Source of the DNA: Chrysaora quinquecirrha
Taxonomy: Eukaryota; Cnidaria; Scyphozoa; Semaeostomeae; Pelagiidae
DNA length: 64,000 nt
Reading direction: 5' to 3'
NCBI GenBank assembly: GCA_014526335.1
Contig: JACTAT010000182.1
Location: 186,001-250,000 of the forward strand
Under the pieces are notes generated by a model that was not told the DNA's origin, did no database searches, and saw only the letters and a program-made list of their open reading frames with translations. Each line of letters starts with the position of its first letter. Position 1 is the first letter of the stretch. Made by a program: the position numbers and the translations under genes. Shown piece after piece: positions 1-64,000 of this stretch.

Positions 1-2112
1 AGTTTTGCTGATATCAACATCTTTATCATCTATGAAGCGATTAAACAGTAATCTTTCCAGTGCTTCTGCAAAAAGCTCATGTATTTTCCAGCAACGATTG
101 TAGTGGGAGCCAGCGATGATACCATTTAATGAACCACTGGTTGACAGTCCAGACTGAAAAATTATTTCCTCGAACCCAGAACCTTCAACGAGAATACCCA
201 GCACACTGAAAATTTCCTTCATTGCATGAAAATCACCCAAATGAATTATTACATTTGCAAACTGCACAGGTTGATTCCAAACCAACTTGAAAGCATTCAC
301 TGCTGCACCAACGTCAAGGGTAACATTAACGAATGGCATATTGGCCTCCTGGCTGAGTTTCTGCATGTAGCTCAGATAGTTGAAGATCGTATCAAACGAT
401 GTAACTGGTGCATTGATGGTTGGTAGGTAGGTAACTGATGTTTTTTGACATGATTGGTTTCCAAGAGCCTTTCTGATCATCAACTGCCAGCCAGCAAAAT
501 TGGGAAATAACTTTTCACTTGAACTTATTGATCGAAGCATCATCCACATGAAGTATTCCTTTTGAACAAGCTTCCGTTTATTATCCCCTTCATCATTTCG
601 GCTTCTATCATCTTTGCTCAGCTTTGGTGGTTCTTTTTTAACATCAACTTGAATTTCCTTCGCTGCATTTGTTTCTTTCGCACAAAAAGCCCTTTTCCCT
701 TTCTCAATAGACCTGAAAACATCTTGCATTACAGTGTCACTCGAATGCTCTTGAAACTTGATCATGTGAGTGGAATTAATCATTCCAAATTTGTCACTTT
801 CGACTTTCTTGTTGAAATTATCTGCCCAGAAGTAAGTGAAAACAAAAGTGTTGTCCGATGTAGACCTGAGTCCTGTTGATATGCCTTCATCGTACATAAT
901 CTGTGTCACCTCTGCTTGTGCAGTTTCAATCTCACACACAGAGGAGTAATCTAGGGAATGACCCAACCTTGATAAAATCATGATTGGGAGCTTTTGTCCT
1001 GTAAGGTTATGTAGCCCAAGACCAAGGAGAAAATGCTTGAATGTAAGAACTCTGCCTTGCGTTACTCCATGTATAAGATCGCTTGAAAATGACTGAATGT
1101 ATCGTTGAATTTTTTCTGAGGTTGCATGACCAGGTGTTCGCAGTAATTGTTCATAAAATTCACGGACAGACTGGGGAAGTTTTAAACTGCTTTCTTCTAA
1201 TTCTTTCAAATTTGGTGGCCATTGACATTGCTTGCTTTCTTTCCCAAACTCTATTATGACAGCAGCCTTTTCATTTGCCACAGTTGTTTTGTTTATTCCA
1301 TCTTTGCTCACAACTACCTCAGGACTTTTTCCATCGATGATAAGAAAATACAATAAATCTGGGAAGGCATTTAAAATCTTTTGTTTCAACTTGCTGCGAT
1401 AACGCGTATCCCCTTCATGACCATCATTATACATAGAATGAAAATGCTTCATTGATATTGCTTTGTGGTTCTCAATTATTTCATTCTGAATAGCATTTTT
1501 TACAACTTCAAAATTCCCAAATTCTTCATTTGGAACCGATTTCTCTTCGGAATCGACTACTTTTCGAATGTAGTCAAGCCTGCACTTGTCATGGACTTGA
1601 AATTCTTTTGCAAGGAGATCAACACCTTGAATATCCCGCAAGACATTGAAATCACTTTTTTCTTTTGCAGCTGCTTTTATTGACTTTTCTGAGGATACAA
1701 GTGTTAGTTTATGGGAAACTTGTTGTTTTCCTCTAACCGTTTTCCTTTTAGTTTTGCAGAAGTAGCAATAGTCAGGAAACAAAATTTGAGATGATGAATT
1801 GGACCTTTCAGCAGATGCTCTCAGTCGCTTTTGTTTTGGCTGCTTTTCTTCGTCTGTTGATTTTCGTTTCTGCGAGAGAATAAGTGTGAATTTCTTATAG
1901 CAAGGGACATTATGTATTCCATGTAATTCGATATCGATCTGATCAGGTATTGATGCTGCCTGTGCTCTGTGTTCATTTTGCCCTCCAAGTTCTTGACGAA
2001 GTTTCTTTGCCTCAAGTAGCCGTGAATGAGCTTGAGCTGATAATCTGTTGAGATTGCTGTATTCAGCACTGCCAGTGGATTCATAGTGTGCAATACAATA
2101 CAAGGACGACAT
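1..2112 (-). CDS. Large repeat-type protein with Cys/His clusters, 704 codons, C-terminus beyond window
   Basis: Reading the minus strand from an ATG at 2112-2110 gives an uninterrupted frame to base 1, exactly 704 codons with no stop, so the protein continues beyond the left edge. It begins MSSLYCIAHYESTGS. Seen in it: an early Cys, a helical charged stretch, a HNVPCYKKF motif (~residue 70-80), a basic tract, a CYFC pair (~117) followed about 65 residues later by HDKC, then a long globular part with VNVTLDVGAAVNAF, VIIHLGDFHAMKE and GSLNGIIAGSHYNRCW. I recognise this architecture (N-terminal zinc-binding clusters, then DVGAA / HLGDFH / AGSHYNR motifs) as an uncharacterised multicopy family of invertebrate genomes, probably encoded by a transposable element. 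No catalytic assignment is certain; the acidic residues in the DVGAA and GDFH motifs could be part of an RNase H-like active site (inference). No intron is visible and no frame lesion is seen, so the copy looks young. Start codon choice is the first ATG in frame. Confidence 0.85.
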   Translation of the reverse strand, partial: MSSLYCIAHYESTGSAEYSNLNRLSAQAHSRLLEAKKLRQELGGQNEHRAQAASIPDQIDIELHGIHNVPCYKKFTLILSQKRKSTDEEKQPKQKRLRASAERSNSSSQILFPDYCYFCKTKRKTVRGKQQVSHKLTLVSSEKSIKAAAKEKSDFNVLRDIQGVDLLAKEFQVHDKCRLDYIRKVVDSEEKSVPNEEFGNFEVVKNAIQNEIIENHKAISMKHFHSMYNDGHEGDTRYRSKLKQKILNAFPDLLYFLIIDGKSPEVVVSKDGINKTTVANEKAAVIIEFGKESKQCQWPPNLKELEESSLKLPQSVREFYEQLLRTPGHATSEKIQRYIQSFSSDLIHGVTQGRVLTFKHFLLGLGLHNLTGQKLPIMILSRLGHSLDYSSVCEIETAQAEVTQIMYDEGISTGLRSTSDNTFVFTYFWADNFNKKVESDKFGMINSTHMIKFQEHSSDTVMQDVFRSIEKGKRAFCAKETNAAKEIQVDVKKEPPKLSKDDRSRNDEGDNKRKLVQKEYFMWMMLRSISSSEKLFPNFAGWQLMIRKALGNQSCQKTSVTYLPTINAPVTSFDTIFNYLSYMQKLSQEANMPFVNVTLDVGAAVNAFKLVWNQPVQFANVIIHLGDFHAMKEIFSVLGILVEGSGFEEIIFQSGLSTSGSLNGIIAGSHYNRCWKIHELFAEALERLLFNRFIDDKDVDISKT

Positions 2113-2880
2113 ATTTATAATAGCTGAAACAAAATTTTCATTGCATTGAAGAAAATAAAATAAAATAAACTAAATAAAATTGGAGAAAATAAAATTAACT
2201 AAGCCTACAGTACAAAATTTGACCTTAGGCTTAGGCCTACTATTCATTGACATCAAATCGATTCTTTTTGAGTAAATTAATCTATTTCTAGTTAATTAAT
2301 GTGTAAAAACTTACCACTAATGCCAGTTTGAAAACTGCAGTATACTGTTCTAGTGGAGCCATCCCGAAAACTAGTCAATTCTATCAAGAAGATAAGATTT
2401 TGAATCTGAATGAAGGAGATAAGTGATAATGTTGATAAGTCTTATGAATTAGCCTCGTTTTCGAACCCTAGAAGGGGATTCCTCTATTGACACCCCCCCA
2501 AAAAAGTTTTCTGACTTCTTTTTGGTTTCGCTTCGCTTTTTTTGTTTTTTTTTTACAGCGCTATTCAATGTCAATGGACTAATACCGTAATTTCTCTTTT
2601 AAGCCCCCCTCTCAATCAAGCACCCCCCTATAAGCCTCCACTTTTGAAAAGCAAACAATTAAGTCCTTCCATTCATAAAAACACTCGATTAGAATTTAAA
2701 TTGTGCACAATTTAAGTAATCTTGATAAAAAATGGAGAATGGGGGTCATGCCATGAACTTTTTGGGGGTACATGGGGGGCGGGCGGATGCCCCAACACCC
2801 CCAGAGGCTGAATCTATAATTTTGAATAATTATCAACAACTTCTAGCATTGATTGAAAGAGAAGAATACGTAGAAAAATG
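2113..2880. other. Intergenic, with one end of a 'taagcccccc' repeat
   Basis: No coding signal. Around 2583-2650 is a terminus-like stretch beginning taccgtaa and followed by C-rich, T/A-spaced runs (taagccccccc type). It matches the left terminus of the MITE at 51094-51520, but no matching right terminus is visible here, so it is a solo or degraded copy. Homopolymer tracts lie at 2530-2553. Confidence 0.5.
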
Positions 2881-5113
2881 GATGAGGCATACCTGACTGT
2901 ATTTTCACATATTATTTCAATTTTGCCAACATACCCAACTTTGACCCCCTGTATTTCTCTAGCCCACCCGAAAACATCCGTTTACCTCAGAAATTCTGTT
3001 TGTACACATACTAGCGACCATAAAATGCTGTGTCTCATTAATGTCTGCCTCCGGTGGCACTTACCTCAGTATCTGCCTGGTCTATAAGAGGTTGCAATGG
3101 CAGAGAATGGTAATTGATCTGAAATCTGTAAGCACCATTTCCCTTCCAAGATGCCTGTACAGAGATGATATAAATAAAGTTAAATCTTGCTATTTACATG
3201 GGTTTGGAGATGCAAGTAAGAATGCCTGTTGTGCTGTTGTGTACCTTGTGTATGAGACTGACGAAGGATTCTTTTCTAGGCTTATTTGTGCTAAAACTAG
3301 GGTAGCACCCTTGAAACAGTTGAGCATCTCTAGGCTTGAACTTATGTCAGCACGTATATTGCCTTCGTTAATGGACACTGTATATAATGCTTTGAGTCCT
3401 GAGATGAAAATAGATGATCGGAGGTATTGGTTGGATTGCCCTATACTGGATCAACAATCAAGGGGAATGGAAGCAATTCGTTCAACACAGGGTGAATGAG
3501 ATTCTTAGAGTGTCTAACAAAGAGGACTGGGGCCACTGTGCTGGTGTTTGTAACCCTGCTGACATAGGGTCTAGGGGAGTGACTGGGAGTGTTTTGAAAG
3601 AGAGTAGACTTTGGTGGGAAGGCCCCCATTGGTTATTTTTGTGTGAAGAACATTGGCCTAAAGTATTGCTTCTTTCTAATTCACAGAAAGTGGTAAAGGA
3701 GAGAAAGAAGGCAGCAGTGGTGAATTTGGCAGTAGCTGAGGCAAATTGTGGACAGTCATCTGTTATTGATATAAAGAGATATGGCACGGTGAGTAAAGTT
3801 TTCAGAGTCACTGCTTATACGATTCATTCAGAATTTGAGATCAAGTAAGGATGATAGAATTTATTCCCCATTAAGTGGAGTTGAGATTCTCAGCACAGAA
3901 AAACGATGGATTCAGGAAGTTCAAGCTGAATTGAAAACGAGTCCAAATTATAAAGAATTAAGATTCTAACTTGGTGTTTTTTAAGATAAGGGTATACTGC
4001 TATGCAGAGGGAGATTGAAAAACTCCAATTTAGAACAAGATGCTAAGTACCCAATACTATTACCAAAAGATTGCAGATTTTCAGAACTTGTTTTAGAGGA
4101 TTCCCACCGTCGAGTCGTTCATTTAGGATTAAAATCCTCACTTGCAGAAGTTAGATCTAAGTATTGGATACCTAGGGGTAGACAATTTGTCAAAAAGGTG
4201 TTAGGGAAATGTAAATTTTGGGTTAGAGCACAAGGTAGAACCTTTGCTAACCCGCCCGAAGCTTCCTTACCAACCTTTAGAGTTCAAGAAGTTCCTGCAT
4301 TTACTAATGTGGGGATAGATTTTGCAGGGCCTTTGTACTTTAAGACCGGGTCTGGAGAAATGAACAAGTGTTACATAGTCTTGTATACTTGCTGTACATC
4401 AAGGGCCTTGCACCTAGACCTGGTTGAGGATTTGTCTGGACTGACATTTGTTCGTAGTCTAAGGAGATTCACTGCCCGTAGAGGAACACAACACGGAAGG
4501 TATCTTAAATTCTAGACCTTTAACATGCTTGTATGATGAAGTTGGTTATGAACCCCTCACACCATCTCATTTAATTTTTGGTAGAAAATTGCCTCTTTTA
4601 GCAGGAAAACTTAGAATATGATAATGATTCTATTGATGATGATGCAGCTTCGCAAACTAAAAGATTTTGGTATCTTGTTAAAAAATTAAATCATTTTGCT
4701 TCTCGCTGGAAACAGGAATATCTAATCAATCTCAGAGAATTCCATAGGGGTAAGAAGACATGAAAATCAGGCATACAGAAAGGAGACATCATTCTCATAA
4801 AGACAGACAATGTAAAAAGAAACCAGTGGAAACTCAGACTGGTCGAAGAATTGATTGAAAGGAAAGACGGTGTTATTAGAGGTGCTAAAGTATGTAGCAG
4901 TAATAAAGGTAAGAGAGAAATCTTAAATCAACCCTTACAAAAGCTTAGTCCTCTTGAGCTACAGAATGTGAATGGTGAAGAGGGCTTGAAAGATAGAATG
5001 GAGATGAAAGAAACGAATCTTCGATGTTCCTTGAAGCCCAAACGTGCGGCGGCAATGGACGCACGCTGGAAAACCCGCTTGGCGCTTGACTCAGAGTGAG
5101 TCAAGGAGGGGAG
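2880..5113 (+). pseudogene. Decayed BEL/Pao retrotransposon pol (RNase H, integrase, C-terminal domain)
   Basis: Three plus-strand open segments read as consecutive pieces of BEL/Pao pol. 3041-3499 holds the region after reverse transcriptase and the RNase H start (LHGFGDASKNACCAVVY, then RLICAKTRVAPLK and ISRLELMSARIL). 3414-3848 continues in another frame (INNQGEWKQFVQHRVNEI, NPADIGSRG, LWWEGPHWL). 4015-4515 is the integrase: an HH zinc region whose second Cys pair is damaged (CKFW where the family has CxxC), then VGIDFAGPLYF with the first catalytic Asp. The reading then jumps near 4490 directly to the conserved SRPLTCLYDE / PLTPSHLIFGR segment, so the part carrying the second Asp and the Glu is deleted. 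4620-5099 is the C-terminal DUF5641-like region ending AAAMDARWKTRLALDSE. Several stops and frame changes. It is not functional. No 5' LTR, gag or complete reverse transcriptase is visible in the window. Confidence 0.85.
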
Positions 5114-5890
5114 TGTGTTGGGATTTCCCAGCTCCTCCACTGTATTGCCCAGCTTATTTGCACATTAGGTTCCATATTGTATTACTCACTTCTTCAATTA
5201 CGTTTTCTAAGTAGCTTTAGTAGTCACGTGCACACTTAGTAGGTCACATTACTAAGTTGATTACATATGTTATGTTAATCTCAAAAGGGACCTCGGAAGA
5301 GGGTGTTTTCTTTAACTATATGAATCTAATTTGGATAGATTAAACGTAAAACTTATTGTTGTTTGCATCATATGATTTCTTTTACGTATTTTGTATTCTA
5401 ACATCTGATTGGTTAAGTATTTTGAGTATTTCCTTGTTTAGCCATTAAAATATTGGTAAAATTGTACGTAGCTTTCATAATTATACTTTGGATCTCTGTC
5501 TTCAAATGCTCTCTTCAAATTATTCGTAGAATCAGCGTTTTTGAGGCGAAAGTCTCTACATCTTTCTAAAACATACAAATTGCCATCTTCAAATTGCAAG
5601 CTTTAAAAGCCACGAATCAGAAGATTCAATAATCAGTATCTAGCATGAAATACAAATAAAATGATTAAATCATTGTCAAATGCTGAAATGCTAATGTGCC
5701 ATTATAGTTACTACACTGTGTAATTAGAAAGGGACTCTGACTCAAATGGTTGCTGGAAGCTAGAAAAGGCAGGCGTGCTACATTTGACAATTAAAGAGTA
5801 AAACAAAAATATTAAGAGATTTAGCAATTTTGATGAGGGCAAGGACTTCAGTTGCTACTGCACCCTGCCTCTGGCACCCTTGGATAAAGG
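5114..5890 (+). repeat. Probable 3' LTR of the BEL/Pao element (right end uncertain)
   Basis: Immediately after the pol stop a purine-rich tract (5102-5113, aaggaggggag-like) is followed by tgtgttgggatttcc. A polypurine tract followed by TG is the expected junction of pol and the 3' LTR. The sequence from here to roughly 5.7-5.9 kb is non-coding. Without the 5' LTR its end cannot be fixed; an AATAAA motif lies near 5655. Confidence 0.45.
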
Positions 5891-5949
5891 ACCTACCATA
5901 CATTACGAACAGGTGTTACTAAATATTGCATTGATTTGCTGCAAAGTTA

Positions 5950-6141
5950 CAACTGACATTGTGTTATTCTTGCAGACAGATATTCAGTACTGAAGGAGAT
6001 GAATCAAATATTGTGCGCAATGAAGTCATTGGAAGTGAAGAATTTGTAAATAGTGAAACTGTATATAGTAATCAAGTAGATATTAGCAATGACCCTTCTA
6101 GTTATAAAGATAAAATGAATATAGATAGAGTATCAGCATGA
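5950..6141 (+). CDS. Possible terminal exon, unknown
   Basis: An acceptor-like sequence (ttattcttgcag, ending near 5976) precedes an open frame reading RQIFSTEGDESNIVRNEV and onwards to a stop at 6139-6141. The composition is acidic and Ser/Asn-rich, with no recognised domain. It could be the last exon of an otherwise unseen gene or a chance frame. I see no partner exon upstream. Confidence 0.2.
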   Translation, partial: QLTLCYSCRQIFSTEGDESNIVRNEVIGSEEFVNSETVYSNQVDISNDPSSYKDKMNIDRVSA

Positions 6142-6836
6142 TTGGTCAGACGCTTAAGGTTTATTTGCCTGGTTTTACACAGAGCTGAGTTCAAAAGTTT
6201 CAAACCTAAGTATGCATGTTTAAAACAAGGCCTTTTAATCAAGGTCTCTAGGCCGAGATGGCCCTTAAGCTACTCACAATTTTAACAGAATTACAGCGGT
6301 GATAGCAACGTGTTAATACAAAAATAGAAACTAAGCTAATACAGCTACAAAAATATGATTTAACCTAGGAGTGCTTGAATTAATTAAACGAAAAAATAAT
6401 TGTCTCTATACATAATCATAAGAAAATAAAAAAGAAAAAAGGAAGTTCTGGCAAAGGCGGAAGTGAATCAAAACGGGGGTGAAATATTTTATTTCAGTTA
6501 TTGTTTTTCATTGAATTAATGTTTTACTTTGGGTGAAGCGATTGAATATGTTGTTCTCTTATTTTGCAAGATTATATAAACTTAGGATCACTTTGAACAC
6601 TGAAAACCATTCACAGAATCAAAGTCATCTGCCTCCTCTTCATCATAAATTCCATTGCATTCTCGGCATTTCTAAACTCTTACAGGCATTTTTGATTTTC
6701 TCTCTTTCCTTTTCGGTTTTTTCTCTTTCCTTTTTGATTTCTCTCTTTCCTTCTATTTCTTCTCTCTTTCTTCTCCTCTCTCATGTTTGTCCTCCTCCTC
6801 TTTCTGCTTTCTGTCAATTTCATGAATGCATTAATT
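6141..6836. other. Non-coding, with a CT-rich microsatellite-like tract
   Basis: No gene seen. 6690-6800 is a pyrimidine-rich stretch with repeated tttctctctttcctttt motifs. Confidence 0.5.
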
Positions 6837-7620
6837 TTATAGCTTTTTTGAAGTGAGATGACACGCTAGAGAAGGGTTTACAGCTTTCTTCTTTCCTATT
6901 TTTGGTGGCACTCGGATAAACAAGCATCTCTGATAATGCCAGAGATAGAGCTGTTGATGTTTTGATTTCATCATTTCCCTGTGCCTTCTGCTTTCCTGTT
7001 GGTATTGTCTTCTCTTAAGATCTCTAAGTCTTCGTAGAATTTTACCAAGTGGTTCTACCCAAGTAATTGACTCCCGCAATCTTCTTCTTTGAATACGAAG
7101 GCCTCTCACTCTTAAGGCGCCCGAAAGCAGCCTCTCTCCCATATTTGGAGATTCTGATTGTAGATCTGCTACTACTACATCGATGTGACCATCCAATAAA
7201 GGTGTAAACTTGTCCCTAATACCTAACTCCCTTCTCCTCTCTCTGAGCATACGCTCTGATATCATGAGCATATCAGAAATCACTTTCCAAGTGAATACAA
7301 GGCTTTTTAGACCCTTCACTTGTTGTGGGTCTACAAAGTGATGTGGTCGCCCTTTCTCGCCAGTGAACTTCTTAGGGCAATGAAAACCTGGTCTTTCTGG
7401 TGGTGAAGATTTGGCCTGACGACTGTATTGGCAAAAAGGGTGATTCAATTAATTACTTTTCCTTTGAAGGCATTCCTGCAAAGACGAGATACCATGTGGA
7501 AAATCGCCAGGCAAAACATAATAATCTAGAATTTCATCAAAAATTGATATTGTTCGGCATATTTCTTCCATGGATGTTTCCAGGTTACAGAATGGCTGCT
7601 CTTATGTCAGGCCTATTTTA
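6837..7620 (-). pseudogene. N-terminal fragment of an integrase-core (rve-type) transposase family
   Basis: The 203-codon minus frame (7448-6837) contains a helix-turn-helix segment (SDMLMISERMLRERRRELGI) followed by a conserved linker region (GERLLSGALRVRGLRIQRRR, then LRESITWVEPLGK). The same order is known from a widespread animal family of integrase-core transposase-like proteins, where it is followed by an LWHIDGNHK motif opening the DDE domain. Here the frame reaches LWHYQR and diverges, so it is frameshifted at the start of the catalytic core and none of the DDE domain follows. Upstream minus sequence to about 7620 (MEEICRTISIFDEILDYYV) looks like the family's N-terminus in another frame. 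It is a truncated copy. Confidence 0.7.
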
Positions 7621-7739
7621 AATAAAGATATTTGGTTGTTGCCGATACTGATAACCGTTCCCATTGTGATAAGAAAAGAATGTGACAAGGCGTAAAGAAC
7701 AATACAACTCCCTTGACCTTAACACTTCGTCGCTAAGAT

Positions 7740-7850
7740 AGCAGGTCGTTTCAGGTCGTTTCAGCCTCGATTTCAAAATTGACAGCTCGTTTCAGGTCGT
7801 TTCAGGTGGTTTTTGCTCGTTTCAGGTCTATTCAGGTTGTTTCACTTTTT
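7740..7850. repeat. Short tandem/dispersed decamer repeats (tcgtttcagg)
   Basis: At least six near-copies of tcgtttcagg occur in about 100 bp (for example gtcgtttcaggtcgtttcag). The spacing is irregular, as in a decayed minisatellite. It lies just upstream of the ISL2EU transposase remnant and might be its subterminal repeat. Confidence 0.6.
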
Positions 7851-7869
7851 ATAAATTAGGGTACAATTT

Positions 7870-9030
7870 AGGTCGGCCATCAGGAGACCCAAGCCATCCT
7901 AATTATATTCCAAATGTATCCCCTTCAAGAAAGAAGATGAACCTAAATCGAAGATGCAGCTGCAAAGATACAAGAGTGCAAAAAAGGAGCAAAATATGAG
8001 ATAAAGATACAACAACTCCTTGTGATTCGGTATTGTCATCTGTGGAGGAAGAAGAACCTATGCAACAGTCATTAACAATGGACTTTATGAGGAGAGAGCA
8101 GATTTGCTTACTAAAATTAGTTGTATTGAGGAACTGGTTTGTAATTCTGTTTATAATTGAGAACAACAGATAAAATCTACAAATACTGCAAGTTTCAAGT
8201 AGCCCATATAAAATGTTTTTAATTTGCTTTATTCCATTTTCAGGTTTTGTTATCAACCTACAAGGGTCATGAGGGACAATGATTACGCTGCCAAATATCT
8301 GACTGGACTGTCATATAAGGTCTTCACAATAATTTCTGATATGCTGATTCCACATTTGAATTTGATGGAGCAAAGCAAACTGCCTGCTGAAAATCAAATT
8401 CTTTTGGTTTTTAAGCGGCTTAGACTAAATCTTTCATTTCAGTTTCTGAGCATGCAAAGAAAGTTGACTCTCAGTACCATCAATGTCATTTTTCAGAACG
8501 TCGTTGATGTAATGTATCAGAATCTCAAATTTTTCATACCTTGGCCGGATAGAAAGAATATATTTCAAACTATTCCTCCAGTTTTAAAGGCAGATTTTCC
8601 ACAACTAACATCTATCATTGATTGCTTTGAAATATTTGTTGAGCGTTCAACTAATCTCAAAGCAAGAGCCCAAGTTTACTCAAATTACATGAAGCATAGC
8701 ACCATAAAATTTTTGATATGTTCTAATCCACTAGGTGCAATCACATCTTTATCTCCGTATGGGGTGGCAGAAGCACTGACAATCAAACTGTACATGATTC
8801 TGGCTTGATAAGCTCAAAGTACCACCACCCTCGGAATCAGATATTGGCAGATAGGGGTTGTACTCTAGAAGATTACTGCTCTATGTAGTGCTGAACTTAT
8901 AATTCCAGCTTTCACAAAAGGAGAAAAACAATTAAGTGCCAAGAAAGATGAAACAACAAGAAAAAATGCAAATTTGCGTATTCAATAGAGGGAGTGATTG
9001 GTAATATGAATAGGCAGTTTGGGATTCTCT
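7870..9030 (+). pseudogene. ISL2EU-type DDE transposase, decayed
   Basis: An upstream segment at 7880-8180 reads GDPSHPNYIPNVSPS, typical of the C-terminal edge of the THAP region in this family, then meets a stop. After an acceptor-like ttccattttcag (about 8243) the main open segment (to 8808) gives LTGLSYKVFTIISDML, RLRLNLSFQFLSMQ, then FIPWPDRKNIFQTIPP and IIDCFEIFVERSTNLKARAQVYSNY, carrying the first catalytic Asp. The frame breaks after LSPYG. Beyond it ILADRGCTLED (second Asp, ~8850), IPAFTKGEKQLSA and EGVIGNMNRQFGIL (catalytic Glu, ~8989) are readable across stops. All three acidic positions survive, but stops and frameshifts make it non-functional. Its convergent neighbour encodes the SWIM/YqaJ/PHD partner expected for ISL2EU elements. 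Confidence 0.8.
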
Positions 9031-9229
9031 CCCACGAACCTATGTAGTAAAGAGAAAATCAAATGAGGTCAAAGGTGAAACTCCAAACATTGAGAAATGG
9101 GTAACTGTTTGTGCATGCCTAACAAACCTAATGCCAAGCGTAGTCTACAAAGAAGAAAATAAATGAGAAAAAAATGTTACTTGACCTAATTCTTGAAACT
9201 CAACTGATTTTACTGACCTCTGTTTGAAG

Positions 9230-10965
9230 AGCTAATCATGTGATATACATATATGAATGTACAGATTTGAAGTTAGGGTTTTATTTTGTTTCTGCTTTTC
9301 TTGTTGTTTTCTTACAAAATTTGCAATACCAACCCCCTTTGGGGTTCTTTTTAGATTGATGCAGGTAAAGTGGAACCACTTGTATTTGCAAGATGGTTTG
9401 TCACACACTATCATCTCATCTCCCTTGCATTCAGGTTGTTGGCAGATACAAAATAATTCATTTGTATTTTTCTTGTGTTCTGTATCACAATTTCTAGCCC
9501 CAGTTTTCTTGTAACCAGCTCTGGTGCAATGTAACATTTGTAAAATCCCACCAATGTTTGTAAATGGTGATCAAACTCCTCATTATACTCAACTTGTGTA
9601 AAAGAGCAGACTGAGGATTCACTACTGTAAAGTAAGAATGCTTGATTCCATATTCATTCATTTGCAGTTGCACTTGTGCCATGTAAGGATGATTTTCTTT
9701 GAGACTCAGGTCATGACCAATACAAAAAGATTTATCTTTGAAGCAGATTTATGATTCATTGATGGCTTTTCCTTGTGCTTGAATTCTTTTTTATCTCTAT
9801 CAAAAAATCTCCATGGCAATCGCATGTTCCCTGACCATTTACAGAGGCTCCAATGAAATCAAATTCAGGATGGAGTCTCAATCCTGCTTTCCTTGTTTTA
9901 AAGTTTTGATGAATTTTCATCAATTTCTTAGTTAAAGCCTGGAGTGCATTTTCTTCATTGTTTGTACCCCATAGAATGGTAGGGTTATTTATTTATGGGC
10001 CTTGTGTGCATATTTTCAAGATGAGAGATCTTGAGGGTTTTTCTATACTGGTATGCAGCACACTATGTGCAATTTATGCCGTGATGCGGCCAACCCTCAT
10101 GTCATGCCATGCTAAAGACTTAGCTTGTGCCCCTTGTGCTTCTCTCAACAAAATATCTTTACTTTTTGAATTAGGAGAATACAGCTCTCTCGGCAGTTTT
10201 GGATATTTTGAGATGTTTGGAATGGGAGCCTTGTGAATAAATGGCTTGGCAACATATATAAATGTGCTGAGGCCAATAGGCTGATCATTATGTGGTAAAT
10301 CACTATGTCTCTAAAGGATTTCATTTTGTGGCTAAATTATTAACCCAGTTGAGCTTTTCCTTCTGGCAGCTTAATCAATCTTTAATCTTCTGGCAATCTT
10401 TAATCTTGACTCCGGGTATCTCAGTCACAAAGTCATTATTCCATGTACAGGCTTTGGACGTGCAAGCTGCTTCTTTGGTGTAACCAAGCCCTACTGCTGC
10501 CTCAATTTTAAAAAGCAGAGCTTCAATATGTGAGCATGATGCACCAATGCTATGGAGCAAAGAAAATAATAATTACACTTCTAAACCTCATAAAAGTAAG
10601 TGGAAAAACACATTTCTCAATTAAATCAATCACTGCAGTACTAAATTTTCAAATCACTAAGACAATAATTATATTAAAAAAACTCATTGGTTGATGATCT
10701 TATCAGAATAGTAAAAAGAAAGCAGGTATCTATGTCAATACCCTGCAATGGAGTTGCAATGTGCACATATAACTGTCCAATCATGTTTAATAGATACCCA
10801 TGGCCTCAATGCATCTTCAGACAACCTTTGAGAATGAAGGACTTTTGCCATCAAAACACGTGTCAACTGCTGTGTTGGGGTTAAAATCTTCTGTACCCAA
10901 CCAGACTAAAACTGGTTGTAAGCCTCTAACCCCTTTCTGCATTTCATGGACTCGTGTGTGTAAGA
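9230..10965 (-). pseudogene. SWIM-YqaJ-PHD protein of the ISL2EU element, decayed
   Basis: On the minus strand an acceptor-like tattcttccag (about 10970) opens a frame with SYTHESMKCRKGLEAYNQF, SGWVQ and VLHSQRLSEDALRPW, matching the start of the SWIM/YqaJ accessory ORF. 10560-10375 gives GASCSHIEALLFKIEAAVG (SWIM-like CxH and following helix). 9682-9494 contains an HPYMAQVQLQM-like motif, the conserved end of the YqaJ exonuclease fold. The C-terminus (9510-9290) is a PHD finger: LFCICQQ, MIVCDKPSC, KWFHFTCINLKRTPKG. In-frame stops separate these pieces. In the family, the YqaJ domain is a phage-type exonuclease and the PHD finger is a chromatin-reading domain. Strand and position (tail to tail with the DDE ORF) support one two-gene element. 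Confidence 0.75.
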
Positions 10966-13600
10966 TCCTGGAAGAATAAAAATGTTTGAAATCAGTAACA
11001 ACAATAAAATTGTAGGGCTAAAAAAGATTTAATTCAAGTTCTGAATTTCTAATTATAGCATTAAATGAATAAAACAATCATAAACTTACCTGGTGTTTTA
11101 ATTTAATATTCGTGAACATCTGGATACTCGAAATTAGGCCACTTCACCAGATCACCAGACCAACAGCCCTCTGGAAGCTTATATGGACACTCTTTCAGGC
11201 TTAGGGCTTACAGCTTTTCAAATATCTTTTTATGCTTCTTTTGTTAACTCATCAAAGTATTGATACAACATTTTATTAAAAAAATAACACGAATAACGAT
11301 GAAAAACGGCAAGCAAAACAGTACCGTGCGTATACAAAAAGCCACCATGAACCAGTTGTTTTCACCTAGTTTGAAATGATTGTCATTGACAAAACTTTGC
11401 TTGACGTCACACAGAAAAGGTCTGCATAAAGAATTCGGAATTTCCACTGTATCTTCCACAGAAACCATGCCGTCTTCTCTATGCTTACCAATTTCATTAA
11501 TAATATGATTATTATTTCAAGTGAAGAACATATTAGTGTATTCAATTTTGCTTTCATTTGGTCAACCAAAAAGCATCCAAAAAGAAGTAGAATGTCAAAA
11601 TCAAAATTATTTGCTACTTATTGTAATAAAATTCTTGTCAAACTGACTCCAGAGACCAAACTAAAGTATGTTTCAACAAAATACACACTTTTAATCTGGC
11701 TCTACAGGAGGCGAAGGTGATCAACTATGTTTGCATTGAATAGATGGAACAGAATATCACCACAATCTTTTAACTTTCAGTAATATTCTTCAAGTTAATT
11801 GGTAACACGGTGTGCATCACAATTTGCAGAACAAACATCTTCCTTCTTCCTAACCCAGCATCAATCAATGAAAGCTACTCGCGTTGATTTGGCACATATA
11901 TTGATTCTTTATCTGCCAGGCAGAAACATAATGAGTCTAGGATTCATTCTTCTTTCTCGAGAAATTATCATTCTTCTTCTTGAAGATAGTCCTGTTGGAC
12001 ATGCAAGTTACACTGCCATACCCATTATTTGTACTCGGTACATCCTATGGTGCAAACAGTCTCCTAAAGTTCCCAATAACACTATTATTGCAATTGTGCG
12101 TTTGTGATAGCTGATCAGATTGAGTAAGCCTAACTTGTATTGCAAAAGGAAGTGTTGCCACTGGCAGAATATGGTGTTAAAGTACTCAAAACGAGGCCAA
12201 GACCCTGATTAAGATGTTGCAAGAAAACCTGATACGACACTCAATTGAACAAGAAAGTACATTTTTGTATGTACATCAAATTTAAGTAATTATATCAAAT
12301 AGTCTTTGAATTGTACAAAACTTCAAAATTGCGATAAACAGCAGAATCATTTCCGGGCATACTTAGAAGATTTTTTCATCTGACACTCATCAGAGTATGA
12401 ACGTCAGAAACAGACCGAAACAATAGACTAAGGTGGAATTTATACCTGGATGAAGCTTGAAATGCACCAATCAGAAAGAACAAAAATCTGAATTGGCATT
12501 GTGTTTTAAACACCAAGCAGACCAGCTGTATCCGACCAGCTGTATCCGACCAACTAACCGGGATCAACGTATATACAACTCTGACGATATTATTAGGTTA
12601 ATAAGATAAAACAACCAAGCATACCAAATAACATGACTAATAAATAATTATTCCTAAATGAAATTAATGGGCTAATTTATGATTAGTGTCAAGACAAATC
12701 CACAACATCTGCAATTGTTTCAAGAAAAATCATTTAACCCAAAGATTCAAATAAAGTGACTTGTGTGTTCTGAAATAATAAACCTGTATTACCCAACTCT
12801 CTAGGTCAGACCATGGCAGTACAAAGAAACTTTTTATAATAGAAGAGAATCGAATCATCAACATTGCTTTGCTGCAGAAAGCCCTAGAAGAAGCTCATGT
12901 TTGCCCTGGTGGGAAACAAATTAGTGGACTTTGTTCATTAATTTACATTTGTTGTTCAATGTGAAAGAATATACAAGTTCAGTACGTCTGAAGTGCTAAA
13001 TGATAAATCAGATGTGAAAAACAAGAGTGCTGTGTTTTCTTGGCAATAGAAACTGGGACGGGAAGAAAATGTATAACAGATATTCTATTAATATTGAATA
13101 TCTAACCACGAGTGAGTTCTTCAAACTATAGCTCTCAAGTCAAAAAGCTCTTGAAGGCTACAGAAAATTTTTCCAGGGAGTATATGCTGGATGCTGCCAA
13201 TAAACTGAGGAAAAGGGAAACTGAGAGCAAACTAGTGAGGTTGTTGATGTTGAAGCTATTTTGATGTGCCAGTTACCTATTATTGCACCTGGTCAAAAAA
13301 GGCTTCACTTCCAATCATTGAATTTGTGTAATCCTCAGGAGAGGTTCTTGACATTGAGTTACTCTTTAAAGTTTGTGAAACATGTAAGGAGTATGTAAAA
13401 AAAGCTGTAAAGACCAACGAAGATTTTGAGATATGGTATCTGGAACATCAGTCATGACAGAAACTTATTCACCTCATCCCTATATTTATATATAGAACAA
13501 GTCTTGCAGAAAATAACATATCTATTTAACTACAACACGGATTAAAATGCAACAAAACGGAACAACTCCAAGACAGAATACAGTGTTACTCGTTGAACCA
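10966..13600. other. No recognisable gene; decayed repeat sequence
   Basis: Short open frames only (for example 11481-11720 and 11799-12107), without family resemblance. A small direct duplication, gaccagctgtatccgaccagctgtatccgacc, lies near 12525-12556. Around 13120-13260 a broken plus-strand reading ALEGYRKFFQG faintly resembles the start of another YqaJ-type ORF, too weak to call. Confidence 0.4.
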
Positions 13601-14475
13601 TGCCGTTTACAACTTTTTTATTTTCACAAAAGCATGAAATAAGTCCTGACCTCTGAGTATGTATCTCCATATACACTTGCCAATGTACGAATCATAATAT
13701 TCCGATTTGGTTCCATGTTCTAGCAGGCTCCACTTCAGCAGCTGCCAATGACCTTCGATTTTATTTGTGTGCACTCCACAACAGGACATGAACTCTTTAC
13801 TATGATCCACCTTACCATGAATGTACCCATGATCTGCGAAATTTATGTACCCCTTCCAGCAGTTACTATGTACAATAGTGCCAGAACGAATCCATCTTTT
13901 TGCCAACGGTATCAGTGTAGCCTCACTTCTATCCTGTACACACACTATAAAACATCTCCTGGATCCCTCTTCAATGCTACCAAAAAACATTGCCCCTCAA
14001 CCAATCTCCCTTGGTAATACTTCCTCTTGCCGATCTTGGTCTCGTCAATTTGAAATACAACATTTTAACGCCCAAGTATCTCACTCTCATCAGAAACAAC
14101 CACACAGCAAACAACTCTACAGAACATAGCCCAGTCCACTGGTGTGTACCAAATTTCAGTTCTGCTTGTATCTGTTGTTCTTCCAAACCAATGCACCACC
14201 AATACGTTAATTTTATTACCTTTGAATGCTCCGATTTGCTCCCTCAAACCAACTACCTTTTGTGATGCTGCATTGCAATCTATGAGCCTTTCCCTCCATA
14301 CTTTTTCTGCATTCCCACCGGTATCCATTACGACAATCATAACACACTATCAATTTCATTGGAGATTTGCAAATCTTACGCAATCTATTGGACGCTATCA
14401 GTCCTTCCTCTTGCAACCATAGAATAGTGCACTCTTTATTAGACAGGTATGTTGTTAACAGATCGTCATAAGAAA
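13600..14475 (-). pseudogene. Merlin (IS1016-like, ISXO2 domain) transposase, frameshifted, catalytic Asp replaced
   Basis: Minus-strand segments in changing frames make up a Merlin transposase. From ~14475: YDDLLTTYLSNKECTILWLQ, then the zinc-ribbon part (MKLIVCYDC, WECRK) and GSWFEG. Next EIWYTPVDWAMFCRVVC, then VVFQIDETKIGKRKYYQGR with the first catalytic Asp. After another shift, 13990-13607 gives the ISXO2 end: EEGSRRCFIVCVQDRSEATL, GTIVHSNCWKGYINFADHGY, VHTNKIEGHWQLLKWSL and GQDLFHAFVKI. In the family the second catalytic residue is the Asp of HSDCW; here it is Asn. The Glu of NKIEGHW is kept. Frameshifts plus the Asp-to-Asn change mean this copy is inactive. Confidence 0.85.
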
Positions 14476-17400
14476 AGAGCTCCCCTTACTCTCTCTGCTA
14501 TAGTTCCTGGTTAATCAGATCAAAATAGTACCACACTGCAGATTTATTGCCGAAGTTTCTGAAAATCCACATTATTTGGCGAAATCTTTTTCGCTTGTAG
14601 CTTTCTGATATTCCTGAAACAATGGCACTTATCAACCACTGACATGAGATCTGCAGTAGACAACCATTTCCATGTAGGAAAAGCAGCAGCTTGAACAGCT
14701 GTTTGTCAGTAAGTGGTTGTTTCCAAAATAACTCAACGGCCCAAGGTGGCCATGAATTCAAACTTAGAAAACAAATCCCCTTATTAGCTTGCTAAAATCA
14801 TATCCTCTCATTTCCCAATTCGGCTACAGAGGCATTTTAACCAAATAAAAATTCATCTTGTCCTCAAATTCATCGTTAAATGCCATCATTTCCAGGAGGA
14901 TTACCCACATACAGTTATCTCTAATCTTTATATAAAGCAATGCCCCCATTCACCAACAATGCGACCATCAGTTCTAGAAATAGGATCAACAACCCAACCG
15001 ATCATAGGAAACCCACACACACGGGCCAACAGGCGTACCCACACTTCACAAAATTCCATACTTACCAAATTATTGTTACACGAAAAATTTCCCACACATC
15101 GTTTGGCTGTCTACAATGCTCCTCAATCACATGAAAACATCGTAATGTTTGCGAGTCAACAAGTAAGCTCAGCATACAAAGCAAAGTTTCTTTGGGACTA
15201 TTGCAATTTACAACTGGGCTTCCCAGAAATCCAGCCTTGCACTTTCATGTTACCCTGCCATATGCCACCCCCCTGGTAACGCACATCTCTCATCAGCACT
15301 CACAGTGACTGGTCATCTTCAGTTCATAGTTTCACAGCACCAAGTTTCTATATCAATCCTCAGAATTTCTCGGCACCCAATGTCGATCCACTTGCACACA
15401 CCAAAGTCGCTCCCCTCTGATCTCGGCTTCCAAAATTAAAACAACATTCCTCCTTCAATTATCACCCATCATTAATTATGGAAATGATTACTTCTTGATT
15501 ACATAATCACCCATTATTAATTATCGGAATGATCCCTCAATGAATCATAAACGATTCATTATACAAACGGCCTCACTAGTTTGTCACGATCTTCAGAGAT
15601 GTCCACACACCATAAATGGATAATTTTCAAAATTCCCAGCTTTTACAAAAGCGCCTATTCGACCATTCATTCGATAAATTAGCTATAGAAGATCAGATAA
15701 CAAAGGATTTTTGCCATAATGCCCATTGGTAAATCAAAGCACAACGCAACACGAAATGCCCAAAATATCATGGTGCTCTTCGAAAATCGTCCATTTCTCA
15801 GGTATGCATTTATCAGAAACTTTACAAAATGAAACAACCCTATCTCCAGAAAATTTGAAATCCAGCAATGTCCATTTCAAGAAATCGGCTGCCTGCATTT
15901 TCTGTTTATGACAATCACTTTTCTCGCCGCAGATTTCTACTCCTCAAAAATTCAGGTATATTGGCTTATTAACAACCCTATTGTATTTCTTGTTAAAAAA
16001 CAATAGTAGAGTCACTCATTAGAGCTGTTAATGATATCTCATTTTCTTCGAAACAATAACACACATGGCTCCCGCCCGCTAGCACCACCCACCAAAGGGC
16101 TCAGTTGCGTTGTATTCTGCAACTTTGCCAGTTATTTGTTCCATCTACTTTTGAAATTACAGGTGTTTCAGAAATTTATGTAAATTAAGATTTGTTCATA
16201 CAAGTTAAATATAGTAATATGTAATTTTCATACTTGACAATTGTATTTTATGCACCTTAATAATGACTCATGTCAACCAAATAGAATGCTCACCTGTTGC
16301 CTTCCTTGCCTTGTTTCTCTTTAGACTGATTTTACCAGATAGCTTAATGTGAGAAGCACACCAAGAAATAAACTTGACTTGAAGTTTTGTAATAAGATCA
16401 TCAATGTAAACTCTTAATCTATATGCAGTGCAGTCAGTACAATCCTACAATTCCAAACAATGCCTGACGATTCCCAACAATTCATACAACAAGTCCTACA
16501 TAAATCCTACACAAATCCTCACAAATCCTAACCTTGCCTAAATTGGTTACCATACTTATACTCAAAGTCGAATCAATAGAATTTTACAAACAACCAATCA
16601 GATTACATAAAAAAATTTATGTACATTATGTTGACTAATTTCCTTGCTCTTATTTTCACATTGCTTAGTCGGCTATTTTACATAAACAATACTCTATAGA
16701 ACTCACCTAACATCTACAATGAGATTGTTGGGAAGATGAGAAGCAGTAAGTCCGAGGAAATATGAGTACCTCAGTCTTTGCGGTCAAAGCACAGGCGTAC
16801 TAGCCATTTGCGGTCAAATTTTGTAAGCCGGGTGTCAGTTATTTTGTTGGCAAACGAGGTGGTCAATTTAAAAAATATGGAGGGCAACTTTTTTCCAACC
16901 TCAGCTTTGAAGGCTCAAAAACTATTGTTTTTGTGTTTCTAAGCTATTATTTTGAAATAGGCCTAATCAATAGTAAAATAGTAAAAAAATAAATAATTGA
17001 TTTGAAATGAATGCCAATTATTGATGTGGGATGGCATTGAAAGGTTAAAAGCAGAACAGGAGAGTGAAGGACCGTATGGCCTAAGCCTAAGCCAGGCTAG
17101 GTACTCTACCTGCTATTGTTAAGCCGATTACCCTACTTGATGTAAATGCTATTGAACGCACATTAACGCACTGGGATGAATGTGTTATGTATTATTAGAC
17201 ACTGAGATTGTACGGTTGAAAATGGTGCTCAAAACACAAACACAATAAACTGACAGTGCCAGTGGAAGATCTCTATTTCATTTGGGGCTTTTTGAATCTG
17301 TCCATTTCAAAACCAAAAAGCTGGTTTTCTGCAAAAAGACTTTCTTCTCTTGGATTCTTCAACTAATTCTTGTGGCCATCCTTCTGTCTCCCACAAGCTC

Positions 17401-17690
17401 TCCTCATTGGTGTTCCAAATACAATACCAATCCAGCTTGACTTTTCTGACAGCTGCTTTCAATCTACATATATCTTCTATGCTATAATTACTTTTTCAGC
17501 CTGCATCTGATGACTGAATTCAGGAATGTCAGATAAAAAAGCTTTTTATGTACGCTCAAATATTTGTCTGCTTTTCCGTGCAATCCTGCAGTTTTGTTCC
17601 ACTCAAAGATTATCTACTTTAAGTATAGAACTTAGTCTGAACTCTACCCATAGGACATTCCTAGCATGGGTAACCCTTAATGGAAACGAA
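14476..17690. other. Gene-poor, with minor tandem duplications
   Basis: No supported gene. Near 15445-15545 a roughly 55-bp unit (catcattaattatggaaatga and its close copy) occurs twice. Near 16440-16540 a run of short caatcctacaa/acaaatcct motifs forms a degenerate microsatellite. Confidence 0.4.
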
Positions 17691-17697
17691 GTTCCAT

Positions 17698-17976
17698 CTA
17701 ATAGTTTAATTTTCTGTCTATAAAAAAGTAGTTCAACAATAACAGTTGCCAGGCACAATCATCTTCAAGATACAATATAACCTTTTCATTAAATGCTTTG
17801 CATGTAAGAGAAAAGGACTTAATGTCACTGAAACTTAGAAAACTTAACACTCTGTTAAAAACTTTTCTGTCTGCAGAGAGCAGCAAACTTGTCATGTTAT
17901 TATCATAATAATTGGAAGAAGAATCACAACTTATAGAATTAATCTGAAAACTGAGTTTCCTCTTGCATACTGTCAA
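17698..17976 (-). CDS. Possible F-box-like exon
   Basis: The minus frame contains VFNRVLSFLSFSDIKSFSLT followed by CKAFNEKVILYLEDDCAWQLLLLNYF. This has the spacing of an F-box (hydrophobic L-x2-L-x-FL-x3-D, then S-x-TCK-x-F and a trailing W), a domain that recruits SCF ubiquitin ligases through SKP1. I cannot connect it with certainty to other exons, although minus-strand Ser/Lys-rich frames at 18567-18184 could belong to the same gene. Moderate to low support. Confidence 0.35.
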   Translation of the reverse strand: MTVCKRKLSFQINSISCDSSSNYYDNNMTSLLLSADRKVFNRVLSFLSFSDIKSFSLTCKAFNEKVILYLEDDCAWQLLLLNYFFIDRKLNY

Positions 17977-18183
17977 CTGATCTCTGTAATTATTGAGAGA
18001 TTGTCTAAGTTTATAATTATAATGACACTAGTTCTTCCAATGTTGACTACAAATACAGTATTAGATTTAGAGTGGTCACCAATGTTTTCTAGTCTAAAAT
18101 ATGTTAACATGAGCATTCTACTTTCCCAATCCCATGAATTACGTCCACCACCTCTTAATTTTCTTCTTAGCAAAGATTTCAGT

Positions 18184-18770
18184 TTAATTAGCAAAACAGT
18201 TGGGAATAATGCATTTACTTCCTGCTTGGTTGTCTACCTGCTTCTCAACAATGGTTGCTGTGCATTTACCGATATTTTCAATATGCAAGTCAGTCTCATC
18301 ATAAAACTGTGCATTGTCTGAGCTGTTGCCTGTTTTTTGAAAAAGGGAAGAAACTTCAGAAGAAAAGAGCACATTACCTGGCTTTGCAGAGGCTGGAGTT
18401 AAAACTTTACTCTTTTTTAGAACAGCACCTTTAGGAGGATTTAAAGGAACAGAAGAAGAGGAAGATTCCGTGGCAAGATTACTTTGATATGGTGCTGTAG
18501 CAACACTGTTTTTAACACAGTGAGTACTCTGTAAATTGGAGTCAAGTTTAGACGCATGATGCAGCAAGTAGGCTTTTAAATGCTATCAAACAAAATTTGC
18601 AATGATAATGGCCCTGTTTAATATTGCAACTAGAATACTCACAGAGCTTACAAAATCTTGTCTTCTTTGTGGAAAAATGATAGTAATCCTGCACACGGAG
18701 ACTCGCCATGATGTGAGCCTTCGGCCAAAAAAAAACAACAAAAAACCTACTCTCGCTGCCAAAGCCGAAC
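18184..18770 (-). pseudogene. Possible BED-finger-like fragment and Ser-rich tail
   Basis: Minus strand: MASLRVQDYYHFSTKKTRFC from ~18711, with a GTGAGT donor-like sequence just after KL, and after a 60-bp gap HLKAYLLHHASK (from ~18581), continuing into a Ser-rich frame to 18184. CxxC plus HxxxxxH could be a BED zinc finger interrupted by a tiny intron, but the phases across the candidate donor and acceptor do not match, so this is either a decayed copy or a misreading. Confidence 0.25.
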
Positions 18771-18879
18771 ACACTCTATCTACCTCTATCACAGAAAAAC
18801 AAACAACACTGATCCAACTCAAACTCGAAACAAAATCGTTCACCAGTTTTAAAGAAAGTCCTACATTCATGGCCTAAAC

Positions 18880-21800
18880 TCACATCACAACCACAACGAC
18901 TGAAACTTGCAAGCTTGCTAGGAGAGGAGAGGCACAATTTTTGTGGGAAATCGTGTCGTAGATCGCATGTGCTTTGACCTCAAAGCCGATTGGTTCGGAC
19001 AAACCTATTAGTCTTTTGTTCTAAACAATAGAGTTGAAGACTCATCTCCCCAACAAGAGACTATACATAATGAAAACTAAGTGTTACAAAGAAAATATCA
19101 AACATGTACAGCAGTTAATTTTGCAAGATTGTGGTCAAAACATTTTCGTCCTTGCTTCACAGCTTGTATTGCCTTCCTGTAGCAGTTGTTGGAACATTCA
19201 ACTTAGACATGCTTCTCTGGAATCCAGCAAATGTCATCCCTTTCAGGGCAATGACCTGGCAGGGCATTTTGAATGAGGAAACCGTATCTTAACTTCAGCT
19301 TTGCCGATGTTTCTTTCATGAATAAAGGCAATCCAATAAACCAGATCATACTTATAAATTACAAACGTATTTGAAGAAATGACAGCTGTTGCACTTCATG
19401 GCAAAATAAAATAAAATTTTGTGGCAAAATTAGTATCAAATTATATATGCTTTGTGCTAAAAGTTGATCTTGTTACAAGGATGAGCTGGTGAGCTGGTGA
19501 TAGCTTCTAGTGCCTTGGATGGTTTTGGCCATCTCATATCTTCCCTTCATATCCTTTCGCTCTAACTCCACAGCATCTTTTTCGATAAATAGAAATCGAG
19601 TTTTTCAGCTGTAAGTATCTGATCATCAGATGACCTTTGCAAGCTTGCCCAACAAGCTGATCTTTTAACTGTTCCTCAACACCTTTGCAAGCATACTTAC
19701 CATGACTAAGCAGGTGTATGACACAAGGCTAACTGAAGAAACCCCTGCATAAAAAGTCTCTAAATCTGTCATTTTGTTCAAATGCCATAGTGATAAATTG
19801 TCCTTTAAATGAGAATTTATTAGGGAGAGCTTAATAGGATCTTTCCAATAGGAGCAAGCCTTCTGCATTATCCCTGTTTATGCTTTAACACACCAACTAC
19901 TACCCATTACAAGAACAAGTCCATTCAGAATCTTCTTTAACAGAAGCTCTTCCTGTCCATTTTGGTAGCTTAGCAACAGCAGGAGAATCTAGACTATTAA
20001 AATAGGTATCATACCTAGTTGTCACATTTAGTAGTAGATTCAATTATCTATATGCAAGTATGCCATTTACGTTATAACCATAACTATAAGCATTCATGTT
20101 AGTGTTTCCTCCACACATCTTATGCTGTACTGAAAGCAAAGATTGAACACAATCTTTACTGATACTCTTTGGAATTACATAACACTCACCATAAATTATC
20201 AACTTTATAAGCCCTTTTAATCCATGACAGACAACCTGTGAGAAATATAAACTTTCACTTACATTTTTACTGCTTCTTTCAAATGATCAAACATTAATGT
20301 GAGGTCATCATTTGTTCTAGAGCCAACATTTACCATCCTAGCTTTGTATTCCTCCCGATGTCTAACCTTATTTTGAATCACTTCTAGCTATTGACTTGTT
20401 TCTCTTGCAGTTTCTAATACCTCTTGATGTTCAAGCTGATCAAGCCTCTGAAATTTTCTGTGATGATTATTGTTTTCATTTGTTTGATAATTAGTTTTTC
20501 TTGAATTTGTGGTTCTGAGGTAATGTTCAGCTTTATCACAGGAATCCAGGAGTTGTTACAAATGCTACCCAGGAAATGTTGAAAATGCCACCCAGAAAAG
20601 TGTTTATTGAAATCGGTTTTTGTGACGTTTTCAATGCTAAAATCTTTGTATTTTTTACTATTTGAAGAAGAAATTTTTACCAAATCTTTTTTAAGATCGT
20701 CAGAATTTTCTGTGTCAGAAATTTTCAGGTATTTACTTAAAATTGCCTCTAACATGTTCTCATGCTTCTGATTTAATTGATCGATTTCAACCTTTTATTC
20801 TACCCAACAGAGATGTCCTCTTTCTGCTATTCCTAAATTTTAGACTTCTTGTTTCTTGCAGTATAGTTTAACAAATCTTTTTCTTTCAAATGAATGTTGA
20901 ACATCGTACTAACATGGTTTATAATTACACATTTGATAAAATTTAAATGGTGCTTAAGGAAATAATACTTTAAGACAAGAGTAAATCAATAGTTCCTCAG
21001 GTTGAAGAGGGAATTCTTTAAAGAATATCTTTGTGATGTTTCGTTATTAGCACTTTGCAAAACTTCTGATCTACTTGATTCATGGGCATTTTTCAACACA
21101 AGGAAAATTTCAATTTTGTTTGCTTTGCTATCTGCTGCAATTAATTCATACTTAAAAATCTTTTTTCTGATGGAAGAGAAGCTTTATTTGAAAAATTCTT
21201 TTATTTGAATTATTTTCATGCCATTGGGAGTCTCTTCTTAATCAATTATACTTGACTTTTCATGAACCGTTCAGAATAATGTCACATTTTGTTAAAAAAA
21301 ATCTAGCTCCCTCAAAAACTCCGTTGTAAGTGAACAAACAAATAAACATTTTTAATTGCATTTTGAATGAATGGTCTAGATGAAGATTTTTTTGTCACAA
21401 AGCCACAATGAGAGTAGATGAGAAGAAATTTGAGAATATGATAGATCAGACAAAATTTGAAATACCCAGTGCCCAGAGAATACCCAATTTTCCTTTCTAA
21501 GACTCATGGAGACTCAAGCCAATTTTCGAACAAGATTTGAGAATAGGCGTTAAGCAAGGACTACCTCCACTTTTTTGCGTTGGAAATCATGGTGAAGGCA
21601 GTATTTCACAAAGTGCATGGTCGATTGTGATTCAAAGGCGAGCCATCTGCCATTCTCTTGACGTGAAACTAAAACAGTGTGTTGTGCTGTGGAGGAGGTG
21701 CATCACAAGTTGCTCACATACATGAATGCGCATTTCCTGTCCCTACTTAATCTAACTGATTACACAATGAAGTACAGAGTGTTACAGATTTAACAAGCCA

Positions 21801-23040
21801 TGTAACCCGTGTGATATATAGCTCAGTTGCTGCAAAAGAAGGCATTGAAGATTTTGTGCTGGTAGACGCAAATAAAAGAGATAGTTATTACCAAAATACA
21901 GCAATTTGAACCTTGAACAATGGTCAATAGGAACAGGAAGAAGTTTCATTGTCACAGAGAATAAGTGTAATGGACTACTGAGTGTTTAGAGCAATGAAGA
22001 AGATGAGGAAATAAGTCTGACACCTGCTTTTGGCAAGGATATAACAACACTTAACCATATCCAGGCATGCTTAGCTATGTCCTGTAGTCAACAACTGAAT
22101 GTCTGCAGAGTAAAATTAGTAGAACATACCATTGAACAATACAAGGACCCAGTAATTTTTCAGATTAAACTTGTCCACTTTGAGGATGAGCAAGGGGATG
22201 TTCTCAGCTTTGGTTGAAATTGAAACTGTTGTTTGCAGGTACTGATAAGGTATACTCTGTGATTGACCCTGTCAGTGTAATGTATATGGAAGAGTTACAT
22301 GCTATTGGTAGAGTTTTCCTATAGGTTATATTTTGCCTGGTTATTTGCTTCAACTAAATCTTCAAAACAACATCAAAATTGAAATAAATCCATGTCCCTT
22401 GTCATGTATTATGCAGTTAAAGTGTTGGTGTGTCCCAAAATCAATGCTTCGTTTAAAATCATAACAAATATATGGAACAACAATGGTCAACAAAAATATA
22501 ATAAAAAGAATTAAGTTACCAAATCGTCAAGGAACTTTGCTAATTTTGTTCCTCTGTTCTAAATTTTTGCATTTTCCTTATTGTCTCTTTATCATTTCTA
22601 ATTCCTCCTTCCTGTTGTAACCTTAATAACCATTGAGTCTGGCCTACAAAATAAATTTGGCATATTAACAGATAAGTTTCATTTTACATAGAGACTAGAA
22701 AACACTGTGTAACAGTAATTTTGTTACAACTGAACTATAAACATGTCTATTAACTATAAACCGCACCAGCAATCATTGCTAATTCTTTTTCTCTCCTTTT
22801 CTCTGAACTTAAATATTACATTTCTGTCAATTTCAAAAGATTTTTGCTGCTTAAACTTTTAATTTTCCTATTTTCTCACCTTCTTCTCTTTCAATTTCCT
22901 ACAAAATAAGGCCCGATGTACACGAGCTACTTTTCTAAATAGTTGTAGGGATTAACGACTTAACACCCTCCTTTTCCCGTGTACATGGTCTTTTTTGACA
23001 TTTCTGCCAGCCATAAATTCTAGTAAGGATGAAAAGGGCC
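18880..23040. other. Gene-poor interval
   Basis: No confident gene. 21540-22220 (plus) has several short coding-like pieces (such as PAFGKDITTLNHIQACLAMS), interrupted by stops, which may be a decayed element that I do not recognise. 20755-20414 (minus) is a 113-codon Lys/Ile-rich frame of unknown nature. Confidence 0.35.
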
Positions 23041-23044
23041 GCTC

Positions 23045-23084
23045 AATTAGTATTGGGATGCTCGCGAGCATCCCAATGCTAATT
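23045..23084. repeat. 40-bp near-perfect palindrome
   Basis: The sequence centred on ctcgcgag at 23064/23065 reads the same on both strands over 40 bp apart from one base-pair mismatch (t at 23052-side against c on the other arm). The central 26 bp are perfectly palindromic. Such a structure can extrude as a cruciform or be a relic of a MITE. Confidence 0.85.
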
Positions 23085-23297
23085 CAATTTCTGTTTTTAC
23101 TGTGATATGTGTCATCGAGGATTAAGGTTTGCAATCTCCGAGCAATCTCTTTGCTCTTGTTATTATCAAATCAATTATCAGGGTTACAATTGATTGACAG
23201 GTCTATTTTAGATGTTAGAACATTTTAGAAGGAAGCGATGGTATGTTGAATTTATGGCAGTACCCCCTAGTGTTTTGTCAGGAATTTTTGGTCTCGT

Positions 23298-25471
23298 GAC
23301 AGCCTCAAAACTTTCCTAAGGTCAAGTGTAGAGTCTGCGAATCACAGTCGAAAAGCTTGTTCACTGAGTCAGCAAAAATTTCAGCCTCGTTGTCATACGA
23401 ATTTTTCCGTGCGGTCAAATTAGTCCTTCAACGGATTTTAAGCGAGCTGTGGCGTGTCGAAGAGTTGTTTTGTCAAAGATAGTTTAAAACGGTCGAAACT
23501 AGAAGTTTCATATCAGAATTGAGAAGATGAAATGCCTTGAATCTTCTGTGGCTTTCCTATGTTTGAATGAGTTGTTTTTAAGAAGTTGGGATTTAATTTG
23601 AGACCTCTGGAGTGGCAAGGTTCCTGAGTGAGAGGTTGGGCCTAGGCCTTTTGCCCAGAACTGTTAACAGCAAAATAGTATCTATGGATAATTTTAGATG
23701 CTGTTAAACACAACGGCACCAAATATTATTTGAAAACTTCGCTAATGGAGAGACAACAAGAAACAACTTAGAATTGTGATTTTTGTCTTTCTATATGTAT
23801 CTGAGACAAACATTTAGGTACCTACCCTAAGTAGATAGGCTTATCTGTATTTCTATGGGAAGTAGCAAATCTTTATTTAAAACCAATGCAGTTGTTTTTT
23901 TATTGTAGTAAAGCACAATTATTACTTAGTATCTTGTATGGTTCATCCTTAATAACAAAACTGAATTGCTAAATAAAACCCTTGAAATACCTTTTTACAA
24001 GAGAGAATTCCAGAAAATTGCATGATCACTAAACAAGGCAAAAGGTGTGTGACTTGAAAATATATGTGCAATGAAATGGCAAATTGGAACATTAAATATC
24101 AACTTGACCTTAGTATTAGAACTGTCTCAAGCTTGAACTGAACTCTAAATTCCTTCTGGTAAAGGTTTACATTTGCATCATAAACAGTGAATACATGCAT
24201 GCAATAATAAAAGCCCTTGATTAGGGGGAAACTTGCCACATTTTTCATCAAATGCAAAACCAAAACTGTAGATTTGCCAAAAATTTGCATTCAGAAATAT
24301 TGGGAGGCTACAACTTCTAGGTAAAGTTTGCATTTTATGTTGTATAGAATTGTGGTCATGAGTAACCATTTCTAACTTCAGCCATGAATTCTTAGATTTT
24401 TGAGACAACAAATTGAAATAAGACCATTTCCTGGGCCTGGCTATACAATCCTGATATTCTAACCAAAAGAGAAATCTTAAGTAGCTCATACAGTTCATTT
24501 ATGTCTATACGCATTGAGTTCACTGTCATAGATGTTTTAGCTAAATGTCTCTTACAGAACAAAGGTAACAAACATGCAACCTGGATTCTAGGAGAAAGGG
24601 TTGACTAGGCTTATTGAAAGTCAGACCAAAATTCAGGCTGAGAACAACCCTAATTTGTTTTACTTAGAAAAGCTAATCTTTTGAAATCAAAAATAGGATT
24701 GCAGAGCCTTTGTAGCATGTACAGGACTGATATACCTACAAACAGTCCATAATTTGAATTTAAAATGCCAGAATCAGACTTTAATTTCAAACAAGAACAA
24801 CAAAATTCCAGTTATAAGACTCAAAATTCTATGGATAATTTTAACAATATAGTACAGCTAGGTGTTAGCAAAATACAGTTCACTGAAATTTTTATAATTC
24901 ATTCTGTTTTCGATTTGTTTAACAAAGTCGTACTCAACTTCAAGCAGGGTCCATGCAATACCTAGCTAGTCTAGTCTATCTTCTTCACCTTGCATTTCTC
25001 TGGTTGTGCCTCTTCATTTTATGTTCACCCATCGGTATTGATTTCAAACCCCAAAAGCTTTACTTTTTCGAATTCTATGTATTTTTCCTTAAACAAGAAC
25101 GCCAAACGTCATTCGTAGATGCTATTAAAAACTTCAGAAACAGATCGCTTAATTGCAGCATCCCACCGATTTTGTGCCCAGCTCCAGCTCAGTATTCTGA
25201 TACCGCCATCTTGGACATTTGAAAGTGAAAGAACGATTTGTTAAGTTGAGCCGCGCGGTACATCAAGACAATGGATGCTAACATTTGTTTCAATAACCAA
25301 TCAGCATTCGAGCTGGTTACCAAAAAGTTGGTAACTGATGATCATTGGTCGAAATACAATTGAAACACAAAAGAAACTGAAAATTTTCGAAATGGAAACG
25401 AGGCGTGAACAAGCTTTTCGACTGTGATTCGCAGACTCTTCACTTGACCTGAGGAAAGTTTTGAGGCTGTC
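23298..25471. mobile_element. Non-autonomous DNA transposon, 2.17 kb, 67-bp terminal inverted repeats
   Basis: 23298-23364 and the reverse complement of 25405-25471 match over 67 bp with about two mismatches (gacagcctcaaaactttcct at the outer end, cgaaaagcttgttcac at the inner end). Between them I see no transposase, only short unrelated frames, so it would be mobilised in trans. A clear target-site duplication is not visible. The superfamily is not identified. Confidence 0.75.
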
Positions 25472-28400
25472 CCTTTTAAGAGATGAATTTTGCAATTGTT
25501 TCCACTTTAATTGGGTAAAGGGTTCAAAAGTTATGACAATTTTCTATATTCCCAAAAAAAAGACATATTTTCAACAAAAATTGCAGTGTAATTGAAAGAA
25601 TGGATGGCACACAAAATTGCTGACAAAATTGGTGTAATGTAATTTATTATAACTTTTGACACAGGGGTCTCACTAAAATGAAATTTCAAAGACAAACAAA
25701 ACTATATTGTAAGAAAAGATTAAGCATGTTAGGTGTGGCATAGTTACCGTACCAACTGTATGCATTAGTTTCTGTTAAGACTAGAAATTGTCTTCAAAGA
25801 CATTTGAGTTCAGAGTTCATTATGCAAAGAGTTTTTCTGCTATAAAAAATTGAATAAAAATGACAGCATATAGCATTTTTGGGCAATGCATGGTTACCAT
25901 AGCAAAATCGGACAGCTCTGTTTACCTCTGTTTTGTTTACCTCATGCTCCTTTGTGCTTTGGCCAGTTTTTCAAGAGTAATACTCGCCAACAAGGACATT
26001 GCCAAGTCAAAGAAAAACAAAAAAATCAGAATAGTCTTGTAAAGATTGAGAACCCCTTGGGTTCACGATGAAGCACATATTTTTGCAACTTGTGCCGCAG
26101 ATTTAAGGCAATTTTTATTTGTAACCTTCTGTTTTCGTCAGGTTTTCCCAATTCCGAAAACGGTAGATTTCTGTAACTTAGTACTCGTGCTTTCAATGCG
26201 CAGGTTCAAAAAATACTTAACACTTGCGTTCTAAAATAAAATAAATAACGGTTAGTCTTTTTTAGAGATCAGTGGTGCTAGGTTGCAGAAATTTCCGTTA
26301 AAAAACTCACTTTACTGTTCAGTTTCAGTTTATCAAGCATATTTTCCTAGAGACATGACTCTATGAGAAAATAGTCTATCATGAGAAAAAACGCTGAGAT
26401 TCCAAGTGACATAACGTGATTCTGATATCAAGGCCTTGAACCGAACTTGCTACAAAATAGACTATGAAATCACTATTTTTTTAGGCTTTGGTGGTTTATT
26501 CATTTGACACCAAAATAGTTTGGCCAACTGATCCAGAAATAGTCAAAATATTGGAGTTTTAAGCAAAGCAAAATTTCAAGGCCGCTATATGCCGCATCGC
26601 TAACTCATCACAATTTTAGACCCATCTTTTTAATTGGGTGGCTAGTGCAATATCCAAGGAAGCACTTGGTCTAGCAAGCACAAAAACCCCAGTCTTATAT
26701 CCAAAAAGAGTTGTTAAGACATACTAAATCTAACAAATATAGCCATAGTGGAAGAGGTTGCAGCAAAAGCACCACTGCTATTCACCCCCCTTCAGCACTG
26801 TGCTCTGTCAAACAGGAGATATTCAAAAATTAAAAAGGGATTATCAACCGACACAACAGAAGCTGGGCTTGGAATGGCGTTTAGTGTTCTAATGAAAACC
26901 AGAGCCGTATAAGAATGTCAGCAATTGTGTATAGGAATTCTTTTATGTTGCATTTCAGCAGAGCAAAGAAAAGGGTAAGTACAATAACGTTTAAAGTAAT
27001 TCAGATGACATTGTTCAGAAATTAGATTGGCCTTACATGCAACAAAATTGTAAGTGAAATCAAGAAGGGTAATCCTAAATCATGTCTGCCTCGTCAACTA
27101 AAGGGCCTTTACCATATTGCCCAATGTTATTGGTTTCAAAATTTATTCCAAAACATCTCACATACCAATTTTCAAGAAAAGCAGGATACATTGCGAAAAA
27201 TGTTACTTAAGGCATTTCATCTGATACTTCTAGAGTAAAAGGTATGCACATTGTATACATGTGATTGGATTGAAACTAGCCAATCAGAAAGATGTGACCT
27301 ATTTGGCATTGAAAAATCGGATACAATGAGATAACCTATACCAGTGGTGAAGATAAAGGAGAGTGTCATAAAAAACATTGCTAGTATAGTCTGGGTGCTG
27401 ACAGCCGAAATCGGGGTGACTACTTGCAATTTTAGCGGGACTTTTAATTTTTGCACAAATGTGTTCAGTTTCACATCCTAAACACGATTTTACCTGTTCG
27501 CCGTCCTGAATTTTCTTGTGAGACGCGTCCAACCCGTTTTTCTCCAGCAAAACTCATGCAGTGTTCCAGCAAGAAACCGCCATTTTCATCAACAATTTGA
27601 AAGGAACTAATTGAAGCGACTCTTGCTATCAGGGTGTGCGTTAGCTTTAAAGATGCTTTGACAAAAGGCAAAAATTGTACCCCATTCTTTGAACAAATCA
27701 ATTGGATAATTGTCAGAAACGAAGTTTCATGTGTTTGTTAATTACTATTTGTTCTTGCTTTCTGTGCTATGAATTGATAATGTTGGTCGATACCCCCCGA
27801 TGAAATTATGCTTTGCGAAGTGCAATAAAACCCAATTCCGTGGAATCGTGGAATGAGAAACCAGTATGGAACCCCGATGTTTAGTAATATGGGTCTTAAA
27901 ACCTCAAATTATTTCGTATATAGACAAAATGAATCCTCCTTGTGATGTTTTTATAACTAGATTATGAAGTACATGAACATTCTGTCTCTTTTGACAGGTA
28001 ATGTCACAAACGTAACCATTGTCAAGGCACAAAATATTTGCTTGTGCAAAGGCAACTACATACATGAGACTATTCTACATTCTTAACTAATTAGGAAGTT
28101 ATTCTGCTTTACCATTTTGACCCCTTCGAGGCGAACACTAAGATCATATTTCAAACTGTTATAGCCGATGAAGGGTAGAACTTTTGGTTTTGAAAACTCG
28201 AACTTTTCGCTATTTTGCGTTTAGCGCGGGACACAGTGGCAATGTCAAAGTGAAAGCTAATCCTTACCGACGCCGTTAAAAAAGCCCTTGAAGGAAACTC
28301 CGTTTTAAAGATCAAAAGACTCTAAAGCTAGAATAAGGGGGATCTTATGCTATCTTGCAACAAGTGCCGCACCTGCGGCTACAGCAAGCTTGGGGGTAGG

Positions 28401-29667
28401 AAGAATAAACTGAAAAGTGTTTGTTCTGCCGTGCGCGAATCGCAAAGAGCTGCTCATCTCCATCGTCGTCATCAAAGAAGCCTCCTTTTTAAGAGCTATT
28501 AGAACAGATAATGATAGAACATGATCTTATGTTCAGAAAGCTGCAGCTGCTGTAGCATCGGGGGTGGGACTCTTTTGCAGCAGGAATCAAGTGAATTGAT
28601 GTAGTGGAAAGTGGATATAGAGTAAACTAACAACATGTTAAATCTTTAGACTCGTTCCGCGGGGAATTCAGCCTTCAAAGAATCATCGGTTTCAAAAGGT
28701 TTTGGTACGGACATCAGCCCAAAGCTATAGGGCGGGTGACACTCTTTTTACTTTGTAGCACGACCACAACACTGCATAAATATAAAAGAGAAGTACGGCA
28801 ACTTTGGGAAACCTGCGCTGCATGAAAGAGGCGAGCGTCACACACTTCAAGAGGTAACAAGAGACAAAGAACAGACACAACGCTGAAAGCGCTGGCTTCG
28901 AAACATGACATTGTATTCACGCTTTCATAAAGTCTGAGAAATTATTTTCAGAAAGAACAGATAGAGACTAGTTTTCAGATGACAAAAACCAAATACTTCT
29001 AGGTTTTCGACATAGTGTTTGGCTATGAGCATATGTTTGGCATTCCTACCATAGATGCGCTCAAGGGTGTATGCTTCATTTTGGTGAATTGACCTCTTCT
29101 GTCGCATTTTCTTCTTTTGCTCTTCCGTGATAGCGTTACGATGATCGCTGCTTATAAGATTCCTTACGCCTTTTTGATTGATAGATTAGCACTAGGCACA
29201 ATGCTTAACACGACAGGCAGATTGACAGTAAAAGGCGAAACTAAGCCATAGGACCCCATTCTTCCTCTCGATGCGACAAAATCTCGTGATTATTTGTCAC
29301 ATCTTAATTGAAGAATTCGAATGATTTGTACGTATACGTTTTCTTCTCCATTAATGACACTTTTGCATTTGGACTTCAGCCGTCGGATTATAGAGGAGTG
29401 GGAGTGCGTCTTAGCATTATAACGGCACATTTTGTTACGGCCATTTGACAGTGTGCCACGCACGTATGGCAATGGAAAGGGGTAGAAATGAACACTTGTT
29501 TTGTGTCCCTTTTTTTAAACTTATGAGACCACATAGGTCTTGTGCAGAATTCTGCACAGACTCTAGCTATAATATAACCTTGTTTTAGTGCAAATCATCT
29601 GCCTGCATCTAGTGGTCAGTTCGTTTCATTACGAAAGTCAGAAACAGCCTCCAGTGCATCCCACTTT
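25472..29667. other. Gene-poor interval with one dispersed repeat copy
   Basis: No supported gene. 27360-27545 is one copy of a dispersed sequence whose inverted copy is at about 37040-37210. Confidence 0.4.
27360..27545 (+). repeat. Dispersed repeat, copy 1
   Basis: Shares a long gapped match with the reverse complement of 37040-37210: blocks gggtgctgac / tacttgcaattt / gcgggactttta / ttgaattttcttgtgag occur in the same order with similar spacing. The two copies are inverted with respect to each other and lie 2.1 kb left and 0.7 kb right of the element at 29668-36360. Confidence 0.6.
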
Positions 29668-29911
29668 CACTCGCGCTTTGCAACGTTGCAACAAAGGCGA
29701 CATTCGTCTGAGCATGCGCGAAATTTGCCGGGAAATTTGAGCAACTAAATTATTTTGGTGGGAAACAAATATGGCGGCGTTTTAGGTTTCTACGTGTAAT
29801 AATAGCTAGTTTTATAAAATATATCAAACAGTTTTCTTTAAAACTATCATTCAAACAGTTTTCTTCAAAACTACTTAAATATTTTGTTCTTGTTTACATT
29901 CTCGAGTGAAA

Positions 29912-32900
29912 ATGGTTCGTATTATGGTGTTACTCTTTGTTTTCATTTTTGCAATATTACACGTTGCTGATGCTGGGAAAAGTGACAGGGTTAGAAGCAA
30001 AGAAAAAAATGGCTGCTGCATATGCAAAACCAAGTCAATGAAAAGTACAAAACGTTTTTTGGAGAGCAGCGCATATGAAGAAGAATTTTCTCGTGTTTTT
30101 GGAGTTAGTGGGAGAGCAGGGCAGATTTGTAGTGCATGTGTTTCAGCAATAAGAAGAGCTAGGACCACAGGAAAGAAATATGAACAGGTTAATATCTATA
30201 TTCATTTATAGAAAATATACATTCATATATACTACAATTCAATATTTTTAAATAAGACCTATCAAATTGATTCAAAAGTGACCTCCTAGTCCACTGCATA
30301 TAAAAAAATAGAAGTATATTGGAGTGTTTTTGGAATGTTTCTTACACATTACACATAACTACCATACTGACTAAGGTGAAATATCTTGTGTGCACTTAGA
30401 GCAAGACAAACACATTAATACAAAAAACAAACTGAAAGTATCTACCTAAACATTTTCAATAAAGTAGATGTGTCTTCAAATGCCAAAATTTATTCATTTC
30501 AAATTAAAATTTCTATTTCATCTCCTTCAATCAAGTTTTCCTTTACATACCTAATTCAAATATTTTTTTCAGTATGTTGACAGATTTCATGAAAGGTGCT
30601 TGAATAGTCATGCTGACACACCTCTATCTTCTGAAGCCAGATTTGAAGATACCCAACAGATCCAATGTAGAAGAGCCTTGTCATTTGAAGGTATTTCTTT
30701 GTTTCTATTCAACAAAAAAGATATTATAGAAGCATTTTAGTATTTCACATTTTTATACAGTACATTTTTTGCAGATAATTTTGAACAAAAAACACATTTT
30801 TCATATGATAAGCATTTCAAGTGGTAGCTTGTATAATTTGGTTGGAAATTTGGTGGCTACGCAAAGGAAGCAAGAACTCTATTGAAAGGGTGCTTATTTC
30901 AAAAGTGAAATGAGAATTTAAATAATATTGTCAATTGTCTTTGATATATTAATTGTTGTTTGAAAATTTTATTAACTTGTGTTCATGTTCACCAATAAAA
31001 CATATGAAAATTTATAAATATCCTTACTTTAGATGTAAATCAAGATGATTCAAACAACATTATTGCAAATGAAGCATCAGCCAGTAACAATCAAAGCTCA
31101 TCAATGGAAGAGATAGAAACGGACTTTGGTGTATTCCAGCAGTTACTTGATGGAAATTTACTTGTTCCAGAAAAAGTTCTAGGACAAATAATTAAAGAGA
31201 ATGAAATTTTGGCGAGAAGTATGAATTTTTCTTAGACTTACTTTTAGTCTTTTTTCAAGGCATACTCTCTCATTTAATGGTTTAATAACTCAAAATTTAT
31301 TTGCTTGTTCTGCAGGGACTGACTTCAGAACAGAGCTCCACAAATTAAAGGAAGCAATGGTGATGGCATTCACAAGTCAAGGGCATCAGGCTATATATGA
31401 CCCAGACGAATTTGAAGAATTTTGTTCACGACATGGTCTGAACAGCATATTCAACACTTTGGTATCGGCTGTAAGTACGCCTAGGCAATCGAAGAAAAGG
31501 CTTGAATACAATAGAAAAATTGTTGTTTCTGTTTTGTACCAGCTGTGCTTTGCTATCAGCCAAAGATGCAATTACTTGCAGCGAGATAACACTTTGTTCA
31601 TGGTTGTAAACAGCTTGAATCAGGAAGCAATAAATACTCAACGCTCTCTGGGATCATCGATGTCTTCAAGAACAGGACAGAGAATGTTGCATGATGCAGA
31701 GGTGACATATTCTGAAATAATAAATAATGAAATTCAACAAGCTATTGAAAATGGCTGGTTAATTGTTGCCACTATAGATGACTATACCTCTGTCCATTCA
31801 CACCGACGTCCAAAAGAAAATAAAGCATCTGCAGCAATAAATATGTGCACAATAGTTATAAGTATTTTTAAAATGATACCTGCTGTTCAGTGGCATAGTC
31901 CACTTGAATTGCATAATCCTTATCTGATTGAAGAAAGTCACATCAATCTTCTGCTAGACATAGACCACATGAGGCTTGCCACGTCAACATATGCGACTCT
32001 GATGCCTGAATGGTTGACCGAGTCTTTTTTCGATCCTGCAAAGACAAGATGGAGACTTAATGCACATGAATATTACCAGGCTGATGATGTCCAGCAACTT
32101 CGTTCATTTGATAACTTGTTATTGCTTGAATTTCAAGAACTAAATTTAAAGGAGAAAGGCAGTTTTGAAACAGCCATTGGGTGGATGATGGAATCTAAAC
32201 TTTCTGAGTACCTGGCAAAATATTGCATTCTTCTACCGGGTGATCATCCAGCACAATTCTTTTGTCGTCAACATGTTTATAATAAAGCATTTAATTACAA
32301 TGCAATGCCAACAGCCAGTTCAATAAGGTACAATGAATTGCCAAGATCTATTCACCAAGGGATAGTTCCACTCATGGGGCCACTCCATATTCAGCTTAAT
32401 GCACAAGAGGATCTTATGCAAGTTTACCATCCGATTTTCAAGCATTTGTATGAGGGCATATTTTCTGGTAGTAAGCTTGCAGACTCGCCAAAACCATGGA
32501 GGACAAGCTTGATCTTGGAAATAGTTTATGGGGGTTGGCTTCTTATTAGAGAATCCGTCTTGAAAGCCTTCTGCTTGTTTAAAACAGTCCACTTCAGCAT
32601 GTTAATTACTCTTCTTGACGACTATATGCCACTTTGTTTGTCTATATATGCAGTTACATATAAACTGAACAGATTTCAAGAATTCAAAAGGGCAGTGTTC
32701 AAAGTCTGGGTTATGTTCTTGAACTTTTCAAGGAAAAATTACAATAAAACTCCTCTCATCTGGCTTTCTCTCCTAATGTACTGGAAAACAAAAAACCCTT
32801 TACTTTATGACACTATTGCCAATAACATTTCCGCTTTTGATGAATATAGGGTTGAAAATACACACTCCATTATCAGGGCAAATACAGCAAAAAGTGATAC

Positions 32901-34302
32901 ACCAGATGTGCTAACTAGGAAGGCAAAGGCAATATTTTCATCAAAACGGTGTTTGCATAATTTCAAAAGTATTTTTACTCCACCAAAAACCTTCAGTTTT
33001 TCTCGAGATGCCCTTGAAGGATTGAAGCTTGCAGCTGCCAATATTCTATGCCAAATGTTTGAGTTTGTTGGAGGAGTCAGTAAGGCAAAATCACATGCTC
33101 CAACTATTTTCCATAATGAAAATTCAATTGAACTGAAAATGCTACCTACTGGTTTCCACACTAACCGCAGACCGAATTCCAACTTCTTTTGTGATCAGCC
33201 TGGCTGTTCAAGGAAACATAATTCTGAGGGCTCCTTTGTTTTGCGTGGATGTGGGCACTCTTATCATCAAGACTGCATTTCCAATAACACTTGCAGCATA
33301 TGTAAGCAACATATTGCTAAACGATTGAATGAACTCAAATGTCCAATAAGAGAAGGTTTGATACCAACAGAAAAGAGAAAAGAAAAAAAAGCTCCTACAG
33401 AACAGTGCGATGAAACAGAAAAAGTGAACTATGAAAAAATATACAAAGAGGAAATTCAGGCTAAGGTTAGAGAGCTAAGAAACAAAATAGGAAATATGAC
33501 ACCTCGTTATGATGAGAGGGATGATGAGAGATTTATAAAATTGGCTCAAGTAAAGCACTGCAAAAGATGTACTCATTCTCAAGAACTGCACGAAAAGAAA
33601 GAGAAATATGTTGCATGTCAAAATTGCCCACGTGGTAGGTGCTCTGCAAAGGGAAAAAACTCAAACTGCACTTGTAAGGAGCACAGCAATATCACTCAAT
33701 GTGAGGTCCGAAAACAAGGACCAGTGGTTGAAATTCAAATGGGTGCCTCACAGAAGTCATTGAACACAGATTCTGAACTACATGGTCTGGCAAGCAATGC
33801 CTGCACTTTAATTTCTGCACTTGTTGGTAATGTCTTCCTCAACAACCAGTTACCATTCAAGGAGCCTAAGGATCTTGTTACATTCTTTATAAATGAGATG
33901 AAAGATGGCAATCACATCTATAATACCAATGAGGAAAATATACCGATGTTCTTGAATGCTGATGATGCTGCTAAGCTCATAAAGATCCATACCAAAGGAG
34001 AAATATTTGATGTTACTGATTCAATGTCACTCAGTCAGTATTTAGCACCAAAAATTCACTCAGATTCATCAGCAGCCTTTATCATGATAATTCCATCCAT
34101 CCCTGCAGTTTCTGTTGCTATATGCCAAAAAGGTAACATTTTGTACTTGTTTGACAGCCACTCACATGGTACTGGAGGTGCCATTATTGCATTTTGCGTT
34201 TTAGAATGCATTGATGGATTTACCAAGTACATTAATGATCATGTCATGAAAACATGGAATACACCTCTTGTTGGAAGTAACATTATTCAACTTTGCAAGT
34301 GA
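29912..34302 (+). CDS. SINHCAF/FAM60A-like finger + transposase-like region + RING-like finger + papain-like protease
   Basis: Exons 29912-30187, 30573-30690, 31033-31218 and 31316-34302 join in one frame through GT-AG introns to 1188 aa. Residues 1-21 are hydrophobic (MVRIMVLLFVFIFAILHVAD). Residues 34-76 (GCCICKTKS ... RFLESSAYEEEFSRVFGV ... GQICSACV) match the atypical zinc finger of SINHCAF/FAM60A, a subunit of the SIN3-HDAC corepressor. Residues ~200-780 are an all-alpha/beta region with LIVATIDDYTSVHSHRRP (~340), LMGPLHIQLNAQED and YRVENTHSIIRANT, resembling multicopy transposase-like proteins of invertebrates. Residues ~819-860 form a RING-like finger (CxxxxC, CGHSYHQDC, CSIC), followed by a second Cys-rich cluster (CKRC, CQNC, CTC). 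The C-terminus has ASNACTLISAL (Cys 1023) and LYLFDSHSHG (Asp 1140, His 1142), the Cys and Asp/His motifs of USP/herpes-tegument-type cysteine proteases. No frame lesion. The function is unknown; chromatin binding plus (de)ubiquitination is an inference. Confidence 0.85.
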
Positions 34303-34609
34303 CGTTCAGCTATTTTGAGCCATGTTGTGTTTTGGGCTACTTTTGTGAAAGGTTTCATCATTTGGAAATTATTCTTCATTCCATGTTGCTAATGTTATTT
34401 TAAAATGTTTATCTGATGTTGGAAAACAACCTAGGTACGTTCAATAGCAATTCAGACACATAGGGATACACAGGGAGTCTAATTTAAATACTAACAAATA
34501 ACTATATTTTCTACAATTAGATCACAATTAGATCATTTTAATCGTGAAACAGCTAATCATCATAGGATAGGCCAGGCAAAAATAGGCCTATAGGAGCCAT
34601 CTTTGAATT

Positions 34610-36010
34610 TTGACAGAAACACGTGGAAAATAGACGTGTTGCAAAAACCCTTAATTTCTATAATGTTCTTCACGATGGATTTTTGAACAAATTTGATTTT
34701 TTGACTAATAAGTGATCAATCTTGGGGTTTACTTAAATTTTGTGTGGTATCACCGACTTTATCTTTCTCAAAAATGGCTTTTTAGTTATTGAAGTTTATC
34801 GAAAAAAAATGTCGCATGGATTGGGCCTAAGAAAAGGAACGAAACTGCGTCTGTCAGGAACAACTATAAACTTTACAAAAAATATGCATAGAAGTTAAAA
34901 GGTATACGAGTAAATCAACTTTTACTGGTAGTTACTTGCAAATTATCAATGAACAACAATGTTTTTGAAGACCAGATCACTTTGGCGCGAAAGCCCTTCA
35001 TCAAGGATAGGAGCCATCGTACTCCAACGGCAACACGTGAAAAAGCTGTTGCAAAAACCCTTAATTTCTACAATGTTCTTCACGATGGATTTTTGAACAA
35101 ATTTGATTTTTTGACTAATAAGTGATCAATCTTGGGGTTTACTTAAATTTTGTGTGGTATCACCGACTTTATCTTTCTCAAAAATCGCTTTTTAGTTATT
35201 GAAGTTTATCGAAAAAAATGTCGCATGGATTGGGCCTAAGAAAAGGAACGAAACTGCGTCTGTCAGGAACAACTATAAACTTTACAAAAATATGCATAGA
35301 AGTTAAAAGGTATACGAGTAAATCAACTTTTACTGGTAGTTACTTGCAAATTATCAATGAACAACAATGTTTTTGAAGACCAGATCACTTTGGCGCGAAA
35401 GCCCTTCATCAAGGATAGGAGCCATCGTACTCCAACGGCAACACGTGAAAAAGCTGTTGCAAAAACCCTTAATTCCTACAATGTTCTTCACGATAGATTT
35501 TTGAACAAATTTGATTTTTTGACTAATAAGTGATCAATCTTGGGGTTTACTTAAATTTTGTGTGGTATCACCGACTTTATCTTTCTCAAAAATCGCTTTT
35601 TAGTTATTGAAGTTTATCGAAAAAAATTTCGCATGGATTGGGCCTAAGAAAAGGAACGAAACTGCGTCTGTCAGAACAATTATAAACTTTACAAAAAATA
35701 TGCATAGAAGTTAAAAGGTATACGAGTAAATCAACTTTTACTGGTAGTTACTTGCAAATTATCAATGAACAACAATGTTTTTGAAGACCAGATCACTTTG
35801 GCGCGAAAGCCCTTCATCAAGGATAGGAGCCATCGTACTCCAACGGCAACACGTGAAAAAGCTGTTGCAAAAACCCTTAATTTCTACAAAGTTCTTCACG
35901 ATAGATTTTTGAACAAATTTGATTTTTTTACTATTAAGTGATCAATCTTGTGATTTGATTAACTTTTGTGTGGTATCAGCGATTTTATCGTTCTCAAAAA
36001 TCGCTTTTAG
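34610..36010. repeat. Tandem array, ~408-bp unit, about 3.4 copies
   Basis: The marker gttgcaaaaacccttaat starts at 34638, 35049, 35456 and 35864, giving periods of 411, 407 and 408 bp. Units differ by only a few bases and single-base indels, so the array is recent; the fourth unit diverges after ~35930. Each of the first three units carries tttggcgcgaaa (34981, 35389, 35797). The array begins about 310 bp after the stop of the gene at 29912-34302. Confidence 0.95.
34981..34992. promoter_or_regulatory. Exact E2F consensus TTTGGCGCGAAA (first of three)
   Basis: The 12-mer equals the palindromic E2F consensus TTTSGCGCSAAA and recurs at 35389-35400 and 35797-35808, once in each complete repeat unit. 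A related gcgcgaaa half-site lies at ~29716-29723, upstream of the gene start. Binding is an inference from sequence alone. Confidence 0.5.
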
Positions 36011-36360
36011 TTTTACCAATTTTTAGTTCTGTTAAATTTTTCATTTTATCACCGCTCCCAAGGGCACTCAAAAAACGAGGTTTTTTCCTGCAATTTGGTA
36101 AATGAATACAACTGTTTAGTTATCAACATGAAAAATTAAATAAATATTCACACTTATCTTTAATTTCTTTCACTGATCATTCCTCTGTGAGCATTTAAAT
36201 TTATTGCAGTCAACCATCGTTTCTAGCTTTGAGATGGAAATTTTGAAAAAGAAACTTGACTCATGCGCGCTAATCTAACTGCGCCGTCGGTGCAACGTAT
36301 TCTGCACAGCGGTCAAATCGAATGTCGCCTTTGTTCAACGTTGCAACATAGGCGCAGTTG

Positions 36361-37520
36361 TTTGCTGACGAGGGAAACCCAAGTGAAGACGTCCAAATTG
36401 CAAAAAAAGCATAAGGGTAATAGATGTAGAAGTTGAAGATGCGGATCAAAACCGCTTTGCTTGATGCTGCAACCTAATGTAACCTAAATGGAGAAGAAAT
36501 TGAAAGCGCGCAAAGACATCAGTTAAAGCGCGCTTCTTTGTGCGAAAAGTAAAGGGCGCGAATCGGGTCAACTTCGAATAAAAATTTTAGGATGTGACAA
36601 TCTGAGAGTGCGAAAATTAGAGATGCGAAATTTGATGGAAAAAGGTATTTTTTACAAAAATGTATTTCGAAATTGTTCTTATAAAACGGAACCATATGAC
36701 CCTATGATATACATTGCGCTTTATCCCACGACTCACTTTTCATTAATTTTTAACTGCTTGTAAATAGTATGAGCATCTAAAAGGATTCAGTCGGTTTCAT
36801 ACACTCGACAATAATATTATTTGCATAAATTACTCGCCCGCTTCACGTTTTCCGTACATTTTGGCGTCCAGTTTCATTTACTTCTCCTGTTGACCCCCCC
36901 CCGTCGAAACTGTAAAAAGTGTAAGTGTTCCCCTGTATTTGCGTCTCGATTGGTGCTTCGGCTCAGTGATCTCTATTGAAATCGTTGAAGAAAATGGTGC
37001 TTTCGAAGCAAAACAGGCCTACTTCAGTCGAAACATAAAATCGCGTTGGGGGCGCCTCACAAGAAAATTCAACATGGCCAACAGGTAGATTCGTATTTCT
37101 AGTACGATGATGAACCCATTTATCCAAATTTTAAAAGTCCCGCCGAAATTGCAAGTAGGTCATGCCGCCAGCACCTGGACTAGTACGGTTGTTAAGTTCT
37201 TGGGTAACATTTTTCGCAATGTGTCAGATGTTTCTTTTAATTTTGAAGTCTTGCACAGATCAAAGGCTGTTAACATACAGATTTCTAAACCTTAAAAAAT
37301 AATTATCCTAATTAATTAATAGCAATACTGATTTGGGCCACTATTAAAATCGGTTGTGTTATACAAATCACTTGCATCACACAAATCGCTTACACTGAAA
37401 ACTCTAACTGTTCAATATCTGAAATAGATTCATCTGAATCTCCCGAAGATAGTGGAAAATCATCCTGAGAAAAACTTTCATTGTCGCAAATATCAAAGGA
37501 TTGATCCAGGGCACTGGCTA
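36361..37520. other. Non-coding, with inverted copy 2 of the dispersed repeat
   Basis: 37040-37210 is the inverted partner of 27360-27545. Several gcgcg-containing sites lie in 36508-36556. No gene seen. Confidence 0.45.
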
Positions 37521-37689
37521 TTCAGTCATCTAAACTTTCATTGCACTCCTCATTTACGGCCACAAACCGGTTTGCTTCCTCTACCTTGTCACCACAAATA
37601 TCATGAAATAAATCTTTGAAGATCAAAACAACTTCACCAGCATCTTTCTTTGTTAGTATAGATGTATGTTCGAGTACAAAAGAAACACT

Positions 37690-38775
37690 ATCTATATAAG
37701 CGTCGTAGTCGATAATATCAGAAATAATGTTGTCTGTAAAACAAGTAAGAAACTTTGGATCTGTGACCAATTGTGTTGACTTCCCAATACTTTCAATTCT
37801 CCACTTGGACTCATTAATGAAGAAAGCAACTCTTTATCATCTTTGTTGACAGATCTTACAGAAATCAATTTTTCTTCTGTAACTGTTTGAAAAGATTGTT
37901 TTGGAGCAGAACAGCCTTCTTCTTTGCCAACACATTTGCACACAATTTTGCAATACAGACAGCAGTCGTGTAAAGCCTGTTGTTTCAAAACGCTTTCTGA
38001 TGCAGCAAAAGAACCGTAAAGGGCCTCTCTGTAACAACAGTCCTTTAACGATGCATAGGCTATAATTTTATCTGTAGCCTTGCCCAACTGCAAACCAGTA
38101 CAATACAAAATCGCCCAAGAATTCATTCTCTCTCTTCCAGCACAACCTATTCCTTGTATATAGTCCTCGATGTCAAGAGGAACACCATAGTGAACAATGT
38201 AGCGAATGTCTCTAAAATCAACACCCATCATTAAAGATGTTGTTGCAACAACTACCTTACAAAAACTATTGCAATGAGACATACCTTCCAGAATCCTACT
38301 TTTTTGTTTCTCAGGAGTCTCTCTGTGATACATGCAAACTTAGGAGTTCTTCATAGAACTCTCTGATGCCATTGGGTGAAATACCAAGTCTCCAACCTCT
38401 TCTTTCAAGTAAGTGAATACTTTTGCTTCTGACTCAATGCTTTGACAGTATACAATGGTCTTTGGAAAATTGCCTCTCTCTGTCCTTAATCCATCAACCA
38501 TGAAGAAGCTTTTTCTTTTTGAAAAATTATAAGGCAACATTTAGCCTGTTGGGACTGACTCTCAACACAAGACACTTTTTCATACACAAAGACTTTATTA
38601 TCCGTCTCTCCGTCTGTTTATCTGCAGTTGCTGTGAGTGCAAGTACAAGTTTACCAGGAACATGGGTTCTAATTATGCCAAGTTTGGAAAATGCAACCCT
38701 GAAAGCTTTTTTAATCTCGCCAAATTTTCTTCCACTTATCTTGCTTGCTTGGTCCTGAACATGTCCCTTGAAAAG
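37690..38775 (-). pseudogene. RecQ-like helicase fragment (motifs III-VI), frameshifted
   Basis: Minus strand from 38770: KFGEIKKAFRVAFSKLGIIR and LVLALTATADKQTERRIIKS (motif III), a stop, then in another frame FPKTIVYCQSIESEAKVFTYL. Then 38333-37692 gives MYHRETPEKQKSRILEGM, KVVVATTSLMMGVDFRDIRY (motif V) and VHYGVPLDIEDYIQGIGCAG (motif VI). RecQ helicases are ATP-driven 3'-5' DNA unwinding enzymes. Here motif VI has Cys where the family has the conserved Arg of QEIGRAGRD, the Walker A/B half is missing, and the frame is broken at ~38525, so it is inactive. A Cys-rich tail (CCLYCKIVCKC) follows, as in the expanded cnidarian RecQ-like family. Confidence 0.8.
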
Positions 38776-39299
38776 TAAAGAACTGTCTTACAATATAAGG
38801 GCGATTATAAGTTGTCCCAAAAAAAGAAATTGTTTTGTTCAAATTATACATCAATTGGATAACATGACATTCTTTTCATTGATTCTTTCATATTCATGCT
38901 AGGCTTATCAACGTTTCTCGGTATGTGGCTTATCAATGTCTCATCAAAGTGTCTTGCGAAAGTTAGACAAAGCAGGGCAAAATAGCATCGATTCAGTTCT
39001 TGTATGCAAGAGAAAAATGGAAGAGCTTGGGCTCTAACTTTACAGGATAAAGTAGAGTTACACGCGTAGCATTGGCACAATCAACAACAATGAAGCAGTC
39101 CAAAAAGAATTGGAACCATCGATATGTTTCGTGGAGGAGGCTGATGTGCTGGCTATTGGTGGAAATGTTGATTGTAATAGATTAATCAATGAAAGAGCTC
39201 CGTTGATGAAAATGTGGCCTAAGTAGAACTTAACGATACAAGTTTAACAGAAAAACCAGTAGGAACCAAAGGTGAGAATCCAGAAGCAAAATTGAAATG

Positions 39300-39680
39300 C
39301 AAGATTCTAGATTCAAGTTATCAAATAACAGGAGATAACTTATATTTTTTCTACATGTGAAACAAATGACCAGAGAAAATGAAAATCGATCTTTGCACTG
39401 GTTCAATCTAATGGGCGTGCCACTGAGGGTCACAGGCTCAAAGCTAGAAAAAGAGAAGAGTATAAAGCCAGTATCACAATTGAAAAGAATAGATTATAAC
39501 CCATCTCCAGATTGGAACACAGCTTTAAAAGATATAATTCAGATGGTGGGAAGGGTCATTGTAAAGCATATTCCAACCTTTAGAATTTTTTCTAAATGTA
39601 TTCCATGGTACATTGAACACAAGTACAGCAAAGAGACGGAGAGGATGACAGCGGAGGTATGTCTGTCTCGCGTTTAATGT
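39300..39680 (+). pseudogene. DUF6589-type protein fragment
   Basis: The plus strand reads YQITGDNLYFFLHVKQMTRE then NENRSLHWFNLMGVPLRVTG (one stop before the Lys-Gln-Met), continuing to LVGRVLVKH-like MVGRVIVKHIPTF, then PWYIEHKYSKETERMTAEV and a stop at 39675-39677. The order GDN-(L/V)-D-like, slHWFh, VgRVl-KH and hI-HeYS is characteristic of DUF6589 proteins, a multicopy, probably transposon-encoded animal and fungal family. Only this central fragment is present. Confidence 0.65.
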
Positions 39681-40174
39681 TGTTAGCTTAAGTTACTAAT
39701 TCAATGTTCTTCATTGCTGTTTTTTTTAATTCCTCTGATAAGAAAAGTCTTATAATTAAGACAGATTCTCCACCAATTTTTAAGCTAAAGGTGTATTGAG
39801 TAAATATGAATAAATTCAGGATTATATACAAAACTTGAGAATTATTGGTACAGGGAAACTTTTTCTCAACAAGGGTAAAAGGTTAAATTTCCAAAAGAAA
39901 TAATTATTTTTACTTTATGAAGCACAGTGTAATGATCAAAATGTAATGAAAAATCTACACATATTCCCAAAATTTTGACAATGTCCAATTTTTCAACCTG
40001 CAGCTTCTCTGCAGCTCTAAAGCCAATTCTCCATCATGGCACCATTCAGAATCAACTACATAAGATTGAATACATGACTTGTAGAAATTGCTAAAATGCT
40101 GCTTATGACAACCAGCACTTTGGTTTAGTTTTGGTTACTGTTCTGACATTGATTCACTTTATTTCTCCATAATA

Positions 40175-40363
40175 ATGGATCTATTTAAATCACTGTTATC
40201 CGAAAAGAAATATGTTAGTTCTCTTGATAATTTAAGAAATTTAACTGTGAAAGAATTGAAAGTAATTTTGGCTGCTTATAAAGAGAAAATGCCAGGATCA
40301 AAGGCAGATATTATTCTTAGGGCCTATGCCACCCTTTAACCGATACAGAGGAAAGAAGACAAC
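40175..40363 (+). CDS. SAP-domain-like small ORF, start of a decayed SAP-SWIM-YqaJ gene
   Basis: ATG at 40175 opens MDLFKSLLSEKKYVSSLDNL, then NLTVKELKVILAAYKEKMPG, ending SKADIILRAYATL and a stop at about 40361-40363. LTVKELK ... GSKADIILR fits a SAP DNA-binding motif. The stop is probably a lesion, because the downstream plus sequence (see 40560-40930) continues as the SWIM region of the same kind of gene. Confidence 0.5.
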
Positions 40364-40559
40364 AGTAGCATGTGTTCAGCAGCCTAAGTTGAAGAAGCAA
40401 ATGAAGATCACTGCACTTTTTAAGAATAAATGCAGCCATTTGCCGTGGACATCTGATTTCAGAGGCACTCTAATTTTTTCTTTCGTCCAGCTGTAAGATT
40501 ATTTTGTCATTCGAACAACAAATTCAAGCACATCAAATTGAAGAGTAGAGCCTACAGGA

Positions 40560-40930
40560 GGCTTAAATCCTTCCAACTCTTTTATGAAGGATATACAAGG
40601 TTATTCTCTGTGGCAAAAACCCTATTTTGATGTTCATATGAAAGCATCAATTAAGAACACCTTTTACAAAGTCATAGTTGTTTTATCTAACAATTCAGGT
40701 GATGGTTCCTCTGCAGGCTGTACATTTCCTGCCAGTGCCAGTGTATCTGGTTATGGCAATTGTAATCATGTGATTGGTGTGCTTTTTGCATTGTAGCATT
40801 TCAACAGAAAAGGCTGTCACAACTGTCCTTATCTGGTTTCTTGCACATCTCAGTTGCCTGCTCAGAATCTTCCTTCATCCTTAACTAAAATCGCCCCTGT
40901 TTCTATTGATCAATTGTAATAAAGAAAATA
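40560..40930 (+). pseudogene. SWIM region of a YqaJ-type transposon protein, decayed
   Basis: The plus strand shows FYEGYTRLFSVAKTLF-like sequence, then CTFPASASVSGYGNCNHVIG VLFAL, stop, HFNRKGCHNCPYLVSCTSQL. The CxxxAxxxGxGxCNHV motif and EDFNRKG-like continuation are the SWIM zinc-binding motif that precedes YqaJ in ISL2EU-type accessory proteins. No YqaJ core follows. Confidence 0.6.
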
Positions 40931-41124
40931 AAATTCGGAAAGGATATAAGATCAATAACAAATGGAATAACTGTGTCAAATTTTTACTACAGTTAAGCCC
41001 TCTTCAGGAAAATCAGGATCAGGAAATAATCCAGTTGAAGGTAAGTTGCAGTGTTTCAAAGCATGCTCAATCATCATTTCAGCTACACATCAAACATATA
41101 TCAACATCCGGGGTAATGTCTGTG

Positions 41125-41285
41125 CAGTACAGTGGAGGCTGTGCAGTACAGTGGAGGTTGTTCAGTACAGTAGGGGATAATATTGAGTACAGTGGATGCT
41201 GTTCAGTACAGCGGAGGGATAACATTGAGTACAGTGGAGGTTGTGCAGTTCAGTGGAGGGATAACATCAGTACAGTGGAATGATA
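41125..41285. repeat. Minisatellite (cagtacagtggagg units)
   Basis: About eight imperfect units of cagtacagtggagg with spacers gttgt / ataacattga. An open frame across it (VQYSGG repeats) is a by-product of the repeat. Confidence 0.8.
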
Positions 41286-41599
41286 TGAATGGAAATGTGC
41301 CAGTATTTTTTTCTAAAATAAGTCAAGAGTTGTTAATATCTATTGCTTATATGGGAGAAGCAAAGAAAGATCTTGAGGAAGTTAAGCAACTTATTACAAA
41401 TTCAGGGTTAAAAGCTTTAATAAACTAACTGTTCTTGGAATGCTAAATGCTAATGCCATGGAAATGTGCAGTAATTTGCTCCGCAAGGTTAATATTTTGA
41501 GTCAAGATCTGATTAAATTTCAAGAAATCAATGAAGATGTTTGTAGTATGGATGGTGCTGTGAGCAGTATTTTAGAAGTTTTACAAAATGGATTGTGAT
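41286..41599 (+). other. Coiled-coil-like coding fragment of unknown origin
   Basis: 41296-41428 reads VPVFFSKISQELLISIAYMG then EAKKDLEEVKQLITNSG; a second frame to the stop at 41597-41599 reads LTVLGMLNANAMEMCSNLLR then KVNILSQDLIKFQEIN. Both are helix-prone and leucine-rich. One frame break joins them. No family recognised. Confidence 0.3.
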
Positions 41600-43398
41600 T
41601 GGTCAAGCGGGCAAAAGGGGAGATCCCGCGTACCGACTGTACCGGAGATGTGTGATTGGCCAGCTATCTTATTTATTATCATCTCTACTAATCATATTAC
41701 AGCAGGCTTCAGGCAGAATCAAGTGTAGGGGATTCCTCACCGCATACTTCATCCACAAACAAAATCATGAGTGGCGAAGTCAAGTCTAAATCGAAATCAC
41801 TGACATAGGCCTACTAAATAAAATTGACAACTTGACTTTAAAAAAGTGTCTACCAATTAAATTACAGGAGACCGATTTGGTTAATTCGTCACGCAAACTT
41901 CATTCACTAAAATGGTCCTCCACGAAGCGAAGCTGAAGCAACAAGAATTGCAGGTAATTATCTAGCATATGTGCGACTGACTGCGAAGGGGCCTAATACA
42001 TACATGACAACTTTGCTCTAAAAGAATTGACCAACAGGTGAAATAGTCTTTATTCTTTAGCCTTTTTTCTTAATCTTTATTCCAACAAAGCCAAATCTTA
42101 TAAAGGAGGGTTTCAAGAAAAATAACTAATGCTACAAAACAAAACTAGTATAGGCCAATTATTTATGGCAACTCATTGTTAGGCCAACGAAAATAATGTT
42201 CTGAGTCCAAGTAAAGGTGAAATAATGCAAAGGTATGGAAGTGATTAGCATACAGTATGTGCAGTATTTGAGTATGAAAAGGGATCTACTGGAATTTAGG
42301 AGTCCAGAATCACCAGAAGCATTATTTCATTCTTGAATCTTTAAATCTTTCACATCGAAAATTCTATATCTTGTGATTGCGAAAAATGTTTGCGCTGTCG
42401 GCCGTCTTCCGAAGTGATCTATACATTTTTCAATGGCAGTGGACCTTGTGCGGTTTGGGATAAAGCTTGGTGCCTTCGATTAATAAATCTGATTGATGTA
42501 TAGATCTGGCACTGATTTGGCACTGTTTAGGTTTCCTAGAATTACATTTTTGTTTAGTTCATTAGAAATTATATTATTGTAAATTTTCTTTTGCAGTCTG
42601 TCCTGTTTATGACAGTCAGAGTTCTTATAATTGAAACCTTCTGGACACCAGACTGAGATATAGCTGAAAAGACAGCAACCAATTTTATGGAAGAACCTGA
42701 CTGTAATTATTGACTTTCCTCTGAAAAAGTACTTTTGTATAACTCTTGTTAATTAGTAATTTTATGACTGTAGATAAGTTGTGTTGTAAAAATCTGAAAT
42801 AGTAAAATTGTAATGATTCAGTATTAATTCCCTTGTTTATGAATGTCAATGAAATTGTGAACATTTTCCCACCTAAATCACTATTTCTTTGTGTTCTTTG
42901 TATCTAGTATTGTTATTGTGCGTCAGTTGCGAGGTGCAGTTCACTAGTGCATAAGTGCAAAATAATAGTTTACAGGCAGGCAATTAAATAATAAGACAAT
43001 GTGCAATTACGCAAGATATTTCAGGTGATCCGAAAAATTTGTGTAACTATAAATGTTGGTACAGATGGTGCTGAATTCTTTATTCTTGACTGGACAAGAT
43101 ATTTGATAATACGGCATTGGTACTTCTATTCATATAACTGGTATTACACACTTACCTTTACACAGAAAGCAAAACAAATCTGTTAGTTAGAGTAAAGGTA
43201 AGTTACCAAGCACATTTGGACTTTGTATTTGCGTTTGCAAAATTGAACAATTATTGCCTAATGTTTTAGAATTGAAAGGGGTTTAATAGTTCTGTTCTTT
43301 GCATTTCTTTGCATATCTTTTAATTACAGCAAATCCACGAATTAGCTTCTTGGGCGCTTATCTATTTTTTATTATGTTAAGAGGGGGGCTTATTCAAT
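41600..43398. other. No gene seen
   Basis: Short frames only; no repeats of note and no recognised family. Confidence 0.4.
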
Positions 43399-44370
43399 GG
43401 TTTCCATAAAATGATAAAATCGTAGAGGGATCGGCGACCCTTCTTCCATCTGCGATTTCATTTCAGTGTTTCCATTTACATCGGTGACTGTCTGCAATGA
43501 TGTTGCGATTCAGCCTTCATGACGCAGATCTTCGAACCAGAACAATGGCACGACAGCTGTCAATCAATTCAATAATCAGACCAATCAGACTTGCATGATT
43601 GCATGTAAACAATTTTTTTTATTTTATTGACACCATATCTTCAGATACATGGTCAAACAAACTAAACTACATAACAAGAAACAATTAATTAGGCAAAGGA
43701 TAAAAAAAGAAATAGTTACTATTGTTCCACCTCACTATGAAATAAAGATCAGAAAGCAAAAGATCTAACATAAAGCATTCTAGGTGTCATGTTTTGTACG
43801 TTTATCATTAATGTCAAAAATGAATTCTCCAAGCAACTTTAGAAACGTCTCATTCTCGTTTGTCATAAGATAAATGTATTTTGTTTTTGCTCTTTTGTTG
43901 GGACATTTACGAAATTTGGACAGAATTGTTCTTGGATTTTAGTAAGGAAATTTTTACGTTCAGGGCCGTAATTCTCGCATTCTAGAAGGAAATGGATTTC
44001 ATTTTCTACTTTGTTTTTACAAAACCTTTTCTCTCTTTCTATCCGGGGTTTACAATGTCTTCCTTTTTTGATCTGTAAGCAATGGTCGCGGAGTCTTAGT
44101 TTTGACAATGTTCTTCTATGCTTCCTTTTTGTTATAAGCTGCAGGTATGGTAATAGGATAGTTGTCAATGATCGCCGATCGTCTGCGATCCATGTTTACA
44201 TCAAGTTTTTCCGTGATCGGGACAGTCGTAATGATCGGGAAAGTTGAACTCATTTCAACTCTCCCGATGATTACGACTAACGATCTCCGACTGTCGTAAT
44301 GATCGTGGAGCATGTTTCCATTGAATCGGGAAAGCAACGCAGACGATCGCTCTACGATTTTATGGAAACC
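43399..44370. mobile_element. MITE-like element (TIR ggtttccataaaat) interrupted by a LINE fragment
   Basis: 43399-43432 (ggtttccataaaatgataaaa, then tcgtagaggga) is matched by the reverse complement of 44344-44370 (ggtttccataaaatcgtagag) with a short insertion in the left copy. The interior near the right end contains a 25-bp-arm hairpin (44225-44278, agtcgtaatgatcgggaaag and complement). A LINE 3' fragment sits inside. Confidence 0.55.
43612..44170 (-). pseudogene. 3' end of a non-LTR retrotransposon ORF2
   Basis: The minus frame 44168-43863 reads RRTLSKLRLRDHCLQIKKGR, then RIEREKRFCKNKVENEIHFL LECENYGPER. This is the terminal segment that follows reverse transcriptase in many animal LINEs (LR..DH.L.IE.GR, then an ER-C...EE.HFL..C motif). 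A second frame further down (LMTNENETFLKLLGEFI) is the usual last segment. The plus-strand poly(T) at 43613-43620 is the tail. It is a 5'-truncated copy. Confidence 0.65.
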
Positions 44371-44468
44371 AGGCTTTATGGGATCCAGGCTAAAAATCAA
44401 TATGATGATCAACATAAAAATTTTCCGTTTCAGTATCCGAAAGTATTTCTGTTATTCTTTCTATTACA

Positions 44469-47400
44469 GCAAATGGCTTGTAAGAGAGACCTTTATGAAG
44501 GACTACCCAAAGGCAACAAACGGGGACAAGGAAAATGTCCAGATTGCGGACAAATATACTCTAATAGGAGAAAACTGAAAAACTGTTCGTGTGGATATTC
44601 ACTTGGTGGAATGTACTCACGCCCTGTGAAGCAGGACCGAAAAGAAATCCCAGAATCTGTCATCGTCCACCAGCACTTACTGCCCTCTGGAAAAGAAGTA
44701 TCCATAAGATCTGTGAAGACTTCAACGCGTGACACTCGTGCATTTGCGGTAGATAGTCCTGAAGGTAGCATCTGCTTCGTCAATGACTGCAAAGATGTGA
44801 GAGGAGCGTTTCAAGCAAGTGAACAGCTAATCCGATTTTCGTGCCAACATTTGGTTAAAGTTCCAGTACAGCCTGATTATTCAGTTGTCTTTTCACCAGA
44901 ACAGATTAAAGAAGGAGTACCGGATGAAGAAAAGATAGCAGAACTCTTGCGAATTCAAAACGAAAACAGAAATATTCCCGCTGTTGTTAAAGTTTCGGAA
45001 AGAAGTTATGCGGTGCTTGGAGACGCGTCTTCCTCCCACACCCTTGGCTATGTTCATGTCAGAGTGATTGGGGAGAAAAAGCTTGAGTGTTCTTCAGTTA
45101 CTTGCAAGCGGGCATACGGCCGTACGAAACAAGTATGTATTTCATAATTGTTCTCTCTGTCTATTTACCGAAGAGCGTTTTGGTTATAGCAACTAAGGGC
45201 CCTCTGGAACTAGCTTTTGGAGCCCCAAGGGTTTACAAGATACATTTTCAACTCACAATATCTTGATCGAAAAACAAAATCGAGACGATCTTTATGTTGC
45301 AAGATCCGCCGTTGTAGCATTTAAGATGACTATGTTTGAATAAATCAATGTGTTTTTTAAAATTGTAAAGTATTTCTCTCACTGTCTGTGTTATTTTTGT
45401 CTAAATGTCGGGGAAAATTATATTGTAAATGGGTCTCTGAGTAAAATACTTTTCAAGCCCCGACCGAAGTGTTCCGTTACACCACTGCGAGCAACTATTG
45501 ACCTTTGAGGATGAACTACCGAACCGATTCTATCGTACCTATTATTACTATTATAGTATTTGAATTAGTTATGATGGTTCAGGCCGAGATTCTGGCTGTC
45601 ACCAAAGGGTATACGATAAATACACATCATCCGAAAAGACATAACATTGTAATGAGACTTGCAAATTGCCACCAAAAAGTAAGAGGCTTTACCCCAAGTA
45701 TCAACGTTCTTTCATAACAACGTAACAGATTTGGTGACACGAAAAAAATAAAGAAGCATAACAATTAGATTGGTTTCGTTGTTTTTGTTTTCTTTGTTTA
45801 ACTGATGAAAAATTATTCAACCTTTATAAAGCACCCTGCATTTCCACCCTTTCCTGCAAGAGTTTCTCTTTTGATAAACATTACTCAAATGTTCAAGCCC
45901 GTTATACTATTGTAGGTCAAAAGGAAGACAATATGCACCCATCTACATTTTGTGATACTGGCGAGAAAAGTGATAGAGAAAATAGGCCAAAGTGAGGATG
46001 AACATTCAAGCATGGTGCAGCTACCAGAAAGCACAACTAGCAAAGACGATATCGAAGATGCAGAGTCAGCGCCAGGTGAAAGACAACGAGAAGCAACCAT
46101 TGAATTGCACATGCAAAGGAAAATCCCCTACAAAATTCCACCGAGCTATCTCAGCGCAATCGACAAGGATTTGCAGCAGGATGAAGAAGACGCGATTGTG
46201 ACGTTTGAGCCGAGAGGTCACAAATGTGAACGTTGCAAGGGGCCGTTAGGAGAGTCCATGTTTCAACAAGGTACAAATTCGAGGGGTGGTAATGGATACC
46301 TTTTTTCACACAAACATTCCTTTATGCGAATTAATATAAAGATAAAGAAGTGCAAGAATCCTGTTTGCCGAGCAACGAACACAGCATTTCCCATTGAAGA
46401 AGGTAGGTATAAGAAGACATCTTTTGCAATCATTTGATTATGCATCTCATGAAAGAAATAGTTTGCATATATCTAAGCGAAAGCAGCATCCAGTAAGTAC
46501 ATTCGTTTTTCGCAGGGTATTTCAACGTTGGTAATAAAATCATGGTTAGCTTGGATATCATGCTCGACTGGAGAGAGTTATTCAAAGAAGGGTTCCCATT
46601 AACGAATATCATCAGTGCAAAAATTCGATCTGCACTCAGAGTATGATTTTTTACATGTCTTACTTATAAATTTTTTAACATAGAATTTTAGTTTATATAT
46701 ATATATATATATATATAGCTATAATAGTAAAAAAACTGAGTCAGTTCCCTGGAGGGTACTTGACTAAGTTTCGGATAGGAACGTGCCGCCCGAGCAACAA
46801 AATGCCTACCCATATTTATACCAAATTCCTAGAAATAGATACCCAAATTATACCAAAATATTAACTCTTACACTACTTTATATGCTTAAATGTACTATGA
46901 TATGTCAGTTCGAATCAAATCTCACCAAGTAAAGTGAAAACAAGCGAAAATAAGACCGTTTCTTATTAAGTAGATACCGGTTGTTGAAGAAATCGATACC
47001 CTTGTTTATACCAATTGTCAAGACCCATGTTTATACCAAAATCATGAAAAAAGATACTCTTACGTCCCCATTACCCAAAATATACTAAGTAACCCCGGGA
47101 GTAAATTCGTGATGCCAAGAAACTGTTATTTCTTCAAAACGGTACATCTTTGGTTCAATGTCTCATAATCATGCACCTCCATTTCAGCAATCTGAATTAC
47201 CGGATTCTACCGAATACTTAACTGAAGTGCTGTATAATGGTTTCTACGGTTTCGAGGCAATGACGGAATGCAATTTGAACGATACAATATGTGGGCTATG
47301 TGGAATTGTTGGCCAAGTATACCTGGGAGACGGCAATGAAAAAAATTGCTGCTCAATGGTTGAGGTACGTATGTCATGTTAGCCTTGGTTTTGGCATTTA

Positions 47401-50132
47401 CGAAGGTGGGAACGGGGGGCACTGCCCCCAGCAAACGAAATTTCTTAATGTGCCTCTCCCCCTTAATGAGCGCCGTGTGTTGCTGCACCCTTCTATATAC
47501 TATTTACATCCTGACCAGGTGTTAAGTGTAAAGTCGATGAAGAAGCATTAGGCTAGCAATAGACTAAAAACCTCCACTGGACTTAACTTAACTTTTTCTT
47601 TTGGCTTTATAAAAGTACGTGCTGGCTTTTTTAAAAGGAAAAAATACCCTCCCTGCTGGAAAGTCTCCATCAACCTATTTAGTCTTAGAACTGTTAAGTG
47701 TTATATTCTCCACAGGTTGATATAGAGGACAATGAAAGTGAAGGACTAGAGATCAAGGAGGGTAGCACACACCTTGAGAACACGCTCGATGTTATACGTT
47801 CGTTCGTCATAGAGAAAGCTATCTATAAAAAAAATGCAAGAGAATTCAGAATAAATTTCAAAAAAATTCCACCTATCATTCCGCCAAAGCAGCGAAAATA
47901 TGAAATTAACACCGAGGGAGAGAAGAAAAGCATCTACTTAAAACCGTCCGTTAAGAAGATAGACGTTGAGTCAACGATACCTGGATGATTAGAAAAATAG
48001 ACGAAACAGGACTGCCCAACACGGTGCAGTTATCCTTTATTAGTATAGAAAACTTTAGTAGTCAGCATTTTCGAAACAACATTTTCAAAAAACTTCTTTC
48101 GCAGGTGATGCAATGATTTTTTCAAAGATCATGAAAGAAAGAAAGCTTACCATACGTGAAATTAATGGAATGGAAAATAAAGAAGATGTGCTAGCTTTGG
48201 CGACTCAGTGCAAAATTCAACATGCTCGAGCATCTTCAATGGCAAGAATTATCACAAAATACCCACCCGTTTGTATAAGCCCGCCTGAGCATAAGTCCAT
48301 CCAACTTTAAAAGCCCGCCTAAGCCCATATGCTCATATCTGGATTTAATTTCATGCAGGCATGAACCGTACAACCATCAAATTCTTAGATTTTGGTTCTT
48401 CTCCTCGTCCTGTTATGCCACAGATGCTTTCGAACCTGAACAAAAAAAAACACCTCTTGCAGTAAATCCACTTATTTTTATGCTCACAAAAAGGACCAGA
48501 GAATGATTGTAGGCCCAGGGCTCATAATCAAGACCTGTTATCGATGAATGGGAACGGAATTTTACTGTAAAGTTTAATTGCTTTGAAATGTTTTATGAGA
48601 TCTGTGTTACACATTTCAGGATATGCTAAAGCACAAGCTTCTTCTGTTGTATGAATGGATTCTTGTAGGGAAATCAAATTGTCATGGATTCACAAAATCT
48701 CAGGGACATACTGGCGGGTTCTACCATTTAGTTTGCCGTCACGGTGTAAGTAATGCGACTAGTTTTAACCCACTTTAGTCAAGAAGTTGTGTAAAATTAC
48801 GTACGTCGTTGAAGCTTTTGATTTCAGGAAGTCCTTCTCGTCAGAGTAGCCTTATAATTTCAGCTAATTGATCTAGTCGTTCCATGTGCAATAAGGGCGA
48901 GGATTGATTGGGATTCAAGTTTCCAATTTTTTATTTCTGTAACTTCTTCAACCCAGTGCCCGAAATTGTAATGCTTTATTTGTATCACGAGTAATGAAGG
49001 TACAGCTAATCCTCGGGCGGGGTACTCCCTATTCAAAACTTATTTGTGTTTACATCATGTTCTTGTCTCTTTCAAATCTTCGTTTGATTTTTGAATTTGA
49101 TTTTTATTGCACCTTCCAAAGTGAAGATTATCGAATAGGGGTCCTAAGTTTGAGTAGAGGTTATTTTTTTTCGTGTAGAAACGACCTGTTTGGTAGCCTT
49201 CATTCAAAATTTACAGAATACTTATTAATGCTTGTTTTTGTGATTAAATCTTTTCGGCCTATGTATCTATCTGCACCGCAGCTTGTGAAATTATATGTGA
49301 AGCTCATTTTCTTCTTTCTGTTTTGACAGTGTACAGTTGCTTCGAAGTTTCTCATTTTGACAGAGTCTGTGCGAGATGCAGCAGACCTTTATCTGTCCCT
49401 GAACAACCAACCAACGGTATTTTTCTCGGATACTGCCTGTACATTTGTACAACACATCAATCTTAGGGATGCAGAGAGGGCCGATACGTTGTGGGGTCCA
49501 TACGATGGATGTTTTGAAGTTCCACAAAAAGACGTAGTTCCAAACTCGGTAAGAATTCTACAAATCGTTGTTTATTTCCATTTCATTCATTTTATTTTAT
49601 CATTGAATACGCGAATTCTTAATGAGTTGTCTTTGCAACAGGCCATGAATAAACCTGAAATTGTGCCCGTGGAGTACAGCAACACATCTTCGCTAAGTAC
49701 GGAACGCCATTACGTCATGGGAGACAGATTCCACACATCTTCAAACCCCCACAAATCGGCTCTGTGCGAATACCACAACATAGATCTATGCTTGCAGGCA
49801 AATACAGTAAAGTCAAGCTACCAAGAGTCCGAGAATCACCGAAAAAATTTAAGAAGACTGCGATCTTCATGTATGCAAAATTTCCACATCCATTTCCTTT
49901 ACAACTATCTACAGGTAGGCAAAAATTCTGATTTTAAATGTCGTTAAATGAAAATTTAACACTGAAAAATTTGCTAACACCGCCAAAATTATTTATCGCT
50001 GTCTATCTACAGGATTATTACCACAACGAGAAATTGGTTGCACAGCAAAAAAGGAAGATTGAAAGAAATTGCCGTTTGCCTGTTTCAAGAGACAGTACTA
50101 TGAGATTTGTTGTTCGTAGAAAAGAGAATTAG
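44469..50132 (+). CDS. HMGXB3-like protein with Cys clusters, SAP-like segment and KDZ transposase core
   Basis: Ten exons: 44469-45132 (ATG 44473), 45916-46402, 46516-46640, 47188-47364, 47716-47761 (end uncertain), 48105-48268, 48620-48745, 49330-49548, 49642-49914, 50013-50132. With these borders all phases agree and the product is 798 aa. N-terminus: MACKRDLYEGLPKGNKRGQG with CPDCG and CSCG. Next CSSVTCKRAYGRTKQ joined to VKRKTICTHLHFV, a CxC/SWIM-like cluster; then CERCKGPLG ... CKNPVCR; then LYNGFYGFEAMTECNLNDTI CGLCG; then a SAP-like helix pair. The C-terminus is the KDZ core: GGFYHLVCRHG, VFFSDTACTFVQH (Asp), YVMGDRFHTSSNPHKSALC (Asp), SYQESENHRKNLRRLRSSC (Glu). All three acidic positions are kept, so catalysis is possible. 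Exon 5 is unresolved: an open frame runs on to 47988, but only an end at 47761 gives the phase needed by exon 6. Upstream exons (an HMG box, as in HMGXB3) may be missing. The gene could be a domesticated or a mobile copy. Confidence 0.8.
46693..46718. repeat. (TA)n microsatellite
   Basis: About 12 TA repeats in the intron between exons 3 and 4 of the KDZ gene. Confidence 0.9.
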
Positions 50133-51093
50133 AGTGTTCTTAGTTTAATTTCAAATTTCATTTCACGAATGTTTGACGTTGACTTTGTACAGCAACTGAA
50201 ACTGTAACTGAGAATTTTGAATTTCTTTTTCACTCTTGAATTCCGCCTAAATACTGAAATTAGAAACTTAGAGGCAAATTTGATTGGCTCTAAATGAATA
50301 CCTAACTTGATTGGCAAAAACATCTTGCTGATTGGTTGATGGATGGCCGATTGCGTAAAACACAATGAAAGTTGGGGATAAGTTACATAGTCACTGTAGA
50401 TAAGCGGTAGCAAGGGGTTTGTTATAATTTCAATAACTTGGTAATTGTACTGGCCTAACATTTTGTTCTTGGTTGCACAGAGCAGGTATTTTCCTTTTTT
50501 TACGTTGTCGGCCATGAAATCCGTTGCTACCACTTACTACAGTAACTACGGAACTTTTCCTCAGCATTGATTGGGTTCTACAGAGTCGGCCATCTTTAGC
50601 GGAATGATGGGGGGGTGTATTTTAGAATTTTAATTTCTATCAATAGCCTATACACTTTTTTAATAAGCAGCTACTCAAAAAGCTGTACTGAGCCAAACAT
50701 TTACATGGGGTATTTTTGAGTCAATTTCTTGAGTAATATAAATGCACATTGAAGTATTGAACTCTCTCTGAACTTTGAATTCATTAGCACATTAGTTTTC
50801 ATTTTCTAACAATAATTGTTTATTGTTTATTTTCGAGTTTTTATTATGTTCACTTAATGTTAAGTTGATGCTCTAGATAACTCCAAGCCGGTCTAGTGTA
50901 AAACACTTCGCAAGTCGGAACACGATTGAACACGAGTGAAGAACACAAGTAAAGTCTGTAATTTCAGAATGGCGAGAAAAAGCGGAACAAACAAAAATTT
51001 GTAATAAAAATAATACTTGGAAAGTATTTTTAGGATAGAATGATACGGAATGGATAACCATTGAAATCTCAAAATAAATATACTTTTTCAACT
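50133..51093. other. Intergenic after the KDZ gene
   Basis: The minus frame at 50533-50129 (134 codons) overlaps the last exon and has no family resemblance. No other gene seen. Confidence 0.4.
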
Positions 51094-51520
51094 TACCCTA
51101 AAAGCTCTATTTAGCCCCCCGGGGGCTTATTTAATTTTGGAAGTTTTTGCGGGGGGCTTAATAGAAAGGGGGCTTATTAGAGACTGGGGGCTTAAATGAA
51201 ACTAAGTTGTAACGTGTTAGACATCCAAAACTTGTGTCTTACACCAACTAATAACTACTTAGTTACTACGAATTTCATGTGATCTAAGGTTAAAACTTGC
51301 TTGTACAGTTTATTTTTCAATGTCTGTAGCCATTCGTCTTGACAAATAAAGAACAAAATAACATGTGCTAAAAATTTATTCAATTTCTTACGTTTATTAA
51401 TGAACTGTACTTTCAAGTGGCCAAATGCAGGGCTTATGTCAAATTTTCACTTGAAGAATAGGGGGCTTAATTGAGAGGGGGCTAAAAAGATAGAGGGGGC
51501 TTAATAGAGCTTTTACGGTA
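51094..51520. mobile_element. MITE of the taccgtaaaagctctattaag family, 427 bp
   Basis: The left terminus taccctaaaagctctattta (followed by gcccccc) and the reverse complement of the right terminus (taccgtaaaagctctattaa, then gccccct) match over about 26 bp. Inside, runs of gggggcttaat recur at both ends as subterminal repeats. No coding capacity. A single terminus of the same family is at 2583. Confidence 0.8.
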
Positions 51521-53339
51521 GCTTGTTTGAGATTAAGATTCATATCATTGTTGTTCTGATGGTCAAAATATGGTATTGTCCAGTATTGGGATAACTTGCG
51601 TTGGCAAGGGACTTGACCTGACTTGTGTGGTATTGTAGACAAGATCATTTAAGCCAACGAGAGCTGTTTTTTAGGACTTTCAGAGTCACCAGTCGATTGC
51701 TGATTGTTGCAAGAGAGAACCGCTGTTTCGATTTTATCAGACGATTAGACGTATTTGCCAAGTTGTCGATTTGCTTCTAGAATTAGTTAGTCGAGCCAAA
51801 GTATTTATGAGTATCTGAGACTGATAAAAAGCCGCAGATTTCTGAAGGAAGATTTTTTTGTGTTTTTGGAATTTCTCTTTATTTTTGGTTAGAGCTCCTA
51901 TAGTACAAACCCACAAATAAAACGCCTTATAAGTCGTAGGGGCGTAGAGTCATAGGGGTGTTTTTCGCCCCTATGCAAAATCTCAGTACATATAAGAGCT
52001 ACTCGTTACAAAGTATGAAGACCTCAAGAAGATTCTAAATATGGCTTTATATTGAAAATAAGTCACGTGACACTTTGCTGGTCAACAGGTTTTTTTCGTT
52101 TTCTTTCTAATGGGCTTTTTTGTAAGAAGGGCTGTATTCATGGACATTTTTGGACATTTTGCAAAATTCTGCCAGTAAGGTGCAATCTTGGTTGGTAGTG
52201 ACACATCCTTCTGTCTGGGGCCGAAGCAACCCTTCAATCAGCGATTGGTGTATGAGCAAGGTATATTCTACTCTCTGTGCATTAAAAGTTTCCCACCTCG
52301 CTTTTTGATTGGCTCATTTTGCGCAATATAAGATCCCCAACAGAGTATTCTGTTAGCCTAAGAGATTGGAGCACCTTGTGTGCTTTGGCTACGACAGTTG
52401 CTTGTTTCAGGCTGTCTGGCCTCCTCTAGGGTCTTTTGGTCTTTAGGTCGTGCCAAAGCAATTGTACAACTCATCTTTTGCCTCGTTACGGTAGCTTACG
52501 GCAGATAGATTCGTTTGAAAGTATAATCATCTTGGTATAATACAATTTTTTTACTCAGTATGAAGAGCTCTTTCAGACGGAATGATCAGTTGTCAAAAAT
52601 AAAGAATTTTGTTATAGAATAATTTCGTTATAGAATAACGAAATGATCGAAAGAATGCTCTACTCGATTTAAGTTGAAAGATTAGCAAGGAACAAAACAA
52701 TTCAAGACATTACACAAGAAAGAGGTTGAATATTTTGCGAATGCCAGAAAAGTTAAAGGATATGTTTATATTTACGGGCATTCATTCTAGCGAAAGTGTC
52801 GATTAATGGCCCTTATCCATCGCCCTTGCCTCCTCGTTCTCAATCGAAAGAATAGATAAATCAAGAAGTTTTTCTTGAACAATTGTTGACCTAGAATACT
52901 GTTAGTTTTAATCAGTTTGAGGGGAGTTTGAGCTTGGAGAGGGATCTTTCAGCAGTTGCTACAGTAACAGGAATTGTGGCAAAAAGAAAAAGAGCTTTGG
53001 AGACTTGTTGAAATGAAGAGCTGACGCGACTTTCTAACATCAAATTAATTAGTGTATTCTCAATTGAGCAACTGTAAGCAACTCGCACTTGGGTGTACTT
53101 GAATTGAATCTCAAACTAAATATAGAATACTAAATTTACTTATCACAGAAAAACTTTAAAACTGAAAACGAAGCCATTACAAATTAACTTTAATGAACTT
53201 GACCTGTTTGACCTAGCAAGAGTACACGTGACGACCGTACAACGCTAGAACCCAGACCTCTTTGGCATCGCTGCCAAGCCACGTTGCTCAACATTTTGCT
53301 TGCGTCCCTCTTGTAAGGAAGTTCATCTATGCAAACATC
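51521..53339. other. Intergenic before the ATPase-PHD gene
   Basis: No gene seen. A short inverted motif with cccctatg / catagggg occurs near 51935-51975. The promoter of the plus-strand gene starting at 53340 presumably lies in the right part. Confidence 0.4.
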
Positions 53340-56300
53340 ATGTCGGCATACAACGAGGCACCAGCTGTTGCTACAATTGAAGATGCAGATGGCGAGATTG
53401 GTGAGAGTGCGCAAAATGAAATGGTGAGATTCATAGCGTTGGACTTTTCTGTCTTTCTGATGATTTCGCAGATTCGACTTTGAAAGGCTCTCTAGGATTT
53501 CTTAAATCGCCCACAATTTCGAATGTGTTCTGCGAGCTTGAAACGGACCTCTACGTTCTTGCTCAGACAATGAACGCGCACTGATTTACTTGCTTTGGCA
53601 TAATAACAACAGCGGTAATTAAAAATAACGATAATAATCATAATTTTTGGATCGAATTTTGTATGCGCAATTTCGAAAAAACTCACTACCTGAAGTGAAC
53701 TGAGTGCGCGATCGTTCTATTTCGCTCGACTGTTGAAAAGTCCCAAAAAGTTTAATCAAATCAACAAAGAACAACTGGTTTGCAATTATTTCTGAGATTA
53801 ATCGATAATTCTGAATGGGAATTGAAACCTTGATCCGGGATCTCAAAAAGTCGATCGCAAAAAGTAACGCGCGCGACAACATGCACTGAATGGAAATCAA
53901 CCCCAAGAGTTCATTGAATCAGCGAGGCTAGAATGCAGTTTTTCGCATAATTTTAATTTTGTAATGTAGGCTAGAGTTTTAGGTGTAATACAGCTACTTT
54001 TTAGGACTATAGGTATGTCATACAGTTAGTTTTAAGTGCTTTGTTAGTTGGCAGCGTTCGCGTTCGCGCCTTTCATTTCTGTTTTTCCCATGCTTTTCTG
54101 TGCCTTTTTGCGTTATGAAGTTTCTGTGCGTGGGTCATAAGGCATTTTGCGCGCCTTATTAGCATGGCTGATGTGTCGCTAGCTCCTCGTTATTCAGTTG
54201 ATTAGGCACCTTTAGTTATTATCATGTTAAGCTTATTCTTTTCTATATTTGTAACAATGCTTTGTTTTGCTTCTTTGCCAATTCGGCTAGACGCTTCATT
54301 TGTGTATTTAAGTTTTATTCCGAATTACATAGGGAAGGGTCTAGATATTTCAGGCAAGGACAGGGCTTAAGGATTATGACTATAAAAGGCTTTAGTGTCA
54401 GGGTTGTTGTTAGGGCTAATTAAATCATGAATATCATTGGTATAAAAGCGAGTGTTTGTGAGAAAATAAAACACTTAACTGAAAATGAATTATGCGTAAC
54501 GGTGGTTCGCGCACAGGAGGCCCAATAGCACTAATTCCATGACTGATGTACCCTAATTTGTGTTGTTTTCTGCCTAGAACATCCTGTCTTCAATACAGAT
54601 ATATGGTTGCTGTTGTTGTTAGAAAAACGCCACATTATACAAGCTTTATACGTATAAATACGTATTGTAAGGCACGCTTTCAAGTGAATGTTCCTATTAA
54701 CAGCATAGGAATCCCGCACACGGTGAGAATTTTGCGGAGCAAAATGCTACGAATGGCACTTTGCTCAGCAAATTTCTCACCGTGTGCGCTCAAAATTCTC
54801 TGAGAAATTTGTGATTCCTGCCTGTGAGGAAAATATCTGAAAAGTATGAATGACAATGAAATGAAGCCATTGCAATGCGACTGAAAGGCGGGAGGGAAAT
54901 TCTCACGACTGCCGCACACGGTGAGGAATTTTGCAAATCCCCATAGGCATCTGAGTAAGGAGGGAAGCATGTGTCTCAAACTTATTGGATTTTAGTCAAA
55001 ATTTCAAAGGTTGCCTTGTTTGAGAGAGTAAGCAGAAATCATTACCGATCACTTGATCAAATATGCCACGGTTGGCTAGAACAAAATTGCAAAAAGGATA
55101 GCACGCTGGGTAGGGGAGAAGTCTGAAAAGGCATATCCTTGAGCGCGGCACATCCCCGTACCTTTAATGTGGACTAATCCCCTCCAGTCAAAAAGACGCC
55201 GCTTCCCGTCTTGTAATACTTGAGACGAGGGCTAAATCTATTTACCTTAATATTTTTCATAGGAACATCTGCCTCCCTGGATTATCCTTCACAGGACCTC
55301 AGAAGTTTACAGGCTACATCCACAGGCAATTTCGAAGTGATGTTGTTTTAAATGGAGCCCTTCAGAAATCTGACGTGACCGATTATTTAATGCACCTTAA
55401 AAACCACTACATGCTGGTGGGTGAGCCGAGAGAATTCAAACCGGCAAGCGTTGTTGGCTATTTAATGGGAAACACTTGGCTTCTATCGGACCAGGTAAAC
55501 GTACCATAATAAGCAAAATCTGTTGGGTGCCTAATTGCTGGGGCTGTTTGAATAAGCGGGAGGAAGGGGATAGAATATCATCAAAGAATGTATCAGCTTG
55601 TATTTAGGTCTGAATGAGGGGTCTGAATAAAATCTTTCACCAACTTTATCATAAAGCTGCTAAATCTTGTGCGCACGTGCTCTATGAGTTATAAGTTATT
55701 TCACAAACGGCACTGTAGACCATGACTAATTTCAGGACTAAGGAATATGAACAGTAACAAGACCGAGAAACAGGATTTACCTTTCTTTTTTACAGCAACA
55801 CATAAGAGACGGTTCGGTTGTTAGGCCGGCAAACATGGAATATGTTCAGGTAAAAGGATCGGACCGGGAGATCGAATTGGAGCTTAAAGAGGAACTAGTA
55901 ACAGATAAGGATCTTTGCTTGAACATCAACAGACAGTAAGTTTGCTGTAGAGAATTTAAAAATACCAGTTATAAATAGAAGATTTACAGAACATCATGTT
56001 TAATAAGCGCCTCTCCCAATAAGCCTGTAGTGTGGTACGCCGTTGTGAACAGATAATTATGCCAATCGTGGTTACATGCACCTGCATCCTTAAAATCACA
56101 TGAGCGACTGAGCGACTCGTTGAATGAGCACCCTTTAAGATAGCCATTTGATTAATTTTTCAGTTACTATGATTTGACCTCTGGATTTGGAGAAAATCGG
56201 GACGGACTGCTAATGGCAACATACTTTGTTCTTGGAAGGATTCTTCGGCAAACTTTGCCAACAATGCAGAGAAGGAATACGGGTAAGAAATGTACTACTT

Positions 56301-59300
56301 TCCATCGGCTTTATTCCCATTTGCATGCAAGCGAATAGTGCCATTTATTTGCTTGTAATTCGAATCGTGAGGAATGTTTCTTTGCTATCTTTTCAAGTGA
56401 CTGCTTGTCTGATAAGCTCTGCTAATTGATACTTCTGTTGTTTCATAACTCCAGATGAAAGTAAGATTGCACTTCTTTGCGCCAATGAGATGAATGTTGG
56501 GAAGACGCTATCTCAAAAGATATTAAATCTTGGGCAAGGATCAAAAGAAGAAGATGGGTGTCTACTTTTATCTGGTGGCGATTCAATCACTGGCGGCACA
56601 TCGATGTGAGTGAAATCTTATGCTTTATCTATTCATTCCATTCATTCACGTTATTCTGCTTTATCACGGTAGCCCCGTCATTCTACAGAGGCTATTTTAA
56701 AGAGAAGATAAAAGAAACGCTACAAGCAAAAGCTTGATTACAAGTTTTGATATCGAAATTACATTTCAACAAGTAGCTATCTTTTTATCATATTCAAAGG
56801 ATAGAGAGTCAAAAGAAATTTAAAATCAGACCCCAATCACACCACTACGATGCTGTTTTAACCTTTCTGTTAAAGGATTGATGGGAGAGTGCATCTGTGA
56901 CATCAATTCGTACTATAGCTAAGATCCACAAAAAAATTACACTCCTGCCCATTTGATGTTTTGAAAAAAAAGGAATTTCTAGTCAGTGTCTGTGCTTCGT
57001 CGTCCAAGGGTGGCTTGAGCTGAAGTTTTTGACATTATCTTGGAGAGATAACTTGTTTATCAAACTTTCCGCTGAAACTTTCTATTTGCGATAATTATGA
57101 TAATATGTACATAATTTCAGCACAATGCTTCAGAAATATCTGGAAGATACAACTCTTGTAGTCATGTTGAATGATTTACGATTCAACAGAACCAATGCCG
57201 AAGCTTTGCTGCGGTTTCACGAGGCACTGTACCAAGGTTCGAGGAAAGAAGGGATGGGGAAAGCCAAAGCTGCTGCCATTCTGATATCAGCAAATGAAGT
57301 CGAGGAGTCAAGGTATACACGTAGTACATGTCATCTATTTTTTAATTAGCACTAGCTACATTTAAACATAAAAAATAACGGTACAAGGAAATCTTTACAT
57401 GCAACATTTTCTTGTTACAGATTAGAGGGAAGAGTCATCCGGATCAACTTTGTAAAAGATGACAAATATGACAAAAACACAGTCCAAGAACTTCGTTGTC
57501 TTGCAAATAATTACCATGTTAGTTGGCTTGAGGTTTCGTTTTTTACTGATATAAACTGTTGAACTTCGCTTTACATTGCGAATGTTCTACACAATTCTAA
57601 AAGTAATTTGCGACTTTGTAAGCGGTGGGGTTTATGACATGAATTCAGTCACAAACAAATGTCAAAAATTTAGAATTTGAGTTCGAGAGGGAAATGTTTC
57701 GGATTTTGGGATAGCAAATTTTTATTTATAGCCCTTACCTTTTATTCAATACTATTTTATCAAATTAACAGCGTAAAGGATACAGCAATTTTTAATAAAA
57801 ACTTGTAGCATGCAAACTTAACAGAGCAAATAAAACAGTCGTCTGGATTAACATTTTAAAAATGTGTCATATTTATTTCATATTGCAACTGAAATCTACA
57901 AGCCTCACTGTCAGTTCGCTAACAGTTTTCTTGGTAACAATCCACACGAGCGAGGAGGCATTTATTTCATTCTTCTCTTAGAAATGCAAAAAGTTGCGAT
58001 TTTTCGAATCACGAATGAAAATTATCTTACCCAATGAGACGAACCAGGTGCAATGTAAAACTATGCATCTGTTGGCCCTGGGCATCCGGAACTTACTTCG
58101 GTCGAAATTCATATTTAATGTCATCTTCATATAATGTAGCACTACATGCATGTTTAAAATATACTTTTGATGCAGTTTAAGTTGAATTATTATTTTTAGG
58201 GATTTCTACTTGGGTGGATTATTCATAATTTGCAACTGTGGGGTAGATATGAGGCAAGATTGTGTCCACTGCTATCTACTATCTTAACTCGAAATCTGCA
58301 AAAACAACAAAGATGGGTAGACACAATGTCTACCATAGTCTACACCGGCTACTTGGTAAGACAATATTATTTTCATACTGTATTACTTCTCATTGTAGAA
58401 ATGCCTTTCTGAAGCTTGCTAGCTATAAGCAAAGAGCATCGGAATATACCAAATGTTTAAGGTTAAAGTTATCTTTTGCAAAGTGCCTTCTACCTTACGG
58501 TTAAGAAACAGAAAGAGGCGAAACCAATGCCATAAAGCTAACTGCCACCCCGTTCTGCACCGATACTTAATTGGGAACTCGTTGGACATAAATTGTACCA
58601 TTCAAGTAGATAAAACAAAACTCGAAATTAGTGATAGGAGCAAAAGAAAATTTGATTTCTTGCATGACAATAGTGTCACAAATTACTTGGATTTTTGTTA
58701 CGTGCCAACAAACGCCAATTTTTTGATTAGCCAAGTACGACAAACGCCATTTTTCCAACCACGAACAAAAAAAAGACAACAATAACAACAATTCATCTTA
58801 ACAAGAATATTAAAAGTGTTAATTGAGTCTTAGAGACTTTTAAAGAACTTCATACATAATTCTTGACAATAGATTACCACAGACGAACAATTTTTTTCGG
58901 TATCCACCAACACAATCAATACAACAGTGCCAAATTAGACTACATGAGACACGAATAAACTACAATGCCTGCCTAAATACTTGGAACGCCACGTTTCCCT
59001 GCTCCACCCAGAATCTCCCCTCTCCCCTCTGTAAACAATGTTGGTTTATTGAATGACACTACGTTTGCAGGTAGAAATGAACATTCACATCACCCTAAAG
59101 CATTCTTCAACATTATAAAACAACATTGTTCACGGGGGGAGGGGGGATCGAGTCAGCGGGTGTTGCCTAATGAAAGACCCTGAAAATCTGATGAGCGTTC
59201 CAAGCAATTCTGGCAGGCATTGTAGCCACACAGCACCTCAAATTTATTCAAAATTGGTATCAAGGGATTACCACGTTGATCAAAATCTTTGTCTCATATA

Positions 59301-62300
59301 TTCTCAATCTTTTTCAGTACACTGCAACCTTAAATGAAGCGAGACCCTTGGTGGAGGGAGTGGAAGCATTCCTAACCACGGAGTTGGAGGAGGGTGACAT
59401 TGGAGTGATCCAACGGGTAGAGAAATTTGTAATAAACAAGATAAAGGAGAATGGTCCTCATGTAAGTTTCCAATACATTAGTTTCAATCACCATTAATCC
59501 TGGATAATCAAATAATATTTAGAAATAATCATCTATTTGTTATAGATCTCGACATGGGCAAATTGGCATTTCAAAGTGACTCGAAAAGGCGGCAATAGCC
59601 CTGTCCCAGCTCTGGCGATTAAGAGTCAAGAGCTGAAAACGGCCATCAGAGAGAAGGTGAATGAAACGTAAAATTTTACGTTATTGTAGTACGATAACTT
59701 GTTAGTTGTTCATTTTTATTAAATTGATTTACTGCAATCATCAACATGAAAAATAATGTCTTGATAACAGTATTGTACCAGAATACTACTGACAAAACAT
59801 AGAATGGGGCGTGCCCCATGGGCAAACACTAAAACTGGACGTCCTCCATCGGTGATTAACACTCCTTTTTAATATTCGCTTAATATGAAGACTCACCTAA
59901 AACATCAACAAAATACTTTGAAATATGACACACAGAAAGAATGAAAATCCAACCACTGAATAAAATCGCTCTACCTCTCCTCAGAAACAGCTGGATATTC
60001 ATAAAACATGAGATAATAGCAGATTTTGACAATTAGACGAGTCGAAATATTTGTCAATAAAAATCAACAACAATAATAACAACTACATCAAAGTATAAGG
60101 TCTATTATGAACCGTCAGGTACACCTAACAGGGCAAAACTAATGCTAATTAATCCGTTGCAGTAGAGCTAACCAGACTATAATAATCTATTCCAGTACAT
60201 CAAGAGCGCACTTGGAAAGATCACTGAAAGCGATACCACAATCTCAATTTACTTCAGTAGAAGCGATGCAGGATGTAGCTTGCAAGAATTAAAAAAGAGA
60301 GATAAGAAAACAACTGTTAATTATCGAGGTAAATCAATATCAAGCATGTGCTTTCCACTACACGTACACTTTTTTTTTAATAAGCAACTGGACTTTAATC
60401 CAGCCCTCAAAGTTGCTTAAAATTTTGGACATTTCAGCCCTCAAAATTGCTTAAAAGTTGCTTAACATTTTTTGTACCTAACAAGCAACCCTGACTTGGT
60501 GGGTCAAAATCATCAACTGTTAGGCCTACAATACGACTTTTGGGAGACAGTAAGTGGAAGCACGTTAGCTTAAGAACTTCAACATGTAAAACATAAGAAC
60601 AAACAATTTCCTAACAAAAAGAGAGCGTAAAAGCTTGGTTGTTTGACTTCTTTGTTGCTTACAGTGATTCAATTGAGCCCTCAAGTTGCTTAATGTTAAG
60701 GCCAGTTCAGCCCTGGTTGCTTATTGAACGGTTGCTTATTTAAAAAAAAAGTGTATTCAGTAAACACCTTAGCTCTTCTCATCTATATTTTTTCTAATCA
60801 TTGCAGCGTACAAATTTCCAATGCGTGAATTTTCAGCGAATTTAAATGTCTGGCTTGATTATGGTGAGTTCTGCCGAGGTAGGCTAGTTTTTTAAACAGT
60901 TTTAATCGTCAACCGGTGTCATAAATCGACATCACAAACACTGAAACATATGCATTTGCGTCTCTACGATGGCATAGGTTCAAATGTGTATTCTGTGCAG
61001 TTGCAGTTAGGTGCGTTTGCTTCAAGTTTACTTGAAGCAAACGTAATAACACAATAATCTGTTATTTTGCATAAATTAATAAAAAATAATTGTCATTTTC
61101 AGCCATAAATGGTGGTGATCCACCACAAGAAGAGGAAACTATTCCGCTGACCACAGAAGAAGAAAGAGAGACCCTGAATTCGATCGACCGTGAAATTAGA
61201 AATGACATAGAAGGTATTTCCCCAGCTATATTCTTAGAATTTCTCCTATTACCATTTCTCCGAGATGCATTTTTAATGGCCATGTCCTTCATTTAAAAAT
61301 GAAAGAATTCACTTTACTAAGGAGACTGATGACAATTTCCCTGCAGTTAGACATTTAAGCAAATGGAATAGATTTATTTGGTTGATGAGTCTGTAGAAAC
61401 AAATTGTCTCCACCTTTTATCTTCTTTCGTTACGAAATGTTTCAAAATGAAATCAGATTTTCATACCTAAGACGAGAAGTAAAATATGTAGCTGTGTCGA
61501 TAAACTTCTTTTCTTTCTTTTAAAGTCTTATTTTTTCTGTATCTACAAGTTTGTTAACAGTAATTAAAGTATTCTTACAGTATTACTATTTCTTCTTCTG
61601 TGTTAAGGACAATCTTTAATATAAAGCTCTTCTTCTTGTATACTGTTCATGTTATATTTGCTGTTTTGTATGTTTTTCTTTAAGTAAGGTTAAAGGCCAT
61701 CTTGGCCAAGGTACCTTGCTATAAATAAAAAGATAAATAATTCTTATTCTTACAACAAATACACCTTTTTTCAACAAGCAACTGGACTTTAATACAGCCC
61801 TCAAGAGTTGCTTAACATATCTAGTATTTCAGCCCTCACACAATGACTGGTACCCCGCCAATACCTCTTATTTTGGCTCTTTTTTGGCTTTTCGATGTAA
61901 TTGACAAGTTTGCAAGGATGTTCTATATGAAGAAAGCTATTTCACCAAAAAATTTAACAAAATCTCAGCCCTAGTTGCTTATTGACCAGTTGCTTATTAA
62001 AAAAAGTGTACTCATAGAAAATTCCTCATTTACTTTTATGCAACTTCCCACTTTTGTAGAGAACAATGCGTTCACGTACCAAGCAAATCAAGTAGACCCT
62101 GCATTGGAGGTAAGGGTACTAATTTTTGGCATGCTTTTTGTAATTTCAGATTCGGATGAGATGTTACCATTGGTCATCCTCTCGATCTCTTTCTTTTCAT
62201 TTCATATTGGGTCTTCTTATCTCCTCTCGTCAGCACGTGCCCGTTCCAACTCATCCTGATCTCAAAAGTAGCTGCTATATCATTACATATCAGCTAATAC

Positions 62301-64000
62301 TTGCAAACTGATTGAGACTTTTATTTCATGTTAAAGCCGTTCATGAGCCCAAGTACCAAACAAGAGGTTGCGTCATTCACGCCAAGAAGGCAAAAGGCAT
62401 TTGAAATTGTAAGTATTTAGAGAAGTAACCTAATTGTCATATTTAGACAATATAAAGAATACTTCCTATTTCATGAAATTTCTAATTCTTTATTTACAAA
62501 AACCCTGTTCCAGCATCAATTTCGATCGCATTTATCGAAAAAAAGTTTCAGTCAAATAAACGCCTCACCCAACATGTCAACACTAAACGCCTTCATCGCA
62601 TCCACACATTTTCTCTTAATTTCTAATTGATTTAGGGATTGAGGATTGGAAGTAAACGCCAGTTGCGGCTAGAAAGTGATGAGGAGGATGATGAAATAGC
62701 TCTACTTATGGTATAATTAACCCAATTAATTTGTATTGATTTGAAAAATGCATTTCAATGTGCAAATTAACGTAGCTCTCACTCATTCCATCTTTATTCA
62801 TAATTGATTTTCATCAGGACCGAGAAAAAACAGTAGAAGAAGAAAGCTTTTTCGTCCCCGGCACAATTGGTGTCTTCCCTAATAAAGGTATGAATTCTAT
62901 TGTAAACTGTAACTCAACGTTTGTATCCATGTAGCTAAAAACTTAATTGCTATTTAATCTTCATTAATCGCAAAATACAACGTTACAGAATGCAAGAGAA
63001 CAGAGAGCAGTGCAGAGTGCAGTGGCATAAGCGAATCTCCACACAAAGGTTTGGTGTCATGTTTTTCTGATTTATGTTTCTGTGACATGATGAAGTGAAG
63101 TGCTATTGTAAATACATGGAGGTCGAAATTCCTTTAGAATCCATCAAATAACCTTTGCAAATCGCGAAACAGCCGACTATCATCAAGATGTTTCGCAGTA
63201 TTATCAAATCAAATCATTATGACATTATCTCTTATAGAGCAAGGCGGCACTGAAAAATCGGAAAAAAGTTGCGAAATGCTGGCCAGTGACGGCATTGAAG
63301 ATGAAATGGAAGAGCCAAGTTGTACACTTAAACCAGGTAGGGCCGAAACTCACATTGACCAACAAGTAACTCGGCAAATATTGTCCAAACTTGGTTTTTC
63401 TTAACGCCTTTTGCTATTCTTGACTTGTTATATTTTGGCTATAAAATTCTTAATGTTTCGATCAAGTAGCTACTGTCGATTGCTATCCATCAATTCTCTT
63501 ACAATACAGAATCGACAAGAGATGCTCCAAATGATAAGTCGAAAGGAAAAAGCACACAAGCAGGTGTGAAGAGGCATAAATCAATATACTGCGTGTGCAA
63601 AACTGTAAGTGAAAGAATATACAAAAGTTCTTATGTTAAATGTTTCAGGCTGTTTCTGAAGTTTTAGTATACCATGAAGAGTGTCAGACAAAAAAGCTAT
63701 TGAGTTATGCCCGAAATTATTTCCACCATTTATCACAATTTTAAAACTGAATTTAAAATTTCTCTGTAGAAAAGGTCAAAAAAAGAAGAGGACAAGATGA
63801 TTGTGTGTGAAGCTGACAAGAGAAAGGTACACGTACAGCATATCTGCAGCATCTAACTAGATTTCTCTGAATTTTATTTCGTTATGTAAAATTTTGGAAG
63901 CAGCTTGTATTCCACTAGTCACTATGTGTTAAAATTCGTCTTGCAGTGTATCGGGAGAGGATATTATCATCTCGACTGCATCAACTTATCTTCAGTACCA
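53340..64000 (+). CDS. Putative P-loop ATPase with acidic linker and PHD finger, 3' end beyond window
   Basis: Twenty-one exons with GT-AG borders and matching phases: 53340-53400, 55295-55494, 55796-55935, 56164-56282, 56455-56605, 57121-57312, 57421-57532, 59318-59461, 59546-59656, 60196-60328, 60807-60863, 61103-61213, 62060-62109, 62337-62408, 62636-62710, 62818-62887, 62989-63048, 63238-63336, 63510-63604, 63770-63826, 63947->64000. They give 721 aa without a stop. Residues ~21-87: GPQKFTGYIHRQFRSDVVLN and on. Residues ~180-191 LCANEMNVGKT resemble a Walker A with a non-standard first position (Asn for Gly/Ala). TTLVVMLNDLRF (~234-245) resembles Walker B, AAILISANEVEES (~275) a sensor-1, RLEGRVIRINF an arginine-finger region: the layout of SF3/AAA-type ATPases. 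A Glu/Asp/Lys-rich linker over nine small exons follows, then IYCVCKT ... KMIVCEADKRKCIGRGYYHL DC, the first zinc ligands of a PHD finger. Function unknown. Alternative exon borders at 53423 and 55263 are open but give unmatched phases. Confidence 0.8.
54713..54940. repeat. Imperfect hairpin (gcacacggtgag) with a third copy
   Basis: cgcacacggtgagaattttg at ~54715 is followed by its complement (caaatttctcaccgtgtgcg) at ~54769-54789, and a third direct copy (cgcacacggtgaggaatttt) lies at ~54913. It is in the first intron of the ATPase-PHD gene, probably a MITE remnant. Confidence 0.65.
60365..60755. mobile_element. MITE, 391 bp, TIR tacactttttttt-aataagcaac, copy 1
   Basis: The left end tacacttttttttttaataag(caac) and the reverse complement of the right end (tacacttttttttt-aaataagcaac) match. 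The interior repeats agttgcttaa and cagccctcaa. It is inserted in the intron between 60328 and 60807 of the ATPase-PHD gene. Confidence 0.85.
61760..62010. mobile_element. MITE, 251 bp, same family, copy 2
   Basis: Begins tacaccttttttcaacaagc and ends with gttgcttattaaaaaaagtg(ta); shares caactggactttaat-cagccctcaa with copy 1 but is shorter in the middle. It is located in the intron between 61213 and 62060 of the ATPase-PHD gene. Confidence 0.85.

Follow-up and report, generated by a model that had tools for sequence, protein, structure and literature searches.

The window (the whole stretch of 64,000 nucleotides of Chrysaora quinquecirrha DNA that was analysed) lies on contig C171 of a 328-Mb assembly and contains, at 29690-36335, an element delimited by perfect 17-bp terminal inverted repeats (TIRs). 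The left TIR, AACAAAGGCGACATTCG, occupies 29690-29706 on the forward strand and pairs perfectly with the right TIR at 36319-36335 on the reverse strand; outside them are the two copies of a 9-bp target-site duplication, CAACGTTGC, at 29681-29689 and 36336-36344. Within the element is a single gene of four forward-strand exons that is open over 1188 aa. Exon 1 (29912-30187), which ends in an in-frame splice, encodes a hydrophobic N-terminus (29912-29980) and a FAM60A/SINHCAF-type finger (30002-30160). Exons 2 (30573-30690) and 3 (31033-31218) are joined by in-frame GT-AG splices, and exon 4 (31316-34302) encodes the predicted transposase core, a RING finger, a second zinc module, a deubiquitinase-like domain and the stop codon. 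The original prediction had described four exons that splice to 1188 aa without a lesion, and this observation is confirmed. The inverted repeats that it reported around the gene turn out to be the perfect TIRs with target duplications outside them, and the tandem array that it reported is also real (34618-36012; a 408-bp unit in 3.4 copies with 97% matches), its position being inside the element, 3' of the gene. A tandem array 3' of the coding part is also seen in the diverged copy L033 (7506-8406), with a unit of about 200 bp (periods of 199 and 399 bp).

When the TIR word was searched genome-wide with at most one mismatch, 66 sites were found (34 on the forward strand and 32 on the reverse), against only 8 (4 and 4) for the reversed word as a control. 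Counted from the site list, 44 of the 66 sites form 22 convergent pairs and the other 22 are single. Nineteen of the pairs are spaced 1.0-4.0 kb apart, the window pair 6.6 kb, and the two longest 11.7 kb (C327:562536-574205) and 14.4 kb (C353:62947-77362). Target duplications were sought in the flanks of 20 pairs and the window, giving 21 (C353 omitted). An exact, perfect 9-bp duplication is present in 14 of the 21, window included, and none of the 21 has a perfect one of any other length from 4 to 14 bp; with TIR partners shuffled, the matches fell to 0.695 per 21, about the number (14/21) expected when ends are by chance paired with their own partner. The excess of TIR sites over the reversed word and the 9-bp duplications together argue that the ends are real. 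Among the other pairs, C298 matches at 8 of 9 positions, at C283 the repeat seems shifted by a single base, C290 and C479 carry the same flanking sequence (a single insertion, itself duplicated) and lack a target duplication, and none was found at C132, C399 or C467. A duplication of 8 bp, hinted at in the window alone by the palindromic CAACGTTG, was ruled out because all 14 perfect cases are of 9 bp. The window target is a perfect 14-bp palindrome, TTGCAACGTTGCAA (29678-29691), and the right flank of the window copy (36336-36347) looks like the start of a TIR; the targets of the other 20 pairs were compared by base counts only.

The genome-wide search for copies with common ends and target duplications, proposed earlier as a check, returned about 20 other insertions, most of them shorter. 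Judged by their length, the short TIR pairs are probably non-autonomous. Further long family members may lie within the two long pairs, of which the one at C327 carries a 9-bp duplication. L033 is an independent insertion, with its left end at the same TIR base and a finger and transposase behind it, and L032 is L033 duplicated along with its flank. The right end of these two was not found in the stretches searched around both loci, and no convincing terminal repeats were found at L028 or L031.

The 29 DNA matches are spread over the window and 18 further regions. Sister copies, diverged and decayed, lie at several loci, and one copy is intact; exons 2 and 3 are matched in L028 and L031, where the order exon 1-2-3-4 is kept. 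L023-L027, L029 and L030 are exon 4 fragments and were not counted as autonomous copies. In L023, L025 and L026, about 4.9 kb around the transposase fragment is common at 98-99% with an identical start (window 31217), and it seems that part of the gene was taken up there into a larger repeat. Homologue clusters contain up to 198 sequences. An open frame, conserved domains and a single intact copy are what one might expect of a domesticated host gene lying between repeats by chance. However, that explanation is largely refuted by the insertions with identical ends, which have the exact TIR and 9-bp duplication in common, and the sister copies and large homologue clusters also speak against it, leaving it extremely improbable.

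Transposase core and superfamily relationships

The putative DDE (RNase-H-like) core is encoded at 31555-32985 on the forward strand (exon-4 residues 80-556; exon-4 residue n is residue n + 194 of the product). The candidate triad is D154/D155, D309 and E513 in exon-4 numbering (D348/D349, D503 and E707 of the product), and the predicted fold is an RNase H of the P/hAT/RAG type with an inserted helical domain. Conserved D, D and E residues thus accompany a predicted RNase-H-like fold, and all sequence tests that were run agree with a cut-and-paste DDE transposon. The new autonomous element first proposed is borne out by its TIRs, 9-bp duplications, insertions with shared ends and open transposase gene with a DDE triad, its activity being predicted from sequence. 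It is very likely a cut-and-paste DNA transposon with an open gene and complete ends, whose predicted core belongs to a DDE lineage outside Pfam's transposase families. No Pfam transposase family matched any of 35 members at E<=0.12 (a scan covering 25 of the 36 families seen at E<=1, the remaining 11 being weaker single-member matches). A winged-helix domain, HTH_33, matched one member at 0.06, and exon 1 of the window gave, besides FAM60A, a chance-level match to YxzE at 0.14.

The core could instead belong, as a far-diverged member, to one of the known superfamilies P, hAT and Mutator, only the accessory domains being new. The element resembles P and hAT (Hermes) in its predicted RNase-H core, which has helices inserted ahead of the final catalytic Glu, in its N-terminal zinc finger, in its short TIRs and in its similar duplication length, and the predicted core fold is that of the P superfamily. 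Foldseek E values are nonetheless only 0.02-0.1, and the sequence-level Pfam match is lacking. The N-terminal DNA-binding finger of transposases is BED in hAT and THAP in P, whereas this one is of the SINHCAF type, with a RING and a deubiquitinase added; no THAP match was found, and no hAT or BED Pfam domain was detected in the 35 members at E<=0.12. P elements make 8-bp duplications rather than 9. Mutator elements do make duplications of about 9 bp, but no MULE transposase domain was matched by Pfam at E<=0.12 in the 35 members. RAG1 also joins a RING to a DDE core, but there the RING precedes the core and no deubiquitinase is known; here the RING follows the core, and the duplication length differs from that of RAG1/Transib. 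The usual hAT duplication is 8 bp in an excerpt of PMC12730594, whereas each of the 14 perfect duplications among the 21 pairs is 9 bp long. The same excerpt gives 8 bp for Zisupton and Dileera and 7 bp for Kyakuja, a duplication length that sets these KDZ elements apart. KDZ elements are DNA transposons reported from fungi, and the present family likewise has a fungal member (P0034). Since hAT, P and Mutator each miss at least one tested feature, membership in a known superfamily is possible but doubtful. A new superfamily is plausible on a comparison that covered Pfam families, predicted fold and duplication length.

RING finger, second module and deubiquitinase-like domain

The RING-H2 finger is encoded at 33190-33303 on the forward strand. 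Its eight Cys/His ligands (exon-4 C625, C630, C645, H647, H650, C653, C659 and C662) follow the C3H2C3 order with a first spacing of C-x4-C, and its Pfam scores are under the cut-off. A second, unnamed Cys/His-rich module follows on the same strand at 33559-33684 (C748 to H789 of exon 4), and its ligands are kept in 22-27 of the 23-28 rows with a letter. The C-terminal domain, at 33703-34299 (forward strand), is a viral-tegument-like deubiquitinase (VTD) domain with a predicted papain fold of the tegument type and an active site of Cys plus Asp-x-His, which in the window is C829 and D946-S-H948 (exon 4). Position 946 is D in 9, E in 8 and C in 1 of the 18 rows with a letter. Both the RING-like finger and the C-terminal cysteine-protease-like region claimed at the outset are therefore recognizable. 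A fold search of BFVD gave no match at E<=0.001, its best rows being mostly herpesvirus tegument proteins. In a sister lineage (L038, 3169-3678 on the reverse strand, and L039), the domain has SNAS where the window has SNAC; this replacement of the catalytic Cys by Ser suggests that the deubiquitinase is inactive there.

VTDs are already known in transposons. According to the main text of PMC9741609, they occur mainly in rolling-circle RepHel elements (Helentrons), and Helitron VTDs have been proposed to shield transposition proteins from the proteasome. That text also refers to cnidarian genes in which a VTD is fused to domains associated with transposons, and the words 'DDE' and 'hAT' were absent from it in a term search. 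The present domain is like the Helentron VTDs in its predicted tegument-like papain fold, its Cys and Asp-x-His and its transposon carrier, but it would sit within a DDE cut-and-paste transposase together with a RING and a SINHCAF finger.

The two fungal or fungal-like members, P0034 and L001, end shortly after the RING, and their N-terminal Cys-containing stretch differs from that of the element; in P0034, FAM60A is unmatched at E<=0.5. The contig L001 comes from a bacterial bin and is probably eukaryotic contamination. The core plus RING therefore looks older than the finger and deubiquitinase, as far as two sequences can indicate. A scan of IMG/VR with the family profile gave 77 pattern-matching stretches and 0 relatives.

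The SINHCAF-type finger

Exon 1 matches Pfam FAM60A at E 4.3e-12 (46.9 bits against a cut-off of 27; profile 11-62), in agreement with the SINHCAF/FAM60A finger originally placed near the N-terminus; the fingers of L033 and L039 score 48.4 and 40.9. A genome search with this profile gave 16 matches at E<=0.01. Two are the finger and the C-terminal part of a probable host SINHCAF gene at C467, one (C2) hits the profile elsewhere, and the other 13 cover the finger only, with 9 of them exceeding the Pfam cut-off. Five of the 13 (window, L031, L032, L033 and L039) were known to lie upstream of transposase. Three loci found through the finger, C272, C387 and C179, have transposase pieces at most 6 kb downstream on the correct strand (best tblastn E 6e-103, 6e-42 and 2e-74, respectively), and linkage holds at all eight loci tested out of the 13. 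By eye, the fingers upstream of transposase are of five sequence types.

If exon 1 were an unrelated neighbouring exon and the transposase began later, one could understand why a protein search with product residues 28-200 gave 0 of 273 candidates at E<=1, and why exon 1 is barely more alike than intron 1 in two decayed copies (76-77% versus 72-74%). This alternative is nevertheless highly unlikely: in all five types a finger of this kind is followed by the transposase, the exon order is kept in L028 and L031, and the three loci found via the finger alone led to its rejection. A PDB sequence search with exon 1 found nothing at E<=1. Ka/Ks against the two decayed copies is 0.29 and 0.35 for the core and 0.76 and 0.56 for the finger; given these finger values and the similarity of exon 1 to intron 1, the decayed copies are of little use for judging constraint on the finger, and its retention in five diverged types is better evidence.

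Like SINHCAF/FAM60A, the element has an N-terminal Cys finger (Pfam PF15396, positions about 9-65). Unlike it, the element has no match to the C-terminal FAM60A region in exon 1 or exon 4, whereas that region (profile 130-204) is present in the separate probable host gene at C467. Judged from these profile matches, the element has a finger of the FAM60A/SINHCAF family and is not a SINHCAF protein. The window and host fingers are 30% identical over 57 columns (E 5e-4, a single comparison), and C272 is 24% identical to the host finger (E 2e-5). The finger stands where transposases normally have a site-specific DNA-binding finger, and DNA binding would therefore be its likelier role. The original interpretation was that the finger may recruit SIN3-HDAC and that the transposon may link repression to ubiquitin editing. 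It is supported in part: its new element and three accessory regions are as claimed, and the family match to FAM60A is clear. The presence of a SINHCAF-type finger is in itself no proof of such recruitment; with the host gene's C-terminal region unmatched, the two fingers so dissimilar and the finger at the usual DNA-binding site, recruitment is unlikely. SINHCAF is a SIN3-HDAC subunit whose origin is reported, in an excerpt of PMC6072441, only as early metazoan. The data fit both an origin of SINHCAF from a transposon and a capture of the SINHCAF exon by the transposon. Tentatively, the family may be an unnamed DDE superfamily of animals and fungi, with an animal branch carrying a SINHCAF-type finger, RING and VTD deubiquitinase, and SINHCAF an early-animal domestication of its DNA-binding finger. 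In that case, the targeting module of a corepressor would have started out as a domain that binds transposon ends.

A signal-peptide-like hydrophobic stretch precedes the finger in four types (window, 29912-29980; L039, near 7789 on the reverse strand; C272; C387). The share of 638 background ATG frames that are equally or more hydrophobic is 0.16% for the window, 0% for L039, 3.4% for C272 and 2.4% for C387; for the probable host SINHCAF, which has no signal-peptide-like N-terminus, it is 50%. In L033, L028 and L031 the stretch is broken by a stop or out of frame. Such an N-terminus would not be expected in a nuclear transposase.

Proposed mechanism, significance and surroundings

By analogy to the BED and THAP fingers of hAT and P, the SINHCAF-type finger would bind the TIRs, possibly aided by the second Cys/His module; the core would then cut both ends and insert at a 9-bp stagger. 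The RING and deubiquitinase, whose ubiquitin activity is predicted, may act on ubiquitin of the transposase itself or of nearby chromatin proteins. Most simply, they would control how far the transposase is ubiquitinated and how long it lasts, the simplest role of the deubiquitinase being to shield it from proteasomal removal. Short TIR-bounded copies could be mobilised in trans.

The combination of SINHCAF finger, RING, deubiquitinase and DDE transposase was not found in the literature searched, a scope that lies outside subscription journals and Repbase. Matches for FAM60A with transposon or transposase were unrelated, as judged by title and start of abstract, and a term search of PMC10027918, on transposon-derived transcription factors, found neither FAM60 nor SINHCAF. 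One transposase would combine a finger of the corepressor type with an E3-type RING and a deubiquitinase, and tegument-like deubiquitinases, known from rolling-circle transposons, would extend to a cut-and-paste transposon of the DDE type. SINHCAF would also gain transposon relatives with which to root its origin. An open copy with known ends makes the questions of SINHCAF origin and deubiquitinase extension testable.

Other mobile-element remains lie elsewhere in the window: BEL/Pao retrotransposon pieces (Peptidase_A17, Integrase_H2C2) and a DDE_Tnp_4 transposase fragment at 2963-4512 and 8212-8805. Beyond the right end of the element, a Helicase_C domain, RecQ-like by eye, is found at 37695-38339 on the reverse strand.
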